From Trichocoleus desertorum NBK24 (GTDB lineage: Bacteria; Cyanobacteriota; Cyanobacteriia; FACHB-46), in NCBI RefSeq assembly GCF_030409055.1, contig NZ_CP116619.1:467628-531627 (forward strand): a stretch of 64,000 nt of DNA. The letters are read 5' to 3'. Made by a program: the position numbers and the translations under genes. Of the stretch, positions 1 through 64,000 are shown in pieces (position 1 is the stretch's first letter; each line of letters starts with the position of its first letter). A model generated the notes under the pieces. It did not search any database. It saw nothing but the letters and a program-made list of their open reading frames with translations, and was not told the DNA's origin.

Positions 1-175
1 GACTGGAGTGTGGTCAATGAATTTTTGCTGGGTTCGTAGTCTAGATATGCGCCATTGGTGACCTAGCGAAATCGATAGGTACTTGGATAGATTTTGTATA
101 GTTTGTAGCATTGTGGTCTGAGAAATAGATCGAGCGATCGCCCCTCCTAGCCTTATTGATAGAGTTAAAGCCTTC

Positions 176-217
176 GTAGTGAGGGATACAAAGATCTCCG
201 CAACTAGCCCTTAATCT
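176..217 (+). promoter_or_regulatory. NtcA-activated promoter of the Nit1-type cluster
   Basis: A perfect NtcA palindrome GTA-N8-TAC occupies 176-189. It is followed after 22 bp by TAATCT (212-217), which fits the TAN3T -10 box. The spacing matches the canonical NtcA class (GTAN8TAC-N20-24-TAN3T). It predicts a start near 224 and a leader of about 20 nt before the ATG at 243, with AAGGAAAAAGAG as ribosome site. This agrees with the known nitrogen-starvation induction of the Sll0783 family. Binding itself is inferred. Confidence 0.8.
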
Positions 218-242
218 GGCAACACCATTCAAGGAAAAAGAG

Positions 243-725
243 ATGCCTGAAGTAACTACTCCTGCTCATCAAGTTGGTGATTTCTTTGTTGATTACGAAG
301 AGAAGGTTTTTCCTGATGTCAAAGCCGAACCTGGTGAGAAAGCATTGGTGACATTCCACACCGTTGCCTTTGAAGGATCGATCGGTTTTGTTAATCTATT
401 GCAAGCTACACGCCTACTGCGTAAAGGATTCGAGACTTCTATCTTGCTGTATGGCCCTGGCGTAACTTTGGGGGTGCAGCGGGGATTTCCTAAGTTAGGA
501 GATGCCGCTTTTCCTGGGCATCAAAACTTTAATGACCAAATCAGCAAGTTTATGGCAGAAGGTGGCAAAGTTTATGCCTGCCGATTTGCTCTACAAGCTT
601 TGTACGGTCATGGTGAACCCTCCCTGATTCCTGGTATCCGTCCCATCAATCCTCTGGATGTACTGGATCTAGTGCTGCTGCATCGCAAAGATGGAGCCTT
701 GATTTTAGATACTTGGACCTTGTAA
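243..725 (+). CDS. MSMEG_0572/Sll0783 family nitrogen starvation response protein
   Basis: This 160-residue protein opens the cluster and resembles the Sll0783/MSMEG_0572 family. In Synechocystis, Sll0783 is induced by nitrogen starvation and is needed for normal polyhydroxybutyrate accumulation; its biochemical role is unknown. The sequence is soluble, with no signal peptide or membrane segment. It has a DsrE-like flavour ([11 protein letters not shown] near the middle, then a Cys/Ala-rich [11 protein letters not shown] stretch). The ATG at 243 has a purine-rich Shine-Dalgarno and lies about 20 nt below the predicted NtcA promoter start. The nitrilase gene begins 3 bp after its stop, so the two are co-transcribed. 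The family call is firm because of both sequence and neighbours; the function is open. Confidence 0.9.
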
Positions 726-728
726 ACA

Positions 729-1718
729 ATGAATGATTCCCATACCATTCGAGCCGCAGCCGTACAGATTAGCCCAGTTTTGTTTAGTCGAGATGGCACC
801 ACAGAGAAGGTGTTGCAGGCGATCGCTAAGGCTGCCAAAGCAGGGGTGCAACTGATCGTTTTCCCTGAGACTTTTATCCCTTATTATCCTTACTTCTCCT
901 TTGTGCAGCCGCCCGTTCTCATGGGGCAGGAACATATGCGGCTGTATGAAGAAGCGGTGACCGTGCCTGGGCCAGTGGTAGATGCGGTGAGCAGAGCGGC
1001 TCGTTCTTATGCAATGGTGGTGGTGCTCGGAGTTAATGAGCGAGATCATGGCTCCCTTTACAACACACAGCTAATTTTTGATGCCGACGGCACTCTATTG
1101 TTGAAACGGCGCAAGATTACACCCACCTATCATGAGCGGATGGTGTGGGGGCAAGGAGATGGTTCTGGCTTGAGGGTTGTGGAGACAGCAGTAGGAAAAT
1201 TGGGTGCCTTGGCTTGCTGGGAGCACTACAATCCTTTGGCTCGATTCGCCCTCATGGCTCAGCATGAACAAATTCACTGTGCTCAATTTCCCGGTTCCTT
1301 AGTAGGGCAGATTTTTGCCGACCAGATTGAAGTCACGATTCGTCATCATGCCTTGGAGGCGGGCTGTTTCGTGGTTAATGCCACAGGTTGGCTTTCTCCA
1401 GAGCAAGTCGGTCAGATCACCTCTGATGAGAAGCTGCAACGGGTGCTCAGTGGTGGTTGTAATACCACAATTATCGGGCCTGAAGGCAATCATCTTTGTC
1501 CACCGATTACAGAAGGTGAGGGGATGGCGATCGCTGATCTAGATTTCTCCTTGATTACGAAACGGAAACGCATGATGGATTGTGTGGGTCACTATTCCCG
1601 CCCAGAGTTGCTGCAATTGCAAGCCAATTTAGAGGCTCAGACAGTGATGGCAGAATCTCCCGATATCGGTCCAGTAACCGAAATACCCCTTGATTCTTCC
1701 CTACAACCTATTCCCTAA
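729..1718 (+). CDS. Nit1-type nitrilase (carbon-nitrogen hydrolase)
   Basis: A 329-residue carbon-nitrogen hydrolase of the nitrilase branch, which converts nitriles to carboxylic acids and ammonia. The expected catalytic triad is visible: Glu47 (VFPETFIP), Lys129 ([11 protein letters not shown]) and Cys163 ([11 protein letters not shown]). The CWEHYNPL signature is that of true nitrilases rather than amidases. Synechocystis Sll0784 (Nit6803), in the same gene context, is a characterised nitrilase. In other bacteria this Nit1C context is linked to growth on cyanide as nitrogen source. Here the gene is the second of a tightly spaced operon under the NtcA-type promoter. The length is close to normal and no defect is seen. 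The natural substrate cannot be read from the sequence. Confidence 0.95.
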
Positions 1719-1730
1719 CTGCAACACTGC

Positions 1731-2162
1731 ATGGAAAAACCACCTCTACCACCCTTTACCCTGGAAACAGCAAAAGCCAAAGTTCAAGCCGCCGAAGATG
1801 CTTGGAACACTCGCGATCCGCAAAAGGTTGCCTTGGCTTACACAGAGGATTCCCAATGGCGCAATCGAGCTGAATTCTTTAGTGGGCGAGATGCGATCGC
1901 GGCTTTTCTGAAGCGCAAGTGGGCCAAGGAGTTAGATTACCGTCTCAAAAAGGAGCTTTGGAGCTTTACAGAGAATCGGATCTCGGTGCGATTTGAGTAT
2001 GAATGGCATGATGATTCTGGCTATTGGTATCGGGCTTATGGCAATGAACAGTGGGAGTTTGCCGAGAATGGGTTGATGCAAAGACGAGAGGCCAGTATTA
2101 ATGATGTGCTGATTCAAGAGTCTGAAAGAAAGTTTCGGTGGGAGCGTAAACCCAGTCTATGA
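1731..2162 (+). CDS. NTF2-like protein, DUF1348 family
   Basis: This 143-residue protein has the SnoaL/NTF2-like fold pattern of DUF1348. It has an N-terminal helix with [23 protein letters not shown], then [13 protein letters not shown], a beta-rich half ([28 protein letters not shown]) and the typical ending [15 protein letters not shown]. Such folds often form small-molecule pockets, but this family has no firmly assigned reaction. It starts 12 bp after the nitrilase, and its stop overlaps the next start (ATGA), so it is embedded in the operon. The core Nit1 cluster as described for Synechocystis does not, as far as I recall, include this family, so it looks like a local addition that may act on the same substrate or product. 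Confidence 0.85.
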
Positions 2163-3274
2163 ACAAGCAACAGTTGATTGTAGAACTGCAAACCCAGGGA
2201 TTGAAGCTGGTGCAGCAAGAAAGGGGAGTTGCAGGACGCAAAGGTGGGGCTGGCCCTTCTGATCACAAAGCTGTTACGGTAGATGGCACGACGGTGATGG
2301 TACCTATCTACAATAGCCCTGCGGCTCAGTCACCTTACACGGTTGAGGTTGACCAGACTACACAGCAAAATTTTCTGCAATTAGATCGAGAAGCGATGGA
2401 TGCTTCACAACAGGACTTCGCGATCGCCCCCATTCAGTTTCCTCAGACCCCTCAGTTCTACAACCTCACAACGGCTGACGGTATCCCTTACAGTCAAATT
2501 GCCTTGTTACATAGCCAAGATGTATTAGCGACCACGGTGCTACAAACCTGTGTGCGTTATGGCAATACAGATACCTCTTGCCAGTTTTGCGCAATTGGGC
2601 AATCGCTAGCAGCAGGGAGAACGATTGCTCGGAAAACTCCTGCTCAACTGGCTGAAGTTGCCGAAGCAGCGGTGCGGCTCGATGGGGTAAAGCAAATGGT
2701 GATGACGACAGGAACCCCCAACAGCAGCGATCGCGGTGCGGCTTACTTGACAGAATGTGCCGAAGCCATCAAAGCTAGGGTGAACATCCCGATTCAGGCG
2801 CAGTGCGAACCTCCGAATGATTTTGTCTGGTTCGATCGCATGCATGCAGCAGGGATTGATAGTTTAGGCATGCATTTGGAAGCGGCTGATCCAGAAGTTC
2901 GGGCGAGGATTATGCCAGGGAAAGCCACGGTTTCTGTGGAGTATTACTTTGAGGCGTTTGCTGCCGCAGTCAAAGTGTTTGGTTGGGGACAAGTGAATAC
3001 CTACTTGCTGGCAGGGTTGGGAGATAGTTTGGCGACCTTGTTGGAGGTTTGCGATCGCCTGATTCAAATGGGTGTTTATCCCTTTGTGGTGCCCTTTGTT
3101 CCCATCACAGGCACTCCCCTCGCTCATCATCCTGCTCCTAAGAGCGAATTTATGTTCACGCTTTATGAACGAGTCGGTGCCATGTTAAAGCAGGCAGGGA
3201 TGTCATCAGCAGACATCAAAGCAGGTTGTGCGAAGTGTGGCGCTTGCTCAGCTCTTTCTACTTTTGAAAAGTGA
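2159..3274 (+). CDS. MSMEG_0568 family radical SAM protein
   Basis: A 371-residue radical SAM enzyme of the Nit1-cluster family (Sll0785/MSMEG_0568). The candidate iron-sulphur ligands lie in [14 protein letters not shown] (around residues 129-142). The first gap is longer than the classic CX3CX2C, leaving C-X9-C-X2-C, which is a family peculiarity. A second cysteine cluster, CAKCGAC, near the C-terminus could bind an auxiliary cluster. The middle carries barrel-like segments ([41 protein letters not shown]). The start overlaps the DUF1348 stop by 4 bp, implying translational coupling. The substrate is unknown. Position next to the nitrilase and a GNAT suggests a role in making or processing a nitrogen compound. 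Confidence 0.92.
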
Positions 3275-3292
3275 TTTCGACAAACCCAGGCC

Positions 3293-3796
3293 ATGAAGAC
3301 TTACGAATTCAAACTCGCGACAAATACTCAAGAGATTGTGGCTTACTTTGCCTTGCGTCGTGCCATCTTCACAGAAGAACAGCAACTCTTTTCTGGAGAC
3401 GACGTAGATGAGATTGATCAATTTGCCTATCCTATTGTGGCGATCGCCACCGCTACCCAGCAGATCGTTGGAGTGGTGCGAATCTACGAAGCTAAACCTG
3501 GTATTTGGTATGGAGGTAGACTAGGCACTCACCCGGAGTATCGCAAAGGTTGGCAAATTGGCAAAGGATTGATCTACAAAGCAGTCACCACTGCGAATAC
3601 TTGGGGCTGTCAACAGTTTCTAGCGACGGTGCAATTGCAAAATGTACGCTTCTTCCAACGGCTGCACTGGCAATCATTAAAAGAGATGGAGATCCGGACT
3701 CGCCCACATCATTTGATGGAAGCAGACCTCAGTTTCTATCCGCCTAACACCAAGGCTTGCCCTGTTCTATCTTTGCAAGCCAGAGAGGCTTCTTGA
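3293..3796 (+). CDS. MSMEG_0567/Sll0786 family GNAT N-acetyltransferase
   Basis: A 167-residue GNAT-fold protein. The acetyl-CoA binding region appears as GGRLGTHPEYRKGWQIGKGLI (around residues 80-100), containing a variant of the R/Q-x-x-G-x-G/A pyrophosphate loop. The N-terminus LRRAIFTEEQQLFSGDDVDEID is typical of the Nit1-cluster acetyltransferases. In some bacteria this domain is fused to the AIR-synthase-like protein encoded next (MSMEG_0567). Here they are two genes joined by a TGATG overlap (stop 3794-3796, next ATG 3796). It sits 18 bp after the radical SAM gene. The acyl acceptor is unknown. Confidence 0.9.
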   Translation: MKTYEFKLATNTQEIVAYFALRRAIFTEEQQLFSGDDVDEIDQFAYPIVAIATATQQIVGVVRIYEAKPGIWYGGRLGTHPEYRKGWQIGKGLIYKAVTTANTWGCQQFLATVQLQNVRFFQRLHWQSLKEMEIRTRPHHLMEADLSFYPPNTKACPVLSLQAREAS

Positions 3797-4770
3797 TGCT
3801 ATTGTCCCTTGCCGCCCAATTGCGCCAATCCCTCAGCCTGTTGCAGAAGCAAGATATCCAGACGGCATCACAAGCTTTAAGCATGGGGTCAGAGTGGACT
3901 TCTGCCAATGTACTGCTGGGAGATGATTGTGCAGCCATTCCAGATGGGGAAGGATATCTGCTATTGGCAGCAGAGGGGATGTTGCCGCTGCTTGTAGAAA
4001 CAGACCCTTGGTTTGCGGGGTGGTCAGCGGTGATGGTGAACATTAGTGATATTGCTGCAATGGGCGGACGAGCGATCGCGGTAGTTGATACTCTGTGGAG
4101 CCAGTCCCCCAATAGTACTGAAGCGATTTGGCAAGGAATGCAAGCGGCGGCTCAAGCGTACCATGTGCCGATTGTGGGTGGACATACCAACTGCCATAGT
4201 CCCTACAACGCCCTCTCAGTAGCAATCTTAGGGCGATCGCAGCGCTTAATCAGTAGCTTTAATGCTCAACCAGGCGATCAACTGTTAGTTGCCACCGACT
4301 TTCGGGGTAACCCCCATGCTAAATATCCTTTTTGGGACGCAGCAACTACGGCTGATCCGACACAGTTGCGGGAGAATCTAGCAATCTTGCCCTATTTGGC
4401 GGAAGCAGATCTGTGTGATACAGGCAAAGACATCAGCAATGGCGGTATCATTGGTACTCTGCTGATGTTGCTAGAAACCTCTGGCTGTGGAGCTATCCTG
4501 GATTTAGATCAAGTTCCCTGCCCACCAAGTTTAACTCTGGAACGTTGGCTCGTCAGTTTTCCCAGTTATGGGTTTCTCTTGAGTGTGCGATCGCACCAGG
4601 TTGCCACGGTACAATCCTGCTTTCAGCAACAGGGTTTAGTTTGTGCAGTGGTGGGCGAAGTTCAATCCAGCCAGCATCTGGTTCTATGTTCAGGCCAAGA
4701 ATCAATGACCTTTTGGGATTTGTCCCAGGAGCCACTTACAGGTTTCTCTAAAACAGGAGCAACGAAATGA
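3796..4770 (+). CDS. Sll0787 family AIR synthase-like protein
   Basis: A 324-residue member of the PurM/SelD/HypE ATP-binding superfamily, as in Sll0787 or the C-terminal half of MSMEG_0567. Visible features are GDDCAAIP (residues about 39-46, the DDxA nucleotide motif), NISDIAAMGGRAIAVVDTLW, VGGHTNCHS and ISNGGIIGTLLMLLE. Family members activate an oxygen or carboxylate with ATP; this one's substrate is unknown. The ATG at 3796 overlaps the GNAT stop and gives the usual N-terminus, so I prefer it to an in-frame upstream ATG at 3757. Its own stop overlaps the glycosyltransferase ATG at 4767, so the operon is tightly coupled up to the insertion. Confidence 0.9.
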   Translation: MLLSLAAQLRQSLSLLQKQDIQTASQALSMGSEWTSANVLLGDDCAAIPDGEGYLLLAAEGMLPLLVETDPWFAGWSAVMVNISDIAAMGGRAIAVVDTLWSQSPNSTEAIWQGMQAAAQAYHVPIVGGHTNCHSPYNALSVAILGRSQRLISSFNAQPGDQLLVATDFRGNPHAKYPFWDAATTADPTQLRENLAILPYLAEADLCDTGKDISNGGIIGTLLMLLETSGCGAILDLDQVPCPPSLTLERWLVSFPSYGFLLSVRSHQVATVQSCFQQQGLVCAVVGEVQSSQHLVLCSGQESMTFWDLSQEPLTGFSKTGATK

Positions 4771-4869
4771 ACTGCTCCTCCAGCGTTACTCCACAGGTAG
4801 ATCAAAACCTCTCATCATTGGATCTACTACCTAACTTAAAAATTGCCTTATTCACTTACTCCACCAAAC
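4767..4869 (+). pseudogene. 5' fragment of MSMEG_0565 family glycosyltransferase, cut by an IS element
   Basis: The ATG at 4767 overlaps the preceding stop and opens a frame encoding a short leader followed by LKIALFTYSTK, the normal N-terminus of the Nit1-cluster glycosyltransferase. At 4870 the frame runs into the left end of the ISKra4 element and stops at 4911-4913 after 48 codons. The rest of the gene resumes in the same frame at 6353. Removing the element and one copy of the 9-bp repeat restores TYSTKPRGSVIHTLELA exactly, so this is one gene split by insertion. Confidence 0.9.
4861..4869 (+). repeat. 9-bp target site duplication, left copy (CCACCAAAC)
   Basis: CCACCAAAC directly precedes the IS left end. 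An identical copy follows the right end at 6353-6361. The length matches the duplications made by ISKra4-family elements. Confidence 0.93.
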
Positions 4870-4955
4870 GGGTGCAATTAAAAGTGACAGCAGGAATTGA
4901 AGGACTGGAATAGCTATGATTTAGTAAATTCCTTACGAGCCAGGTGCATCATCCC

Positions 4956-5285
4956 ATGAGCCAAGAATCAACTGACAGTCCAGCGTGTGCTGGGGCCGAG
5001 TCCGAGAGCTTGGAAGAGCGGTTAAACCGTCATCCTGACCTGAAAGCCAAGATAGAGACTTTGTTGTCAGTCGTGGAGAATGCCGAGGGAAATCTGGTCA
5101 AAGCCAATGAAGCCGAACAACGAGTGATTGAAGAAATTCAGCAACTGGGACACTCAGCCTTGCAAGGATGGGCAACCCGGCAAAATCAAGCCCAACACGA
5201 TGAGTTTGTGAACACCAATCCCCGCGCTCAACGCAGCCGAAAAAAAGACTCTATTGGTACACCCGCTTCGGAACCATCGAAGTGA
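4956..5285 (+). CDS. ISKra4-family transposase, N-terminal frame
   Basis: The upstream transposase frame, about 109 residues from the ATG at 4956 (another in-frame ATG lies at 4944). It is hydrophilic, with a helical stretch (LEERLNRHPDLKAKIETLL, then NAEGNLVKANEAEQRVIEEI) typical of the N-terminal part of ISKra4 transposases. Near its end, a run of seven A residues (5240-5246) followed by G allows a -1 slip into the next frame. The slipped product reads RKK then RLYWYTRFGTIEV, the usual continuation in the family. The stop in frame 0 gives a short alternative protein. Confidence 0.85.
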   Translation: MSQESTDSPACAGAESESLEERLNRHPDLKAKIETLLSVVENAEGNLVKANEAEQRVIEEIQQLGHSALQGWATRQNQAQHDEFVNTNPRAQRSRKKDSIGTPASEPSK

Positions 5286-6325
5286 GAGAGCAACTGTTTA
5301 GCCAAGGCAAAGGCAAAGGGATTACCCGACCCTTTCGGGAAGCCGCAGGAGTTAGTTGTCGGGGATATTCACTGCCGTTACAACGAGTGATGACTGATTT
5401 TGGAGCCGATGTACCGTTTGGACAAATTCCTCGGAAGTTGCAAGAACATCATGGCATTAGCGTGCCCGTGAGTTCTGCCCAAGCGGTGACCCAACGGCAC
5501 GCCGAGCAGGTTTTACACTTGCAACGTCATCAACTCAACACCGAGATACCAGAACACGATGGGGTAGATTGTCTGATTGTGGAGATGGATGGGAGCATGA
5601 TTCCGATTGTCACCACCCAAACAACGACCCTTGAGAAGAAGGAGGTAGACCGTCGCACCACTCGCCAAGTCGGTTGGCAGGAAGCTCGCTTAGCCTTCGC
5701 TCGGACTCCAGAGCAAACTCATCCAGTATTTGGGGCGACCTTGGGAACTACTGATGAGGCAGGTGAGCAACTGGTTGCCAGTGCCATTCGAGCCGGGGTA
5801 GGACAACAAACCTTTGTGCATGGTATCGGGGATGGTGCTCCCTGGATTGCCGACCAAATTTCCCAACGATTCGGTCAACCCGGTCGCTATTTACTCGATT
5901 TCTATCATCTGTGTGAGTATCTCGTCGATGCCAGCAGCGTTTGTGCTCCAGAGAGCCCCAAGACGTGGCTAGCGCAGCAAAAGCGGCGGCTCAAACACAA
6001 CCACGTCGCAGCAGTCCTCAAAGCATTGCGTCTTTTTCTGGAAGCAGACCCGGTGCCTGACAAAACAGCACCCGTCCGTTGTGCTTCCCGCTACATCTCT
6101 AATCGCTTAGAGCAACTCGACTACAAAGGAGCAATTGCCGCAGACTTACCGATTGGTTCTGGTGAAATTGAGAGTGCTCATCGCTATGTGATTCAGCAAC
6201 GACTGAAACGCTCGGGCAGTTGGTGGAGTGTCAAACATGCGGAGGCAATGTTAGCCTTGCGAGTGCTGCGGACGAACCAGGATTGGCACTCTTACTGGGC
6301 GAGTCTTGCTCAAAATCCAGCTTGA
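5246..6325 (+). CDS. ISKra4-family transposase, catalytic frame
   Basis: The downstream transposase frame. It is in phase from the slippery A-run, and a GTG at 5282 could serve as an independent start. Catalytic-domain features include CLIVEMDGSMIPIV (first Asp region), FVHGIGDGAPWIADQI (second Asp region), YLLDFYHLCEYL and the C-terminal LPIGSGEIESAHRYVIQQRLKRSGSWW, which carries the Glu of the DDE triad. The ending LALRVLRTNQDWHSYW is normal. Full-length transposase is most likely produced by -1 frameshifting from the upstream frame. No inactivating mutation is visible, so the element may be active. Confidence 0.9.
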   Translation, partial: RLYWYTRFGTIEVREQLFSQGKGKGITRPFREAAGVSCRGYSLPLQRVMTDFGADVPFGQIPRKLQEHHGISVPVSSAQAVTQRHAEQVLHLQRHQLNTEIPEHDGVDCLIVEMDGSMIPIVTTQTTTLEKKEVDRRTTRQVGWQEARLAFARTPEQTHPVFGATLGTTDEAGEQLVASAIRAGVGQQTFVHGIGDGAPWIADQISQRFGQPGRYLLDFYHLCEYLVDASSVCAPESPKTWLAQQKRRLKHNHVAAVLKALRLFLEADPVPDKTAPVRCASRYISNRLEQLDYKGAIAADLPIGSGEIESAHRYVIQQRLKRSGSWWSVKHAEAMLALRVLRTNQDWHSYWASLAQNPA

Positions 6326-6352
6326 CCTAACCTGCTACTTTTAATTACACCC

Positions 6353-6361
6353 CCACCAAAC
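6353..6361 (+). repeat. 9-bp target site duplication, right copy (CCACCAAAC)
   Basis: CCACCAAAC directly follows the IS right end and is identical to 4861-4869. Collapsing the two copies rejoins the glycosyltransferase reading frame. Confidence 0.93.
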
Positions 6362-7470
6362 CGAGAGGCAGTGTCATTCACACCCTAGAGTTGGCGACGG
6401 CTCTGCACAAGTTAGGCCATGATGTTTGTGTTTATGCGTTGGATAAAGATGGCTCAGGATTTGATTATCCTTTGGCTTGCGATTATCAACTGATTCCTGC
6501 TCAATCCGCTCCTCCGGATTTAGATGCTCTGATTCAGCAGCGCATTCAAGAGTTTGTAGACTATTTCAGTCAGTCTAGAGAGATTTATGACTGCTACCAT
6601 GCCCAAGACTGTATTAGCGCCAATGCCCTCGCGAAGCTGGCTCAGCAGCAACAGATTCCCCACTTTATCCGCACTGTGCATCATATTGAAGACTACAGTA
6701 GCTCTTATTTGCGGCAGTGTCAGGATCGTTCGATTCAAGAGGCCAACCTCTGCTTCTGTGTCAGTGACGATTGGCAAGCCGCACTGCAAGAGCAATACCA
6801 GATTCAGGCTTCAAGAGTTGTAAACGGGGTGAATCTGGAGAGATTTACGTCTATCCCAAATGGTTCAGAACAAGTCCTGAAAGAACGATGGGGCTTACAT
6901 GGTTCTCCTCTTTATCTCACGGTTGGAGGCATTGAACCTCGCAAAAACTCGATTCGACTACTACAAGCTTTTGCCCAAGTCCGATCGCATTATCCCAACG
7001 CTCAGTTAGCGATCGCAGGCGGGGCTACCCTATTTGACTATCAATCCTACCAAAATGAGTTTTTTGCGATCGCGGCTGAACTGGGAATCGAAATTGGTCG
7101 ATCTTTGGTGTTACCAGGAGTGATTACTGATGCGGATCTTCCGGCGCTGTATCGGACTGCCGATGCCTTTGTCTTCCCTTCTGTGAAAGAAGGCTGGGGC
7201 TTGGTATTGCTAGAAGCGATCGCCTCTGGTCTCCCAGTCCTAACTTCCGACCAAACTCCTTTTACAGAATTCCTTTCTTCAAATCAAGCTCTCCTGATAG
7301 ACCCCAAATCACCGATGGCGATCGCAGAAGCCATGCAAGCTATGGTTCAGCCAAATCTATCTCGCTCCTTGGTGCAGCACAGCCAATCAGTTTTGCCTCG
7401 CTATACCTGGGCAACTTCTGCCCAAATGCATCTCCATCACTACAAACAACTCCTAGCCTCCTATGCCTGA
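6353..7470 (+). pseudogene. 3' part of MSMEG_0565 family glycosyltransferase, separated from its start by an IS
   Basis: A GT4-type glycosyltransferase body that continues the frame opened at 4767. It begins TKPRGSVIHTLELATALHKLGHDVCVYALD. It has the N-terminal Rossmann features (YDCYHAQDCISANAL, RTVHHIEDYSSSYL) and the nucleotide-sugar half with TVGGIEPRKNSIRLLQAFA and the E-x7-E region FVFPSVKEGWGLVLLEAIASG. A TTG at 6391 could start an N-terminally truncated protein of about 359 residues, but it would lack the first strand and the glycine-rich loop. The frame is otherwise undamaged, so loss of function is recent or excision could restore it. In intact clusters this enzyme is a standard Nit1 member with unknown sugar donor. 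Confidence 0.9.
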
Positions 7471-7750
7471 AATTCGCTTTCAAATTCAATGGCCCGATGG
7501 TTCTGAAGAAACCTGCTATTCTCCCTCTCTCATCGTCAAAGACTATTTCATTCCCAACCAAGACTATGACTTAGACGATTTTGTGCAGCGATCGCGCACG
7601 GCTCTGCAAATTGCCAGCGATCGGGTGCAGATCAAGTATGGGAGACCCTGCGGTTTAGCTTTAGGACAACTGCAAGAAATTGAGGCCAAGTCTGCTCACT
7701 ATAACGACCTTCCACAGCCGAAAGTACGGTTCGTGCAATTTATTGAATGA
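7463..7750 (+). CDS. MSMEG_0570 family nitrogen starvation response protein
   Basis: A 95-residue protein of the MSMEG_0570 family, which closes Nit1-type clusters. It reads MPEIRFQIQWPDGSEETCYSPSLIVKDYF, then DLDDFVQRSRTALQIASDRVQIKYGRPCGLALGQLQEIE. The arrangement of a small beta sheet and helix is soluble, with no membrane segment and no known catalytic motif. Its ATG lies inside the last codons of the glycosyltransferase (8-bp overlap), implying translational coupling. Because the IS interrupts the operon upstream, its expression may now be reduced by polarity or depend on read-through from the element. The flavin-dependent MSMEG_0569 oxidoreductase often found with it is not in this window. 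Confidence 0.88.
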   Translation: MPEIRFQIQWPDGSEETCYSPSLIVKDYFIPNQDYDLDDFVQRSRTALQIASDRVQIKYGRPCGLALGQLQEIEAKSAHYNDLPQPKVRFVQFIE

Positions 7751-8267
7751 TGGTTAGAGCCTTGGCAAGCCATTCAGGTTTTTAGATTTGATGAAGCCAG
7801 ATCAACTACTCTCTTTAGCTTTGTAGCGCTTTGCTGAAGGGCTAGAATTTCTACGTGCCGCTGTGTATCTGACTTAACGGGGCAAACCCCAATTTTCTCG
7901 CTCAGCAAGCTGTTTTAATTTTCAGTATTTTTTGATCCTCATAAAGATCAATAACTGCAAATTCTAAGTAATGTCGCTAGGACTCTATAAAAAAGCAGTA
8001 AAGCATTTATAGAGCCGAGTTTTGCTAATCAGCCATTTCGCGCTATTAGGTTCTGTAGAAGCACCGTTATAATGCAGAAAAAATTAGTAAAGATTTGTAT
8101 AGCACTTTAATGTATATTTTGACAAAAAGAATAGTAACTGTAACCCCCTAAAACGGGTTGTCGTTACTTGAGTTTTGCTGAGTTGTCAAAATTCTCTTGC
8201 GCCCCAAGGTCAAACCCAGTGACTCAATCTCCATCCCCAAAACGCCGTTACTTCCCCGTATGGCTAG
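7751..8267. other. Non-coding stretch with one stem-loop
   Basis: No convincing gene lies here. A perfect 9-bp inverted repeat (CTCTATAAA at 7983-7991, TTTATAGAG at 8006-8014, 14-nt loop) could form a hairpin. Near the end, a short frame from GTG 8219 encodes KRRYFPVWLV, which looks like the start of a membrane anchor and may be the displaced beginning of the kinase at 9537. Confidence 0.5.
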
Positions 8268-8324
8268 TAGACTTTGGCGAGAATAGAGCTACTATTTAGG
8301 CAGGATTGATATGGGAATACAACG

Positions 8325-8870
8325 ATGCCTAGACTAGCTCCCACACCTTTGCAACTGACAGAGACAGAGACAGAGCAACTCCAACAGCTAGTCAATCGCC
8401 ATCGCACTCCCCAGCAAATTGCCTTAAGAGCCAGCATTCTTCTGCTAGCAGACAAAGGACTTAACCATCGGGACATCGCTCGTGAACTGAACATCAGCCG
8501 AGACATGGCAAGGCTGTGGCGTAATCGATGGTTAGAGTTGAGCCTGAAGGACATGCCAGTGGTAGAGCGATTAAGAGATGCCCCTCGACCGGGAGGACCA
8601 ATGAGCTTCAGTTTGGAGCAGATTGTGCAGCTGTTTGCGATTGCTTGTGAGAAGCCTGAAGAGTATGGACACCCCATCAGTCATTGGACTCCCCGAGAGT
8701 TGGCTGATGAAGTGGTCAAACAAGGAATTGTTAAGAGCATCTCCCCGCGACATGTGGGCCGCTTGATGAATGAAGCAGATTTGAAACCTCATCAGTCGCA
8801 GTACTGGTTGAATCCCCCCCCGACCCTCAATTCGACGAAAAGGTCAAAGACATCTGTGCGATTTACCTGA
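8325..8870 (+). CDS. IS630-family transposase, N-terminal frame
   Basis: The first part of an IS630-family (Tc1/mariner-like) transposase. It has a helix-turn-helix region ([19 protein letters not shown], then [23 protein letters not shown]) and a second winged-helix-like DNA-binding part ([41 protein letters not shown]). The frame breaks at a run of eight C residues (8814-8821), after which it drifts into out-of-frame residues before stopping. The true continuation, [24 protein letters not shown], lies in the -1 frame. Homopolymer slippage in transcription or translation could produce the full protein; a one-base mutation is the alternative. Confidence 0.85.
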
Positions 8871-9526
8871 GTGCAATTGAGCGAAGCAAGGTGGGAGAAC
8901 GGACGGTTTCTCTCGATGAGATGACAGGAATTCAAGCTCTCGAACGAAAGTCTGCTGACCAACCGATACGTCCTGGCAAACGAGAACGACGAGAATTTGA
9001 GTATATTCGCCACGGAACTCAAACCTTAATTGCCAGTTTTGACGTAGCACAAGGTCGAGTCGTCGAAGCAACCGTTGGCGACACTCGCACAGAGGCAGAC
9101 TACCTCAGCCACCTCCAACAGTTAGTTGCGACCGACCCGAAGGCGATCAAATGGCACTTGGTGATGGATTGCTTGAACATTCATCAGTCAGAATCATTAG
9201 TTCGATTTGTGGCACAAACCCAAGGGCTTGAGATCGACCTGGGAGTCAAAGGGGAATCGGGTATCCTCAAATCGATGCAAACTCGGGCTGATTTCTTGGC
9301 TGACCCCAGCCACAAAATTGTGTTCCACTTCACTCCTAAGCACTGTTCCTGGCTCAATCAGATTGAGGTCTGGTTCAGTATCTTGGTTCGTAAGTTACTC
9401 AGGCGAGGCAATTTCGTGAGTAAAGTGCAACTCAAAACCCGCATCCTCCGATTCGTTGATTACTTCAATCGCACGATGGCTAAACCCTTCAAATGGACTT
9501 ACCAAGGCAAAGCATTAAAGCAATGA
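8822..9526 (+). CDS. IS630-family transposase, DDE catalytic frame
   Basis: The catalytic half of the same transposase, in phase from 8822 with a possible own start at 8891. Conserved features are [14 protein letters not shown] (first Asp region), [17 protein letters not shown] (second acidic region) and [20 protein letters not shown] (C-terminal Glu region of the DDE triad). The ending [22 protein letters not shown] is standard for the group. No stop interrupts the domain. Its stop is 10 bp from the kinase start at 9537, so transposase transcripts could run into that gene. Confidence 0.87.
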
Positions 9527-9536
9527 CAAAAGGTAG

Positions 9537-11540
9537 GTGAATTCATGCCCTATTCTACTAGTGCTTTGTGCTGGAACTTTACTCTCAGTTGTAGTGAGTG
9601 CTACCGTCCGACATTGGGAACAAGAGCGCTTAAAGATTGAAGTCCGTAACCAGGCTACTCTACTGTCTAGAACCCTACAACAAAACATCGACACTAACTT
9701 AGAAATTCTCCAAGCCACTGGGAAGCTGTATCAAGCCTCCGATCAAGTCAGTCGGCGTGACTTCGAGCTGTTTTTGACAGACTTCATCCGAAATCATCCT
9801 AGTATCTATGGATTTAACTGGGCTCCTAGAGTCACCAGTGAAAATCGCGTCAAATTTGAGCAGGAAGTGCGAGCCGCAGGTTTATCTAGTTTTGAGATCA
9901 AAGAGTCAGACTCCCAAAACCAGATGATGAGAGCTAGCGATCGCCTAGAGTATTTTCCTGTTACCTACGCAGAGCCGTTCCAAAAACTGCGTGGAGCCTT
10001 GGGGTTTGATCTCGCATCAGAACCGATGCGTCGGACTGCGATCGCCCAAGCCCTCAGAACTGGCCAAATGCACTCAACCGGACGGATTACTCTCATTGTT
10101 CAAAAACAGCTAGGTTTCTTGGCGGTCCTCCCTATTTATAGAAATGGTGCCGTTTTAGATCGTCTAGAAGCTCGTCAGCAGAATTTCCAAGGAGTCATTT
10201 CTGGAGTCTTTGCGATCCCCACAATCGTTGAGCCTGCCTTAACTGGCTTGAAGCTAGACAATCTTGACTTCTATATCTTTGACGATTCCGCTGTAGGTCA
10301 AAAACGCTTGTTAGCGATCTACCGATCTGAAACTAAACAGGTATTGTCAGACCCTAACATCCAACTACCTCCTCAAGTGGGTTCAAGTTCCTTATGCGTG
10401 AATCCAGTCGTTTGCACTCGCACACTAAATGTTGCAGGTCGGCAATGGCTACTCCAAATAGCTCCCACCTCTGGATTCACCAGTGCTGCGGCTTACTCAG
10501 GAACTTGGACAGCGTTGAGCCTTGGTTTGTTGTTAACCGGGTTGCTGACGATTTATCTACGGCTATCGATTCAACACACAGAACAAGTTGAGCAATTAGC
10601 CCAAGAACGTACCCAACAAGCCAAACAACTGGCTCAAACCCTCCAAGAACTGCGAGCAGCCCAAAGCCAATTGATCCAAACCGAAAAGATGTCGAGTTTA
10701 GGCCAGTTAGTGGCGGGTGTTGCCCACGAGATCAACAATCCCGTCAATTTTATTCACGGTAATTTGACTTATGTAGATGAATACACCCAAGATTTATTGG
10801 ATTTGGTGAGCACCCTAAACCAACATGCTCATCAGTTACCCCCTGAATTACAGACTCAAGCTGCGGCAATCGAACTAGAATTTCTGATCGAGGATTTACC
10901 AAAAACATTGGCCTCCATGAAGTTAGGCACCGATCGCATTCGACAAATTGTTTTATCTTTACGCAACTTCTCTCGCTTAGATGAAGCTGAGATGAAACCT
11001 GTTGATATTCATGAGGGAATTGATAGCACCTTGCTGATTCTCCAAAATCGGCTAAAGCCTAGAGCAGAGCATCCCGCCGTGCTCGTAGTTAAAGAATATG
11101 GTGACATTCCCCTGATCAACTGCTATGCGGGCCAACTCAATCAGGTATTTATGAATATTCTGACCAATGCGCTTGATGCCTTAGAGGAGTACGATACCCA
11201 GCGATCGCCCGAAGCAATCCAAGCTGATCCCAGCACCATCACCCTTCGCACCCTGATGGTAGACTCCCATCTCCTCAAAGTTGAAATCGCTGACAATGGG
11301 CCTGGGATGAGTGAAGCGGTGAGAGACAGATTATTCGATCCCTTCTTCACAACTAAGCCCGTAGGGCAGGGAACGGGCTTAGGACTAGCGATTAGTTATC
11401 AGATCATCACCGAGAAGCATCAAGGCCGCATTGAATGCGAATCCATTCCTGGGCAAGGCACTAGATTTAGCATTGAGATTCCTATTCAAGCAGAGCCAAA
11501 ACTACCCGCAGTTTTAGGCACAGTCGCGATGGTTGGTTAG
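9537..11540 (+). CDS. CHASE-domain sensor histidine kinase
   Basis: A 667-residue membrane histidine kinase. The N-terminus is hydrophobic (CPILLVLCAGTLLSVVVSATV, residues 4-24). A periplasmic CHASE domain follows (about 60-250: FIRNHPSIYGFNWAPRV, then EYFPVTYAEPFQKLRGALGFDL), and then a second membrane segment (about 321-341). A coiled-coil linker leads to HisKA with the phospho-acceptor His in VAHEINNPVNF (about residue 397), and HATPase_c with the N-box NILTNALDA (about 538), DNGPGM and GTGLGLAISYQI (about 612). The GTG start lies 10 bp after the IS630 stop, and almost no cytoplasmic residues precede the first membrane helix. The natural N-terminus and promoter may therefore have been removed by the element. 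The partner regulator is not identifiable. Confidence 0.88.
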   Translation: MNSCPILLVLCAGTLLSVVVSATVRHWEQERLKIEVRNQATLLSRTLQQNIDTNLEILQATGKLYQASDQVSRRDFELFLTDFIRNHPSIYGFNWAPRVTSENRVKFEQEVRAAGLSSFEIKESDSQNQMMRASDRLEYFPVTYAEPFQKLRGALGFDLASEPMRRTAIAQALRTGQMHSTGRITLIVQKQLGFLAVLPIYRNGAVLDRLEARQQNFQGVISGVFAIPTIVEPALTGLKLDNLDFYIFDDSAVGQKRLLAIYRSETKQVLSDPNIQLPPQVGSSSLCVNPVVCTRTLNVAGRQWLLQIAPTSGFTSAAAYSGTWTALSLGLLLTGLLTIYLRLSIQHTEQVEQLAQERTQQAKQLAQTLQELRAAQSQLIQTEKMSSLGQLVAGVAHEINNPVNFIHGNLTYVDEYTQDLLDLVSTLNQHAHQLPPELQTQAAAIELEFLIEDLPKTLASMKLGTDRIRQIVLSLRNFSRLDEAEMKPVDIHEGIDSTLLILQNRLKPRAEHPAVLVVKEYGDIPLINCYAGQLNQVFMNILTNALDALEEYDTQRSPEAIQADPSTITLRTLMVDSHLLKVEIADNGPGMSEAVRDRLFDPFFTTKPVGQGTGLGLAISYQIITEKHQGRIECESIPGQGTRFSIEIPIQAEPKLPAVLGTVAMVG

Positions 11541-11566
11541 ACACCCACTAGCACTGGCTCCTAATT

Positions 11567-11953
11567 TCAGGCTTCTGCTTTCTGCTCATAATAGCTAGCG
11601 ATATGTTCATAAACATGCTCTGGGAATTCCAGCTCTTTGTAAACATTGCAAGCATCTGGATCATGAGCATCGGGACAAATAGGAAAGTCTTGCTGCTGCT
11701 GCCATTCTAGAATGCGATCGCGCTTTGGTGGGTTATAGTCTTTGCCCTGTACTTGCTGAAACAGCGCTCTAGCTTCACTTTCGCTACAATCAGGCGCTTT
11801 TTGCAAATAAGTGATCAGCTCGTCTTCTGCCATAAAGTGACGGGCAATCATGGCGAAGGTCAGCTTGCCATAGTGACCAATATCTTGCCCTGCATCCAAC
11901 GCATCTAAGAGATGCACCATCATTTTGCTTTTGCGAAGTTCTTCAACTGGCAT
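11567..11953 (-). CDS. Conserved cyanobacterial hypothetical protein (128 aa)
   Basis: A small acidic soluble protein, not recognised as a named family. From the ATG at 11953 it reads MPVEELRKSKMMVHLLDALDAGQDIGHYG, then LTFAMIARHFMAEDELITYL. The C-terminal part is rich in Asp, Cys and aromatic residues (FPICPDAHDPDACNVYKELEFPEHVYEHIASYYEQKAEA). Two Cys in the CPDAHDPDAC stretch, next to acidic residues and His, could bind a metal, which is speculation. The chosen start has AAGGAAAT upstream; a longer frame to 12022 lacks a good ribosome site. It is convergent with the kinase gene. Confidence 0.65.
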   Translation of the reverse strand: MPVEELRKSKMMVHLLDALDAGQDIGHYGKLTFAMIARHFMAEDELITYLQKAPDCSESEARALFQQVQGKDYNPPKRDRILEWQQQQDFPICPDAHDPDACNVYKELEFPEHVYEHIASYYEQKAEA

Positions 11954-12106
11954 AAATCTAGATTTCCTTAAAAAACATTTTGGTTGAGATCGCTCCCCGC
12001 CCGTCAATTCTGGATGATGCAACCATCCAATCTCTTCTTTTATAAAACGTTAAATCAGAACAGCCGTCTTCCAGAAGGAATTGTTTTTATAGTACAAAAA
12101 TACCAC

Positions 12107-12805
12107 TTAAGATGGGGGTAAAACGACTTCTAACGGGGGCCAGCGATCGCGCAGAACGCCAGCCAACATCTGCAATCCCCACTCCTCACTCCGGCGATGC
12201 CCTACTACCAACACATTGATCCCCGTTGCACTCGCCGCAGAGCGAGCAGGTTGCCGAAATTGACCTGTGATGTAGACCTCTGCTCCCTGGGTCTTTGCTT
12301 CTCGCACTAGAGCATCGGTCATCGCTCCCACAACAGCCACTTTTGTTACCTCAGGCAAATTACCCGTTTCTATGGCTTCGTATCCACCAAATATGTGCTT
12401 CACGCGATCGCAAAAATCAACAAAACTTTGAGCAGAAACATTGCCAATCATGCCAATCGGTCGTCCAGCTTTTTGGCCTAATTCTTCTATCGTCAATAAA
12501 CCAAGAACCTCAGCTAGCAAAGGATTGAAGCCAAGCGTGAGTCGTTCATCAAAGGCTAAGTGATAAGCTACAACCCCAATATCCGCAGGTAGTTGTTCTC
12601 CGAGATTCCAGGGTCGGTGCAAGAATAAGGCGTCTAGCTGTGTGGCGATCGCCCATTGCCTCAGATAAGGCCAGGGTTCTAAAGCCAAGCCCAAGCGCTG
12701 AATAGAGCGAGTAGAGGGTCGGTAAATGCCATTGGGATCAAGTTCAAACTGTTTAGCCAACAAGAACTGATCTAAAAAGTGAGCGAGCTGATCAAGAGAA
12801 ACCAT
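12107..12805 (-). CDS. Nif3-like (DUF34) dinuclear metal centre protein
   Basis: A 232-residue member of the Nif3/YbgI (DUF34) family, which forms toroidal hexamers with a two-metal site; its cellular reaction is unsettled. Diagnostic pieces are LDALFLHRPWNLG (first metal-ligand region, His in FLHRP), VVAYHLAFDERLTLGFNPLLAEVLG, the central VAVVGAMTDALVREA, and the C-terminal YITGQFRQPARSAA and VLVVGHRRSEEWGLQMLA (second metal-ligand region with His and Glu). It is slightly shorter than typical bacterial members and lacks the long middle insertion. I use the ATG at 12805 because the upstream extension to 12862 adds residues foreign to the family. Confidence 0.8.
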   Translation of the reverse strand: MVSLDQLAHFLDQFLLAKQFELDPNGIYRPSTRSIQRLGLALEPWPYLRQWAIATQLDALFLHRPWNLGEQLPADIGVVAYHLAFDERLTLGFNPLLAEVLGLLTIEELGQKAGRPIGMIGNVSAQSFVDFCDRVKHIFGGYEAIETGNLPEVTKVAVVGAMTDALVREAKTQGAEVYITGQFRQPARSAASATGINVLVVGHRRSEEWGLQMLAGVLRDRWPPLEVVLPPS

Positions 12806-13388
12806 AGAAAATTCATGAGATGGGAGATTAACTGAGCCAAAGGAAACCTCAATTCTTACCAAATCCTGACTTCAGCCCAAAAATCGTTCTACTAGGGCAC
12901 ACCAACTGGCATAATCAGCTTGCTAGTTTAAAGAGTCGCTATAGTTAGCGTTTCGGAGCGCTCCAAAATCGGTAAATGCGATACGATAGACCCGTTGGCA
13001 AAAACTCAACAGGCACGAACAAAAGCAAAGCATAAGTAGTCTGCAATAGTAGTCTGAGGCTTAAAGAAAGAGCGATCGCACTGCAAATCCTCCGGAAATC
13101 CCATTAATGCCAGTGTGGATTTGATCAAGGACTTACTCAGATATCTCTAAAGATGAGGGCGTAAAACTACCGAATTCTACACAAAGAGACTAGAGACTAA
13201 CTGCCTACCAAGGTAGAAATACAGTAGAGGATCAAGACGGATCGTTTTAATCTCAAGACAGTTAAGTCACCGCACAGCAATAGCTTCTAGAGCCCAGAAA
13301 ACGAACCGCAACATATAATCAGGCTGCCCTCGCTATTCAAGTATCTCAGCCGCAACAACTGGATTTACCTAATCCGCAGGAGAAACCA
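12806..13388. other. Long intergenic leader region
   Basis: 583 bp between the divergent Nif3-like gene and the 82-residue gene. No homologous ORF, tRNA or strong terminator was found. A stop-free stretch in phase with the downstream gene begins at 13284 but contains no start codon. It probably holds both promoters. Confidence 0.4.
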
Positions 13389-13637
13389 ATGAGAGATTTT
13401 GTTTTGGACGCTCCCAACCAAGAACGCTACACCTACTTCATTGCGCTATATGGTCGGGACTACCAACAACGTACAGGTTTGTTGCATATCAAGCACGATT
13501 TCGGTGATTCGATCCGGGATCTACACACCCTGATTCGCGACAGACTCAACGAAGTCTTAGGTGAAGAAACTCCTTCTTGTTATCACATCTTGGCTCTAGC
13601 GGCTCCAGAACCTATCCCCTGTCCCGCTGCCAACTAA
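13389..13637 (+). CDS. Small conserved hypothetical protein (82 aa)
   Basis: An 82-residue soluble protein, not recognised. It reads MRDFVLDAPNQERYTYFIALYGRDYQQ, then LHIKHDFGDSIRDLHTLIRDRLNEVLG and ends in a Pro/Cys-rich tail. The ATG has a well-placed ribosome site (AGGAGAA, 5-nt spacer). The ordered charged and aromatic composition, and the lack of an overlapping better frame, support a real gene. It has a stand-alone transcription context, with 583 bp upstream and about 100 bp before the hydrolase. Confidence 0.6.
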   Translation: MRDFVLDAPNQERYTYFIALYGRDYQQRTGLLHIKHDFGDSIRDLHTLIRDRLNEVLGEETPSCYHILALAAPEPIPCPAAN

Positions 13638-13736
13638 CCTAAGTTTCCAATCCCTGCATCTCTCTTACTTCAGCTAATCTCTTACTTCGGCTAAAAATCA
13701 CAAAATCGGCCCAGGCTGCAAGGTAAACTGGAGTTT

Positions 13737-14654
13737 ATGCTCACCAGTTTTCTTCCGCCCCTAGCCCAAAACCTCACCGAACCTGCTTCAATTGCCTTGG
13801 CCCAAAGCATTGAGTGTCAGGATATTCTCACACCTCTATGCTCACAGGCGATCGCGACAGCCTATGTTCATCAGGTCTGTGTCCAGGAGGGCAGTGGTGG
13901 CACTCCGATTTTGTTACTCCACGGTTTTGACAGCTCTGTGTTTGAGTTTCGTCGGCTTCTGCCCCTCTTAGCCGCTCAGTCTGACACTTGGGCTGTAGAT
14001 CTATTAGGATTTGGGTTTACTGATCGCACCACAGGGCATCCGTTCAGTCCCACGGCCATCAAGACTCACCTCTATGCTTTCTGGAAGGCTCTGATCAATC
14101 AACCCGTAATTTTGGTAGGCGCTTCGATGGGAGGAGCCGCTGCCATCGACTTCACGCTGGCTTATCCTGAATGCGTGCAAAAGCTCGTACTGATTGATAG
14201 TGCAGGCTTTAGAAGTGGACCAGCCTTGGGCAAATTCTTAGTAGCACCAATAGCACATCTGGCAGCAGGGATTCTCCGCAGCCCCAAGGTTCGCGATCGC
14301 ATTAGCCGCACTGCCTACTACAACCCCACCTTTGCTTCTCCGGATGCCCAACTTTGTGCAGCCTTACATCTCGAACTACCCGGTTGGCGTGAGGCACTCG
14401 CTGCTTTCACCCAAAGTGGTGGCTATCGCTCTTTCAAAGACAAGCTGGCCCATATTCAGCAGCAGACGCTGATCTTGTGGGGAACGGCGGATAAGATTCT
14501 GGGAACGGGTGATGCCATGCAATTTCAGCAAGCGATCGCGAAGAGTAAGCTGATTTGGATTCCCGAATGTGGTCATGTGCCGCATTTAGAAAAACCTCAA
14601 CTCACGGCCCAACATATTCTTGAGTTTGGTCAGGTTGAGTCTAGTCAAATCTAG
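13737..14654 (+). CDS. Alpha/beta hydrolase
   Basis: A 305-residue alpha/beta-fold hydrolase. The oxyanion region is ILLLHGFDSSVFEFRRLLP (about residues 58-76). The nucleophile elbow GASMGG carries the catalytic Ser (about 126). The acid is in LILWGTADKILG (Asp about 252) and the His in PECGHVPHLEKP (about 281). A lid-like helical insert (FLVAPIAHLAAGILRSPKVRDR) sits between strands 6 and 7. There is no signal peptide. The family covers esterases, haloperoxidase-like and C-C bond hydrolases, and the substrate cannot be deduced. Its arrangement is monocistronic. Confidence 0.85.
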   Translation: MLTSFLPPLAQNLTEPASIALAQSIECQDILTPLCSQAIATAYVHQVCVQEGSGGTPILLLHGFDSSVFEFRRLLPLLAAQSDTWAVDLLGFGFTDRTTGHPFSPTAIKTHLYAFWKALINQPVILVGASMGGAAAIDFTLAYPECVQKLVLIDSAGFRSGPALGKFLVAPIAHLAAGILRSPKVRDRISRTAYYNPTFASPDAQLCAALHLELPGWREALAAFTQSGGYRSFKDKLAHIQQQTLILWGTADKILGTGDAMQFQQAIAKSKLIWIPECGHVPHLEKPQLTAQHILEFGQVESSQI

Positions 14655-14720
14655 TTTGGTAAGACCTAAAGCGCGATCGCCTTACTAATCATCTAGCAGC
14701 TTCATCCTCTCAAAGAGACT

Positions 14721-14924
14721 TTAGATAGGCGAACTAGCGAGCCAGTCAAAAACTTGTTCCAATTGCTCCAAGGAAATGAAACCATATTGCCAAAGAATAA
14801 TGGGCAACGAACCAGATTGCTGCTCACAGCGCCGCAGAGCTAAGGCCATAGAAGCAGCCGAAACTGAGAGTTCTTCTTGAAGAAAGTTAACAAGTTGAGC
14901 TTTACTCCGTCCGGTTTCAATCAT
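14721..14924 (-). CDS. DUF2949 domain-containing protein
   Basis: A 67-residue cyanobacterial protein of the DUF2949 family. It reads MIETGRSKAQLVNFLQEELSVSAASMALALRR, then SLPIILWQYGFISLEQLEQVFDWLA. This helical layout with W-Q-Y-G-x-I is the family signature; its function is unknown. The start is fixed by an unusually strong Shine-Dalgarno (AGGAGGTGA) 7 nt before the ATG at 14924, so a longer frame to 14975 is rejected. Confidence 0.85.
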   Translation of the reverse strand: MIETGRSKAQLVNFLQEELSVSAASMALALRRCEQQSGSLPIILWQYGFISLEQLEQVFDWLASSPI

Positions 14925-15432
14925 GGAACATTCACCTCCTTTCCTGACAATAGTTTTAGTTAAGAAATTTTGCATTGAGCTGCCTTCAAGCCTTCGGTGT
15001 TAGGACAAGTTACCACTTTCGGTGTCAAATAGCTCACTTGTCTTTGAACTCCAGGTTGAAGCTTTATGTAATGGGTAGGCTCGACGAAATAAATGGGTTT
15101 GATTTGGCGATCGCAAGTTGATATCTTAAAACACATGAAGGCAGTAGAACATGGGGTCAACTATTCTCTACTGAAATTTCACAGTTTGAAAAATTATATT
15201 TAAAGTTAATGATGTAACGAATAGTTCCTCAAAAAATATTTGTGGTCATTATCCTATAAATGAGCAACAAATTGTGCCTCATCCTACCGAACTACCCGAC
15301 TAGGTGATTACAGAAAGTTCAACCGAGCAGCACTAGGCAGATGAACGCTCTAGAGTGCTGCTCGGTTGGCTGAGTAACTGTGTAATTTTAGAAAAAGTCT
15401 GTATAGAAACGTTAAACTTACGGCTTAAGTTT
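14925..15432. other. Intergenic region with a long perfect hairpin
   Basis: 508 bp without a convincing gene. A 66-codon minus frame (14960-15160) has no family resemblance. The main structure is the 15-bp hairpin at 15320-15368, listed separately. Confidence 0.45.
15320..15368 (-). terminator. 15-bp perfect hairpin downstream of the Hlip gene
   Basis: CAACCGAGCAGCACT (15320-15334) pairs perfectly with AGTGCTGCTCGGTTG (15354-15368) across a 19-nt loop. It lies about 65 bp after the Hlip stop, on the side where minus-strand transcription ends. It lacks a clear T-run, so it may stabilise the 3' end or terminate weakly. Confidence 0.55.
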
Positions 15433-15648
15433 TTAGCCAACTAGATGCAGTACGTCCCGAAGCAAGCTGTAACCAGCCAAATCCCAAAGCAGGTAAGCGA
15501 CAAAGCCAAGCATCGCTAAGCGACCATTCCACAACTCCTGTTGGGGATTCCAGCCAAAGATCCAAGCATTGCGATCGGCACCGTTGTAAGCCTTGGTGGC
15601 AGAAAGTTCGCTAACTTTGAGTTCGCTGACTTTATTAGTAGTTTGCAT
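15433..15648 (-). CDS. High-light-inducible protein (Hlip, chlorophyll-binding)
   Basis: A 71-residue one-helix Lhc-like protein. The hydrophilic N-terminus (QTTNKVSELKVSELSATKAYNGADRNAW) contains a repeated KVSEL. The chlorophyll-binding helix follows: ELWNGRLAMLGFVAYLLWDLAG, with the ExxNxRxAMxGF pigment-ligand motif (Glu, Asn, Arg). Hlips bind chlorophyll and carotenoid in the thylakoid and protect photosystem assembly intermediates under stress. The ATG at 15648 has GAGGAA upstream. No HLR1 motif was spotted nearby. A long hairpin follows the gene. Confidence 0.92.
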   Translation of the reverse strand: MQTTNKVSELKVSELSATKAYNGADRNAWIFGWNPQQELWNGRLAMLGFVAYLLWDLAGYSLLRDVLHLVG

Positions 15649-15921
15649 GATTTATATTCCTCAACTGTTATTGCGCTCAACTGTCGTCTAGTAGATTCAT
15701 GCTATCGAGCGTCTTCACTGCTGCTGTCTGCCTACAGAAGCAAACGGAACCGCTTACTAGGGCGTAGCTTTTGCTTATATCTCGCTTTAGCATTTCCTGC
15801 TAACAGTAGAGTTTTTGCTGGAGAAGCTTAATCAATTGCGTCAGAGTAGGATAATACCAATTTAAATTAGGCAGAGGGGAGATAAGCTAGGCTGAGAGGA
15901 GTTGTTTCGTCTGCTCTGCTG

Positions 15922-16434
15922 ATGGCTGGTGTCACCTCAATCGACGTGAAGGAAAGTTTGGATGAGCTCGTAGAACAGTTGCGCCAAGCGGCGACGCCAA
16001 CTGCCAAAGAACGCTTGCAAGTGCTCTACTGGCTCAAACAAGAGCAGGCACCGAGTATCAGCACGATCGCTCAAGCGGTGGGAAAGCATCGAAATACGGT
16101 ACAAACCTGGTTATCGATGTACCGAGAAGGGGGACTCGCAGCGATGCTGGACGTGAAGAAATCATCTGGAAGGGCGCGGGTGATTCCGCAATGGGCGGAA
16201 GCGGCCCTAGCCAAACGCCTACAAGAACCTAATCATGGATTTCAAAGTTACGGAGCAGTGCAGCAGTGGTTGGCTCAGACGCTGGGGATAGAGGCGCAGT
16301 ATCACGCGGTCTATCAAATGACTCGCTATCGACTTCAAGCCAAACTGAAAGTGGCCCGTCCTCAAAATTGTCGGCAAGACCCTCAGCAGCGAGAGGCGTT
16401 TAAGCAAACCTTGCAGACGACCTCAGCCTGCTGA
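15922..16434 (+). CDS. IS630-family transposase, N-terminal frame
   Basis: The first 170 residues of an IS630 transposase. It has a helix-turn-helix (APSISTIAQAVGKHRNTVQTWLSMYREGGLAAML), then a winged-helix region (PNHGFQSYGAVQQWLAQTLGIEAQYHAVYQMTRYRLQAKLKVARP). The frame ends at TGA after LQTTSAC. The proper continuation, ADDLSLLSQYADPGQEGKRPIRYFAQDESR, lies in the -1 frame. No classic slippery heptamer is obvious at the junction (around 16395-16410), so this may be a mutation rather than programmed shifting. Confidence 0.85.
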   Translation: MAGVTSIDVKESLDELVEQLRQAATPTAKERLQVLYWLKQEQAPSISTIAQAVGKHRNTVQTWLSMYREGGLAAMLDVKKSSGRARVIPQWAEAALAKRLQEPNHGFQSYGAVQQWLAQTLGIEAQYHAVYQMTRYRLQAKLKVARPQNCRQDPQQREAFKQTLQTTSAC

Positions 16435-16876
16435 GTCAGTACGCTGACCCAGGGCAGGAGGGCAAGCGCCCGATTCGCTACTTTGCTCAAGATGAGAGCC
16501 GCTTTGGACTGCACACGCTCATTGGACGCTTGATTACAGCTTGTGGAGTCAAGCCGATTGGACAGTGGCAGTGGTTGTTCAAAGCCTTCTGGCTCTATGG
16601 AGCGGTCGAACCTGCAACCGGAGAATCCTTTTTTCTGCAATTTTCCCATGTCGATACCGAGTGCTATCAGCGCTTCTTGGATGAGTTTTCTCAGGCTTAT
16701 CCCGATAGCCTCAATATTGTTCAAGTCGATAACGGACGGTTCCACAAGGGCCAGGGTCTAGTGGTGCCAGAGAACATCATTCTGTTGTTTCAACCGCCTT
16801 ACTGTCCAGAGCTAAATCCGGTGGAGCGATTGTGGGAACATCTCAAGGCAGATCTCAAATGGGCCTCGTTCAAGAC
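16407..16876 (+). pseudogene. IS630 transposase DDE domain, interrupted 5' part
   Basis: The catalytic part of the IS630 transposase. It contains YFAQDESRFGLHTLIGR (first Asp region), YPDSLNIVQVDNGRFHKG (second Asp) and LLFQPPYCPELNPVERLWEHLK (Glu). The sequence reaches ADLKWASFKT at 16876, where a second IS begins. The remaining 39 codons are at 18393-18513. The split shows that this copy can no longer make transposase from one continuous gene. Confidence 0.85.
16868..16876 (+). repeat. 9-bp target duplication of the nested IS, left copy (GTTCAAGAC)
   Basis: GTTCAAGAC precedes the nested IS. The identical copy is at 18384-18392. Confidence 0.93.
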
Positions 16877-18383
16877 GGGCGCATCTAGTGGTTGGGGGAG
16901 TACTGGATGGATTCGCGAGAATGGAAGAGACCACAAAAAAGGACAAACCTGGCTGGGCTTGCCCTCTAACTACAAAAACTACTTCCATGTTAACGCTCAA
17001 CCCATCCCACCCTTCTCAAGAACTGGCGTGGCAACGCTGGGACGAGAAACTTCAAACTAGTACTACTCTTGCCAGTCTCGTCATAACAGCTTGGCAGATC
17101 GGACGATACGTCGCTCAGGTGCTAGTTGAACAACAGTTGCATCAAAGAGCTCAGCAAGCAGAGACCTGGGGTGCTTGTACTCAGTGTGGTCATCCCCTGC
17201 AAAGCAAGGGTTGGGTGGGACGTCGGATGCTCACCCTCGTTGGATGGGTGGAATGGAAACGGCGAGTTGGACGATGTCCCCATCATTGTCCTGGGAGTCA
17301 GCAAGTTCCCTTTGACCAAGAGTTGGGCATCGAGCCTTATCAGCAAACCTCGATGGAATTGATGCGTTTGGGGTGTCTCTTAGCGGTCCTTCTACCCTTC
17401 GAGTTGGCCGCAGAACTATTAGCTCAACTGAGTGGCGTTCATCTCAGTGATGCCACGCTTTGGCAGTGGGTGCAAACCTTTGGCAAGCGAGCCACTCAGC
17501 ATCTAGAATCAGAACTCCAATCGTTAGCGCCGGGACATCCACCCCAAGCTGAGCCGCTCGATGCAACTTTGGCTGCCTTGCCTTTGGTCATTGCCGCTGA
17601 TGGCGTGACGGTGCCACTGCGGCCCACTCCTGGGAGCGCCAAAGGCAGCATTGTGTGGCGAGAAGTGAAAGTGGGTTTGCTGACTCGTTTGGGCACGACA
17701 ACCAACCGAGCGGGAAAAACCAGGACAGAGTTGAGGCAACATCGCCTCGTTGCCGTACTCGGTACTATAGATGCCCTGCAAGTGCGTCTGCAACTGGAAG
17801 CAGCGAGACAAAGCATAGAGAGCACTTCCCAGGTCGTGTGGCTCAGTGATGGGGCACAAGGATTCTGGCGGTTGTACGAGCAGAGCTTCGCACCTGTTGC
17901 GGTGGGCATCTTGGATTTCTACCATGCCTCGGCACATCTCTGGCGAGCCGCTCAAGCGTACGGCAACACGGTGCCTCACCGTACCCCACAAGCGTGGTTT
18001 GAGCGGCTACGACATCAACTGCGTCACGGTTATGGGCATCGCATTATTAAAGAACTCAACTGCTTATTGCGTTATCGCTCTACCCCTGTCTCGGCCAAAG
18101 CAACCTTGCAACAAGTGCATGATTATCTCAGTACTCATCAGGAGCATCTGTGCTATCGGAAGTTCAAAAAGCAGGGTTGGCCGATTGGCTCCGGGATGGT
18201 TGAGAGTGCTTGTAAGTGGCTGATTGCTCAGCGCTTCAAAGGCGTTGGGATGCGATGGAGTGAGGATGGCTTCAACCATTTGCTGCATCTGCGTTTAGCT
18301 TGGGTCAATCAGCGCTTTGATGCCTTGTTCTCCCAGGAGTCATTAACCTTATTCTCGGACTCCCCCAACCATTAGATGCGCCC
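16877..18383 (+). mobile_element. ISKra4-type insertion sequence nested in the IS630 transposase
   Basis: A 1507-bp element with 25-bp terminal inverted repeats that differ at one position. The left end starts GGGCGCATCTAGTGGTTGGG. The complement of the right end has A in place of the G at position 12. Perfect 9-bp duplications GTTCAAGAC flank it. The frame inside is intact, so this is the younger of the two nested insertions. Confidence 0.93.
16987..18375 (+). CDS. ISKra4-type transposase of the nested element
   Basis: A transposase of about 462 residues from the ATG at 16987 (in-frame starts at 16921 and 16888 would extend it). A zinc-finger-like start (CTQCGHPLQSKGWVGRR, then RVGRCPHHCPG) precedes the catalytic region: PLVIAADGVTVPLRP, VVWLSDGAQGFWRLY, ILDFYHASAHLWRAA and the C-terminal WPIGSGMVESACKWLIAQRFKGVGMRWSE. 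This order and the DFYHA and GSGMVESA signatures resemble ISKra4-family enzymes, although it is a different subgroup from the element at 4870 and is encoded in one frame. It appears intact. Confidence 0.88.
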   Translation: MLTLNPSHPSQELAWQRWDEKLQTSTTLASLVITAWQIGRYVAQVLVEQQLHQRAQQAETWGACTQCGHPLQSKGWVGRRMLTLVGWVEWKRRVGRCPHHCPGSQQVPFDQELGIEPYQQTSMELMRLGCLLAVLLPFELAAELLAQLSGVHLSDATLWQWVQTFGKRATQHLESELQSLAPGHPPQAEPLDATLAALPLVIAADGVTVPLRPTPGSAKGSIVWREVKVGLLTRLGTTTNRAGKTRTELRQHRLVAVLGTIDALQVRLQLEAARQSIESTSQVVWLSDGAQGFWRLYEQSFAPVAVGILDFYHASAHLWRAAQAYGNTVPHRTPQAWFERLRHQLRHGYGHRIIKELNCLLRYRSTPVSAKATLQQVHDYLSTHQEHLCYRKFKKQGWPIGSGMVESACKWLIAQRFKGVGMRWSEDGFNHLLHLRLAWVNQRFDALFSQESLTLFSDSPNH

Positions 18384-18392
18384 GTTCAAGAC
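18384..18392 (+). repeat. 9-bp target duplication of the nested IS, right copy (GTTCAAGAC)
   Basis: Identical to 16868-16876. Collapsing the copies restores the IS630 frame as SFKTLAQLQTK. Confidence 0.93.
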
Positions 18393-18513
18393 GTTGGCTC
18401 AACTCCAAACCAAAGTCGATCAACTCTTGGCTGAGTTAAGGCCTGAAGTGATTGCTTCCATCACAGGTTATCCCTTTATCTTGGAGGCTCTATCTGCCTT
18501 GAACGCTGTTTAA
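18393..18513 (+). pseudogene. IS630 transposase, interrupted 3' part
   Basis: The last 39 codons of the IS630 transposase, TLAQLQTKVDQLLAELRPEV then IASITGYPFILEALSALNAV. They follow in exact phase from 16876 once the nested element is removed. The stop at 18511-18513 lies inside the right inverted repeat, as is common in this family. Confidence 0.85.
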
Positions 18514-18536
18514 ATTGGTATAAGTAGCTGTATTGA

Positions 18537-19856
18537 GTGGCGACGGCAGTGAGAGAACGCCTGATTATTTTTACGCGCTATCCTGAACCTGGCAAAACAA
18601 AAACTCGGCTCATTCCGGCTTTAGGGCCAGAAAGAGCTGCGATCTTGCAGCAGCGGATGACAGAACATACATTAGCTCAAGCTCAACTGCTCCAGGCAAG
18701 TTCAGCGATCGCTCTAGAGGTTCGTTTCACTGGCGGCGATCGTTACCTGATGCGATCCTGGCTGGGAACAGAATTGGCTCACCGATCGCAAGGTGAAGGA
18801 AACTTAGGACAGCGGATGACCCAGGCTTTCCAATCTGCTTTTCGAGCGGGGATGCAGCGAGTTGTAATTATAGGAATTGATTGCCCAGATCTAGATGCGA
18901 TCATTCTCAGCAAAGCATTTCAGGAATTACAACAGCATGATCTAGTGTTAGGGCCTGCTACCGATGGTGGCTATTATTTGATTGGGTTGCGGCGATTTGT
19001 CCCAGAGTTATTTCAAGATATTGCCTGGAGTACCGATCGCGTCTGGCAACAAACGATCGCGATCGCCCAACAGCACCATTTATCCGTTGGTTCTTTACCC
19101 CCCTTAGATGATGTCGATCGCCCGGAAGATTTAGCGATATGGGAGCGAGTCAGCCAATCGAGTATTGACCAGATCGGCAATGAAAAAATTTCGATTATTA
19201 TTCCGGTGCTAAACGAAGCCGCCGCGATCGCCCAAACTTTAGCAGCCGCCCAGCAAACCTCGCAGGCAGAAATTATTGTGGTGGATGGCGGTAGCCAAGA
19301 CGATACAGTGGCGATCGCACAATCCGCCGGAGCCAAAGTAATCATGAGTGCTCCAGGTCGCGCTCAACAAATGAATGCTGGGGCCAAAGTTGCAGCCGGA
19401 GAAGTATTGCTGTTTCTGCATGGCGACACACTGCTACCGCCTGAATTTGCCACCCAAATTCGACAAGCTTTAATTTCGCCAGGAGTAATTGCTGGAGCCT
19501 TTGCCCTCAAGATCGATAGTGCTGTGCCAGGAATACGACTGATGGAGCGGCTAGTTAACTGGCGATCGCGCTCTTTGCAGATGCCCTATGGTGATCAAGC
19601 TATTTTCTTACGGGCTAAAACTTTTCATTCAGTGGGTGGCTTCGCCGATCTGCCGATCATGGAAGATTTTGAGTTGATGCGGCAGTTGAAGAAAAAAGGC
19701 GCGATCGCCATTGTTTCTGAGCCAGTCATTACCTCTGGTCGGCGATGGGAAAGGCTGGGCTTGCTCCGGACTACATTAATCAATCAAGCGGTGATTCTGG
19801 CTTATTTTTTGGGAGTCTCTCGCGATCGCCTAGCTCGGTGGTATCGCTCCCATTGA
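18537..19856 (+). CDS. Fused TIGR04282-TIGR04283 arsenosugar-associated glycosyltransferase
   Basis: A 439-residue fusion of two families that accompany arsenosugar synthesis. Residues 1-205 match the TIGR04282 nucleotidyl/glycosyltransferase-like family (IFTRYPEPGKTKTRLIPALG, then IGIDCPDLDAIILSKAF, GPATDGGYYLIGL). Residues about 217-439 match the TIGR04283 GT2 family (ISIIIPVLNEAAAIAQTL, EIIVVDGGSQDDTVAIA, LFLHGDTLLPPEF, then MPYGDQAIFLRA). The inferred role is building or attaching the sugar of an arsenosugar or a related glycoside. The GTG at 18537 has no clear ribosome site, and an IS630 element ends 18 bp upstream, so the native expression signals may have been displaced. ArsM follows after 120 bp. 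Confidence 0.88.
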   Translation: MATAVRERLIIFTRYPEPGKTKTRLIPALGPERAAILQQRMTEHTLAQAQLLQASSAIALEVRFTGGDRYLMRSWLGTELAHRSQGEGNLGQRMTQAFQSAFRAGMQRVVIIGIDCPDLDAIILSKAFQELQQHDLVLGPATDGGYYLIGLRRFVPELFQDIAWSTDRVWQQTIAIAQQHHLSVGSLPPLDDVDRPEDLAIWERVSQSSIDQIGNEKISIIIPVLNEAAAIAQTLAAAQQTSQAEIIVVDGGSQDDTVAIAQSAGAKVIMSAPGRAQQMNAGAKVAAGEVLLFLHGDTLLPPEFATQIRQALISPGVIAGAFALKIDSAVPGIRLMERLVNWRSRSLQMPYGDQAIFLRAKTFHSVGGFADLPIMEDFELMRQLKKKGAIAIVSEPVITSGRRWERLGLLRTTLINQAVILAYFLGVSRDRLARWYRSH

Positions 19857-19976
19857 GCCAAAATTAAAGCCAATTTCGCTGATGCAAATGTACGCGAAAA
19901 GCGCTTCTGACGTTAAACTGACCAGAAGTAATCGTGAGCCGTCAAAGCCAGATCAAGAGAAAGAGAGAGGGTTTCT

Positions 19977-20942
19977 GTGAGTTATCTTGAATCAGTTGCA
20001 CAGTTTTATAGCGAAGTAGCAGAAACCCCGGAAGTTGGGCTCTGCTGCGTACAAAGTAGTCCCTTGCAACTGCCAGGGTTAAACATTCCTGCCAAAATGC
20101 AGGAGATGAACTACGGTTGTGGTACCACTGTACATCCAACCGAGCTAGCAGGTAATCCAACGGTTTTATATGTCGGTGTAGGAGGAGGATTAGAGGCGCT
20201 GCAATTTGCCTACTTCTCTCGTCAACCCGGAGCAGTCATTGCGGTCGATCCGGTTGAGACGATGCGGGAAGCGGCTCACCAGAACTTACAGATGGCTGCT
20301 CAAGAGAACACTTGGTTTGACTCCAGCTTCGTCGAAATTCGGGAAGGGGATGCTTTTCATCTACCCGTTCCAGATGCTTCTGTAGATGTAGTGGCACAAA
20401 ACTGTTTGTTCAATATCTTTGAACCCGCAGATTTAACCAAAGCTCTCCAAGAAGTCTATCGAGTCCTCAAACCCGGTGGTCGTCTCCTCATGAGTGACCC
20501 GATCGCAACTCGTCCGATTCCAGAGCATTTACAGCAAGATGAACGCCTACGGGCCATGTGCTTATCTGGAGCCTTGACCTATGAGGGCTACGTCCAACAT
20601 CTCATTCAGGCGGGCTTTGGTCAGATAGAAATCCGAGCCCGTCGTCCCTACCGTTTGCTCGATCGCCAAAGCTATGGCTTAGAGGAACACCTTTTATTAG
20701 AAAGCCTCGATTCAGTTTCTTTTAAAGTGCCAATTCCTAGCGACGGTGCCTGCATTTTTACAGGCAAAACTGCCATCTATACAGGAGTGGCACCATTCTT
20801 TGATGACCAAGCAGGGCATGTATTACAACGTGGTCTCCCCGCAGCAGTCTGTGACAAGACCGCAGCCAATCTGGCATCTACCATTCCCGATGTAATTGTG
20901 ACTCCATCAACTTGGTACTACGACGGCGGTGGTTGCTGTTAG
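19977..20942 (+). CDS. arsM: Arsenosugar biosynthesis arsenite methyltransferase ArsM
   Basis: A 321-residue SAM-dependent methyltransferase of the arsenosugar ArsM type. ArsM methylates trivalent arsenic in steps towards dimethylarsenic for arsenosugars. The SAM-binding motif is TVLYVGVGGGLEALQFAY (about residues 62-79) with VIAVDPVETM as the acidic loop. Cysteines in GLCCVQSS (about 23-27), YGCG, the mid-protein AQNCLF and a terminal YYDGGGCC are candidate arsenic ligands. The C-terminal half (VSFKVPIPSDGACIFTGKTAIYTG) is characteristic of this branch. The GTG start has GAGG about 8 nt upstream. The ArsS gene follows on the same strand about 170 bp on. Confidence 0.92.
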   Translation: MSYLESVAQFYSEVAETPEVGLCCVQSSPLQLPGLNIPAKMQEMNYGCGTTVHPTELAGNPTVLYVGVGGGLEALQFAYFSRQPGAVIAVDPVETMREAAHQNLQMAAQENTWFDSSFVEIREGDAFHLPVPDASVDVVAQNCLFNIFEPADLTKALQEVYRVLKPGGRLLMSDPIATRPIPEHLQQDERLRAMCLSGALTYEGYVQHLIQAGFGQIEIRARRPYRLLDRQSYGLEEHLLLESLDSVSFKVPIPSDGACIFTGKTAIYTGVAPFFDDQAGHVLQRGLPAAVCDKTAANLASTIPDVIVTPSTWYYDGGGCC

Positions 20943-21114
20943 AAACATCATTCAGGAAAGGATCTGCCACCTGATTTAGCAACCAAACAATCAACTACGA
21001 AGTCAGCTATAAAGTTAGCTAAAAGTCGCGATCGCTGCATAAGTTAGCACAAGTTACCGACTGCTAGGGTCGTTAGTGTGGCGATCGCTTAGAAGAAACT
21101 CCAACGAAGAGAAG

Positions 21115-22116
21115 ATGATTCAATCTCAATCAAGTTCTACCACCCTTACCCCTTTCCCACAGAAGCTAGGTGCTCCCCTCACCAAGCAACCTATCAGCGT
21201 CCTACAAATTAATTTAGGCAGGCGTTGCAACCTCGCTTGTAGTCATTGCCATGTTGAAGCGGGGCCAAAACGTACGGAAGAACTGACAACAGAAGTTTGC
21301 CAACAATTAATTGAGGCAATTCATTGCTTCCCCCAGATCAAAACCGTTGACCTCACGGGCGGGGCTCCAGAGATGAATTACGGCTTTCGGCCTTTGGTCG
21401 AAGCGGCGAGAGCAACGGGCAAAGAGGTGATTGTACGCTCTAATCTCACCATCTACTTTGAACCAGGCTTTGAAGATTTACCCGAATATTTTGCTCACCA
21501 TCAAGTCAGAGTTGTAGCCTCTTTACCCTGTTACCAGGCAGATAACGTAGACAAAATGCGGGGTGATGGCGTCTTTAATAATTCGATTCGAGCTATTCAA
21601 CAGCTCAATCAATTAGGGTATAGCGACAATCCCAACTTAATTTTAGATTTGGTGTATAACCCTCAAATTCCTACAACTGAGAACTTCTCGCTCACGCCCG
21701 ATCAACAGAAGCTAGAGCAGGATTATAAAACATATCTCAAAGAGCAGTTTGGGATTCAGTTCAATCAGCTATTCACCATTACCAACTTACCGATTGGTCG
21801 AACCAAGTTTCATCTAGAGCATCGGCATCTCCATCAGCCTTATTTGCAGTTTCTAGAAAATCACTTCAACCCAGCTACATTAGCCAATCTAATGTGCCGC
21901 AATGAACTCTCAATTGATTATTTGGGCAATATCTACGATTGTGATTTCAACCAAATGGAAAACCTGCCCGCTAGAGCTAAAACTGGAGAAGCCTTAACAG
22001 TTTCTAAACTCCTAAAAGCTGGCACCCTGGATGTCATTGAATCTATCCGTACTGCCAATTTCTGTTACGGTTGCACGGCTGGAAGTGGATCTAGCTGTGG
22101 CGGAGCTTTAGTGTAA
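21115..22116 (+). CDS. arsS: Arsenosugar biosynthesis radical SAM protein ArsS
   Basis: A 333-residue radical SAM enzyme. The 4Fe-4S motif is CNLACSHC (CX3CX2C, about residues 39-46), inside LQINLGRRCNLACSHCHVEAGP. The barrel continues with TVDLTGGAPEMNYGF, VRSNLTIYFEPG and VVASLPCYQ. The C-terminus has an extra cysteine set (LMCRNELSIDYLGNIYDCDFN, then NFCYGCTAGSGSSCGGALV). ArsS is proposed to transfer the 5'-deoxyadenosyl group to methylated arsenic, giving the arsenosugar precursor. I use the ATG at 21115 with AGAGAAG upstream; the in-frame extension from 21076 looks non-conserved. With ArsM and the fused transferase it forms an arsenic-detoxification set. Confidence 0.92.
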   Translation: MIQSQSSSTTLTPFPQKLGAPLTKQPISVLQINLGRRCNLACSHCHVEAGPKRTEELTTEVCQQLIEAIHCFPQIKTVDLTGGAPEMNYGFRPLVEAARATGKEVIVRSNLTIYFEPGFEDLPEYFAHHQVRVVASLPCYQADNVDKMRGDGVFNNSIRAIQQLNQLGYSDNPNLILDLVYNPQIPTTENFSLTPDQQKLEQDYKTYLKEQFGIQFNQLFTITNLPIGRTKFHLEHRHLHQPYLQFLENHFNPATLANLMCRNELSIDYLGNIYDCDFNQMENLPARAKTGEALTVSKLLKAGTLDVIESIRTANFCYGCTAGSGSSCGGALV

Positions 22117-22197
22117 CTGGCTCAAAAGCCGAGCTATAGTTGAAAACCGTAAGAATAAACAGCTATAGGCCCAAACAGTTAAAGAGGAGTCAAGACC

Positions 22198-23391
22198 TTG
22201 AGCCGTTCCGTGGTAAAGCCTATCTCTAGCTTGATCCAACGCCGCCCTTGGCCACTAATTCCTGTGCTGGGGGTGGTGCCGCTCGTGAGCATTATATTGA
22301 TCAGCCAAAGTCGCCCAAGTGCTCCAGTCGCTCAAGAAACTCCAACTGTCATTTCAACGGTCATTTCACCTTCACCGATTTCCAACCTTGCCACTCCGTC
22401 TCCCACGACAACGCCAACTGTTGCTACGAGTGCCGTAAAAACGTCGGCTGCCTCCGCCAAAACATCTGCCCAGAAATCTGCAAGTCCTACCAAGCCAGTC
22501 ACCCAAAAGACTCCCACTGCCGCCACAAAACCAAAACCCCAAGCGACGGCTAAGTCTAAGGCTCCTGCCAAACCGCAGACCACTCCTGCTCAGTCTAGTG
22601 CCGCGCCCATCAGTGCCAGTGCCGCAGAGCGATTGGCCGCCGCTAATACCTCCACTGCGATCGATAGCGTGTTAGAAATCCAGGTGGCGATCGCAGTAGA
22701 AGCCAATTCTTTAGCCATTGGCACCTCGACACCCGGAGTCATCCTAGACACCAATGGTCAAGTGCTGCGGGAGCTACCTGCCGAGTCCGCTTATACCGCT
22801 CAGCTTGATGGGACAGGAATCACCTTAAATTCATGGCAGCTTCCCAGCGTGGTCTATATTGAACCCACAGAAGGAGGGCTAGTCTACGTCGGCGATCGCT
22901 GGTACCGAGGACGCTTGCTGCTAATGGTACGACCCAGTGGTTTACTGGCGGTCAATAATGTCCTGTTAAGAGACTATCTTTATAGCGTGGTCGGGGCGGA
23001 AGTTTCACCGAGCTGGCCGATGGCAGCACTCAAAGCTCAGGCGATCGCGGCTCGTTCCTATGCTTTGACTTACTACTTCAAACCTGCGACTGACTTTTAT
23101 CACATAGGAGATGATGAACAGTACCAAGTCTATGCAGGTGCAGAAAAAGAAGCAGACAGGACTTATCAAGCTGTGAACGAAACTGCTGGAGAATTTATTA
23201 GTTATCGCGGTGGCATTGTCGAGTCCCTCTACGCCGCTTCAGATGACATTGTGATTGACGCGCATGGAGGGCGGGGGATGAGCCAATTAGGAGCCCTGAA
23301 GTTGGCGGAGGAAGGATACGATTATCGCCAAATTTTAGGCACCTACTACCCAGGTACAGGACTCGCCCGCATTGAAGTAGACCAAGAATAA
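22198..23391 (+). CDS. SpoIID/LytB domain protein
   Basis: A 397-residue exported protein. A basic start is followed by one hydrophobic segment (WPLIPVLGVVPLVSIILIS, about residues 18-36). Then comes a roughly 90-residue Ala/Pro/Thr/Lys-rich linker. The SpoIID domain (about 150-390) contains LLAVNNVLLRDYLYSVVGAEVSPSWP and KAQAIAARSYALTYYF, with the C-terminal HGGRGMSQLGALKLAEEGYDYRQIL signature. SpoIID proteins cleave peptidoglycan glycan strands, which implies a cell-wall role in the periplasm. The TTG start is supported by AGGAG about 9 nt upstream. The unusual linker would span the periplasm or wall. Confidence 0.88.
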   Translation: MSRSVVKPISSLIQRRPWPLIPVLGVVPLVSIILISQSRPSAPVAQETPTVISTVISPSPISNLATPSPTTTPTVATSAVKTSAASAKTSAQKSASPTKPVTQKTPTAATKPKPQATAKSKAPAKPQTTPAQSSAAPISASAAERLAAANTSTAIDSVLEIQVAIAVEANSLAIGTSTPGVILDTNGQVLRELPAESAYTAQLDGTGITLNSWQLPSVVYIEPTEGGLVYVGDRWYRGRLLLMVRPSGLLAVNNVLLRDYLYSVVGAEVSPSWPMAALKAQAIAARSYALTYYFKPATDFYHIGDDEQYQVYAGAEKEADRTYQAVNETAGEFISYRGGIVESLYAASDDIVIDAHGGRGMSQLGALKLAEEGYDYRQILGTYYPGTGLARIEVDQE

Positions 23392-23421
23392 AGCCCTCTC
23401 CTACTTATAAAATCTAAAGCT

Positions 23422-23454
23422 CCCCTTCCCCAAAAGGGAACAAAAGGGAAGGGG
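23422..23454. terminator. Hairpin between convergent genes
   Basis: CCCCTTCCC (23422-23430) pairs with GGGAAGGGG (23446-23454). It lies between the SpoIID-like gene and the convergent ferritin-like gene, and is probably a shared terminator. The G-rich AAGGGGCTGGGGG wording resembles dispersed repeats of cyanobacterial genomes. Confidence 0.6.
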
Positions 23455-23467
23455 CTGGGGGTTAGGT

Positions 23468-24673
23468 CTAGCGATTGGCACCCGCTAATGGATGCGCTCC
23501 CTCTGTGGTCATGCGATAGTCGCCACCAATCTGACGCTGATGCTCCTCAATGACCTGCTCACTGGGTACGCCACCCGCGTTAACCGTCTTTTGGTACTGG
23601 AAGTAGCGGGCATCTTCAGGGAGTTGCTCAACGGGGATGAACTCGGTGTCTTGTGTAGTCAAATTCACCTGATCGGCTAAGACCTGCCGAATATAATCTT
23701 TATTTTCCTCAAAGCGCATCGTTTCCGGTAGGCTTTGGGGCAAGAACTCTTCTGGATCGCGATTTTCATACTGACGCAGCAGATCGCAAGCAATCCGCAG
23801 GTGCTCAATCTCCATGTTCAAATGGAGTTCCCATATTTGCTTAATGCGTCGGTCTGACTCTTGCTGCATGAAGGAATAGTACAGATAGCACTCGTTGTAC
23901 TGGTGTAGCACTTCCTGCTCTAGCCAAGAAGCATTGGGGTCGAGCAGAGATTCATAGTGAGTGACATGCTGTTCTTCAATTTGAGCGATTTCTAGGTAAA
24001 GCCCTCTTGCAAGTGGGCTCATGGGGCGATTACCCACGTTCATATAGAAGTTCATGGTCTGTTGCTCAGAGGCAACCAAGGTCAGCACATGCAAGAGCGA
24101 GAGCGGATCAGCTTTAGTGCGATCGCTGGGTCTACGCACATCATCATAGGGATGGCGGTGCTCTGCCACGGTTGGTCGTCCTGGCATAATTTCAGTCAAG
24201 CGACCTGTTACTTCTTCTGCTTTCTTGCCCTCAGTCATTTCTAGCAAGTTGGCATAGCGATAGAGATGGTCAAAATCTTCCAAAAGACCAAATTCAAATG
24301 CTTGTTTGAGGTAAGGATCAGGTTCATGACGAGCCAAAAAGGCAGTGAGGTCAACCGCAACCTGCTCATAGCCAATTGTGACTTCTAAGGTAGATTCGTT
24401 ACCAGGCGTGAGCCAGTTAACCACTTTTTGCTGCTGCTGCTCAATCCGACGCAGCATAGCCAGTTGTCTCCGCAGGTCTTGATCGGCGGTATGACGCGCA
24501 AATTGATGGGAGAAAAATATCCCTTCCGTTTCAATGCCATTCATGGTGATGACACGGGTGCGAGTATAAGGGTCAACTTGATCTTTGATGTAGGGCTGAA
24601 CGTTTAGCTCTGACCAATTTCGTAGCTGTTGATCAAGAGGAATACCTTTTTCAGCCAACGGATTAAAGCTCAT
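23468..24673 (-). CDS. Ferritin-like superfamily protein (401 aa)
   Basis: A large soluble protein with a ferritin-like helical core and no named family that I can assign. Acidic metal-ligand candidates are EDFDHLYRYANLLE (about residues 132-145), EQQTMNFYMN (about 203), EIAQIEEQHVTHYESLL with an ExxH (about 230-246) and NMEIEHLRIACDLL with a second ExxH (about 285). The paired Glu and ExxH motifs suggest a diiron centre. At 401 residues it is more than twice the size of ferritin, with extended ends, for example a Gln/Pro-rich C-terminus. It is divergent from the stress-type SDR at 25269 across a 595-bp gap, consistent with but not proving a stress role. Confidence 0.7.
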   Translation of the reverse strand: MSFNPLAEKGIPLDQQLRNWSELNVQPYIKDQVDPYTRTRVITMNGIETEGIFFSHQFARHTADQDLRRQLAMLRRIEQQQQKVVNWLTPGNESTLEVTIGYEQVAVDLTAFLARHEPDPYLKQAFEFGLLEDFDHLYRYANLLEMTEGKKAEEVTGRLTEIMPGRPTVAEHRHPYDDVRRPSDRTKADPLSLLHVLTLVASEQQTMNFYMNVGNRPMSPLARGLYLEIAQIEEQHVTHYESLLDPNASWLEQEVLHQYNECYLYYSFMQQESDRRIKQIWELHLNMEIEHLRIACDLLRQYENRDPEEFLPQSLPETMRFEENKDYIRQVLADQVNLTTQDTEFIPVEQLPEDARYFQYQKTVNAGGVPSEQVIEEHQRQIGGDYRMTTEGAHPLAGANR

Positions 24674-25268
24674 TATTTCACCTACTCAAATTATGTAGAA
24701 ATGCTTCTGGTTAGCGCTTTGATTTATTTGGCAAAAGTTTAATCAGCTTTCGGCGAATTCAAGCCATTGTTCAAACCATTACTGTTGCCAAAGCCTTTGC
24801 TACTAAGCAGCTTAGTGGCGATCGCTCACGTCTTCTTCCACTGAGGGCAGAGAGCCTACTCTATCCAAAGTTGTAAAAATGTTATTCCGCCACGAGGCAT
24901 ATCTGCACCCATAAACCCATAAACAGCGCCTGTGCTGAATAGCGATCTAAAACTATAACTACCTACAACTAATTGATTAATTATCAAGTTATTTGAAGTG
25001 TTAGGTATCACAGTCAAATTTCATAAGAACTCCCCTATGGACAGACTTGAATTTACTTCCAACGAAGCAACAACGAATTAAAAGTGCGTTCTAAAGTGAA
25101 CATGCCCGCTGAGCTAAAAGGCGGGAGATTAGGAAACAACCAGAAGAGTTTAAATAGTTGAGAAAATGGGTAAGATCCGGCGATAGAAAGCGGATTCTCA
25201 ACTTACTTTTCGTTGGCTTCTAAAAATTTTAATAGATAGAAATACGTCAAAAACCGGGAGAAACAGCA
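24674..25268. other. Divergent intergenic region
   Basis: 595 bp between the ferritin-like gene (minus) and the SDR gene (plus). No homologous ORF was found. It must contain both promoters. The SDR ribosome site is GGGAGAAA just before 25269. No confident operator was recognised. Confidence 0.45.
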
Positions 25269-26129
25269 ATGAGTCAATCTAAAGAATTACAACCCCCCCA
25301 ACATCAAAATCAACAGCCTGGTATCGAATCTGAGATGACTCCTAGACCTCAGTTTGATGATTCTAAATATCGGGGCAGTGGCAAATTGCAAGGAAAAGTC
25401 GCTCTGATTACTGGTGGAGATAGCGGCATTGGTCGCGCTGTAGCCGTGTTCTACGCCAAAGAAGGCGCGGATGTTGCACTCGTTTATCTTAATGAGCATC
25501 AAGATGCCGAAGATACCAAGCGCCGAGTCGAAGCAGAGGGCAGACGCTGCATCACCTTTGCGGGTGACATTGGCGACGAGCAATTCTGCAAGGAAGCTGT
25601 CCAACAAACGGTGCAGCAACTAGGCTACCTCGACATTCTGGTAAACAATGCAGCTGAACAACATCCCCAGCAAAGCATTGAAGACATCACGGCGGAGCAA
25701 CTGGAGCGCACCTTCCGCACTAATATCTTCAGCATGTTCTTTTTGACCAAAGCGGCCTTGCCTCACCTCAAAGAAGGTAGTGCCATCATCAATACCACTT
25801 CGGTCACAGCTTACAAAGGTAATCAGCAACTGCTAGATTACTCTTCTACCAAGGGCGCGATCGTTGCCTTTACCCGCTCTCTGTCCCAGTCTCTAGTGGA
25901 GAAGGGCATTCGGGTAAATGGTGTTGCCCCTGGCCCCATCTGGACTCCTCTGATTCCTGCTACTTTCCCAGAAGACAAAGTCAAGAGCTTTGGCGCTCAA
26001 GTACCGATGCAGCGGGCTGGACAACCAGAAGAAGTTGCACCCAGTTATGTCTTCCTCGCATCCGACGACTCCTCTTATATGTCCGGGCAAATTCTACATC
26101 CCAACGGTGGCGAAGTTGTCGGTGGTTAA
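25269..26129 (+). CDS. SDR family oxidoreductase (stress-type, long N-terminus)
   Basis: A 286-residue short-chain dehydrogenase of the group with an N-terminal tail, found in bacterial general-stress proteins. A Gln/Pro-rich tail (residues 1-40) precedes the Rossmann fold: TGGDSGIG cofactor loop (about 49-56), NNAA (about 127), catalytic Ser in INTTSVTAY and YSSTK (Tyr and Lys, about 192-196), and GVAPGPIWTPLIP. The segment following the second strand (VYLNEHQDAEDTKRRVE) lacks an acidic end to the strand, which would favour NADP(H). The substrate is unknown. Two strong terminators lie downstream, so it is probably monocistronic. Confidence 0.9.
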   Translation: MSQSKELQPPQHQNQQPGIESEMTPRPQFDDSKYRGSGKLQGKVALITGGDSGIGRAVAVFYAKEGADVALVYLNEHQDAEDTKRRVEAEGRRCITFAGDIGDEQFCKEAVQQTVQQLGYLDILVNNAAEQHPQQSIEDITAEQLERTFRTNIFSMFFLTKAALPHLKEGSAIINTTSVTAYKGNQQLLDYSSTKGAIVAFTRSLSQSLVEKGIRVNGVAPGPIWTPLIPATFPEDKVKSFGAQVPMQRAGQPEEVAPSYVFLASDDSSYMSGQILHPNGGEVVGG

Positions 26130-26258
26130 AAAGCTCTAAGCCAAATCGTTTGTGTCCTGGTTTACCAAACAACGTTACGGCAATTTCTGGCTTGGGTCAG
26201 AAGTGGATCTAATTCAGCCACAGTAGTCTATTCAAAGCGATTCAGTGTCATTAGAGTC

Positions 26259-26318
26259 AAACCTGGGAGTTTAGGCCAGATGCGCCACCTACTTCAGAAA
26301 ACTCCCAGGTTTCTTTTT
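26259..26318 (+). terminator. Rho-independent terminator after the SDR gene
   Basis: A perfect 14-bp stem, AAACCTGGGAGTTT (26259-26272) with AAACTCCCAGGTTT (26299-26312), is followed by CTTTTTT. The loop is 26 nt. Confidence 0.85.
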
Positions 26319-26373
26319 TGCCGAAACTAGAGTTTCTGCTGTCAGTAGTTTTTACTTCAATCTAATCCCATTC

Positions 26374-26408
26374 TGCTCCCTCCAGGTTCTGGTCAAGGGA
26401 GCATTTTT
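26374..26408 (+). terminator. Second terminator in tandem
   Basis: TGCTCCCT (26374-26381) pairs with AGGGAGCA (26396-26403) and is followed by five T residues. It is a backup terminator about 60 bp after the first. Confidence 0.8.
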
Positions 26409-26472
26409 ATGTTTTTCCTCTGAAGGCTATCAGCACACCTAGGAGGCATAAAACAAGTATCCAAAGCAATAC

Positions 26473-26505
26473 ACCTAAATTCCGATAGGATAACCGGATT
26501 TAGGT
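26473..26505. repeat. Third inverted repeat before the TPR gene
   Basis: ACCTAAATTCCG (26473-26484) pairs with CGGATTTAGGT (26495-26505) with one bulged T and a 10-nt loop. There is no T-run. It may be part of the regulatory region of the gene at 26716, or a decayed terminator. Confidence 0.5.
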
Positions 26506-26715
26506 CTTGCCATATCCAATCCTCCTATGCCAAACTGCTATTGAAAATTGAATTACGGTATCTCGACCAAGTTACTGTACTTTAATAAATTTTTGACAGC
26601 ATGCCTCAGCGATGAGGCCATCTTGCACAAAAAATAGCCGTCTAAACGAGAGTTTTGTGAGCAGAACCCTCACTCACGGTGATGCAATTGTTTTTTTAAT
26701 TGAGAAGGATAAGTG

Positions 26716-28065
26716 ATGCTAAAGGATGCTCAAGGACTGGATGTTACTACCGCTTCGACTGAGGCGATCGCAGCCATTGATCAATTTATTGATCAATCCC
26801 TCAGCTACGGTAGACAAGCAGAATTTGCCATTCTCCAAGCCGTGGGCGCGGATCCTGCTTGTGCGATCGCCCATGCCTTCGCAGCAGCTTACTATCTTTC
26901 TCAAGAGAGCGCTGCTGCCTGGGAGCAAGCCACTCCTTACCTCAGAGCTGCCATCCAACATCAGTCAAAAGCTACGCGGCGAGAGCAACAGTGGGTAAGG
27001 GCAGTCGTTGCTTGGGCGAGAGGCGATATTGACCAAGCGATCGCTATCCATGAATTGCTTACTACTAAATACCCACAAGATCTCCTTTCGGTGCAGCAAG
27101 GCCAGTACCACTACTTTTATCAGGGAGATCAGGCAGGGCTGCTTCAGATTGCTGAGAATGTATTACCTGCCAATTCTGGGCATCTCCATCTGCATTATCT
27201 TTACGGCATGATTGCTTTTGGCCTGGAGCAGTGCCACCGCCTCTCAGAAGCAGAAGTAATGGGACGAAAAGCTACCGAAATGAATCGCCATGACCCTTGG
27301 GCACATCATGCGGTCGCTCATGTGCTGGAAACTCAAGGCCGCGTCGAGGAAGGAATTGCTTGGATGGAGGGCTTGGCGGATACCTGGGAAAACTGCAATT
27401 CTATGCTCTATACCCACAACTGGTGGCATATTGCTCTCTATTATCTCGAACGCCAGGATTTCTCTACTGTACTGCGTCTCTACGACACGAAAGTTTGGGG
27501 GCGATCGCGCCCAGACTCTCCTAAAGACCAGGTAGGAGCGATCGCGCTGCTACTACGGTTAGAGCTACGCGGGGTTGAGGTTGGTGGAACTCGTTGGCAA
27601 GAGTTAGCGAGTCATCTCTCTCCTCGAATTCATGAACACGCGCTCCCATTCCAAGACTTGCACTATGTCTATGCCTTAGCTCGCACCCATCAGCAGGATT
27701 GGGTACAAGAAATGCTGCAAAGTATGGAGGCTCATGCTCACCGGATTAAACCCGCCCTACAACAGCCCTGGATAGAGATCGCATTGCCTGCGGCCCAAGG
27801 GATGGTGGCTCATGCCCAGCAAGATTGGCAACAAGCGATCGCTCTGCTGCGGCCAGTATTATCCCGACTAGGAGCGATCGGAGGAAGTCATGCTCAGCGG
27901 GAGTTGTTTGAGCAAGTTTATGCAGATGCCTTGAAGCAGGCTGAAAAACATCAAGATATTCATGCCTTCTCCCGAAAGCAGCGTTCCTTTCAGCAGAACG
28001 GCACTTCTGGGCCAAGAATCACCGCTATCCACGATCATCAGAGTTTAACTGCAAAAGTGAGCTAG
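26716..28065 (+). CDS. TTC38-like tetratricopeptide repeat protein
   Basis: A 449-residue all-helical protein resembling the tetratricopeptide repeat protein 38 family. It is built from degenerate TPR pairs (ALFQ-type helices such as RREQQWVRAVVAWARGDIDQAIAIHELL and GHLHLHYLYGMIAFGLEQC). The family-typical WAHHAVAHVLETQGRVEEGIAW and NSMLYTHNWWHIALYYLE are present. TPR folds act as protein-binding scaffolds, and the partner is unknown. The ATG at 26716 with AAGGA upstream is preferred over the adjacent GTG at 26713. It is tail-to-tail with, and overlaps by 41 bp, the PhnD-like gene. No signal peptide is seen. Confidence 0.82.
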   Translation: MLKDAQGLDVTTASTEAIAAIDQFIDQSLSYGRQAEFAILQAVGADPACAIAHAFAAAYYLSQESAAAWEQATPYLRAAIQHQSKATRREQQWVRAVVAWARGDIDQAIAIHELLTTKYPQDLLSVQQGQYHYFYQGDQAGLLQIAENVLPANSGHLHLHYLYGMIAFGLEQCHRLSEAEVMGRKATEMNRHDPWAHHAVAHVLETQGRVEEGIAWMEGLADTWENCNSMLYTHNWWHIALYYLERQDFSTVLRLYDTKVWGRSRPDSPKDQVGAIALLLRLELRGVEVGGTRWQELASHLSPRIHEHALPFQDLHYVYALARTHQQDWVQEMLQSMEAHAHRIKPALQQPWIEIALPAAQGMVAHAQQDWQQAIALLRPVLSRLGAIGGSHAQRELFEQVYADALKQAEKHQDIHAFSRKQRSFQQNGTSGPRITAIHDHQSLTAKVS

Positions 28066-28906
28066 CCTGGGCAGTGGTAAATGCGCTGCCAATGACTTCA
28101 TAACCAGCTTGTAATGTGGCTTCATACTGAAGGGCGATCGCTTCATAATCAGCAGATTTCACAGCTACATAACCCTGAATTTGGGCTTGTTGCATAACTA
28201 ATTGCAACTCTGGATCGGGTTGGAGCAGAGCAGCCTGTAGCTGTTGGAGTAGATCTGTGCCAAGGTGCTGAGCTGCAACGATGGGTGGGATAGGACAAGG
28301 ACCAAGAGACTCTATCACCCGCAAATGTTCGCTCAACTCTGGAAAGCTTTGTAACTCCTGCTCTAACACAGTGCTGTCGATCGCGGCACAATCTGCCAAC
28401 CCCTCTGCAACCCAACGCATCGAGCGTTGGTGAGAACCAGAAGCTAGCACTTGACCGAAGAAATCTGTAGGATATCCATCTTGCTTTAATTTTTGCCGCA
28501 CTAAGTTATAGCCACTATTGGAACCCAAATCGTTGTAACACAGGGTTTTACCCGCTAATTCTGCAAAGCTGGTGATATCACTGGCAGCAGGCACAACCAC
28601 ATCCGAGAAATAAATGGGACGACTATGGTAGCGGACAGCTTGCATTACAGGAGCCGCGATCGCCTGGAGTTGTTGAGGATAGCAGCGGTGGTAACGAATA
28701 AACGGCAAACCGCAGATAAAAGCAAGATCGAGTTGGTCATGCAGCAATAGCGGATCTTCTAGCGGGTCAAACTCGGCTTGGCTAATCTCTGTCTCTACTG
28801 CCAACTTGCGCCCCAAATAAGCCGCGATCGCTTGGTAAAACCAAAACATATTTGGAGCTAGGTAAGAAACCAACCGCAATTGCCCAGAAGCCATACTAGA
28901 AGCCAT
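28025..28906 (-). CDS. PhnD/SsuA/transferrin-type substrate-binding protein
   Basis: A 293-residue periplasmic-binding-fold protein of the PhnD type. It has RLVSYLAPNMFWFYQAIAAYLGRKL, then DLAFICGLPFIRYHR (about residues 60-74), DVVVPAASDITSFAELAGKTLCYNDLGSNSGYNLVR and VASGSHQRSMRWVAEGLADCAAIDSTVLEQ. These correspond to the ligand-cleft segments of phosphonate or phosphite binding proteins. No signal peptide or lipobox is seen and no permease or ATPase gene is adjacent, so it may be a cytoplasmic or orphan sensor-type member. The start is at 28906, with another Met at 28894. Its 3' end overlaps the convergent TPR gene by 41 bp. Confidence 0.8.
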   Translation of the reverse strand: MASSMASGQLRLVSYLAPNMFWFYQAIAAYLGRKLAVETEISQAEFDPLEDPLLLHDQLDLAFICGLPFIRYHRCYPQQLQAIAAPVMQAVRYHSRPIYFSDVVVPAASDITSFAELAGKTLCYNDLGSNSGYNLVRQKLKQDGYPTDFFGQVLASGSHQRSMRWVAEGLADCAAIDSTVLEQELQSFPELSEHLRVIESLGPCPIPPIVAAQHLGTDLLQQLQAALLQPDPELQLVMQQAQIQGYVAVKSADYEAIALQYEATLQAGYEVIGSAFTTAQASSLLQLNSDDRG

Positions 28907-29027
28907 AGGAACTTTACTAAATCCAGCAAAAAAGGTTAGCGATCGCCCTCCCCTTAAAACAGCTTAAAGGCAAAGCGATCGCAGTTTAATTTAGGCTAGT
29001 TGACTTAAGGGCAATCAGGCAAGCTCG

Positions 29028-29534
29028 TTAAACAATTTGACGTAGAAAGTCAATTTGCTGACTAAATTCTAGAGGTTGGAGAGAAGAAACAATCTCTTGA
29101 GCCCCAGGAGACAGTTGTGTAGTAGCCGCTGTCGAAATAGCGTCTCTATCTAACTCTTGAGCTAGGCGATACCAGAAGGCCAAGCGAGCATTTTGGTCTA
29201 GAGATTGATATTGGCTCAGAGGGTCTTTGATGCCACCAGGAATCAGTTCCAATAAAGCCTTACTGGGATGGGGGTCAAGCGCAGCTTCATCGTGACCAGC
29301 CTGTTGGCTAGAAAACACGTCGCGGATAAATTGCAATTGGTCTTCCGATCGCAGATCTTTGACATGCTTCACAAGTTGGCTGATTTCGTTAGAGGAAGTC
29401 ACACCGGAACTTGGAAAAGAGATGGAATTTCCTAGCTCGGTGTAAAGGTAAGCCAAGGCAGCAATTTGTTGATCAACCTCAAGGCGCTGAAAAGATTTCA
29501 GGGTTTGCGCGGTATTGGTATTTGCAGATGTCAT
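29028..29534 (-). CDS. Orange carotenoid protein N-terminal-domain homologue (helical carotenoid protein-like)
   Basis: A 168-residue all-helical protein matching only the N-terminal (Carot_N) domain of orange carotenoid protein. Key matches are VDQQIAALAYLYTELGNSI (equivalent to the Tyr44 region), DQLQFIRDV, LAFWYRLAQELDRDAI (equivalent to the Trp110 region) and SLQPLEFSQQIDFLRQIV at the C-terminus. Stand-alone N-domains (HCPs) bind keto-carotenoids and can quench phycobilisome excitation or singlet oxygen. The position equivalent to OCP Trp41 appears to be Ala, and an insert (SSQQAGHDEAALDPHPSKALLE) lies in the middle. Pigment binding is therefore uncertain. The ATG at 29534 is chosen. It is divergent from psaK. 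Confidence 0.8.
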   Translation of the reverse strand: MTSANTNTAQTLKSFQRLEVDQQIAALAYLYTELGNSISFPSSGVTSSNEISQLVKHVKDLRSEDQLQFIRDVFSSQQAGHDEAALDPHPSKALLELIPGGIKDPLSQYQSLDQNARLAFWYRLAQELDRDAISTAATTQLSPGAQEIVSSLQPLEFSQQIDFLRQIV

Positions 29535-29812
29535 AAGAGATGTCCAAAACAATAATCTCACACCCGCATCCTAAACACCCTAAGCCCAGGTAACGCCTAT
29601 ATAAAGACGGAAGCTAAGTTTTGTTAACGACAATAATAAATCCTTCGTCAGGCTGAGGTGCGATCGCCAATACAACGGGACTATGAATCCTAGTGATATT
29701 CTGGCCCAAAATTAGTCAACTTCCTACTTCAACTACATTAGGTAGATGGCTAAAGCGTCCGGTTGATGTTGATCATATTCATACATTGTCTCACCAAGTA
29801 GGAGAAAGCATC

Positions 29813-30097
29813 TTGATTCATTCTATGTTGCTGTCAGCAGTCCCCGCTGCTACGTCCCAAGACCCCACTGCTTTATGGAACTGGCAAGGCACCCCTATCA
29901 TGATTGGTTGCTGCCTACTGGCTCTGTTTATTGCCAGCCGCACCGTCCGCTTTCCCAAAGTTGGGCCTAAGATGCCTCTCGGCCCCTTCTCTGGTCTACT
30001 AAACAATATGAGCGTGGGTACCTTCTTAGGAGCGATGAGCTTCGGCCACATTTTGGGAGTTTTAGCAATTTTACTCAGCTCTAGCTGGCTCAAATAA
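29813..30097 (+). CDS. psaK: Photosystem I subunit PsaK
   Basis: A PsaK-type peripheral photosystem I subunit with two membrane helices: TPIMIGCCLLALFIASRTV and SVGTFLGAMSFGHILGVLAILL. The conserved loop is RFPKVGPKMPLGPFSGLLNN and the C-terminal helix has the typical SFGHILG. PsaK binds antenna chlorophylls at the edge of PSI and is involved in state transitions. I favour the TTG at 29813, with AGGAG 8 nt upstream. The ATG at 29825 is the alternative and gives an N-terminus MLLSAVPAA like other PsaK proteins. A longer frame to 29693 looks like leader. A bidirectional terminator follows. Confidence 0.88.
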   Translation: MIHSMLLSAVPAATSQDPTALWNWQGTPIMIGCCLLALFIASRTVRFPKVGPKMPLGPFSGLLNNMSVGTFLGAMSFGHILGVLAILLSSSWLK

Positions 30098-30141
30098 AAA
30101 TAGCAACTCTAAAAATTTGTCGCAAATTATCTATTAAACCA

Positions 30142-30174
30142 AAAGAGGGATATGGTGTCGTCATATCCCTCTTT
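30142..30174. terminator. Bidirectional terminator between psaK and the FMN reductase gene
   Basis: A perfect 13-bp stem, AAAGAGGGATATG (30142-30154) with CATATCCCTCTTT (30162-30174), has a 7-nt loop. A residues on one side and T residues on the other suit termination from both strands. Confidence 0.85.
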
Positions 30175-30205
30175 CTAATGGAAGCTTCTTTTAGCCGCTG
30201 TTACC

Positions 30206-30787
30206 TTAACTTTGCAGTTTTTGCAGTAGATGAGTAACCTTAGCACCGAGTTGCTCAACGCTGTCCTGTTGTTGGCTATCTTTTAAGCTGCCATCTGGGT
30301 TAAATGCTTCATGAGCCTTGGCGATCGCAATTTGATCGGGAATGACCAAAACTCGGATATTAGACAGGATACTGCGAACATGAACTAAGCCTCTCAGCCC
30401 CCCTAAACCGCCCGTAGACGCACTCATAATTGCAGCTACTTTATCTGTAAAGGCCGCTAGGGGAGGCTCACCAGGAGCGGAGCGAGAAGCCCAGTCGATC
30501 GCATTTTTGAGTACACCAGAGATAGAACTGTTGTATTCCGGAGAAGCAATCAGCAGCCCCTGATGAGCCACCATGATCTCCTTGAATTTCAAAGCATTCG
30601 CAGGAGTTCCTTCAGCCGCCTCCAGATCCTCATCATAAAGCGGCATCGGCAAATCGCGCAGATCTAGGAATGTAACTTCTGCGCCCGCATTCCGCGCGCC
30701 TGTAGCTGCAACTTTAACCAGAGTTTTGTTGTAAGAATTGGTTCGGGTACTGCCCGCAAAAGCCAAAATCTTGGGTGAATCAGCCAT
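30206..30787 (-). CDS. NAD(P)H-dependent FMN reductase
   Basis: A 193-residue flavodoxin-fold reductase. It has the FMN phosphate loop AGSTRTNSYNKTL (about residues 11-23), the flavin-binding SPEYNSSISGVLKNAIDW (about 82-99) and STGGLGGLRGLVHVRSIL (about 118-135). This is the FMN_red family (ArsH/chromate or azo reductase-like), which reduces quinones, metals or azo compounds using NAD(P)H. The precise substrate cannot be assigned. The GSTR-SxN and PEYNxSxxGxLKNAxDW signatures are intact. It is probably monocistronic, with a terminator on its 3' side. Confidence 0.9.
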   Translation of the reverse strand: MADSPKILAFAGSTRTNSYNKTLVKVAATGARNAGAEVTFLDLRDLPMPLYDEDLEAAEGTPANALKFKEIMVAHQGLLIASPEYNSSISGVLKNAIDWASRSAPGEPPLAAFTDKVAAIMSASTGGLGGLRGLVHVRSILSNIRVLVIPDQIAIAKAHEAFNPDGSLKDSQQQDSVEQLGAKVTHLLQKLQS

Positions 30788-30977
30788 AAAAATTGATTTC
30801 CAAATACATCTTTGCGAAAAAACAAAGCGGCGATCGCAGTTGAGTGAGCTTTATCCAGTGTCTTTAAGCACAACCTTAAGCACAAAACGCGATCGCCAGG
30901 TTTCAAGTCTTATGCTAGAAATGAAAGTTGGCGATCGCGTTACTCTTAAATCACCCTAGTCAAGCCATTGAGAGCAA

Positions 30978-31712
30978 CTAGGCAGCACCCAAATAATCTG
31001 CTAAAGCCTCAGACCCACCAATTAATTTGCCATCAATAAATACTTGAGGGACAGTAGTTCCCCCAGCCATCGCTCGTAATGAGCGTGTAGTGGCATCTTT
31101 GCCCACCACAATTTCTTCATAAGTAAGTCCGCGCTCCTGCAACATCTCTTTGGCACGCGCACAGAAAGGACAACCTTCTTTAGTAAATAAGGAGACGCAT
31201 TCAGGCTTCTTAGCTTGGGGGTTGATGTAGTTGAGCATCGTATCGGCATCGGATACCTTGAAAGGATCTCCTGGCTCCTCTGGCTCAATAAACATCTTTT
31301 CAATGACACCATCCTTGACCAGCATGGAATAGCGCCAAGACCGCTTACCGAAACCCAGGTCAGCCTTGTCAACTAACATACCCATGCCTTCGGTAAACTC
31401 GCCGTTACCATCTGGAATGAGTGTAATATTACTGGCCTCTTGGTCTTTAGCCCATTCATTCATCACGAACGTATCATTGACAGAAAGGCAGAGAATGCTG
31501 TCTACACCATTTTTCTTAAAAGTTGGGGCCAGTTCGTTGTAGCCAGGTAGATGAGTGGAGGAACAAGTTGGGGTGAATGCACCGGGTAAAGAAAAAACAA
31601 TCACCGTCTTACCCGCAAACAAATCAGCAGTAGTAATATCGACCCACTGATTGTCCCGCCGCACTCGGAAGGTAACATCAGGAACTCTTTGGCCTTCTCG
31701 ATTAGGCAACAT
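30978..31712 (-). CDS. Peroxiredoxin-glutaredoxin fusion (Prx5-Grx hybrid)
   Basis: A 244-residue two-domain thiol peroxidase. The peroxiredoxin domain (1-165) has the peroxidatic Cys in [16 protein letters not shown] (about residue 50). The glutaredoxin domain (about 170-244) has the redox pair in [17 protein letters not shown] (CPFC) and the glutathione-site [18 protein letters not shown]. Hybrid Prx5/Grx enzymes reduce peroxides with glutathione in one polypeptide. The domains are complete and in the usual order. It sits near the FMN reductase in a redox-related stretch, with its own leader of about 245 bp before the divergent regulator gene. Confidence 0.93.
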
Positions 31713-31957
31713 GAATTTAACTCCTCAGCTTGTTTCGGATGCGAAGTTTTGCACCCCGTGGCTACCTAAAGCGTACTCATTATGAGTATGGCTGTCAATA
31801 CACCCGGAGCATCTTGCTTGAGGCGAGCTGAGAATACCGAAGGCGTTATAGGGCAGCTCTGTTGGGCCAGCATCACTCAGTCAGGTGAATCAACAGGGGG
31901 AAGTGCAAAATTGAAGCCGATGCTTACACTAGGGCTGTATTGTCACAAGATCTATTT

Positions 31958-32611
31958 ATGAATGCCACTACCGCATCGTCAACTCTACGGGTTTTGATTA
32001 TTGAAGATGACCCCATGATGCAGTTAGGCTTGGAGCAGTCCTTGCAAGCTGACCCGACATGTATCGTTGTAGGACAGGCAGAAGATGGTTATTTAGGCGT
32101 AGAGGCAGCACTGAGACTCAAGCCAGACCTGATTATTATGGACATTGGTCTGCCCCGACTTGATGGCATTGCTGCCACCCAAAAAATTAAGGCGGTACTG
32201 CCTGAGGTCAGGGTGGTCATGCTCACCTCTCACACGGCAGAAACAGAAATCATTGCGGCGCTCTCTAGTGGAGCAGATGCCTACTGTATTAAGGGTGCAA
32301 GTGTAGACCGATTACAAGCAGCGATCGCAGCAGCTCAAGAGGGAGCCACCTACCTCGATCCCCAAATTGCCCGTCGCGTGATCGATCACCTCAAGCCTCC
32401 CACGCTCAACAGCGGCATTAGTCAACTGTCTGAACGCGAACTGGAAGTCTTGAAGCTAATGGTAGAAGGACTGAGCAACCCTGAAATCGCTGCCAAGCTT
32501 TACCTAAGTCCCAACACGATCAAAACTCATGTTCGAGGCATCATGAACAAGCTATCCGTAGATGATCGCGTGCAAGCCGCAGTAGTCGCTTTGCGGTCTG
32601 GATTGGTTTAA
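31958..32611 (+). CDS. NarL/LuxR-type response regulator
   Basis: A 217-residue regulator. The receiver domain (VLIIEDDPMMQLGLEQSL acidic pair) has the phospho-acceptor Asp in PDLIIMDIGLPRLDGI and the switch Thr/Lys regions VVMLTSHT and YCIKGAS. The C-terminal LuxR helix-turn-helix reads LSERELEVLKLMVEGLSNPEIAAKLYLSPNTIKTHVRGIMNKLSV. The ATG at 31958 gives a normal N-terminus; a TTG at 31940 is possible. The two kinase genes at 32620-36094 are convergent with it and are candidate partners by proximity. It resembles the second regulator at 41132. Confidence 0.9.
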   Translation: MNATTASSTLRVLIIEDDPMMQLGLEQSLQADPTCIVVGQAEDGYLGVEAALRLKPDLIIMDIGLPRLDGIAATQKIKAVLPEVRVVMLTSHTAETEIIAALSSGADAYCIKGASVDRLQAAIAAAQEGATYLDPQIARRVIDHLKPPTLNSGISQLSERELEVLKLMVEGLSNPEIAAKLYLSPNTIKTHVRGIMNKLSVDDRVQAAVVALRSGLV

Positions 32612-32619
32612 GCCTCAGA

Positions 32620-33603
32620 CTAACTCGCTAGTCGAGTCGGGGAATTACAAGAAGCAACCGTTGTGGCGAGAGGCAGCGTAAACCAAATAATAGAACCTGG
32701 TTGGGTATTGATCACTCCAATTTCACCCCCATGCGCTTGGATGATCTGCTGGCACAGGTGCAGTTGCACTCCCAAACTCGTAGAACAGCAAGCATGAGGC
32801 GATCGCACTTGCAATTCAAAAAAGCGATCGCATTCCCCAACTTCCCAACCCAATCCATCATCTTGGAGCGTACAGCGTAGCATTCCAGGCTCAACCTCAG
32901 ACGCTAGAGTCAAATGCAACCCAGGTGGATTGTGCTGCAAGGTAGCCGTCATCAAATGTGAGATCACCCGTTGAATTTGGTTAGCATCGGCCAGAACGGG
33001 CGGCAAACTCACCGGAATCTGAGCTGTAATACTCGCTTGGTTGGTGCTCAAGAGGGGTGCTACATCCTGCAAGATAGTTTGACCAAGGGTTGAGAACTCT
33101 ACAGGTTCCGTTTGCAGCGTCACAGTTTGCTCTGCTGTAGCGTAAGTTTCGAGCAAGGCACTAATGGCACCCAATTGGCGATCGCTGGCTTGCACCATCC
33201 GCTCCACTCTAGAACGAGCGATCGTCACTGTTTCGCTATTTTGGTTGAGTAAGTTTTTCAGCACCATCAGAGCACCCATGAGAAAAGGGCGCAGATCATG
33301 CTCCATCACATGAAACAGTACAGCTTGAAGCTGCCGCACTTCCTGGAGTTCAGCATAGGCAATTTGCAGCAACTCCTCTGTCTCATCTAATGCTTCTGGT
33401 AATGCTTCTGGCGCGGTATTTGTTGTCGCTTGTGGAGTAGTGAACTTAGTTTCGGGCTGATTGTGGTGCCCTACCGCTCCTTGCAGCTTCAATAGATTCT
33501 GAGTGGAGCTAGGGTCGGAGAGAAGTTGTTGCAATTGGGAGAAAGCTGCTTCATCACGACAGCAATTTCGTAAAGCCTGTAGGTAGTCCACATCAGAAGT
33601 CAT
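32620..33603 (-). CDS. Divergent histidine-kinase-like protein with degenerate N-box
   Basis: A 327-residue soluble protein related to the C-terminal half of the neighbouring kinase at 33971. The HisKA-like helix retains His in FHVMEHDLRPFLMGALMVL (His about 102). In the ATPase domain the N-box reads VISHLMTATLQHNPP, where the usual Mg-binding Asn is replaced by Thr. DDGLGW is kept, but the ATP-lid GxGLGL is replaced by STSLGVQLHLC. It could be a phosphotransfer scaffold or a pseudokinase. The start at 33603 is chosen; the longer frame to 33726 adds an unlikely leader. It is convergent with the regulator at 31958, with only about 8 bp between the ends. Confidence 0.8.
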   Translation of the reverse strand: MTSDVDYLQALRNCCRDEAAFSQLQQLLSDPSSTQNLLKLQGAVGHHNQPETKFTTPQATTNTAPEALPEALDETEELLQIAYAELQEVRQLQAVLFHVMEHDLRPFLMGALMVLKNLLNQNSETVTIARSRVERMVQASDRQLGAISALLETYATAEQTVTLQTEPVEFSTLGQTILQDVAPLLSTNQASITAQIPVSLPPVLADANQIQRVISHLMTATLQHNPPGLHLTLASEVEPGMLRCTLQDDGLGWEVGECDRFFELQVRSPHACCSTSLGVQLHLCQQIIQAHGGEIGVINTQPGSIIWFTLPLATTVASCNSPTRLAS

Positions 33604-33970
33604 AGCTGGATTCTTATAGAGTTTATTTTGGAGATACAAAGACAACCGAGCGAATAGATAGGAATAGATAGACCGTGGCTTGGCAGCACTGGTCTGCAAC
33701 AGTTTGAGGTGAGCAATCCCAAGCAAGCTCTGGCTAATAGTCAGCTTGGGGATGCCTCAACCCGGATGAGACTTGTTTCAACAGGCCGTTGCTTTAAGCT
33801 AGCGAGAGGTTGAACCAGTAGGTATTAGTAAGAAGACTGATTCTTGGGATTCTTTGCGGAATGGGCTTGTGAGCAGGTGTAGCTGATCCCAAACTTGTTA
33901 GGTTCAAAGCACCATAGTTTTATCCTAGGTGGAGGTAGGGCGATCGCACCTCGCTCACATGACTCACCCA

Positions 33971-36094
33971 TCAAGGTGATTTTGTGGTCGCTGCTACAGG
34001 TGCCAGGGGTAAAGTAAACCAGAAAGTTGAGCCAGATCCAAGCTCACTGGTTACGCCCATCTCACCCCCGTGAGCCACAACAATTTGACGACAAAGATAC
34101 AAACCCAAACCCAAACCCATAGAACGACGGGTTTGAGGACCACGGGAATACAGCTCAAACAAGTGCTCGCGCACCTCTGGCTTAATGCCAGCTCCGTTAT
34201 CTTGGACTCGACACAGTAATAGGTCGCCTTGCCGTTCCACACTTAAACTCAAGCTCAGTCCGGGTGGGTTGTGCTTCAAGGCATTGGCTAGCAAGTTTTC
34301 CACCACTCGCCGTAATTGCAACGGATCGGCTGGAATGGCAGGCAAATTATGAGGAATGAGAGTTGTGAAACTAGCTTGATTTTTGTCCAGCAAAGGCTCA
34401 AAGTCCACCAGCACATCTACCACCAGTTTTCCTAAGTCAACAGGCTCGGTTTGCAGAACAATGCCGCCCACTTCACTGGCATGAACTTCTAACAGCGAGT
34501 TAATCAAATACAGTTGGCGATCGCTACTTTGAGCCATGCGCTCCAGAATAGTCCGAGCCACTGGAATCACAGCCTTACTAGAGCCGTTGGAGTTTTCAGT
34601 GGACAGCGATTCACTCTTAAGCAAATTCCCCAACACCATCAACATCCCTGTCACCGGGTTGCGGAGGTCATGAGAAACCGCATGCAAAAACACCCGTAAA
34701 GCATCTTCTATTCGCTTTCGCTCAGCAATTTCGACTAGCAGTTGCTCATTCGCCGCCCGAATATCTGCGGTTCGCTCTTGCACCCGCACTTCCAACTCTT
34801 CATTGCGTTGTTCCAGAACCCCGAAGGAAGCCCGTAACTGCTCCGCCATGTTTTGAAACGCACGGGCCAAAACTCCCAATTCATCTTCTCGCTCCACGGG
34901 TACTGTTTGCTCCCACTCCCCCTGGGACAAAGCTTTAGCCGCTCGGCTCAGGTGCAAAATTGGCTGTACAATCCAGCGCGAGGTCAGAATGCCCAATGCG
35001 ATCGCGGCAATTAAGGCTGCCAAGCAAAGCAAAATCGTCGATCGCGTGTTGGCCTCGATCTGCTCCATGAAATCTGCTTCTGGCACCACCACCACGATCA
35101 GCCAATCTAAGCCTCGGCCATCCTGTAGGGGTAGCACTTGCAGAAATTGGCGTTTACCCTCCAATTCAAAGTCAAGCTGTTGGCTATTGCGAATTTGCCG
35201 CAAATCACCAAAGCGTTGCTGTAAGTGCTGCGCTGTGGCTCGAATCAACTGATTACGGCTAGCCGTCGCAGCCAATCGTTCCTGCGTTTTACCGTCGGCA
35301 CTGAGGATAAAGGGTTTGTCGGTCAGAGAAGTTGCGACCAACAGCCCCGATCGCTCCATGATAAAGGTTTGCCCCGTTTTGCCAATCTTGAGGCTGCGCA
35401 GAAATTCGCCAATTTGAGACAGCACCAAATCAGCTGCCGTCACCCCAATCAATTTGCCTTGAGCGTCGTACAAAGGCAGGTCAGCCGTGATCGTGAGCTT
35501 TTGCGTGGAGAAGTAGGTATAGATATCAGTCCAAACAGGTTTGCCCGCTGTCACACTGATTTTGTACCAATCCCGCTGACGCGGATCGTAATTGGGTTTA
35601 GTTTGCAACAGTCGGGTGCGGTTTCCTCGGCTATCCGTAGCGTAGGTTTGAAAATTGCGGCCTGTAGTGCGATCGGAGACTTCAATCTGTAAGGTACCGT
35701 TATCTAGGCGCTCGACTCCAATGTATTCTGCCTGCTCTGTCCCCAACGAGATGTAGCTCACCGTCTTAAACTGCTGCATCTGTTGCCAAAAGTAGCGTTC
35801 TAAACGGGGAATATCCTCAACGTTAAGCAGTCCTAGCCGAATCGCATCAGCGTTAATGCGGTTGACCAGATGAGGAGTTTCTAAATAGGTCGTGACATGC
35901 TGCTGAATTCGAGCCGTGACCTCAGTCCGTAGCTGAGTAGCAACATCATTAACCGCGTTTTGACCATTGCGTAACGACAACCAACCTGTAAGCCCAACGG
36001 CGATCGCAATTTGCAAGACAAAAGGAGCGACCAGAATCGTTTGCAGCGGCACTTTCTGCAATCGCCTAGTGATGAGAGTGGCAGGATGTTTCAT
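33971..36094 (-). CDS. Cache-HAMP sensor histidine kinase
   Basis: A 707-residue membrane kinase. Membrane helix 1 (TILVAPFVLQIAIAVGLTGWL, about 19-39) is followed by a large extracytoplasmic double-Cache sensor (about 45-345, including WYKISVTAGKPVWTDIYTYFS and FIMERSGLLVATSL). Helix 2 (STILLCLAALIAAIALGIL) leads to HAMP (SRWIVQPILHLSRAAKALSQG), a coiled coil, HisKA with His in LHAVSHDLRNP (about 475) and HATPase_c with VENLLANALKHNPPG, DNGAGI and GLGLGLYLCRQI. All catalytic motifs are intact. Its kinase core is closely similar to the degenerate protein encoded downstream at 32620, suggesting duplication. Cache domains sense small molecules; the ligand is unknown. Confidence 0.92.
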   Translation of the reverse strand: MKHPATLITRRLQKVPLQTILVAPFVLQIAIAVGLTGWLSLRNGQNAVNDVATQLRTEVTARIQQHVTTYLETPHLVNRINADAIRLGLLNVEDIPRLERYFWQQMQQFKTVSYISLGTEQAEYIGVERLDNGTLQIEVSDRTTGRNFQTYATDSRGNRTRLLQTKPNYDPRQRDWYKISVTAGKPVWTDIYTYFSTQKLTITADLPLYDAQGKLIGVTAADLVLSQIGEFLRSLKIGKTGQTFIMERSGLLVATSLTDKPFILSADGKTQERLAATASRNQLIRATAQHLQQRFGDLRQIRNSQQLDFELEGKRQFLQVLPLQDGRGLDWLIVVVVPEADFMEQIEANTRSTILLCLAALIAAIALGILTSRWIVQPILHLSRAAKALSQGEWEQTVPVEREDELGVLARAFQNMAEQLRASFGVLEQRNEELEVRVQERTADIRAANEQLLVEIAERKRIEDALRVFLHAVSHDLRNPVTGMLMVLGNLLKSESLSTENSNGSSKAVIPVARTILERMAQSSDRQLYLINSLLEVHASEVGGIVLQTEPVDLGKLVVDVLVDFEPLLDKNQASFTTLIPHNLPAIPADPLQLRRVVENLLANALKHNPPGLSLSLSVERQGDLLLCRVQDNGAGIKPEVREHLFELYSRGPQTRRSMGLGLGLYLCRQIVVAHGGEMGVTSELGSGSTFWFTLPLAPVAATTKSP

Positions 36095-36200
36095 GTAGGA
36101 GTCCTAGCCCATCCGTAGAATCTCGCAATGCCTCGAACCAATATATACCTTTATTGTCAATTCTTGTCGAGTCTTTTTGTCCAGATGACCCACACAGACC

Positions 36201-37646
36201 TTAAGGCTCAGTTTTCAAAGTGAGTACCTGAGGGGGAGTGGAATCAGGTGGGTAAATCAAGTCTAGCTGCACAGAGCGGCTACTGTTGGGCGGCAGAGTG
36301 ATCGTCTCTAATGGCTCTAACACTTGTCCCTTGCGGTGCCACAAATGGACATAACGAGTTTTGAGCTGCCCCTGGTTATCTGAGTAGCGCAAGCGTACAG
36401 TACCTCGAAAGAAAGGGAAATCAAAGGGAGGTCGGCGGAAACGCAATCCACCTTGGCTGAGACGATCTTCCTTTAAAGGAGTCGCCAAAGTTAAAGCCAC
36501 TTTCCGAGATTGCTGAGTCGGGTTAAAAAGCGGCAAGGTTAAGTTGTACTCCGCACCATAGTTGGCATGAGATTCATAAGCAGTATCGGGGTAGCGCACC
36601 AGCATTTTAGCGGCTTGACTTTGCTCAGTCCCTAGGCGACCTGCTCGCACTGTACTGATGGCATAAGATACCGCTTGCCCAGGAGCAGGAATGGTTAAGT
36701 TTTTAGCACCAGGGCGATCGCTGAGTTGAGCTTGCCAGCGCGATCCCTGGGCCACTCCTGCAACTCGACCATAAATTAGCTGTCCACCCACCTGATCAGG
36801 TGGCGTTGGGGCTTTGTCACGAGGGCCAGAGAGATTGCCTTGGTCTAGTAGGGCTTGCCACTCAGCCAAGTTGGGGGCACGCTCAGTCCCATCTGCGTTT
36901 TTCTTAGCAAACATGATCAGGCTAGCTGCGTGAACTTGGCCACTACTGCTCAGCCGCATGTAACCCGATCGCCCATTGATCGGTTTTTCTAAACCCCGCA
37001 CTGGCATTGGGTGATTGAGTAGCATTCGGCTTTGATTCGGTGGAATGACCAGTTGGGCTGGAAAACTCGCTTGGCGCTTACCTTGAAGAATGTCTGTCAC
37101 CACGCGATCGCCTGGACCTGCATAAACTGTATTGTTGGGGTTGTCTACATAGGTTGGCAGCTTGATGTAAGGAGCTTCTTGAGTCAGGTAAGTCGCAGCT
37201 TGCAAGACATCTACCTTAATCGGCTGCGAACCGGGATTGTGTAGCATTACCCCCAAATAGAACGTTTGGCGATCTTTAGGCTCATGGGTCTGGTGGTGAA
37301 CAAATAAATCAAAGCGACCCTGAAAGGGAAAGTTGAGATGGGCTGCGGGTGTTTTCTTACCGCTAGGAGGCAGGGTAGAGAGCAGAATCCCTTCGGTTTT
37401 GACCCACTCCGGGCTGTTGCTGTTAAACATTGGCACCGTATCTAGCTGACCTGGCAAGGCTCGGACGCTTTGAGGCTCCACAATAATCTGGGGAGCAGGT
37501 TGTGGGTTAGGTGCCACGCCCTGAGCTAGGTCGGACGCAGATAAGGCTGTCTTGCTAGCCAGAAATAACCCATAGCCACCCAAGCCAAATAACGCTAGAC
37601 CAGACAAAGCGATCGCGATATTATTCTGCTTCTGCCCCATAAACAT
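36201..37646 (-). CDS. DUF3370 domain-containing protein
   Basis: A 481-residue cyanobacterial protein of the DUF3370 family. An N-terminal hydrophobic segment (IAIALSGLALFGLGGYGLFLA, about residues 11-31) acts as signal or anchor. It is followed by a Pro-rich stretch and the family region with VRALPGQLDTVPMFNSNSPEWVKTEGILLS, FYLGVMLHNPGSQPIKVDVLQAATYLTQEAPYI and RSGYMRLSSSGQVHAASLIMFA. The C-terminus is beta-rich. It is predicted to be extracytoplasmic; its function is unknown. The start at 37646 gives MFMGQKQNN; a second Met two residues later is equally possible. Confidence 0.85.
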   Translation of the reverse strand: MFMGQKQNNIAIALSGLALFGLGGYGLFLASKTALSASDLAQGVAPNPQPAPQIIVEPQSVRALPGQLDTVPMFNSNSPEWVKTEGILLSTLPPSGKKTPAAHLNFPFQGRFDLFVHHQTHEPKDRQTFYLGVMLHNPGSQPIKVDVLQAATYLTQEAPYIKLPTYVDNPNNTVYAGPGDRVVTDILQGKRQASFPAQLVIPPNQSRMLLNHPMPVRGLEKPINGRSGYMRLSSSGQVHAASLIMFAKKNADGTERAPNLAEWQALLDQGNLSGPRDKAPTPPDQVGGQLIYGRVAGVAQGSRWQAQLSDRPGAKNLTIPAPGQAVSYAISTVRAGRLGTEQSQAAKMLVRYPDTAYESHANYGAEYNLTLPLFNPTQQSRKVALTLATPLKEDRLSQGGLRFRRPPFDFPFFRGTVRLRYSDNQGQLKTRYVHLWHRKGQVLEPLETITLPPNSSRSVQLDLIYPPDSTPPQVLTLKTEP

Positions 37647-37764
37647 TCACCTCATTGGGTCTCATACAAGGGGATACATCTTACAGAGACCCAAATCCTG
37701 GAGCCAAAGTGCCGCTTGTTTCTACTTCAGTAACTGGTAATGATTTACCTAGGCGATCGCCTGG

Positions 37765-38433
37765 TTAGCTATTTTGAGGTGAGTTAGGAGTTGAGCTGGC
37801 TGGAGTTGAGTTTTTTGATGGCAAAAATTGAGGCAGCAACAAGCCAGAACGCGCCTGGTACGCAGCGAACTCTGAGTAACGCGATAGGGATTGATCCTTC
37901 TTCCGCATATTAGGGAGAAACAACCCTGCTCCAAACAGAGCCAAAATCACAAAAGGTAGCCAGTGCTGAGCTAAAAGGGCAAACGAGCTGTAGATGAGCA
38001 CTTCTCCTAAGTAATTGGTATTGCGGCAACGGGCAAAAAAGCCTTCTGTAATTAGACCAGAGTGATATTTCAACGTGAAGTATTTCTGGGCATCACTCCC
38101 ATAGTGGAGAAATACACCAAGGATATTTAAGGCTACGGCTGCGGCAATCAGAGGAGCCGAGGGAACAACACCGCGACTAATGAGCAAGAAGGGAGCAATC
38201 CAGTACAAAACTAGGATCATTCCAATAAAAATTCCTTGACCTACGGAAATCTTCTTCTCCCATTGCTTGTCGGGAAAGAGCTGATCTTTGAGTAACCAGA
38301 GAAGACCGTAAGTGCCGTGGAGCGCTATATAGATCCACGGGCCAATCGTGAAGTTTTGGTAGGCCCACATCAGACCTAGAACTACAAATCCAGTCAATCC
38401 CTTGTGTAGGTTGATGGCATGTTTCGCCTTCAT
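37765..38433 (-). CDS. DUF1295/isoprenylcysteine methyltransferase-like membrane protein
   Basis: A 222-residue polytopic membrane protein with about five to six hydrophobic segments (GLTGFVVLGLMWAYQ, GIFIGMILVLYWIAPFLLI, LIAAAVALNILGVFLHYG, LPFVILALFGAGLF). The conserved C-terminal catalytic-type region reads KYHSGLITEGFFARCRNTNYLGEVLIYSSFALLA, then DQSLSRYSEFAAYQARSGLLLP. This layout matches DUF1295/ICMT-like proteins, which include reductases and SAM-dependent methyltransferases acting on lipids. The substrate is unknown. The start at 38433 is chosen because a frame to 38499 would overlap the TrhO gene and lacks a ribosome site. Confidence 0.8.
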   Translation of the reverse strand: MKAKHAINLHKGLTGFVVLGLMWAYQNFTIGPWIYIALHGTYGLLWLLKDQLFPDKQWEKKISVGQGIFIGMILVLYWIAPFLLISRGVVPSAPLIAAAVALNILGVFLHYGSDAQKYFTLKYHSGLITEGFFARCRNTNYLGEVLIYSSFALLAQHWLPFVILALFGAGLFLPNMRKKDQSLSRYSEFAAYQARSGLLLPQFLPSKNSTPASSTPNSPQNS

Positions 38434-38495
38434 AAAAGTATCCCTAGTTATTCTCGATTCCCAAGTGAGTTGGCAGGGCTGAAAACTATTAAAAC

Positions 38496-39404
38496 TCAAG
38501 TCTCAACGCTAGCCTGATGACGCTGCTTCGCTAGCTCAACTTGTCTTCGACGGGCTATTTGGCGGGCTCTTTTTTCCTCCGTCAGGTTCTCAAAACAATG
38601 AGGACAAGAAATGCCCTTCTCGTATTTTTCTGAAGCTTTATCTGCCTCTGAGATCGGTCGGCCACAGGCAACGCAAACATCATAAGAACCCGGTTCTAGT
38701 CCATGACGCACCGCTACCCGTTGGTCAAACACAAAACACTCCCCTTCCCAAAGGCTCTTTTCTGCTGGCACTGCTTCTAAGTATTTCAAGATGCCGCCTT
38801 TCAGGTGGTAGACTTCCTCAAAACCTTCTTCCAGCATAAAGGAGGAAGCTTTTTCACACCGAATTCCGCCCGTACAAAACATCGCTACTTTTTTATGTTT
38901 GTTGGGATCAAGGTGCTGACGGACATAATCAGGGAATTCTCGAAAGGAAGCGGTTTGGGGATTACAAGCGCCTTGAAAGGTGCCGATCTGCACTTCATAG
39001 TCATTGCGCGTGTCAATCACCACTACATCTGGATCAGCAATGAGATCGTTCCACTCTTCCGGGCTGACATAGATACCCACCTTCTGGTTGGGGTCAACCT
39101 CAGGCACACCTAAAGGTACAATCTCTTTTTTTAATCGCACTTTCAGCCGATCGAACGGGGGAGTCTCTGTGTAGGACTCTTTGTGCTCTAGATCGGCTAA
39201 GCGCGGATCAGCCCGCAAAAAGGAGAGTAAGCCAGCGATCGCAGAACGAGATCCGGCGATCGTACCATTGATGCCTTCTTGGGCGAGGAGAATAGTGCCT
39301 TTAATATCTTGGTCTAGACAATAGGCCAAGAGCGCATCTTTTTTCTCAGCAAAATCTGGCAAGCTGACAAATTTGTAGAGTGCGGCAACAACAATTTCGG
39401 TCAT
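38496..39404 (-). CDS. trhO: tRNA uridine(34) hydroxylase TrhO (rhodanese-like)
   Basis: A 302-residue TrhO/YceA protein. It has an N-terminal acylphosphatase-like domain ([18 protein letters not shown], then [17 protein letters not shown]), a rhodanese domain with the active Cys in [18 protein letters not shown] (about residue 183), and a C-terminal zinc-like Cys set ([17 protein letters not shown]). TrhO hydroxylates U34 of certain tRNAs to ho5U in an oxygen-dependent reaction. The length is normal. The Met at 39404 ([10 protein letters not shown]) is the family start. The downstream methyltransferase-like gene follows after about 60 bp and could be co-transcribed. Confidence 0.92.
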
Positions 39405-39490
39405 GCTTCCCATGCAAATCAAGCGTCTAAAAACATTTTAGGGCACACCGCAGTGCACCCTAGAGTTAGTTGATAGAGAATGGTCTGAAA

Positions 39491-40978
39491 CTATACAGCG
39501 ACTGGCGGTTTGTGGCGGATGCGATCGTAAATTTCGATGTAATCCTTACCCGGATGGTTCCAAGAGTAGTCGTACTCCATCCCCTGCTTCACGAGTTGTT
39601 GGAACTCTTTGGGGTAATCCCGCCACAGTCCCAAAGCCCGATTTATGGTTGATTCTAGAGCTTGATAGTCAGAGTCATAGAAGACATAACCGTTGCGCGT
39701 TTCGGGCAGATGATTGGAGTCGTAGTCGCGGTCAAACACGGTATTCACCAGACCGCCCACACTCCGGACAATTGGGACTGTGCCGTACTTCAATCCAATC
39801 ATCTGAGTCAAGCCGCAGGGTTCGTAGTTGCTCGGCACCAAAATCATATCTGCCCCAGCGTAGATCAGGTGCGACAGTTCTTCGTTAAAGCCCAGCTCCA
39901 AATGCACATCTGGATGATCGTTTAAGAAGCGCTTTTCATGCTGGAAGTGAGCATTGATCCCAGCTTCGGTAGCGGAGCCTAGCAAGACAAATTGGGCACC
40001 GTTGTCGATGGCGTGGTAGATAGCGTGATGCACCAGATGAACCCCTTTCTGGGCATCCAGCCGACCAATATAGGCAATGATTGGTTTGTCTACATCTTGC
40101 AGCAACAGGCGATCGCGCAACGCTTTCTTGTTCTGGGCTTTCCCTTCTAGGTTGTCCTTGGTGTAGTGGTAGGGAATATAGCGATCGCCTTCGGGACTCC
40201 AGAAGTCCAGATCAATCCCGTTGAGAATTCCGGTAAATTTATCCTGATGCACATGCAACGTATGACCTAGACCAGACCCGACATCGGTATGACGCGCTTC
40301 CCAAGCATGGTGAGGAGAAACTGTGGTTACAGCATTGGCATAAACAATCCCCCCTTTCATTAAGTTCAGGGCAAAGGGGTTGAAGTTATCTTGCAGACGG
40401 TGGGGTTGGAAATAGTAAGGTTCGTTGTTGAGTCCGGTGGCCCAAAGAATCTCGTTGCCAGCAAAGCCTTGGTGCTTGAAGTTATGGATGGTGTAACAAA
40501 CCCGCTGGAGTCCCATCTCATACTTGTAGTTTTCAAACAGCATGACGGGAATTAAGCCAGTTTGCCAGTCATGGCAGTGGATGACATCGGGACGCTTGTT
40601 GCTTTGCTGCAAAAATTCTAGAGCGGCCTTGCTAAAAAAGGCAAAGCGCATGGTGTCGTCGTGGCAACCATAGTAGCAACCGCGATTAAAGAAATCATCG
40701 CGAGAATGAGGCTCAATAAAGAAGCATAAGCGCCCGTGCACCCAGCCACAGTAAACCGAGCAGTGAATTGCACCGCCATACCAGGGCACCCAAAGGTCGC
40801 GGTAGGCATCATGCAAGCCCCAAATGTGGTCATAGCGCATGCAATCATACTTCGGCAGAATCAGCTCAACGCAATGTCCTCGCGTTTCTAATTCGCGGCT
40901 GAGTCCGTAAACCACATCGCCCAAGCCTCCGGCTTTGATGACTGGAGCGCACTCAGAGGCAATTTGTACGATGTACAT
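39491..40978 (-). CDS. glgA: Glycogen synthase GlgA
   Basis: A 495-residue GT5 enzyme that extends alpha-1,4-glucan from ADP-glucose in the cytosol. The N-terminal Rossmann start is MYIVQIASECAPVIKAGGLGDVVYGLS, with the KAGGLGDV ADP-glucose motif. Further motifs are HCHDWQTGLIP, YTIHNFKHQGF, TGILNGIDLDFWSPEGD, the C-terminal YIGRLDAQKGVHLVHHAI and ILVPSNYEPCGLTQMIGLKYG with the catalytic-lobe Glu. The KYDCMRYD wording and the lack of extensions fit the GlgA2-type cyanobacterial branch. It is on the same strand as TrhO, separated by about 85 bp. It is complete. Confidence 0.95.
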   Translation of the reverse strand: MYIVQIASECAPVIKAGGLGDVVYGLSRELETRGHCVELILPKYDCMRYDHIWGLHDAYRDLWVPWYGGAIHCSVYCGWVHGRLCFFIEPHSRDDFFNRGCYYGCHDDTMRFAFFSKAALEFLQQSNKRPDVIHCHDWQTGLIPVMLFENYKYEMGLQRVCYTIHNFKHQGFAGNEILWATGLNNEPYYFQPHRLQDNFNPFALNLMKGGIVYANAVTTVSPHHAWEARHTDVGSGLGHTLHVHQDKFTGILNGIDLDFWSPEGDRYIPYHYTKDNLEGKAQNKKALRDRLLLQDVDKPIIAYIGRLDAQKGVHLVHHAIYHAIDNGAQFVLLGSATEAGINAHFQHEKRFLNDHPDVHLELGFNEELSHLIYAGADMILVPSNYEPCGLTQMIGLKYGTVPIVRSVGGLVNTVFDRDYDSNHLPETRNGYVFYDSDYQALESTINRALGLWRDYPKEFQQLVKQGMEYDYSWNHPGKDYIEIYDRIRHKPPVAV

Positions 40979-41131
40979 CTTTACTCCTCGCTGATCAAAC
41001 GGGTTTTGTTATATTCACAAAAGTATATTTATTTCTTGCGGAGGGGCAACCCCGTCATTCGGCATAAACCTGAGATCAGCACATCAGGTGATGTTGACAA
41101 GTGAAGTCGGAGAGACTTACCGCGCGATCGC

Positions 41132-41854
41132 TTAATTGATTAGCCCTGAGCGCAACCCTAAAACCGCTGCATGAGTGCGATCGCTCGCTCCCATTTTGTT
41201 GAGGATATTACGAACATGGGTTTTTACTGTGTCCAGAGTGATATAGAGCTTTTGACTAATCTCTTCATTTTTGTTCCCCCCCACAATTAACTCCAGGATT
41301 TCCAACTCCCGTTTCGTGAGCGGATCAGCGCCTAGAATGGGTGCCACTTCTGGATCAATCGACTCAATGTTCACCGATGCCGTGTTGGAATCGTTGGCCT
41401 CCTGCTCAATCGTTTGCTGATAATGAGACAGCACAATTCGGGCGATCGCAGGATCTAGCCAAGAGTTGCCTCGGTAAGTCGCCTCAATCGCCTCTAACAA
41501 ATCCTGGTGATTAGTTTTGTCTTTTAAGCAGTAGGAATCTGCACCTGCGGCAAAGGCCCGCATGACAAGTTCTTCATCGGCTTGAGTGCTAAAAATCAAA
41601 ACTTTAAGATCAGCGGGTTCAGCTTCAGAATCTGGGTTTTTAATCTGCTGAATTACCTCAATTCCACTAATATCAGGCAAATCCAGATCAATGATTACTA
41701 GATCGGGCTGAGTTTGCTGCAATAGTTCTAGACCTTCCCGGCCCTTGGTTGCCTCACCTACAACGGTAATCAAATCACTTTGTCCTAAAGCCGCTTGCAT
41801 CCCATACCGACTGAGGTCTTGAGATTCAATTAGGGCTACACGGATTTCACTCAT
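41132..41854 (-). CDS. NarL/LuxR-type response regulator
   Basis: A 240-residue regulator. The receiver (VALIESQDLSRYGMQAALG) has the Asp in PDLVIIDLDLPDISG, the Lys in YCLKDKTN and the C-terminal LuxR domain LTKRELEILELIVGGNKNEEISQKLYITLDTVKTHVRNILNKMGA. The acidic pair has become E-S, leaving Glu, which may alter Mg binding. It has the same architecture as the regulator at 31958, so they are probably paralogues. It stands between glgA (same strand, downstream) and a long gene-free stretch. No partner kinase is adjacent. Confidence 0.9.
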   Translation of the reverse strand: MSEIRVALIESQDLSRYGMQAALGQSDLITVVGEATKGREGLELLQQTQPDLVIIDLDLPDISGIEVIQQIKNPDSEAEPADLKVLIFSTQADEELVMRAFAAGADSYCLKDKTNHQDLLEAIEATYRGNSWLDPAIARIVLSHYQQTIEQEANDSNTASVNIESIDPEVAPILGADPLTKRELEILELIVGGNKNEEISQKLYITLDTVKTHVRNILNKMGASDRTHAAVLGLRSGLIN

Positions 41855-42624
41855 TTGTAACCTTTACCACTGCCTGACAAGGATAGAGTTAATTCAACAA
41901 AGCTTTTATGAAGACGTTTTGAACAGTGCAAAAGTGCCCATCTAGAAAAATAAAACTTAGTCAGTACCACTGAAGGTACTAGAGAGCAAAAATTGCGATC
42001 GCACTTCCAGAACTACCACTCAGCCTCAATTGTAGGACTTTCCACTATAGTTGAAATCTGGATAAAGCTCACTAACTCTAAATCTGTTTTGTAGTGTTTG
42101 TCTTCTTGCGAAGCTCCAAGGGCGATCCCAATTCTAGAGCTTCTAAGGATTTCTACTAGACTAGATTTATTAAATTGCTACTTCGTTCATAAAAACTGTA
42201 GGGACTTTTACGGTTTTGGCACACTCTTCGGATAAGCAAGACAAAATTAGCGGAATACGGCTCTTATTTAGCCGCAATACTACTGAAACTCTACTTCATC
42301 TAATCTTTAAGACCACGATTTATTGATGATCTCGTTGGTGATTTATGACTTTGAGCGAGTCCACAATGAGCAATCAACAGTTTGTCTAGCTGCGCTGTAG
42401 CACGGACGGCAAAACCCACTACAGTTGAAGCCAGAAGCTCCCTGTACATGCAGCCCTCTCCTAGGAGCCTGGGATGAAGATGAAAAGCCAACTAGACTTT
42501 TTAATGCTGAGCCTAATGCTGAAGATAGGAGCACAAAAACGGATGTGTTTGAAGAGTGACACCCGGCGCTAAAGATCTAGATTGAACAATGTCTACCCTC
42601 TTCTAAAAAGCTCCAGCCTGTCGC
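41855..42624. other. Long gene-poor region
   Basis: No convincing gene is found here. Two overlapping minus frames near 42300-42534 show no protein-like pattern. The stretch precedes a short decayed coding remnant at 42625. Confidence 0.4.
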
Positions 42625-42741
42625 TTGAAGCGTACGATCGCGACCAGTTGGAGCCGATTTGAAGAAGAATTGGATGCCTACCTGCGCGGCAAAGAGTTGC
42701 CTTTACCCACTTTCCTCAAAGAAGAAATTTGCCTAGAGTAA
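42625..42741 (+). pseudogene. Short coding remnant (38 codons)
   Basis: A short frame reading KRTIATSWSRFEEELDAYLRGK then ELPLPTFLKEEICLE before its stop. The ordered, charged, helix-like composition looks like the C-terminus of a real protein, but upstream is a stop (TAA at 42604-42606) and no ribosome site. It could be the tail of a degraded gene or a very small protein starting at the TTG at 42625. The family is not recognised. Confidence 0.35.
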
Positions 42742-42785
42742 AAATTCGGCGCAAATAGGTTATCAGTAAGCTAGCTAATATATAG

Positions 42786-43160
42786 CTACATCACATCTTG
42801 AGACAGAGCCACAGCACCACTACCAGAGCCTACTTTCACACCAGCTCCATCAGGCATGATGGCATCAGACAGGTAAGCGTGATTCAGATTTGTGTCTGTG
42901 AGGTCAACATGAGTCAGATTCGCGTTCTTTAAGTTGGCTCTGGTTAGATTGGTTTTGGTTAAGTTGGCTCCCGTGAAATTGACATCAGTCAGATTGGCTT
43001 GACTCAAATTGGTGCTAGTTAGGTTAGCTCCTCTGAAATTGGCCCCAGTAAAATTAGCTCCACTGAAATTGAGATTTCTCAGATTCGCAGCCATCAGATT
43101 CAGGTTTCTGAAGTCTCTTTGACCAGCAGAGTAGCGGCTTTGAAGTTCTTTGGTATTCAT
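42786..43160 (-). CDS. Pentapeptide repeat protein
   Basis: A 124-residue protein dominated by A(N/D)LxX pentapeptides from about residue 25 to 100 (LRNLNFSGANFTGANFRGAN, then TSTNLSQANLTDVNF). It is predicted to form a right-handed quadrilateral beta helix. The N-terminus (MNTKELQSRYSAGQRDFRNLN) is the usual short cap. The tail VGSGSGAVALSQDVM is non-repeat. Such proteins are common in cyanobacteria, with mostly unknown roles. There is no signal peptide, so it is probably cytoplasmic. The ATG at 43160 has a possible AGGAGG about 15 nt upstream. Confidence 0.88.
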   Translation of the reverse strand: MNTKELQSRYSAGQRDFRNLNLMAANLRNLNFSGANFTGANFRGANLTSTNLSQANLTDVNFTGANLTKTNLTRANLKNANLTHVDLTDTNLNHAYLSDAIMPDGAGVKVGSGSGAVALSQDVM

Positions 43161-43307
43161 AAGAGTCTTTAGGAGGTACTAGGAGATTACAAAGAGAAGG
43201 AGTATCGGATTGCAGCTTTGATGTCAGCTCTGAAGCCCAGCTTTAAAACGGTGAGGGCTGAAGTTTTAGAGCGACTCGGTGCTGAATCGATAAAGTGAGC
43301 CTTAAGT

Positions 43308-43496
43308 TTAATGACGAGAATATTTTTTCGGCTGTCTAGGCTTGGCAATGGCTTTGCCTATGTGTTTTTCGCTAGGCGTTTCTAAGTGACCATGCCGCTT
43401 TGTATCGGGGAAAATTTTTACCTGCGAAACTTCCCGCTTGAATCGATGGATTGCTGCCTCAATTCCTTCATATTCATTCAGAATTATCTGGGCCAT
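43308..43496 (-). CDS. rpsU: 30S ribosomal protein S21
   Basis: A 62-residue basic protein of the bS21 family. It reads MAQIILNEYEGIEAAIHRFKREVSQVKIF, then DTKRHGHLETPSEKHIGKAIAKPRQPKKY. The EGIExAxxRFKRxVS and HxHxETPxEK cores are diagnostic. It is a component of the small ribosomal subunit near the mRNA exit and anti-Shine-Dalgarno region. It differs from typical members in having fewer Arg at the C-terminus. It is monocistronic, and cyanobacteria often carry more than one S21 gene. Confidence 0.9.
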   Translation of the reverse strand: MAQIILNEYEGIEAAIHRFKREVSQVKIFPDTKRHGHLETPSEKHIGKAIAKPRQPKKYSRH

Positions 43497-43698
43497 TCGG
43501 TTGAAGCATCTCCAGAATCAAAAGGTGCAGAGAGTTAGATTCGGAGAAACGCTTGTAACAAAACGAATTACACAGCCGAAAATAATCCTTGTTCTCAGGC
43601 TAGCACAGGATTGAGTTAAGCAATAATTAGCTAACTTGTCTTTCGTCAAGACTATTGTCACAAATTACGTAGTTGAGTTACGAGTGATGTAGAGGAAA

Positions 43699-44391
43699 AT
43701 GCGTTATTTAGCAATTGCTTCAGATTACGATGGCACCCTAGCAACGAATGGTCAAGTTAGTGAAACCACTCTGGCTGCATTGCAACGACTCCGGAAGTCT
43801 GGCCGCAAACTAATTTTGGTTACAGGGAGACATTTAGACGACCTCTTCCAAGTGCTGCCGCAGATAGACTGGTTCGATTGTATTGTGGCAGAAAACGGAG
43901 CTTTGCTGTACTGGCCTAGCAATCGCGAGGAGCAATTGTTGGGCGATCGCCCGCCAGAAGCGTTCATCCAAGCCCTCCAAAAGCGCCAAGTTGAGCCTTT
44001 AATCGTAGGTCGCGTGATTGTTGCAACGTGGCAACCCCATGAAGCAGCAGTATGGGAAATAATTAAAGATTTAGGTTTAGAGTTACAAATAATTTTGAAT
44101 AAGGATGCGGTAATGGTTCTGCCTGCTGAGATAGATAAAGCAGTAGGACTGAAGGCCGCACTCAAGCGCATGGAGCTATCTCTGCAAAACGTGATTGGGT
44201 TTGGCGATGCAGAAAATGATCACGCTTTTCTAGACATTTGTGGGCTTTCGGTAGCAGTGGCTAATGCACTACCAGAGGTGAAAGCACGAACCCATTGGGT
44301 GACCCAAGGCAGTCGGGGCGATGGAGTCGTTGAGGTGATTGATCAGCTCCTAGCCTCTGGCTTAGACGAGATGCCCCCGCGATCGCCTTAA
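43699..44391 (+). CDS. HAD family (Cof-type) hydrolase
   Basis: A 230-residue HAD-superfamily phosphatase of the Cof/C2-cap type. Motif I is ASDYDGTLA (nucleophile Asp about 9, acid Asp about 11). Motif II is LILVTGR (about 38-44). Motif III is a Lys in DKAVGLKAALKRM, and motif IV is VIGFGDAENDHAF (about 171-183). The cap region lies between motifs II and III. These enzymes dephosphorylate sugar or cofactor phosphates; the substrate is not predictable. The length is somewhat short for the group but all four motifs are present. It is convergent with the universal stress gene. Confidence 0.88.
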   Translation: MRYLAIASDYDGTLATNGQVSETTLAALQRLRKSGRKLILVTGRHLDDLFQVLPQIDWFDCIVAENGALLYWPSNREEQLLGDRPPEAFIQALQKRQVEPLIVGRVIVATWQPHEAAVWEIIKDLGLELQIILNKDAVMVLPAEIDKAVGLKAALKRMELSLQNVIGFGDAENDHAFLDICGLSVAVANALPEVKARTHWVTQGSRGDGVVEVIDQLLASGLDEMPPRSP

Positions 44392-44468
44392 AGCTGCGAT
44401 CGCCCACCCTTAGGCTCTGCCTATTTAGACTCGCTTAACCAAGCAATTTTCTATTTCAAAACAAAAGT

Positions 44469-45026
44469 TTAAGATACCACTTCTACGTGATCGGGGGATA
44501 CCGCTTCTGGACTGGCTTCTGGACTCGCTTCCGGGTTGTGCGTCGCAGCTCTGTGGGCAATGAGTACTGAACAAGGAGCATGGTGCAGCACATAATTACT
44601 GACGCTGCCCAAAAACAATTCGCTCCAGCCCGATCTTCCCCGACGCCCGACTAAAACTAAATCTGCTCCCCAAGTTTGAGCTAAGTCACAAATCGCGCGA
44701 CCCGGACTGCCAGGGCTTTGAGTAAACTCCACTCGCACTCCTGCATCAGCCGCTTCTTGGGCACGCGATCGCAGCATAGTCCGCCCTTGGCTTTCATAGT
44801 TTTGCCACTGTTGTTGATACAGTTCTAGAGCCTGGGTGCGGATCATGCCGGGATAAGAGTCAAGTCCTGTAAGCACCGGAATTCTAGGGCTTCCTTCTTC
44901 TTCATAGGAGAGGACGTGCAGCAACATCAAGTTAGCTTCTGTCAGTTTGGCTAAAGCTAAAGCTTGTTCAAAGGCTTGTTTACTAATACTGGAATGGTCG
45001 ATCGCAACTAGAATTCTACGAAACAT
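44469..45026 (-). CDS. Universal stress protein (UspA family)
   Basis: A 185-residue single-domain Usp. The start MFRRILVAIDHSSISKQAFEQALALA carries the phosphate-contacting Asp. The ATP-binding loop is LVLVGRRGRSGWSELFLGSVSNYVLHHAPCSVLI, matching the G-x2-G-x9-G-S pattern of ATP-binding members. The C-terminus (ATHNPEASPEASPEAVSPDHVE) is a repetitive Ser/Pro/Glu tail. Members help survival under stress. The gene has a leader of about 380 bp upstream of its start without other genes. The symbol is left empty because several Usp paralogues are usual. Confidence 0.9.
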   Translation of the reverse strand: MFRRILVAIDHSSISKQAFEQALALAKLTEANLMLLHVLSYEEEGSPRIPVLTGLDSYPGMIRTQALELYQQQWQNYESQGRTMLRSRAQEAADAGVRVEFTQSPGSPGRAICDLAQTWGADLVLVGRRGRSGWSELFLGSVSNYVLHHAPCSVLIAHRAATHNPEASPEASPEAVSPDHVEVVS

Positions 45027-45443
45027 AAATTTTTTCTCCCGACTTGTAGCGATGTGGGGACAACTGTTGAGACGATATCAAACGTGAGAGCAGCGGAGTA
45101 TTTAACCCCACTGTAAACCGAATTATTTTCCTCCAAGCCCAATTTTCCTAATTCTTAGTAGTTGATCCTAGTAGTTGAATAGTGGAGTGCGGCTGTAGCG
45201 ATGTAGCGATCCTCCAACCTTGACTGAAATCGCCCTAACTCATGTTCAAGAGCTATATTCAACTCCATGCAACTGCTGAATCGGGGTTCAACAAATAGGC
45301 TAAATCTGTTGGAATCACCCTAGGGATCAATCCAAGGTCTATCTGTTAGTACATGTGATAGGGGGGCATCTTCAGAGGAAAATAGTTTTATCAACCACCC
45401 TTATGGGTTGGGACGAATAGAATCAACTCTGAGAACCGCAATC
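45027..45443. other. Intergenic region between divergent genes
   Basis: About 417 bp between the universal stress gene (minus) and the acidic repeat protein (plus). No ORF of interest or clear terminator was seen. It presumably holds both promoters. Confidence 0.4.
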
Positions 45444-46241
45444 ATGGCCCGCAAACACAAAAAACTCCTATCAACTATTCGTGCTTTAGATGACCATCAG
45501 GAACCTCAGTCGGCCCAGCATGAATCGGAAGACCAGAGTGTGGTACAGCCCCAGTTGCAACCACAGTTTGACCATTTTGCTGAGGAATCTGGGCAAGGGC
45601 AGCATGAACCAAAAACTGCTAGTAACGAGCTAATGGCACCGTTCCTGGCGACCTCAGTCCTAGAGGATCAGCTAAGTGAGTTAGCGACTGGAACAGCAGA
45701 GACCCTCCATATTGCTGAAGCCGCTACGTCAGCAGCCCATACGCCAGAAGCCGCTATATCAGAGGCTACTACACCAGAAATTACTCCTCAGTCGGGTGGG
45801 TCTGTCTCTGATGAAACCGCAACGGAAGCAGAGCCTGACGAATCAAAACTCGATGCAGAAACTTCTGTAGAGTCAGTAGAGTTATTGGATGAGAAATCTA
45901 AGCTTAAAGATGAGCCTGAAGATGAGTCTGAAGAAGTAGAACCCAAAGAATCTGAACTCAGAGCACCTGCGATCGCGGAGCCAAAACTAGAGCAGCCAGA
46001 TCACTCCGTCCCCGATCACTCAGTCTCAGATCACTCAGTCTCAGATCACTCAGTCTCCGATCACTCAGTCTCCGATCACTCAGTCACTGATGCCAGTCAG
46101 GCGATCGCCAGCGACTCCGAGGTTCAAGCAATACTCAAGCGGCCTGAAGCCTTTGCCCTAATCGTCATCACCTTCTTCTGGAGCATTGGGCGAGCCTATA
46201 GTGGCATTTGGAAACAGCCAGCCCCCAGCCGTAAGTTGTAG
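45444..46241 (+). CDS. Acidic repeat-containing membrane-anchored protein
   Basis: About 265 residues from the ATG at 45444; the frame also extends to 45408. A short basic start (MARKHKKLLSTIRALDDH) leads into a long Glu/Ser/Thr/Ala-rich acidic region of low complexity. Then come six near-identical DHSVS/P/T pentads, encoded by a 15-bp tandem repeat (45999-46088). A C-terminal hydrophobic segment (ALIVITFFWSIGRAYSGIW) is probably a tail anchor. The family is not recognised. The disordered acidic body with a membrane anchor suggests a tether or binding platform, which is only an inference. The repeat number may vary between strains. Confidence 0.6.
   Translation: MARKHKKLLSTIRALDDHQEPQSAQHESEDQSVVQPQLQPQFDHFAEESGQGQHEPKTASNELMAPFLATSVLEDQLSELATGTAETLHIAEAATSAAHTPEAAISEATTPEITPQSGGSVSDETATEAEPDESKLDAETSVESVELLDEKSKLKDEPEDESEEVEPKESELRAPAIAEPKLEQPDHSVPDHSVSDHSVSDHSVSDHSVSDHSVTDASQAIASDSEVQAILKRPEAFALIVITFFWSIGRAYSGIWKQPAPSRKL
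45999..46088 (+). repeat. Six tandem 15-bp repeats
   Basis: Six consecutive units of the form GATCACTCAGTCTCN encode DHSVx. The middle four are almost identical (GATCACTCAGTCTCA or TCC). The first has CCGTCCCC and the last CACT. The in-frame unit length keeps the protein open at any copy number. Confidence 0.93.
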
Positions 46242-46498
46242 TTAGCTTTACAAGATAGCTTCATAGGAACTCCAGTCCTACGTCAGAAGCCTACCAAGCT
46301 TAGGCATTCTATACTTGCAAAATGGAAGCCATGTTGTAAATCCACGAAATCCTGGCCGCTTCGACGCCGTGACAAAGAGCGATCGCGAATAACACCCAGA
46401 TCGCTACCAGATCACGACTTGACTGGTATGGAAGTGGCCCAGGTTTTTATCCCGGTCTTAAAGTGAACGTTGACGAATAGTTACCTGAATTTTAGAGG

Positions 46499-47143
46499 AT
46501 GTTAGATTTTCTACTTAATCTCCATTGGCTGACTATTCTCATCATCGTGAGCGCTCTGCTCAGTAGTGGCGGACTGGGGGCACTGATCTACGGAGCAATT
46601 TCGGCTTATCGGAATCGGAAACCCACGATCGCGCGACGAGTAGAAACGCCCCCTAGGTTTGAAGATCTCCTGGGTTCGTCGTACTCACGTGCCCAACTTC
46701 GGGTTTCGGATGGCTCTAAGGAATACCCTTATAACAACTTGCGCGTAGTACAGATTCATCTAGAGAACCAAAGCCATCAAGACTTTGAAGAACTTAAGCT
46801 AGGAATTTCTTTAGATGAACCCAATGCCGAGGATGGGATGGTGCATGTTGAAGTGCGATCGCCCGATCGGGATCACCAAGTTAAGCAACTCACCCCCCTA
46901 ACCTTCGCAGAACCTCAACCCACGCTTGATGTGGTTCTCATTCCCTTCAATCGAGAGGATTCCTATAGCTTGCACTTGTTATTGGCTGCGGGTGAAGAAG
47001 TAGAACTTTCTGGCAAAATTAGGCTCAGTTCACCTCATCCCATTCGCTTTGTGGACTTACCCACGGTTAAGGAAGCAGTCCAAGAAGCTGCCAAATCCAC
47101 CTCCATTGCCCTCGGTCCCTTCCAGTTTTCCTTTGATAAATAA
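46499..47143 (+). CDS. Membrane-anchored hypothetical protein (214 aa)
   Basis: A 214-residue protein with one N-terminal membrane segment (HWLTILIIVSALLSSGGLGALIYGAI, about residues 9-34). A soluble beta-rich region follows: SYSRAQLRVSDGSKEYPYNNLRVVQIHLENQ, then LDEPNAEDGMVHVEVRSPDRDHQ, and LDVVLIPFNREDSYSLHLLLAAGEEVEL. It looks like an immunoglobulin-like sandwich. I do not recognise a named family. The gene stands alone, with about 250 bp on each side, so no partner is suggested. The ATG at 46499 follows AGAGG without a spacer, so the exact start is uncertain. Confidence 0.6.
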   Translation: MLDFLLNLHWLTILIIVSALLSSGGLGALIYGAISAYRNRKPTIARRVETPPRFEDLLGSSYSRAQLRVSDGSKEYPYNNLRVVQIHLENQSHQDFEELKLGISLDEPNAEDGMVHVEVRSPDRDHQVKQLTPLTFAEPQPTLDVVLIPFNREDSYSLHLLLAAGEEVELSGKIRLSSPHPIRFVDLPTVKEAVQEAAKSTSIALGPFQFSFDK

Positions 47144-47381
47144 TTCGTTGCTCATTGCGCCAACGCTTAGTATGGGTAGGGTTTATCTACTCCTTGAGTC
47201 TATTGATTCGTAGCACCATGCATTAGACTAGGGTCACTAAACTAAGGAGCCGACAATTTAGCTATCTTTAGCTACCTGGGAGTCAGTTGTCACAGATATT
47301 TTAAGGCTCTAAAACTCCTTGCAGGTTAGCCATACACAGCTATGCGGTTGTTGGATTATTGCCCTGGGTTGCAATAGGATC

Positions 47382-49430
47382 ATGCAGAACGAGTCTCTAG
47401 TTAATATTCTTTTGGTCGATGACCACTCGGAAAACCTGCTGGCACTAGAAGGAATTCTGGCAAGCTTGGGTCAGAATTTGGTGCGAGCCTCTTCCGGCAA
47501 AGAAGCCTTAAAATGCCTGCTGCATCAAGATTTTGCCGTCATTTTGCTGGATGTTCAAATGCCAGGAATGGATGGATTTGAGACAGCAACCTTGATTCGT
47601 AGCCGCGATCGCTCGCGTCATGTGCCCATTATTTTCATGACGGCCTTTCATAATAGCGACCAGTTAGTTTACAAAGGCTATTCGGTCGGTGCAGTCGATT
47701 ACCTGTTCAAACCGATCAAGCCAGAAATTCTCCTCAGTAAAGTTGCTGCCTTCGTAGACTTGTTTCAAAAAACGGCTGAGATTCAACGCCAAGCTACCCA
47801 ACTAGAAGTTCTCAATGCCGAGTTACGCAGCAACCAAGCCCGACTGCAAGACTTCCTAGACTATGCCAATGATTTGATTCACATCATGTCTCCCACAGGC
47901 GAGTTGCTTTACGTTAATCCAGCCTGGAAGCATACCTTGGGCTATAACGAAGACGAACTCAACCACTTAGCGATTGAGATTGTGCATCCTCACAGTCGGG
48001 GACGATGGCTAGAAGCAATTTATTGGGTACAAGCCAAACCTGCCAGTCGGACGTTAGAAATCACCTTTCTCAGCAAAGATGGGCGAGAAGTCACGGTCGA
48101 AGGGACGTTGAGCAGCCGCTTTGAGGCCAATCAGCTCACGGCAATTCACTGCATTTTTCACGACATTACTCAACGCAAGCAAGCCGAGCGATCGCTACGC
48201 CAATATACCGCTCAGTTGCAGCAAGCCCTCGACTTCAATGCCATGCTCAAGCGCATTACCAGTAAGATGCGCGACAGTTTGGATGAAGCCCAAATCCTGG
48301 GTACTGTGGTGCAGGAGCTAGCTCTAGTGTTGGGGGTCAACCGTTGTCAAGCCACTTTGTACGACCTAGGGCAACAAACTGCCACGATCGCTTATGAATA
48401 CACTACTTCTATGTTTTCAGAGCAAGGCCATGTTTTGGAGATGGCTGACGCTCTGGAATATCAGCAACTCCAACAAGGGCAGTCACTCCAGTTTTGCAAC
48501 CTAGCACCACACCCCATTCAAGGTAAAGTAGCTCTGTTAGCTTGTGCGATCGTAGATGACCAAGGAGTGTTGGGGGATCTCCGTTTAATTAACGATAAAG
48601 ACTATGTTTTTAGAGATTTAGAAGTGCATCTGGTGCAACAAGTAGCTAACCAATGCGCGATCGCCATTCGTCAAGCACGGCTGTATCAAGCAGCTCAAGC
48701 CCAAGTCGCGGCCCTAGAGAAGCTCAATCGCCTCAAAGATGACTTTTTAAGCACCATCTCCCATGAGTTACGCACGCCCATCTCTAATATCAAGATGGCG
48801 ATTCAGATGCTAAAGCTAATTTTGGAGCAAATAAAGATACCCACTGTAGAAGCAGAAGATTTGGAGCGCTACCTCGCCGTTTTGCAGAGTGAATGCGAAC
48901 AAGAAATTAGTTTGGTGAATGACCTACTCGATCTATCTCGCCTCGATACAGAAGCAGAGCCGCTCCTCCTCACTAAAATTGAACTCACGAGTTGGGTGCC
49001 CCATGTCGCAGAATCTTTTCTGGAGCGAGCTCGCAGCCACGATCAGGATTTGCAAGTAGAGATTCCGGAAGATCTCCCTGCTCTCACAACTGATCTGATT
49101 GATTTAGAGCGAGTCTTGTCTGAATTGCTTGGCAATGCCTGTAAATACACGCCTCCGGGAGAGCAGATCAAGGTCTCAGCGGATGCCACGCCCGAACGAA
49201 TCCAGTTACATGTGACTAATTCTGGAGTCGAGATTCCAGCAGAAGAGTGCGATCGCATTTTCGACAAGTTCTACCGCATCCCCAACAATGATCCGTGGAA
49301 GCATAGTGGCACTGGCTTAGGATTAGCTTTAGTAAAAAAACGGATCGAGCGTTTGGGAGCCACGATTCACGTTGCCAGTGAAGCGACTCAAACAACTTTT
49401 AGCATTGAATTTCCTTTACCCACTCGCTAA
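47382..49430 (+). CDS. Receiver-PAS-GAF hybrid histidine kinase
   Basis: A 682-residue soluble kinase. It has an N-terminal receiver ([18 protein letters not shown], Asp57 in [14 protein letters not shown], Lys in LFKPIKPE), a linker, a PAS domain (about 165-285, [22 protein letters not shown]), a GAF domain (about 305-445), HisKA with His in [12 protein letters not shown] (about 461) and HATPase_c ([29 protein letters not shown]). All motifs are intact. There are no membrane segments. The GAF-to-C-terminal half is strikingly similar to the kinase at 53134. The start at 47382 (AGGA nearby) gives a standard receiver start. The ends overlap the convergent GalU-type gene by 4 bp. Confidence 0.92.
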
Positions 49431-50329
49431 GCTTGGCGAAACTCAATCAAGGCTTGGCGATAGGCATCGGGTAGACCTGTATCAAACGATCGCCCTTTCA
49501 GCAGATATCCCATCATCCCCAACTCTTGCCGTAACTGCTCTAAACCGGAAGTGAGCTGAAACTCATTGCGATCGCGAAGATTCTGCCGAATTTGCTCTTC
49601 CAAACTGTCAAAAATCTGGGGTAGGAGCACATACATGCCAAAGATCGACAAGAGCTGATCAGGAGGCATACCCGGTATGTGCAGGTGTTGAACGGCATAC
49701 TTCACCTCTGGCTTTTCTACCAATCGAGTCACTTCTAGCAGCACGTTTGGTTCTTGCCAGGTGCCTGTCACACAGCCTCTATGACTAATCTCCGTGGCTG
49801 GAGTTATCTCCAAGCTAATAACGCTTTTGCCACAGCGCTCAAACGCCTCTAACATCTGAGCGGCACAAGAAATTTCTTGGTCAGATTTGTAAACATGATC
49901 TCCCAGGAGCAACAGAAAAGGTTCATCTCCTACCCAGTCTTTGGCACAGAAGACGGCATGACCAAAGCCTTCCTGGGTATCCTGGGTCAAAATAGCAACT
50001 CGCTCTCCGACTGAACGAAGATACTCCAAATATCCACTCTGCTTGGCAGCTAGCTTTTGGAGATAATCTCCTTCTGGCAAGGTTTTGAAGAAATTTTCAA
50101 ATAGGTCGCGATCGCTGGGTTGCACCACAATCCCCACCGACTCAATTCCAGCACTAAGGGCTTCTTCCGCGATCGCTAAAATCACAGGCTTGGCACGTCC
50201 CTCAGAATCAATGATCGGAAACATCTCCTTTTTGACTGCTTTAGTCGCCGGAAAGAGGCGTGTACCAAAGCCAGCAGCAGGAATCACGGCCTTACGAACA
50301 GAAGATTTGACACCTGGAGACAACATCAT
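49427..50329 (-). CDS. UTP-glucose-1-phosphate uridylyltransferase (GalU-like)
   Basis: A nucleotidyltransferase of about 300 residues. The N-terminal signature [26 protein letters not shown] (about 13-38) is that of GalU-type uridylyltransferases, with LLLLGDHVY (about 143) as the metal/UDP region and [11 protein letters not shown] (about 195) and [13 protein letters not shown] following. It makes UDP-glucose from UTP and glucose-1-phosphate for polysaccharide and glycolipid synthesis. The Met at 50329, following GAGGCT, is the likely start; the frame continues to 50398 without conservation. The C-terminal part [19 protein letters not shown] matches the family. Related thymidylyltransferases cannot be fully excluded. 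Confidence 0.88.
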
Positions 50330-50664
50330 AGCCTCAAATATTTTACCTATAAAAAAGATAGTGATATTGGGATGGGCTATTTCTACAATCTCCATCACTA
50401 AGCTTAGTCTTACCTAACTGGGCTTTCCTTTGGGCTTCCTTTTAGAACCTCTGCTTTACATTGGTTTGTAAATAGTTAGAGGAGAACAGTAAAAGAGCCT
50501 CTAACCCACAGTTAAAGACTCTCGTTGAGGAATATAAACATGTATACAACTTATCTTCATTTAAAGTTGCTTGTCTTGTATCTAAAGTAACGTTCAGAGA
50601 GTATTCCTATTCCCACCTTTAGATAGGCTTCGTTTTATGCCTATAGATAGCTCATATTTGAGTG

Positions 50665-51033
50665 TTAATTAAGGCTCAGTTCAGCTTCGATCGCTTGAGC
50701 CATTGCTTCCAACCGAATCGGCTTGGTTAAATAGGATCGCACCCCCATCCTTAAAGCTCTCTGTTTCTCCCGATGAAAGGCATAGGCGGTCACGACCACC
50801 ACAGGTAGAGCATGCCATTGCGATCGCTGAAGTTCTTGTAGCAAGGTGAAGCCATCGACTTGAGGCAGTTTGAGATCTAGGAGCAGTAAGTCAGGCTGGA
50901 ATTCTGTAACCGTCTCCAAAAAATTGATCCCATCACAGAGACTCAAGACTTGATAGCCTCGCGACTCCAAGAAGTCTTCCGTGAACAGACGATGAATTTC
51001 GTTATCTTCTACCAGAAGAATTCGCTTGCTCAT
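50665..51033 (-). CDS. CheY-like single-domain response regulator
   Basis: A 122-residue stand-alone receiver. It starts KRILLVEDNEIHRLFTEDFLESRGYQV (acidic pair Glu-Asp about residues 8-9). The phospho-acceptor Asp is in PDLLLLDLKLPQVDGF (about 53), followed by VVVVTAY and the Lys region VRSYLTKPIRL. With no output domain, it must act through protein contacts. It lies among several kinase genes, whose output it could carry, but no partner is fixed. It is divergent from the S41 protease gene. Confidence 0.92.
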   Translation of the reverse strand: MSKRILLVEDNEIHRLFTEDFLESRGYQVLSLCDGINFLETVTEFQPDLLLLDLKLPQVDGFTLLQELQRSQWHALPVVVVTAYAFHREKQRALRMGVRSYLTKPIRLEAMAQAIEAELSLN

Positions 51034-51163
51034 AAACTCGATCCAAAAGCGGGGTTAGTACGTATTCTCTACTATCTTTAAAGGAAAGCGTTTCCAACTG
51101 ATTTGAGCTGCGATCGCTTGAGGCAGGCAATACTAACGATATTTGTGGAAGTTCTTTTTCCCA

Positions 51164-52462
51164 ATGTTTAGCTTTACCAAAAAACCGTTCAAAAACTTAA
51201 ACCGTTGGTTGGTTTGGCTCGTGGCTAGTCTAGCAGGGCTGCTTTTAGTCTCCTCACTGGTCTTTCCAGCCGTTTCAAAACTGGCAAAACCCCAAAGCGC
51301 TGTATTTGAGCAAGTTTGGCAAACCGTAAATGAAAACTTTTTTGATCCAAAGTTTAATGGCATAGACTGGAAAGCGACTCGCAGCAAGTACAGACCCTTA
51401 ATAGCCCAAGCCCGCTCTACGGAGGCAACCGCTGAGATTATTAATCAAATGCTGTCCGAGTTGCAAACATCCCATACTCGTTTCTATACCAACTCAGAGC
51501 CAGCCTACTACCAACTCTTAGGCATCTTTAAATCTGATGCTTTGTGGCGACAACTGAGAAAGTTCTTTCCAGACGGCAAAGTGGAATATCCCGGCATTGG
51601 TATTTTCACCCAAGATATTAACGGCCAAACTTTTGTTAGCGCTATTTTAGATGGCAGCCCAGCCGAGAGCGCAGGACTGCGAGTGGGCGATCGCTTGCTG
51701 AGTGTTGAAGGCAAGCCATATCAACCGATTCAATCTTTTGTAGGAAAGGTAGGTCAGGCAGTAAACATCTCGATTGAGCGCACCCCAGACGCAAACAGCA
51801 TCCAAACGATTGCCGTCACTCCCAAGCAGCTCGATCCTACGCAGCTCTTTCTAGAAGCGATGCGATCGAGTGCTGAGGTGATTGAGCAAGGTGGTAAGCG
51901 AATCGGCTATGTGCATATTTGGTCTTATGCGGGCGATCGCTACCAAGAGGAACTAGAGCGATCGCTAATTTATGGCGATTTAAGAACCGCAGATGCCTTG
52001 ATCTTAGATTTGCGCGATGGTTGGGGCGGAGCTGTTCCAGAATACCTCAACTTCTTTACTGGCAAGTCTCCAACGCTGACTCAAATCGAGCGGAATGGCA
52101 CTAAAACAGATCTAGATTATCGCTGGCGCAAACCAGTGGTCATGTTGGTAAACCAAGGCTCTAGGAGTGGCAAAGAGATTTTGGCCTATGGCTTCCAGCA
52201 GTACAACATTGGGCCTGTGATTGGTAGCAAAACCCCAGGAGCAGTGGTGGGAGGTCGCGCTTTTTTAATGCAAGATGGCAGCTTGCTCTACTTAGCAGTA
52301 GTAGATGTTTTGGTCAATGGAGAGCGGCTAGAAGGGAGAGGCGTACAGCCAGATATAGAGGTGCCATTCCAGGTAGCTTATGCCCAAGGCGCAGACCCTC
52401 AGAAGCAAAAGGCGATCGAAGTTTTGCTGCGAAAGCTCATCGTCACTGATGGTCAGGGTTAA
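51164..52462 (+). CDS. S41 family C-terminal processing-type peptidase
   Basis: A protein of about 432 residues with an N-terminal membrane anchor (WLVWLVASLAGLLLVSSLVF). It has a PDZ domain (about 130-215, FVSAILDGSPAESAGLRVGDRLLSVEG) and the S41 catalytic domain (IGYVHIWSYAG, LILDLRDGWGGAVPEYLNFFTG, the Ser in NQGSRSGKEILAYGF, the Lys in VIGSKTPGAVVGG). Tail-specific proteases of this group process or degrade envelope and lumen proteins, and cyanobacterial CtpA processes D1. This one differs from CtpA in the active-site surroundings (SRSGKE rather than SASASE). The start at 51164 is preferred, with a GTG at 51143 possible. Confidence 0.88.
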   Translation: MFSFTKKPFKNLNRWLVWLVASLAGLLLVSSLVFPAVSKLAKPQSAVFEQVWQTVNENFFDPKFNGIDWKATRSKYRPLIAQARSTEATAEIINQMLSELQTSHTRFYTNSEPAYYQLLGIFKSDALWRQLRKFFPDGKVEYPGIGIFTQDINGQTFVSAILDGSPAESAGLRVGDRLLSVEGKPYQPIQSFVGKVGQAVNISIERTPDANSIQTIAVTPKQLDPTQLFLEAMRSSAEVIEQGGKRIGYVHIWSYAGDRYQEELERSLIYGDLRTADALILDLRDGWGGAVPEYLNFFTGKSPTLTQIERNGTKTDLDYRWRKPVVMLVNQGSRSGKEILAYGFQQYNIGPVIGSKTPGAVVGGRAFLMQDGSLLYLAVVDVLVNGERLEGRGVQPDIEVPFQVAYAQGADPQKQKAIEVLLRKLIVTDGQG

Positions 52463-52663
52463 GACTCATCATCCTCCTGTACATCTTTCATCTATGAAAT
52501 ATCCGAGGCGTGTTGTTTAACACAGTGCCTTGATACATTCGAACAAGCCCTAGGAAGAAGATCGACAGGTATTTGGTGATTAGACTTAACCGTTAAGGAT
52601 TAGCAAATTTTGCGTCTCTTTAAACTAGTTGAACCACAGTTTTAGACAACAGGAATCTCGATA

Positions 52664-53137
52664 ATGAAATCTCGGAAACCAGGACAGTATTTTGCCTTAG
52701 TTATAGGCATCCTCTTTCTACTAATCGGCATCATGGGATTTATCCCAGCCTTAGTGAAAGACCCTACAGTATCAGCTGATGCAGCAAATCTCGGCTTTAC
52801 AACCGGATATGGGTATCTACTGGGTTTATTCCCCATCAATACCCTACACAACATTGTTCACCTGAGCGTAGGGTTTCTAGGAATTCTGGCTTCTATCTCC
52901 TTAGGCAGTTCCCGTCTCTACAGTGGAGCATTGGCCCTCTTCTACGGGCTGCTAACTATCCTGGGGCTATTTCCTGCCACTCAATCCACTTTGGGCTTTA
53001 TTCCCATTTTTGGTAATGACGTTTGGCTGCATGCTTCCACCGCTGCGATCGCAACCTACTTTGGCTTCATCGCTACACCCGATTTAGCAGAACTCACCGA
53101 GAAAAAACTATCCGAGAGAAGTATGAGCAGCGATTAA
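52664..53137 (+). CDS. DUF4383 domain membrane protein
   Basis: A 157-residue membrane protein with four hydrophobic helices (YFALVIGILFLLIGIMGFIP, then NIVHLSVGFLGILASISL, YSGALALFYGLLTILGLFP, VWLHASTAAIATYFGFIA). It carries the DUF4383 signature LGLFPINTLHNIVHLSVGFLG and the NDVWLH near the C-terminus. The function is unknown, and members often appear under stress regulation. The C-terminal tail is charged (ELTEKKLSERSMSSD). The stop overlaps the 3' end of the convergent kinase gene by 4 bp. Confidence 0.88.
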   Translation: MKSRKPGQYFALVIGILFLLIGIMGFIPALVKDPTVSADAANLGFTTGYGYLLGLFPINTLHNIVHLSVGFLGILASISLGSSRLYSGALALFYGLLTILGLFPATQSTLGFIPIFGNDVWLHASTAAIATYFGFIATPDLAELTEKKLSERSMSSD

Positions 53138-54939
53138 TGTTTCCCCCTGGGGTGATTGGGCAGTTGCACCGTAAAGGTTGTCCAACCACCTCCACTCTCC
53201 ACCTCCAGCGTGCCTTGGAGCTGCTCCACTAGACCCTTTACCAAAGATAATCCTAATCCTGTCCCTCCTTGCCTCCAAGGGTCACCATAAGGAATACGGT
53301 AAAACTTTTCGAAGATTCGAGGTAGTTGCTCAGGAGAAATTTCTGCCTGATTCCGCACTATAAAGCTAGTCATGGCATCAGTTGCTCGGACTTGCAGAAT
53401 AATCTCTCCATCTGCTGCTGTGTACTTATGGGCGTTATGCAAGAGTTCTATTAGCAACCGCTCTAAGCTACCTTGATCAACCACAAAAACTGGCAATGAT
53501 GCAGGGAGATCTAACTGAAGGCTTTGTTGGTGCGCTTTAGCCTTCAGTTGCAGGGACGCGATCAGGTTGGGAAGCCAGGTAGAAAGATCGATCGCCTCTG
53601 GCACAAAGTTGTTGTAAAGATTACTCTCTAAACGCTGCAAGTCTAGGAGGTCATTAATCAAAGCAGCTTCGCGATCGCATTCTTTCTGCAAAATTTTAAG
53701 ATATTTCTCCCGTTGTTCAGGGGTCGTGGCAGTCTGGAGTAGTTGAGATGCCATTCTAATGTTTGTTAAAGGAGTGCGGAGTTCGTGAGAAACCGTACTC
53801 AGAAAATCATCCTTGAGCAAATTGAGTTTTGCTAGCTCCTTAACCTGAGCTTGAGCTGTTTGGTAGAGCCGAGCCTGACGAATAGCAATAGCGCATTGGC
53901 TAGCGACCTGTTGCACCAGATAAATCTCGGCTTCCTGAAAGGCTCGCTCTCCCTCGCTAAAGCACCAAAGGTCACCAATGACACCCTCATGATCAGCGAT
54001 AGGACAAGCTAGAATCGCTACTCGATTTCGAGCGGGGTGGGCCGTCACTTCGCAAAATTGAAAAGTTTGACCTCGCTGAAGCCGACTGTAACCTTCAGGA
54101 AATGCTGCCATTGTCACCACTTGCCCTGCCGCAGAAGGCATTACAACTCCAGAGGCGGTATATTGATAGCGAATGGTAGAAGTTTCCCTTTTCAGGTCAT
54201 ACACAGCGGTATCACAGGAGAGCAGGTGCAGCGCGAAGGTTAACTCCCGCACCACTGTTTGCAAAATCTGGCTTTCATCCAAGCTCTCTCGCACTTTGTC
54301 CTGAATGCGTTTTAAGGTGGCTTCAAAGAGCGATCGCTGCATTAGTTCTGCATTCAGCTTTTTGATCTGTCTTTCAGCCTCTTTGCGAGCAGTAACATCA
54401 CGCAACTGCCAGCGTAACGCGATTACCTTTCCCTGCGAGTCTCGAACCAACGCCACTGTTACAGACATATCTAAGGATGGCGCTTTACGAGGTTGCAGGC
54501 GCATCTCCAACTCCTGCGGCCCATATTCCTGCCGCAGTTGTAGCAACTTGAAACGAAAAGATCTTCGCTCTAATTCGTCAACAAAAATCACTAGAGGTTT
54601 ACCAATGAGAAACTCTTTAGGTAAATTGAGCAGCGCGATCGCAGCTTGGTTAGCTTCCTGAATTTGACCATTGGCATCTGTGACAATATAACTGTCCGGA
54701 GCAAATTCAAACAGCTCCTGGTACCGTCGGCGTTCCTCATCGAGTAAGTTACGGCTAATTTGCAGCGCTTCATTTTGTTGTTGCAGCTCCTCCTCGGCAA
54801 CCTGTAGTTCTTCTAGGGCTGTAAGGAGTTGTTCATGAGTCAGTAAGTGATCTAAGTGTTCTGGGATTTGACTGTCAGCGAGATTGCTACTGGACTGCCT
54901 AAACAGTTTAATTTCCTTGATAAACCGATCTATATTCAT
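53134..54939 (-). CDS. PAS-GAF histidine kinase
   Basis: A 601-residue soluble kinase. A short N-terminal coiled-coil (EHLDHLLTHEQLLTALEELQVAEEELQQQNEAL) precedes a PAS domain (about 70-190, FEFAPDSYIVTDANGQIQEAN), a GAF domain (about 215-365), HisKA with His in FLSTVSHELRTPL (about 384) and HATPase_c (LIELLHNAHKYTAADGE, GTGLGLSLVKGL). The region from GAF onward repeats the pattern of the kinase at 47382 almost step for step (for example [20 protein letters not shown] and DKFYRIP/EKFYRIP), so they are likely duplicates that differ in input domains. No receiver is fused here. The stand-alone receiver at 50665 is a nearby candidate partner. Confidence 0.92.
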   Translation of the reverse strand: MNIDRFIKEIKLFRQSSSNLADSQIPEHLDHLLTHEQLLTALEELQVAEEELQQQNEALQISRNLLDEERRRYQELFEFAPDSYIVTDANGQIQEANQAAIALLNLPKEFLIGKPLVIFVDELERRSFRFKLLQLRQEYGPQELEMRLQPRKAPSLDMSVTVALVRDSQGKVIALRWQLRDVTARKEAERQIKKLNAELMQRSLFEATLKRIQDKVRESLDESQILQTVVRELTFALHLLSCDTAVYDLKRETSTIRYQYTASGVVMPSAAGQVVTMAAFPEGYSRLQRGQTFQFCEVTAHPARNRVAILACPIADHEGVIGDLWCFSEGERAFQEAEIYLVQQVASQCAIAIRQARLYQTAQAQVKELAKLNLLKDDFLSTVSHELRTPLTNIRMASQLLQTATTPEQREKYLKILQKECDREAALINDLLDLQRLESNLYNNFVPEAIDLSTWLPNLIASLQLKAKAHQQSLQLDLPASLPVFVVDQGSLERLLIELLHNAHKYTAADGEIILQVRATDAMTSFIVRNQAEISPEQLPRIFEKFYRIPYGDPWRQGGTGLGLSLVKGLVEQLQGTLEVESGGGWTTFTVQLPNHPRGKH

Positions 54940-55154
54940 GTATCCCCGGATACCTTTTTCCAGATAAATTTATCAAGTCTAATCGCTGAAGCCCAAAGTT
55001 ATTCTAATCTGAATTCTTAGTTTCAAGCCAGCTTTTGAAATTACTTGAATTCCAGCAAATAGTTATTCTTAATTAAATAGGTTAAGGGTTTGTATCAGTT
55101 TCTTTAATGTTGGCTACAGCTTAAAACCAAAAAGCGCTAACAAGCTTACTCTAA

Positions 55155-58100
55155 TCACTCTTCCTTGAAGTAACCACGTAATTGTTCAGCCAAAATCCGT
55201 ACATAAGGCTGCTTCAAAACTGAGAAATGATCGCCAGGAATGACATGAATTTTCGTCTCGGTCGTCGTTAAGTTGTGCCAGCCCAAAGCCTTGTCTTTCC
55301 AAGCTTGACTTTGTGGTTGTGAACTTTTGAACAGGGTAATTGAACCAGAATAAATCTGAGGAACATAACGCTGTACCGCGCAACTATTGGCATAAAAGAT
55401 GCGGAGCATGGGGCTTAGCGCCAATTCTTTTAGGAGTCGAAGTCGTGAGTTGGCAGGGAGTCTAGAGGGGGCAACTCCAATAATCTTTGATCGAATTTGT
55501 TTGAAGCGCGATCGCCTTGCCCCACCAGTTGCCACTAAAGATATTAGGAGACGGAAGTAGTCCAGCCCAAATGAGGGGAGCGATTTTAGGACAGTGGTGA
55601 TGAGGAATCGCCAACTCTCCCAGGGAGACGGTTGATTACTAGGAATAGGAGCGAGGGTATCGAGTAATGCGAGCAGCGCCACTTCATGACCTGCTTGCCG
55701 CAGTTGTTGAGCCATTTCAAACGCTACCAGCCCTCCGAATGACCATCCCCCCAGATAATAAGGGCCTCGCGGCTGCATGGCTCGGATCGCCTGGATATAA
55801 TGACTCGCCATCTCCTCAATACTTTTGAGCGGCGGATGTTGACCATCTAACCCGAAAGGTTGCAGGCCATAGAAGGGTTGGTCAGTTCCTAAGTGACGCG
55901 CTAGCTCGGCATAAGGCAGCACCATTCCCATCACAGGATGGATACAGAAAAAGGGAGGTTTAGCACCCACAGGTTGCAGTGGCACAAGAGGAGACCAGGC
56001 TGGAAGTTCTGGACTTGATAATTGCTTTGCTAGTTGCTCGACTGTCGGAGCTAAAAACAGCGTCGATAAAGGTAAGGATTGCTCAAATTGCTGTTGAACT
56101 TGCTCGATCAGGCGTAGCGCCAAAAATGAGTCTCCTCCTAGGGCAAAGAAATTGTCATCAATCCCAACCTGCTCCAAGTTCAGCACTGCTGACCAAATCT
56201 GTACCAGTCGCTCTTCTGTAAGGGTACGAGGAGCAACGATCGCCACCTTCTGTCTAGAGTTGCTGAGTTCGGGCATTGGCAAAGCAGCACGATCCACTTT
56301 TCCATTCGGCGTGAGCGGCAGCTTGTCTAACAAAACTAATGTTGAGGGAATTAGGTAGTGAGGGAGACGCGATCGCAAAAACTCTCGCAACTCACCTGTT
56401 CCAACAGACTGTTGTTGACAAGGAACAATATAAGCGACTAAACATTGCTCACGGGAGGTATCCTGGCGAGCGATCGCGACTGCTACTTGAACCGCAGGAT
56501 GTTGCTGAAGGACAGCCTCAATTTCACCCAACTCAACTCGAAAACCTCGCAGCTTCATCTGGGTATCAGTCCGCCCCAAAAACTCAATATTGCCATCAGG
56601 GAGATACCGAGCGCGATCGCCAGTTTTGTGGAGAGGAGTGTGGGGTGAGGAGTGTGGGGTGAGGAGCGAGGGAGAAATAAAACGCTCAGCAGTTAGATCG
56701 GGGCGATTGAGGTAGCCACGGGCAACACCAATGCCAGCAATATACAACTCACCCACGACACCAATGGGAACAGGTTGGAGATGAGTATCTAGGATGTAGA
56801 TTTGAGTATTGGCGATCGGACGACCGATGCTAGGTTTAGCGTTATCTACCGTTAACTCGGCAACACTAGCCCAAATAGTCGCTTCGGTGGGGCCATAAGC
56901 ATTAAAGAAACGTCTTCCTTGCGCCCAACGTTTAACAATGCTACTAGAACAAGCTTCTCCTGCCGAGATCAGAACTTGCAGAGCGGGCAGAGATCCAGCG
57001 GGCAAAACAGATAAAACACTAGGAGGCAGGGTGACATGGGTAATAGCGTGATGGCGGAGAAATTGGAGTAGATCTAGTCCAGGCAGCAAAGATGTCTGAG
57101 GAGCCAGGTAGAGGGTAGCTCCGTTTGTCAAAGCCATCAGGATCTCGAAGATGGCAGCATCGAAGCTGAGGGAGGCAAATTGCAGAATGTGGCTACCAAG
57201 CTTGGGATGGAAGATTTGTCTTTGCGCTTCTACCAGGTTGCTCAGCCCTCGATGTTCGACTAAGACACCTTTAGGCTGACCTGTAGAACCCGAAGTGTAG
57301 ATGACATAAGCCAAATTGTGAGCTGTAATCTGATTAACCAGGTTGGCTGGGCTTTGTGATGCGATCGCTCTCTGCTCCTGATCTAGGCAAACAACCTGTA
57401 ACAACTCACTATCAAATAGATGCAAATGAGAAGATTGCGTGACTAAAATCTTGACTTCCGCATCAGCCAGCATGAACTGCAAGCGATCGCGAGGGTAGGT
57501 AGGGTCAAGCGGCAAATAAGCACCACCCGCCTTCCAAATGGCTAACAGACTAATCACCATTTCTGGAGAGCGATCGACACAGAGACCTACCAAAACTTCT
57601 GCTCCTACACCCAACTGTTGCAAGTGGTGAGCCAATTGATTCGCCCGCTGATTAAGTTCTTGATAGGTAAGGTGCTGGTTTCGGTAGGTCAGAGCAACGG
57701 CATCTGGAATTTGCCTAACTTGGGCTTCAAACCATTGGTGAGCACCGAGAGGAGCGACCTCGCAAGTTAAAATCTGACTCCACTCCTGCAACTGCTGACG
57801 TTCTCTTGAGGACAGAATCGGTAGCTGAGCAAGCTGTTGTTTCGGATTAACGACAACTCCTGCCAGCAATGTTTGGAAGTGCCCTAGTAGGCGAGAAATA
57901 GTAGCTGGCTCGAACAAATCAGTGCTGTAGATGGCGGTACAAGCAAGCCGATCGAGAGATTTATAAACATGAAATTCCAGATCAACGCGAGCCGTCTCTG
58001 TTTCCAGAGGTAAGCTACTAAGAACTAGTCCGGGTAGGTCTAACTTAGCGACTGGAGTATTTTGGAGCGTAAATACCACTTGAAAGAGCGGGTTTCGGCT

Positions 58101-59153
58101 CAAGTCGCGTGCGGGTTGCAACTCCTCAACCAACTTCTCAAAAGGCACCTCTTGATGAGCATAGGCAGCCAAGGTCATCTGACGAACTCGTTCTAATAAC
58201 TCGGCAAAGGTAGGATGATCAGAGAGATCAATCCGTAACACTAAACTGTTGACGAAGAATCCAATCAAGTTCTCTAGTTCAGTGAGGTTGCGATTGGCGA
58301 TCGCTGAACCCACCACAATATCTGTTTGCCCTGTATAACGGTACAACAAGGTCTGAAATGCAGCGAGCAGCGTCATAAAGAGAGACACGCCCGCGCGATC
58401 GCTCAAGCTCTCTAAAGCTGAGGTTAGTTCAGGTGATAGCTCTAGTTGTTGGGCAGTTCCTCGGTAGCTAGGCGTGACTGGACGAGGGTGGTCGGTAGGT
58501 AACTGCAATTCCGGGAGATCTTGAAGCTGTTGCCGCCAATAAGAGAGCTGCGATGCCAGTACCTTGCCTTGCAGATACTCCCGCTGCCAATGGGCGAAGT
58601 CGGCATACTGAATGGGTAACTCTGGCAAAGGAGAGGGTTGGCGTTTGAGAAAAGCAGGATAGAGCGTCGTCAACTCTCGAATCAATACCGCGATCGACCA
58701 ACCATCTGCCACAATATGATGGAAATTCAGCAATAAGATATAGTCCGTTGCATCGAGTTGCAATAATTGCGCCTGAAACAATGGCCCTTTTGTGAGATCA
58801 AAGCAGCGTCGGGCTGACTCTTGGGCAATTCGCTGGGCTGCTTCGGTGCGGGCGATCGCAGGAGTTGCTTGTAAATCTACTACAGGTAAAGATAACTGGA
58901 AACTAGGGCTAATGATTTGAGCCAGTTCTCCCTCCACCACGGCAAAGGTAGTTCGGAGAACTTCATGGCGCTGCCCAATCTCCTGAAGCGTTTGCCCTAA
59001 GGCTCCTAAATGCAAATCTCCTTGCAAGCGAATTGCAGCCGAGACATTATAAAAAGGATTCTCTGGTACGAGCTGATAGAGAAACCACAATCGCTGCTGA
59101 GCAAATGACGCCGGAAAGATAAACACTTCTTCCTGGCTGTTACTAGCTACCAC
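55155..59153 (-). CDS. Non-ribosomal peptide synthetase, terminal module (C-A-T-TE)
   Basis: A 1332-residue NRPS. Condensation domain (about 1-440) with the active HHIVADG (about 143-149). Adenylation domain (about 465-965) with YTSGSTGQPKG (about 617) and TPNGKVDR (about 947), whose Lys is the adenylate-contacting residue. Thiolation domain with LGGDSFLAL (about 1003, phosphopantetheine Ser). Thioesterase (about 1070-1332) with GGWSFGG (Ser about 1136), so the chain is released here. The pocket residues read by hand give D-A-F-T-I-A-A-I-W-K, closest to aromatic Phe-type codes. A GTG start lies 12 bp after the upstream NRPS gene, with GGGAG upstream, so both are in one operon. Confidence 0.93.
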   Translation of the reverse strand: MVASNSQEEVFIFPASFAQQRLWFLYQLVPENPFYNVSAAIRLQGDLHLGALGQTLQEIGQRHEVLRTTFAVVEGELAQIISPSFQLSLPVVDLQATPAIARTEAAQRIAQESARRCFDLTKGPLFQAQLLQLDATDYILLLNFHHIVADGWSIAVLIRELTTLYPAFLKRQPSPLPELPIQYADFAHWQREYLQGKVLASQLSYWRQQLQDLPELQLPTDHPRPVTPSYRGTAQQLELSPELTSALESLSDRAGVSLFMTLLAAFQTLLYRYTGQTDIVVGSAIANRNLTELENLIGFFVNSLVLRIDLSDHPTFAELLERVRQMTLAAYAHQEVPFEKLVEELQPARDLSRNPLFQVVFTLQNTPVAKLDLPGLVLSSLPLETETARVDLEFHVYKSLDRLACTAIYSTDLFEPATISRLLGHFQTLLAGVVVNPKQQLAQLPILSSRERQQLQEWSQILTCEVAPLGAHQWFEAQVRQIPDAVALTYRNQHLTYQELNQRANQLAHHLQQLGVGAEVLVGLCVDRSPEMVISLLAIWKAGGAYLPLDPTYPRDRLQFMLADAEVKILVTQSSHLHLFDSELLQVVCLDQEQRAIASQSPANLVNQITAHNLAYVIYTSGSTGQPKGVLVEHRGLSNLVEAQRQIFHPKLGSHILQFASLSFDAAIFEILMALTNGATLYLAPQTSLLPGLDLLQFLRHHAITHVTLPPSVLSVLPAGSLPALQVLISAGEACSSSIVKRWAQGRRFFNAYGPTEATIWASVAELTVDNAKPSIGRPIANTQIYILDTHLQPVPIGVVGELYIAGIGVARGYLNRPDLTAERFISPSLLTPHSSPHTPLHKTGDRARYLPDGNIEFLGRTDTQMKLRGFRVELGEIEAVLQQHPAVQVAVAIARQDTSREQCLVAYIVPCQQQSVGTGELREFLRSRLPHYLIPSTLVLLDKLPLTPNGKVDRAALPMPELSNSRQKVAIVAPRTLTEERLVQIWSAVLNLEQVGIDDNFFALGGDSFLALRLIEQVQQQFEQSLPLSTLFLAPTVEQLAKQLSSPELPAWSPLVPLQPVGAKPPFFCIHPVMGMVLPYAELARHLGTDQPFYGLQPFGLDGQHPPLKSIEEMASHYIQAIRAMQPRGPYYLGGWSFGGLVAFEMAQQLRQAGHEVALLALLDTLAPIPSNQPSPWESWRFLITTVLKSLPSFGLDYFRLLISLVATGGARRSRFKQIRSKIIGVAPSRLPANSRLRLLKELALSPMLRIFYANSCAVQRYVPQIYSGSITLFKSSQPQSQAWKDKALGWHNLTTTETKIHVIPGDHFSVLKQPYVRILAEQLRGYFKEE

Positions 59154-59165
59154 CTCTTATCTCCC

Positions 59166-62100
59166 TTAATTCTGATTCAAAGACGATCGCGATCGCCGAT
59201 ATGCGTCTCTAGAGAGTGGAACAATGGCAGGAATAGACGACTGGGGTTGGCTCACCTGCAAACTGTCAATTTGCTGAGCCAGTTGAGCAATAGTCGGAGA
59301 TTCAAATAAATGACGCAGAGGGAGTTCTACCGCAAAAGCATCCCGAATCCGCGAAGTCAGTTGAGTCGCGAGAAGAGAATGTCCTCCCAGCTCAAAGAAA
59401 TTATCGTGCAGACCCACTCGCTTGACACCTAGCAGTTCTGACCAAATAGAGACTAATTTTGCTTCCATCGGCGATCGCGGTGCCACATATCCTTGCGTTG
59501 ACTCTACTGGAACGGGAACAGGGAGAGCCCGACGATCAATTTTGCCGCTGGGAGTAAGCGGGAGAGTTTCTAACACGACAAAAGCAGCAGGCACCATATA
59601 GTCTGGCAGCTTTTGCTCTAGATAATTTCGGAGCTGGGGCACTAGTCGTCTCGCTAACTGCCTTTGCAGCGGTTGATTGGCGTAAGTAGACCAAGGACGA
59701 GCAGGGGCGATCGCCTCAGATCTAAGCCTCTGTCTTTGTGGCTTGAAGTCTTTATGTTGCAAGCACACATCATAGCGATCGCTCCCAACTGCGGACCAGC
59801 TCACCTTTACGTGATAAGGCAGATCTTGTTCCAAACCCCACCAAGCTTCTGGATCGATTCCAGATTCTGCCAGTTGATCTAGGGCTGTTCGCATGTGTCC
59901 CACAGTTTTGGGTGATTCTGCCTCTGCTAACCAAGCCGCCGTTGTCACTGCCGTAACCACACGAGCATTTGGTACACCCTTAATTGCCAATCTCTCCGGT
60001 TGTGCTGCAATCAAATGCTGGCGAATCATCGCGACGGTTGGCTCATTCGTCCAGTTCCACTCAAAGTCATCCGAACCTGTAGAGATAAACGGCTGTGTAT
60101 CCTGCACCTCCTGAGTTTCGTTACTTTTGTGCAGAACAACGTTGTAGCGAAACTGGGTCATCTCATTATCAGCCTGACCACGAGTGAGCTGAATCTGTAC
60201 TTCCTCGATTTGCGGAAAATGCGATCGCAACGCCTGAAAGAAGGCTGGATCAATCACCAGTTCTGGTTCCTCAAACATGGCCCGCTGAACCCGTTGCTGG
60301 AGCTGCGATCGCTCTAATGCAGGGCTAGCCTGATACATCTGCACAGAAGCATGAAAAGTAGACAACAAAGCTAAATTCCGCACATCCCCAACAAAGAGAG
60401 AACCGCCTGGAGCCAAAACTTGTAGTGCTCCCTCCAAGACTTGCAGCAAATAATCCACACTTGGGAAGTATTGCACCACCGAATTGAGCACAATCAGATC
60501 AAATCTATCTGGCTCTATATCCCTAAAGTCGTTAGCTGAGCGCTGCAATAGCTTTATTGGCGGCAACGGTTGCTGATTTAGCTGTTGCCGAATCGCCTTA
60601 AGGGAGGCTTGAGAAAAATCTGTGCCCCAGTATTCGAGGCAGTGAGGCGCAAGCTGAAATAGCAGTAATCCCGTTCCACAACCAATTTCTAGAACTCGCT
60701 GAGGTTTCAGGGTAAGAATCTGCTCCACTCGGCGATCGACCCATTCTCGCATCTGTTCAACTGGAATGGGTTGCCCCGTATAGCTGCTATTCCAACCCAC
60801 GATGTTGAACGTCGGATCAACCGAATTACTAGGCTGGGCATAGGTTTGCTCATAGAGAGTTTGCCAATGCTCTACTTGCTCCTGCTGTAGTTGCTGGGCG
60901 ATCGCTACTTCTCCTTCATGGTGATGGAGGGAGATGTAAGCGGTCAATCGTTGATCTCCTGCTAGTTCATGAACTGTGGCGATCGCTCCGTTCACTAAAG
61001 GATGCTGCTGCAAAACAGCCTCAATCTCACCCAACTCCATCCGGAAACCCCGAACCTTAACCTGTTCATCTGCTCGACCGATGAATTCTAAGGTGCCATC
61101 GGGTCGATAACGAGCGAGATCTCCAGTTTTGTAAAGAGGGGTTAGGGGAGAGGGATTAGGAGAGAGGAGTGGGAGAGAAATGAAACGCTCAGCAGTTAAC
61201 TCTGGTCGGTTGAGATATCCCCTAGCTACTCCGTCCCCACCAATGTATAACTCACCAACTACACCAATCGGCACAGGCTGTTGATAAGTATCCAAAACAT
61301 AAGTTTGGGTGTTCGCCACAGGACGACCAATGTGGGGCTTTTCGAGGCTGTCAGCTTTGTGAGTCAGTTCGGCCACTGTTGCCCAAATCGTGGTTTCTGT
61401 AGGGCCATAGGCATTAAAAAACCGTCGTCCTCTCGCCCATTTGCTCACAATTCCACCGCTACAAGCTTCTCCACCCGAAATCACTGTTTGCAACATCGGC
61501 AGGTCACTTTCTGGCAACAGGGCCAAGACCGCAGGCGGCAAAATCGCGGCAGCAATATTCTGGGTTTGGAGGAATTGAACCAGTTCTATCCCAGGCAATC
61601 GCGCTGACTGGGGCACAATGTAGAGCATACCCCCAGCACCCAGTGCCATCAGCATCTCAAAGATGGAAGCATCGAAGCTCCAAGCGCTAAATTGCAACAC
61701 CCGACTCCCCAGCGGCAAATTCAAGTGCTGCTGCGCTGCCACGACATTACAAAGCCCTCGATGCTCTACCATCACCCCTTTAGGTATCCCGGTTGAGCCA
61801 GAGGTGTAGATCACATAAGCCAACTGATCAGCTGTCACAGCACTAGTGGGAGCTGACTGCTTCTGCTGTGCAATTAACTCCTGATCTCGATCTAGACAGA
61901 TGACTTGAAGCGTCTGATCCTCTCTCGAAATGGGTTGATCACCCCCCTTTTGCAAGGAGAATGGGGAGATGTCAAACAATTCCACATGCGATCGCTGCGT
62001 CAGCAACACCGAAACCTGAGCATCTTGCAACATAAACTGGAGGCGATCGCGAGGATACTCCGGATCGAGCGGCACATAAGCACCCCCCGCCTTCCATACG

Positions 62101-63983
62101 CCCGAGATGGCAATTACAGTATCAAGAGAGCGATCGACACAGATGCCAACGAGGGTTTCTGACCCTACTCCTACTTGCTGTAAATAGTGTGCGAGTTGAT
62201 TGGCTCGTTGATCCAATTCTTGATAGGTTAGTTGCTGAGCAGCAAACACAGGCGCATCCGTGAGAGATACGGAAATTGCGTTCCAAGAGGGTGCGGCAAC
62301 CGCGATCGCATCAGGTGTTTTTTCAGCTTGGGCAGCAAATAGGTGATGAATACAAACATCCTTGTTGTACTCCACCTGAGTTTGATTCCACTCGACTAGT
62401 AGTTGATGCTGTTCAGCAGCATTGAGGATGGGCAGATAGGCAAGTCGTTGGTCTGGATTGGCAACAATTCCCTCTAGCAGCGTTTGAAAATGCCCAATCA
62501 TTCGCGTGATGGTAGTTGGCTCAAACAGCTCGGTACTGTATGCCACAAAGCCACTCAACCCCTCCCTTGGGGTATCCCAGAGACCACTCAGCCCTTCCGC
62601 TTGCTCCCATATATGGAACTCCAGATCAAACCGAGCAGTGCCAACATCCAGTTTCCAAGGAGATAGCGTCAAGCCAGGGAGGTCTAGCGGTGCCATCGGT
62701 GCATTCTGGAGGGCAAAGGCGACCTGAAACAATGGATTGCGGCTCAAGTCTCGCTCTGGATGTAGTTCTTCAACCAGCTTTTCAAACGGCACATCTTGAT
62801 GGGCGTAGGCGGCTAATGCAACCTCCCGCGATCGCTCCAGCAACTCCCGAAACGTCGGATTACCAGAGAGATCGGTTCGTAATACTAAGCTATTGACGAA
62901 AAAACCAATCAATCCCTCGATCTCACTACGGTTACGGTTGGCAATCGGAGAACCTACGGCAACATCAGTCTGCCCTGTGTAGCGGAAAAGTAGAGTTTGG
63001 AACGCAGCCAAAAGTGTCATGAAGAGGGTCGTTCCCGCCTCTTGGCTCAGTTCTTCTAAGGCTTGAGTGAGTTGGGGGGATAGCGATAAGGGAGCGATCG
63101 CACCTTTATAACTTTGGGTGGTTGGGCGAGGATGGTCGGTTGGGAGATTCAGCGCTGGCAGATTTTGTAGCTGCTGCCGCCAGTAAGATAGTTGCGACTC
63201 CAGCAGCTCTCCCTGTAGACACTGCCGCTGCCAGTGAGCAAAATCTGCATACTGAATTGGCAGCTCTGGTAAAGGAGAAGGCTTCTCCTCCGCAAAAGCT
63301 GTATAGAGCGCTCCTAGCTCTCGCATCAGCACCCCCAGCGACCAGCCATCCGAAATAATGTGATGCAGATTGAGCAGTAGTAGATATTCTGTCGCCTCTA
63401 GCTGCAATAACTTCACGCGCAGCAACGGACTAACCGTGAGATCAAAGGGAGAATGTGCTTCTGCTGTGGCGATTTGCCGAACGGTCACCTCTTGCGCCGA
63501 GGGCTCAAGCGCTTGCAGATCGTTGACTGGAATAGACAGCGGCAAAGTAGGCGAGATGATCTGTGTCGGTTGACCATCTACTTTAACAAAGCGAGTTCGG
63601 AGCGTTTCATGCCGTTGCACCACTGCCGCAAAAGCTTGTTCCAGCGCCCTTAGATGCAAATGCCCACTCAGTCGCACGGCTGAAGGCATGTTGTAGAAAG
63701 GATTTTCTGGCACCAGTTGATCGAGAAACCACAATCGCTGTTGGGCAAAGGAGAGCGGTAGTGGTTGAATGCGGGAAACTGGCTTTAGTTCAGGTGCAGT
63801 TTGATAGGCAGAGGCATGAGCTTGATTTAACCAGTGCAGCAACTCTGGCTTGCGTTGAGCGATCGCGGTTCGCAATTCGGGGGTCAAGACTCCTTCCGGG
63901 GCACTACAGCGTAGATTGGCTCCCTCTAACCACACCTGAATATCTAATTGCCGCAGATAAGCTAAAAACTCAGCCGTTGTCAA
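59166..63983 (-). CDS. Non-ribosomal peptide synthetase, N-methylating module (TubC-C-A-NMT-T)
   Basis: A 1605-residue NRPS. A TubC-type docking domain (residues 1-55, TAEFLAYLRQLDIQVWLEGANLR) is followed by a condensation domain (about 70-510, active HHIISDG about 206). Adenylation domain (about 540-1480) contains YTSGSTGIPKG (about 724) and TPSGKIDR (about 1473), with an N-methyltransferase inserted between its last core motifs (VLEIGCGTGLLLF about 1095, then VVQYFPSVDYLLQVLEG). Thiolation with GGHSLLA (about 1530). The pocket code by eye is D-A-F-I-I-G-A-I-W-K, suggesting a hydrophobic residue that is N-methylated. The TTG start is fixed by AGGAGG at 63991-63996. The docking and condensation domains imply an upstream partner beyond the window. 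Confidence 0.93.
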   Translation of the reverse strand: MTTAEFLAYLRQLDIQVWLEGANLRCSAPEGVLTPELRTAIAQRKPELLHWLNQAHASAYQTAPELKPVSRIQPLPLSFAQQRLWFLDQLVPENPFYNMPSAVRLSGHLHLRALEQAFAAVVQRHETLRTRFVKVDGQPTQIISPTLPLSIPVNDLQALEPSAQEVTVRQIATAEAHSPFDLTVSPLLRVKLLQLEATEYLLLLNLHHIISDGWSLGVLMRELGALYTAFAEEKPSPLPELPIQYADFAHWQRQCLQGELLESQLSYWRQQLQNLPALNLPTDHPRPTTQSYKGAIAPLSLSPQLTQALEELSQEAGTTLFMTLLAAFQTLLFRYTGQTDVAVGSPIANRNRSEIEGLIGFFVNSLVLRTDLSGNPTFRELLERSREVALAAYAHQDVPFEKLVEELHPERDLSRNPLFQVAFALQNAPMAPLDLPGLTLSPWKLDVGTARFDLEFHIWEQAEGLSGLWDTPREGLSGFVAYSTELFEPTTITRMIGHFQTLLEGIVANPDQRLAYLPILNAAEQHQLLVEWNQTQVEYNKDVCIHHLFAAQAEKTPDAIAVAAPSWNAISVSLTDAPVFAAQQLTYQELDQRANQLAHYLQQVGVGSETLVGICVDRSLDTVIAISGVWKAGGAYVPLDPEYPRDRLQFMLQDAQVSVLLTQRSHVELFDISPFSLQKGGDQPISREDQTLQVICLDRDQELIAQQKQSAPTSAVTADQLAYVIYTSGSTGIPKGVMVEHRGLCNVVAAQQHLNLPLGSRVLQFSAWSFDASIFEMLMALGAGGMLYIVPQSARLPGIELVQFLQTQNIAAAILPPAVLALLPESDLPMLQTVISGGEACSGGIVSKWARGRRFFNAYGPTETTIWATVAELTHKADSLEKPHIGRPVANTQTYVLDTYQQPVPIGVVGELYIGGDGVARGYLNRPELTAERFISLPLLSPNPSPLTPLYKTGDLARYRPDGTLEFIGRADEQVKVRGFRMELGEIEAVLQQHPLVNGAIATVHELAGDQRLTAYISLHHHEGEVAIAQQLQQEQVEHWQTLYEQTYAQPSNSVDPTFNIVGWNSSYTGQPIPVEQMREWVDRRVEQILTLKPQRVLEIGCGTGLLLFQLAPHCLEYWGTDFSQASLKAIRQQLNQQPLPPIKLLQRSANDFRDIEPDRFDLIVLNSVVQYFPSVDYLLQVLEGALQVLAPGGSLFVGDVRNLALLSTFHASVQMYQASPALERSQLQQRVQRAMFEEPELVIDPAFFQALRSHFPQIEEVQIQLTRGQADNEMTQFRYNVVLHKSNETQEVQDTQPFISTGSDDFEWNWTNEPTVAMIRQHLIAAQPERLAIKGVPNARVVTAVTTAAWLAEAESPKTVGHMRTALDQLAESGIDPEAWWGLEQDLPYHVKVSWSAVGSDRYDVCLQHKDFKPQRQRLRSEAIAPARPWSTYANQPLQRQLARRLVPQLRNYLEQKLPDYMVPAAFVVLETLPLTPSGKIDRRALPVPVPVESTQGYVAPRSPMEAKLVSIWSELLGVKRVGLHDNFFELGGHSLLATQLTSRIRDAFAVELPLRHLFESPTIAQLAQQIDSLQVSQPQSSIPAIVPLSRDAYRRSRSSLNQN

Positions 63984-63990
63984 AACTCCA

Positions 63991-63996
63991 CCTCCT
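63991..63996 (-). promoter_or_regulatory. Strong Shine-Dalgarno deciding the TTG start of the NRPS gene
   Basis: The complement reads AGGAGG, 7 nt before the TTG at 63983, so the unusual start codon is well supported. It also shows the gene begins inside the window. Confidence 0.8.
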
Positions 63997-64000
63997 CACG

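Follow-up and report, generated by a model that had tools for sequence, protein, structure and literature searches.

A three-module N-methylating nonribosomal peptide synthetase line of Trichocoleus desertorum NBK24 and its relatives among cyanobacteria

The window, namely the whole 64,000-nucleotide stretch of DNA analysed here, corresponds to bases 467628-531627 of the single-contig 5.46-Mb genome of Trichocoleus desertorum NBK24. Near its right end a first-pass annotation had placed two open reading frames on the minus strand and read them as the terminal part of an uncharacterised N-methylating nonribosomal peptide synthetase (NRPS) line. Both were found exactly there, and the domain makeup was confirmed by Pfam. 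The 1,605-aa protein showed TubC_N (5.6e-19), Condensation (2.6e-116), AMP-binding and PP-binding, with the methyltransferase sitting ahead of the C-terminal part of AMP-binding, and the 1,332-aa protein showed Condensation, AMP-binding, PP-binding and Thioesterase (1.8e-35); such scores exclude chance matches. The nearest solved structure to the SAM-dependent N-methyltransferase (NMT) is the interrupted adenylation domain 5wmm. All catalytic motifs of the condensation (C), adenylation (A), carrier (PCP) and thioesterase (TE) domains are intact. The features are as follows, with window coordinates unless a genome position is given.

53134..54939, minus strand: PAS-GAF-HisKA-HATPase sensor kinase, 215 bp past gene 3 and in the same orientation
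55155..59153, minus strand: gene 3, C-A-PCP-TE, 1,332 aa, GTG start
55164..55961, minus strand: type I thioesterase, residues 1065-1330 of gene 3, GWSFGG, triad Asp and His both present
56019..56219, minus strand: PCP3 carrier domain, LGGDSF, residues 979-1045
56298..57731, minus strand: A3 adenylation domain, code DAFTIAAIW, residues 475-952
57789..59117, minus strand: C3 condensation domain, HHIVADG, residues 13-455
59166..63983, minus strand: gene 2, TubC-C-A-NMT-PCP, 1,605 aa, TTG start, 4 bp shared with the end of gene 1
59259..59483, minus strand: PCP2 carrier domain, LGGHSL, residues 1501-1575 of gene 2
59784..60863, minus strand: N-methyltransferase inside the C-terminal part of A2, residues 1041-1400, motifs VLEIGCGTG and NSVVQYFP
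60954..62339, minus strand: A2 adenylation core, code DAFIIGAIW, residues 549-1010
62397..63761, minus strand: C2 condensation domain, HHIISDG, residues 75-529
63816..63977, minus strand: TubC N-terminal docking domain, residues about 3-56 (PF18563, 5.6e-19)
63980..64000, minus strand: last seven codons of gene 1, docking tail REEVEF plus stop
Genome C1:531607-534969 (L012 11607-14969): gene 1, C-A-PCP, 1,120 aa

An upstream partner outside the window had been expected, and the sequence past the right edge revealed it. Gene 1 lies directly beyond that edge, and its final codons make up the last 21 bases of the window. This refines the earlier picture, as the upstream part is one module and the whole line is thus three modules. 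Genome-wide there are three copies of the Pfam Condensation family, two in the window and one just past its right edge, together with three full amino-acid A domains and three NRPS carrier domains, all within the NRPS cluster; since the genome has only three Condensation domains, the three-module line is complete on the present assembly. Past gene 1 follow a divergent GNAT gene and gnd. On the other side, the sensor kinase adjoins the cluster in each of the three species of this genus, at a distance of 104-216 bp; it may be co-transcribed, and any role in the cluster is putative.

To place this line in a wider context, related clusters were collected and annotated in 340 cyanobacterial genomes drawn from the class. 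Related lines were present in at least 40 of them (12%, about one in eight), from nine families of the sampling scheme; G276, whose gene 1 was located in a separate step, was taken into this count. The two-gene form, found in 29 genomes, consists of C-A(Ile)-PCP and TubC-C-A(DAF[LI][IV]GAIW)-NMT-PCP-TE, so that the thioesterase is fused to the NMT module. Three-gene or related forms, which have a C-A(DAFT[IV]AA[IV]W)-PCP-TE protein or its start, were found in 11 genomes. Two congeners carry these three genes in an equivalent neighbourhood, with 87% identity for gene 2. Codes, gene overlap and docking tails are conserved across the family, the 4-bp overlap of genes 1 and 2 being seen in all GAIW-type clusters but one. 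On Nostoc plasmids the gene order is TE gene, gene 1 and NMT gene.

We next considered the substrates. Nine pocket positions were read from A4, A5 and the intervening motifs and by alignment, with the Lys of the A10 motif as the tenth. The A1 code is DAFFLGVTF (full code DAFFLGVTFK), which has been assigned to Ile, Leu or Val in cyanopeptolin synthetases (PMC2533009) and to Ile in several protease-inhibitor lines (PMC13122637). For A2 and A3, re-reading gave the same codes as had been read by hand, DAFIIGAIWK and DAFTIAAIWK, with the Lys coming from the PSGKID and PNGKVD motifs. The A-I-W ending, which had been called unusual, is real and common to both domains, but an A-[IV]-W ending occurs in 37 module-2 and 14 module-3 A domains; it is kept across a large cyanobacterial family and is therefore not peculiar to this genome. 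The suspicion that the codes match nothing known held up, as the open-access papers searched contained neither code, no exact substrate match for DAF[IL]IGAIWK or DAFT[IV]AA[IV]WK, and no product.

In the A-domain tree, the Ile-type domains of module 1 and Leu-type domains form one group (95/92), while the GAIW domains of module 2 and the window-type AAIW domains of module 3 are sisters (99/92), apart from the Ile and Leu group. A2 and A3 fall among Tyr/Phe-code domains, where resolution among the aromatic codes is weak. With moderate confidence, positions 2 and 3 are both predicted to be filled by residues resembling Phe or Tyr; the aromatic call rests on tree position because no code matched exactly. 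The Nostoc NMT module carries the code DAWFLGNVVK, whose first nine positions (DAWFLGNVV) are a common Leu code (PMC12283262, PMC7524897), so an aliphatic residue at module 2 is also allowed.

The order of the proteins can be read from their docking elements. The TubC domain of gene 2 matches the solved AerJ and TubC docking domain structures, and a REE[VI]E[FL]-type C-terminal tail was found in 41/41 gene-1 homologues, counted without the broken copy L133. Tails like these pair with beta-hairpin (TubC-type) docking domains by salt bridges from their final five residues (PMC9113145). Here an N-terminal TubC domain and a short charged tail on the upstream carrier protein occur together, as in known pairs of this kind, suggesting that the REEVEF tail of gene 1 pairs with the TubC domain of gene 2. 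In Nostoc, the same pairing places gene 1 before the NMT gene, despite the layout relative to the TE gene. In three-gene clusters, the C-terminus of gene 2 also has a conserved tail, PA[IL]VP[LV][SA]R...R...SS[LIV] (window 59166-59240, for example). It is found on NMT proteins that hand over to a TE protein, and is possibly a second docking element.

Architecture, catalytic motifs, operon coupling, docking motifs and conservation were all read directly from DNA, and the reading they favour, at a probability of about 0.7, is a complete three-module, three-protein NRPS with the predicted core (acyl?)-Ile/Val-(N-Me)Aro-Aro. Gene 1 (C1-A1-PCP1) would activate Ile or Val, with C1 probably first attaching a starter acyl group supplied in trans. 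The REEVEF tail would then dock on the TubC domain of gene 2, whose module is predicted to incorporate and N-methylate an aromatic residue or one similar in size to Phe. A further Phe/Tyr-like residue would come from gene 3, whose thioesterase would then free the peptide, either as a linear acid or cyclised. We infer the docking contact, the identities of the amino acids and of the starter, and the form of release in this scheme. Its final steps agree with the earlier proposal of an N-methylated residue, a last residue and thioesterase release, as the motifs of both the N-methyltransferase and the thioesterase are intact.

The first step depends on C1, which is first in line and well conserved and has several features of its own. 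The Gly of HHxxxDG is replaced by Glu or Asp in 41/41 Ile modules (36 FDE, 4 CDD, 1 SDE), and an acid was found at this position in 0/72 other C domains of the family set. The acidic residue is not unique, since a few unrelated C domains have it (L016, L017, L019). The signature of C1 further includes the Tyr of the FDLE[LF]Y motif (36/41) and a GxxGW insertion that is missing from other C domains. The C-domain tree was built without reference starter C domains. Fuscachelin C3, which likewise has HHxxxDE for HHxxxDG, is an active domain whose Glu contacts the amine of the acceptor; when this Glu is replaced by Gly, the domain uses less Gly and more Leu (PMC8097023). The two domains differ in position and acceptor: fuscachelin C3 is an elongation domain whose Glu favours Gly, whereas C1 stands first in line, before a module predicted for Ile/Val. 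By precedent such HHxxxDE domains work, so C1 is probably functional and adds a starter.

A serious rival, to which we give real weight though short of even odds, is that C1 is idle. It would then be structural only, gene 1 would be a plain initiation module, and the product would start with free Ile/Val (H-Ile-NMe-X-X). Consistent with this, C1 has no N-terminal docking domain, and no acyl ligase or donor carrier was linked to the clusters inspected. The genome has one other fatty-acyl-AMP ligase/ACP locus, unlinked to the NRPS (L063 4817-8944, C1:1676817-1680944, and the next genes), which encodes a fatty-acyl-AMP ligase, an acyl-CoA dehydrogenase-like protein, an ACP and then an MBOAT-like membrane protein. 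We rejected this locus, at 1.68 Mb, as a general starter supply, as its dehydrogenase occurs in 18/340 genomes, and of the roughly 40 that bear the cluster only 6 have it. A four-module relative (L041) points the same way: it has a fourth protein, A-NMT-PCP, which like gene 1 ends in REE[VI]EF. That tail suits gene 2, which seems to leave C1 with no docking partner. Against an idle C1 stand its catalytic His and Asp, both kept, its own conserved signature, a dN/dS of 0.07-0.10, about equal to those of C2 and C3, and the known activity of an HHxxxDE domain. The signature and the dN/dS also led us to reject C1 as a decaying relic. At L041 (15541-18744 and 1641-2420) the extra protein, which ends in REEVEF, may compete with gene 1 for one docking domain, and a putative Sfp-type phosphopantetheinyl transferase is encoded nearby.

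The form of the product was considered in the same way. The thioesterase could join two or more units or close a ring. The outcome would then be a ring or an oligomer, or for the two-gene form a diketopiperazine, rather than a linear tripeptide acid. The type I thioesterase with its intact triad is compatible with this, as are the two-gene relatives, in which a related thioesterase follows only two modules. N-methylation generally favours cyclisation, which also counts for such a product. On the other hand, hydrolysis and cyclisation look alike by sequence, and microginin synthetase, the nearest analogue in function, uses a C-A-PCP-TE protein to make linear peptides. We consider joining or ring closure less likely than not.

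It is very improbable that the cluster is a decaying or silent remnant. A relative in genome G104 is indeed split into several frames, but in the window all catalytic motifs are intact, dN/dS is at or below 0.26 in every domain, and the line persists in three species of the genus as well as in the at least 40 genomes of the survey. By these rates the family is under purifying selection. The split copy (L133 3948-9689) is a decayed two-gene cluster.

We then compared the line with known systems, of which the closest is the C-terminal half of microginin synthetase, known from the mic genes of Planktothrix (PMC2739229). Both have a TubC-C-A-NMT-PCP module followed by a separate C-A-PCP-TE protein, an upstream tail ending in VEF for the TubC domain, and an N-methylated penultimate residue. 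A Planktothrix plasmid cluster in our set (L069), a microginin cluster by our reading of its gene content, ends in a C-A-PCP-TE protein for an aromatic residue, with the code DASTIAAVC. Its NMT module is 46.6% identical to that of the present line, and the last-module codes differ at 239 and 331. The layout is shared except that gene 3 has no TubC domain, unlike the last protein of the microginin-type line; for the present gene 3, aromatic specificity is a prediction. A fatty-acyl ligase, ACP, PKS and aminotransferase open the microginin lines, and no such start was found in the present cluster, whose neighbours are the GNAT gene, gnd and the sensor kinase. That the two window genes form the last part of a far longer line, such as a microginin-like PKS-NRPS, is the least probable reading of all: it has in its favour the Planktothrix plasmid cluster, where TubC-C-A-NMT-PCP is followed by a TubC-C-A-PCP-TE protein, and against it the divergent GNAT gene and gnd past gene 1, the lack of further condensation domains in the genome and the same bare three genes in both congeners. 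More upstream modules are ruled out for this genome by its three C domains, unless the assembly misses a segment.

Other known systems resemble the line in part. The rhabdopeptide/xenortide-type NRPSs of Xenorhabdus and Photorhabdus also consist of single-module proteins with TubC-type docking domains, short tails and N-methyltransferase modules. Those lines work iteratively and finish with a C domain, whereas release here is by the thioesterase of gene 3, and a docking domain is present on just one of the three proteins. Cyanopeptolin and aeruginosin-type A domains have a pocket code identical to that of A1, but they sit in longer lines with other tailoring. Among open-access papers we found no N-methyl di- or tripeptide from such a cluster and nothing on the family. 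The NRPS line is uncharacterised and ordinary in kind.

Its spread, its conservation and the modified C1 make the line a reasonable target for product discovery. It is kept in about 12% of sampled genomes, often as bare synthetase genes, and two or three genes move easily into a host, which makes it a good gene-to-product target. The natural two- and three-module forms bear on how a module is gained or lost ahead of a thioesterase, and the fixed Glu/Asp in C1 offers a chance to test the role of this residue. Codes with W at position 331 would widen A-domain prediction once their substrate is assigned. A bolder idea, which we regard as speculative and unlikely in full, is a phylum-wide cyanobacterial family of minimal two- and three-module N-methylating NRPSs in which the acidic HHxxxDE/D C1 would be a dedicated initiator using a generic cellular acyl donor, one module would have been gained or lost between PCP2 and the thioesterase, and the product would be a small peptide not seen to date that serves a general physiological function.

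Two further observations were made among the relatives. In 9 genomes, spread over several families, a gene close to the cluster encodes a membrane-anchored alpha/beta hydrolase of some 370 aa (L014 245-1549, L015 4395-5555, L065 10468-11577 and six more loci). We considered it as a conserved accessory gene: it is near 9 clusters, yet in the window's genome the homologue (C1:1257853-1258956, 64% identity) is unlinked, so linkage is not required. On a plasmid of Nostoc sp. C052 (L068 11926-16551), in a stretch without gene 1, the start of the TE gene and its C domain run in frame into the A-NMT-PCP portion of the NMT gene, and this fused gene looks like a natural recombination.
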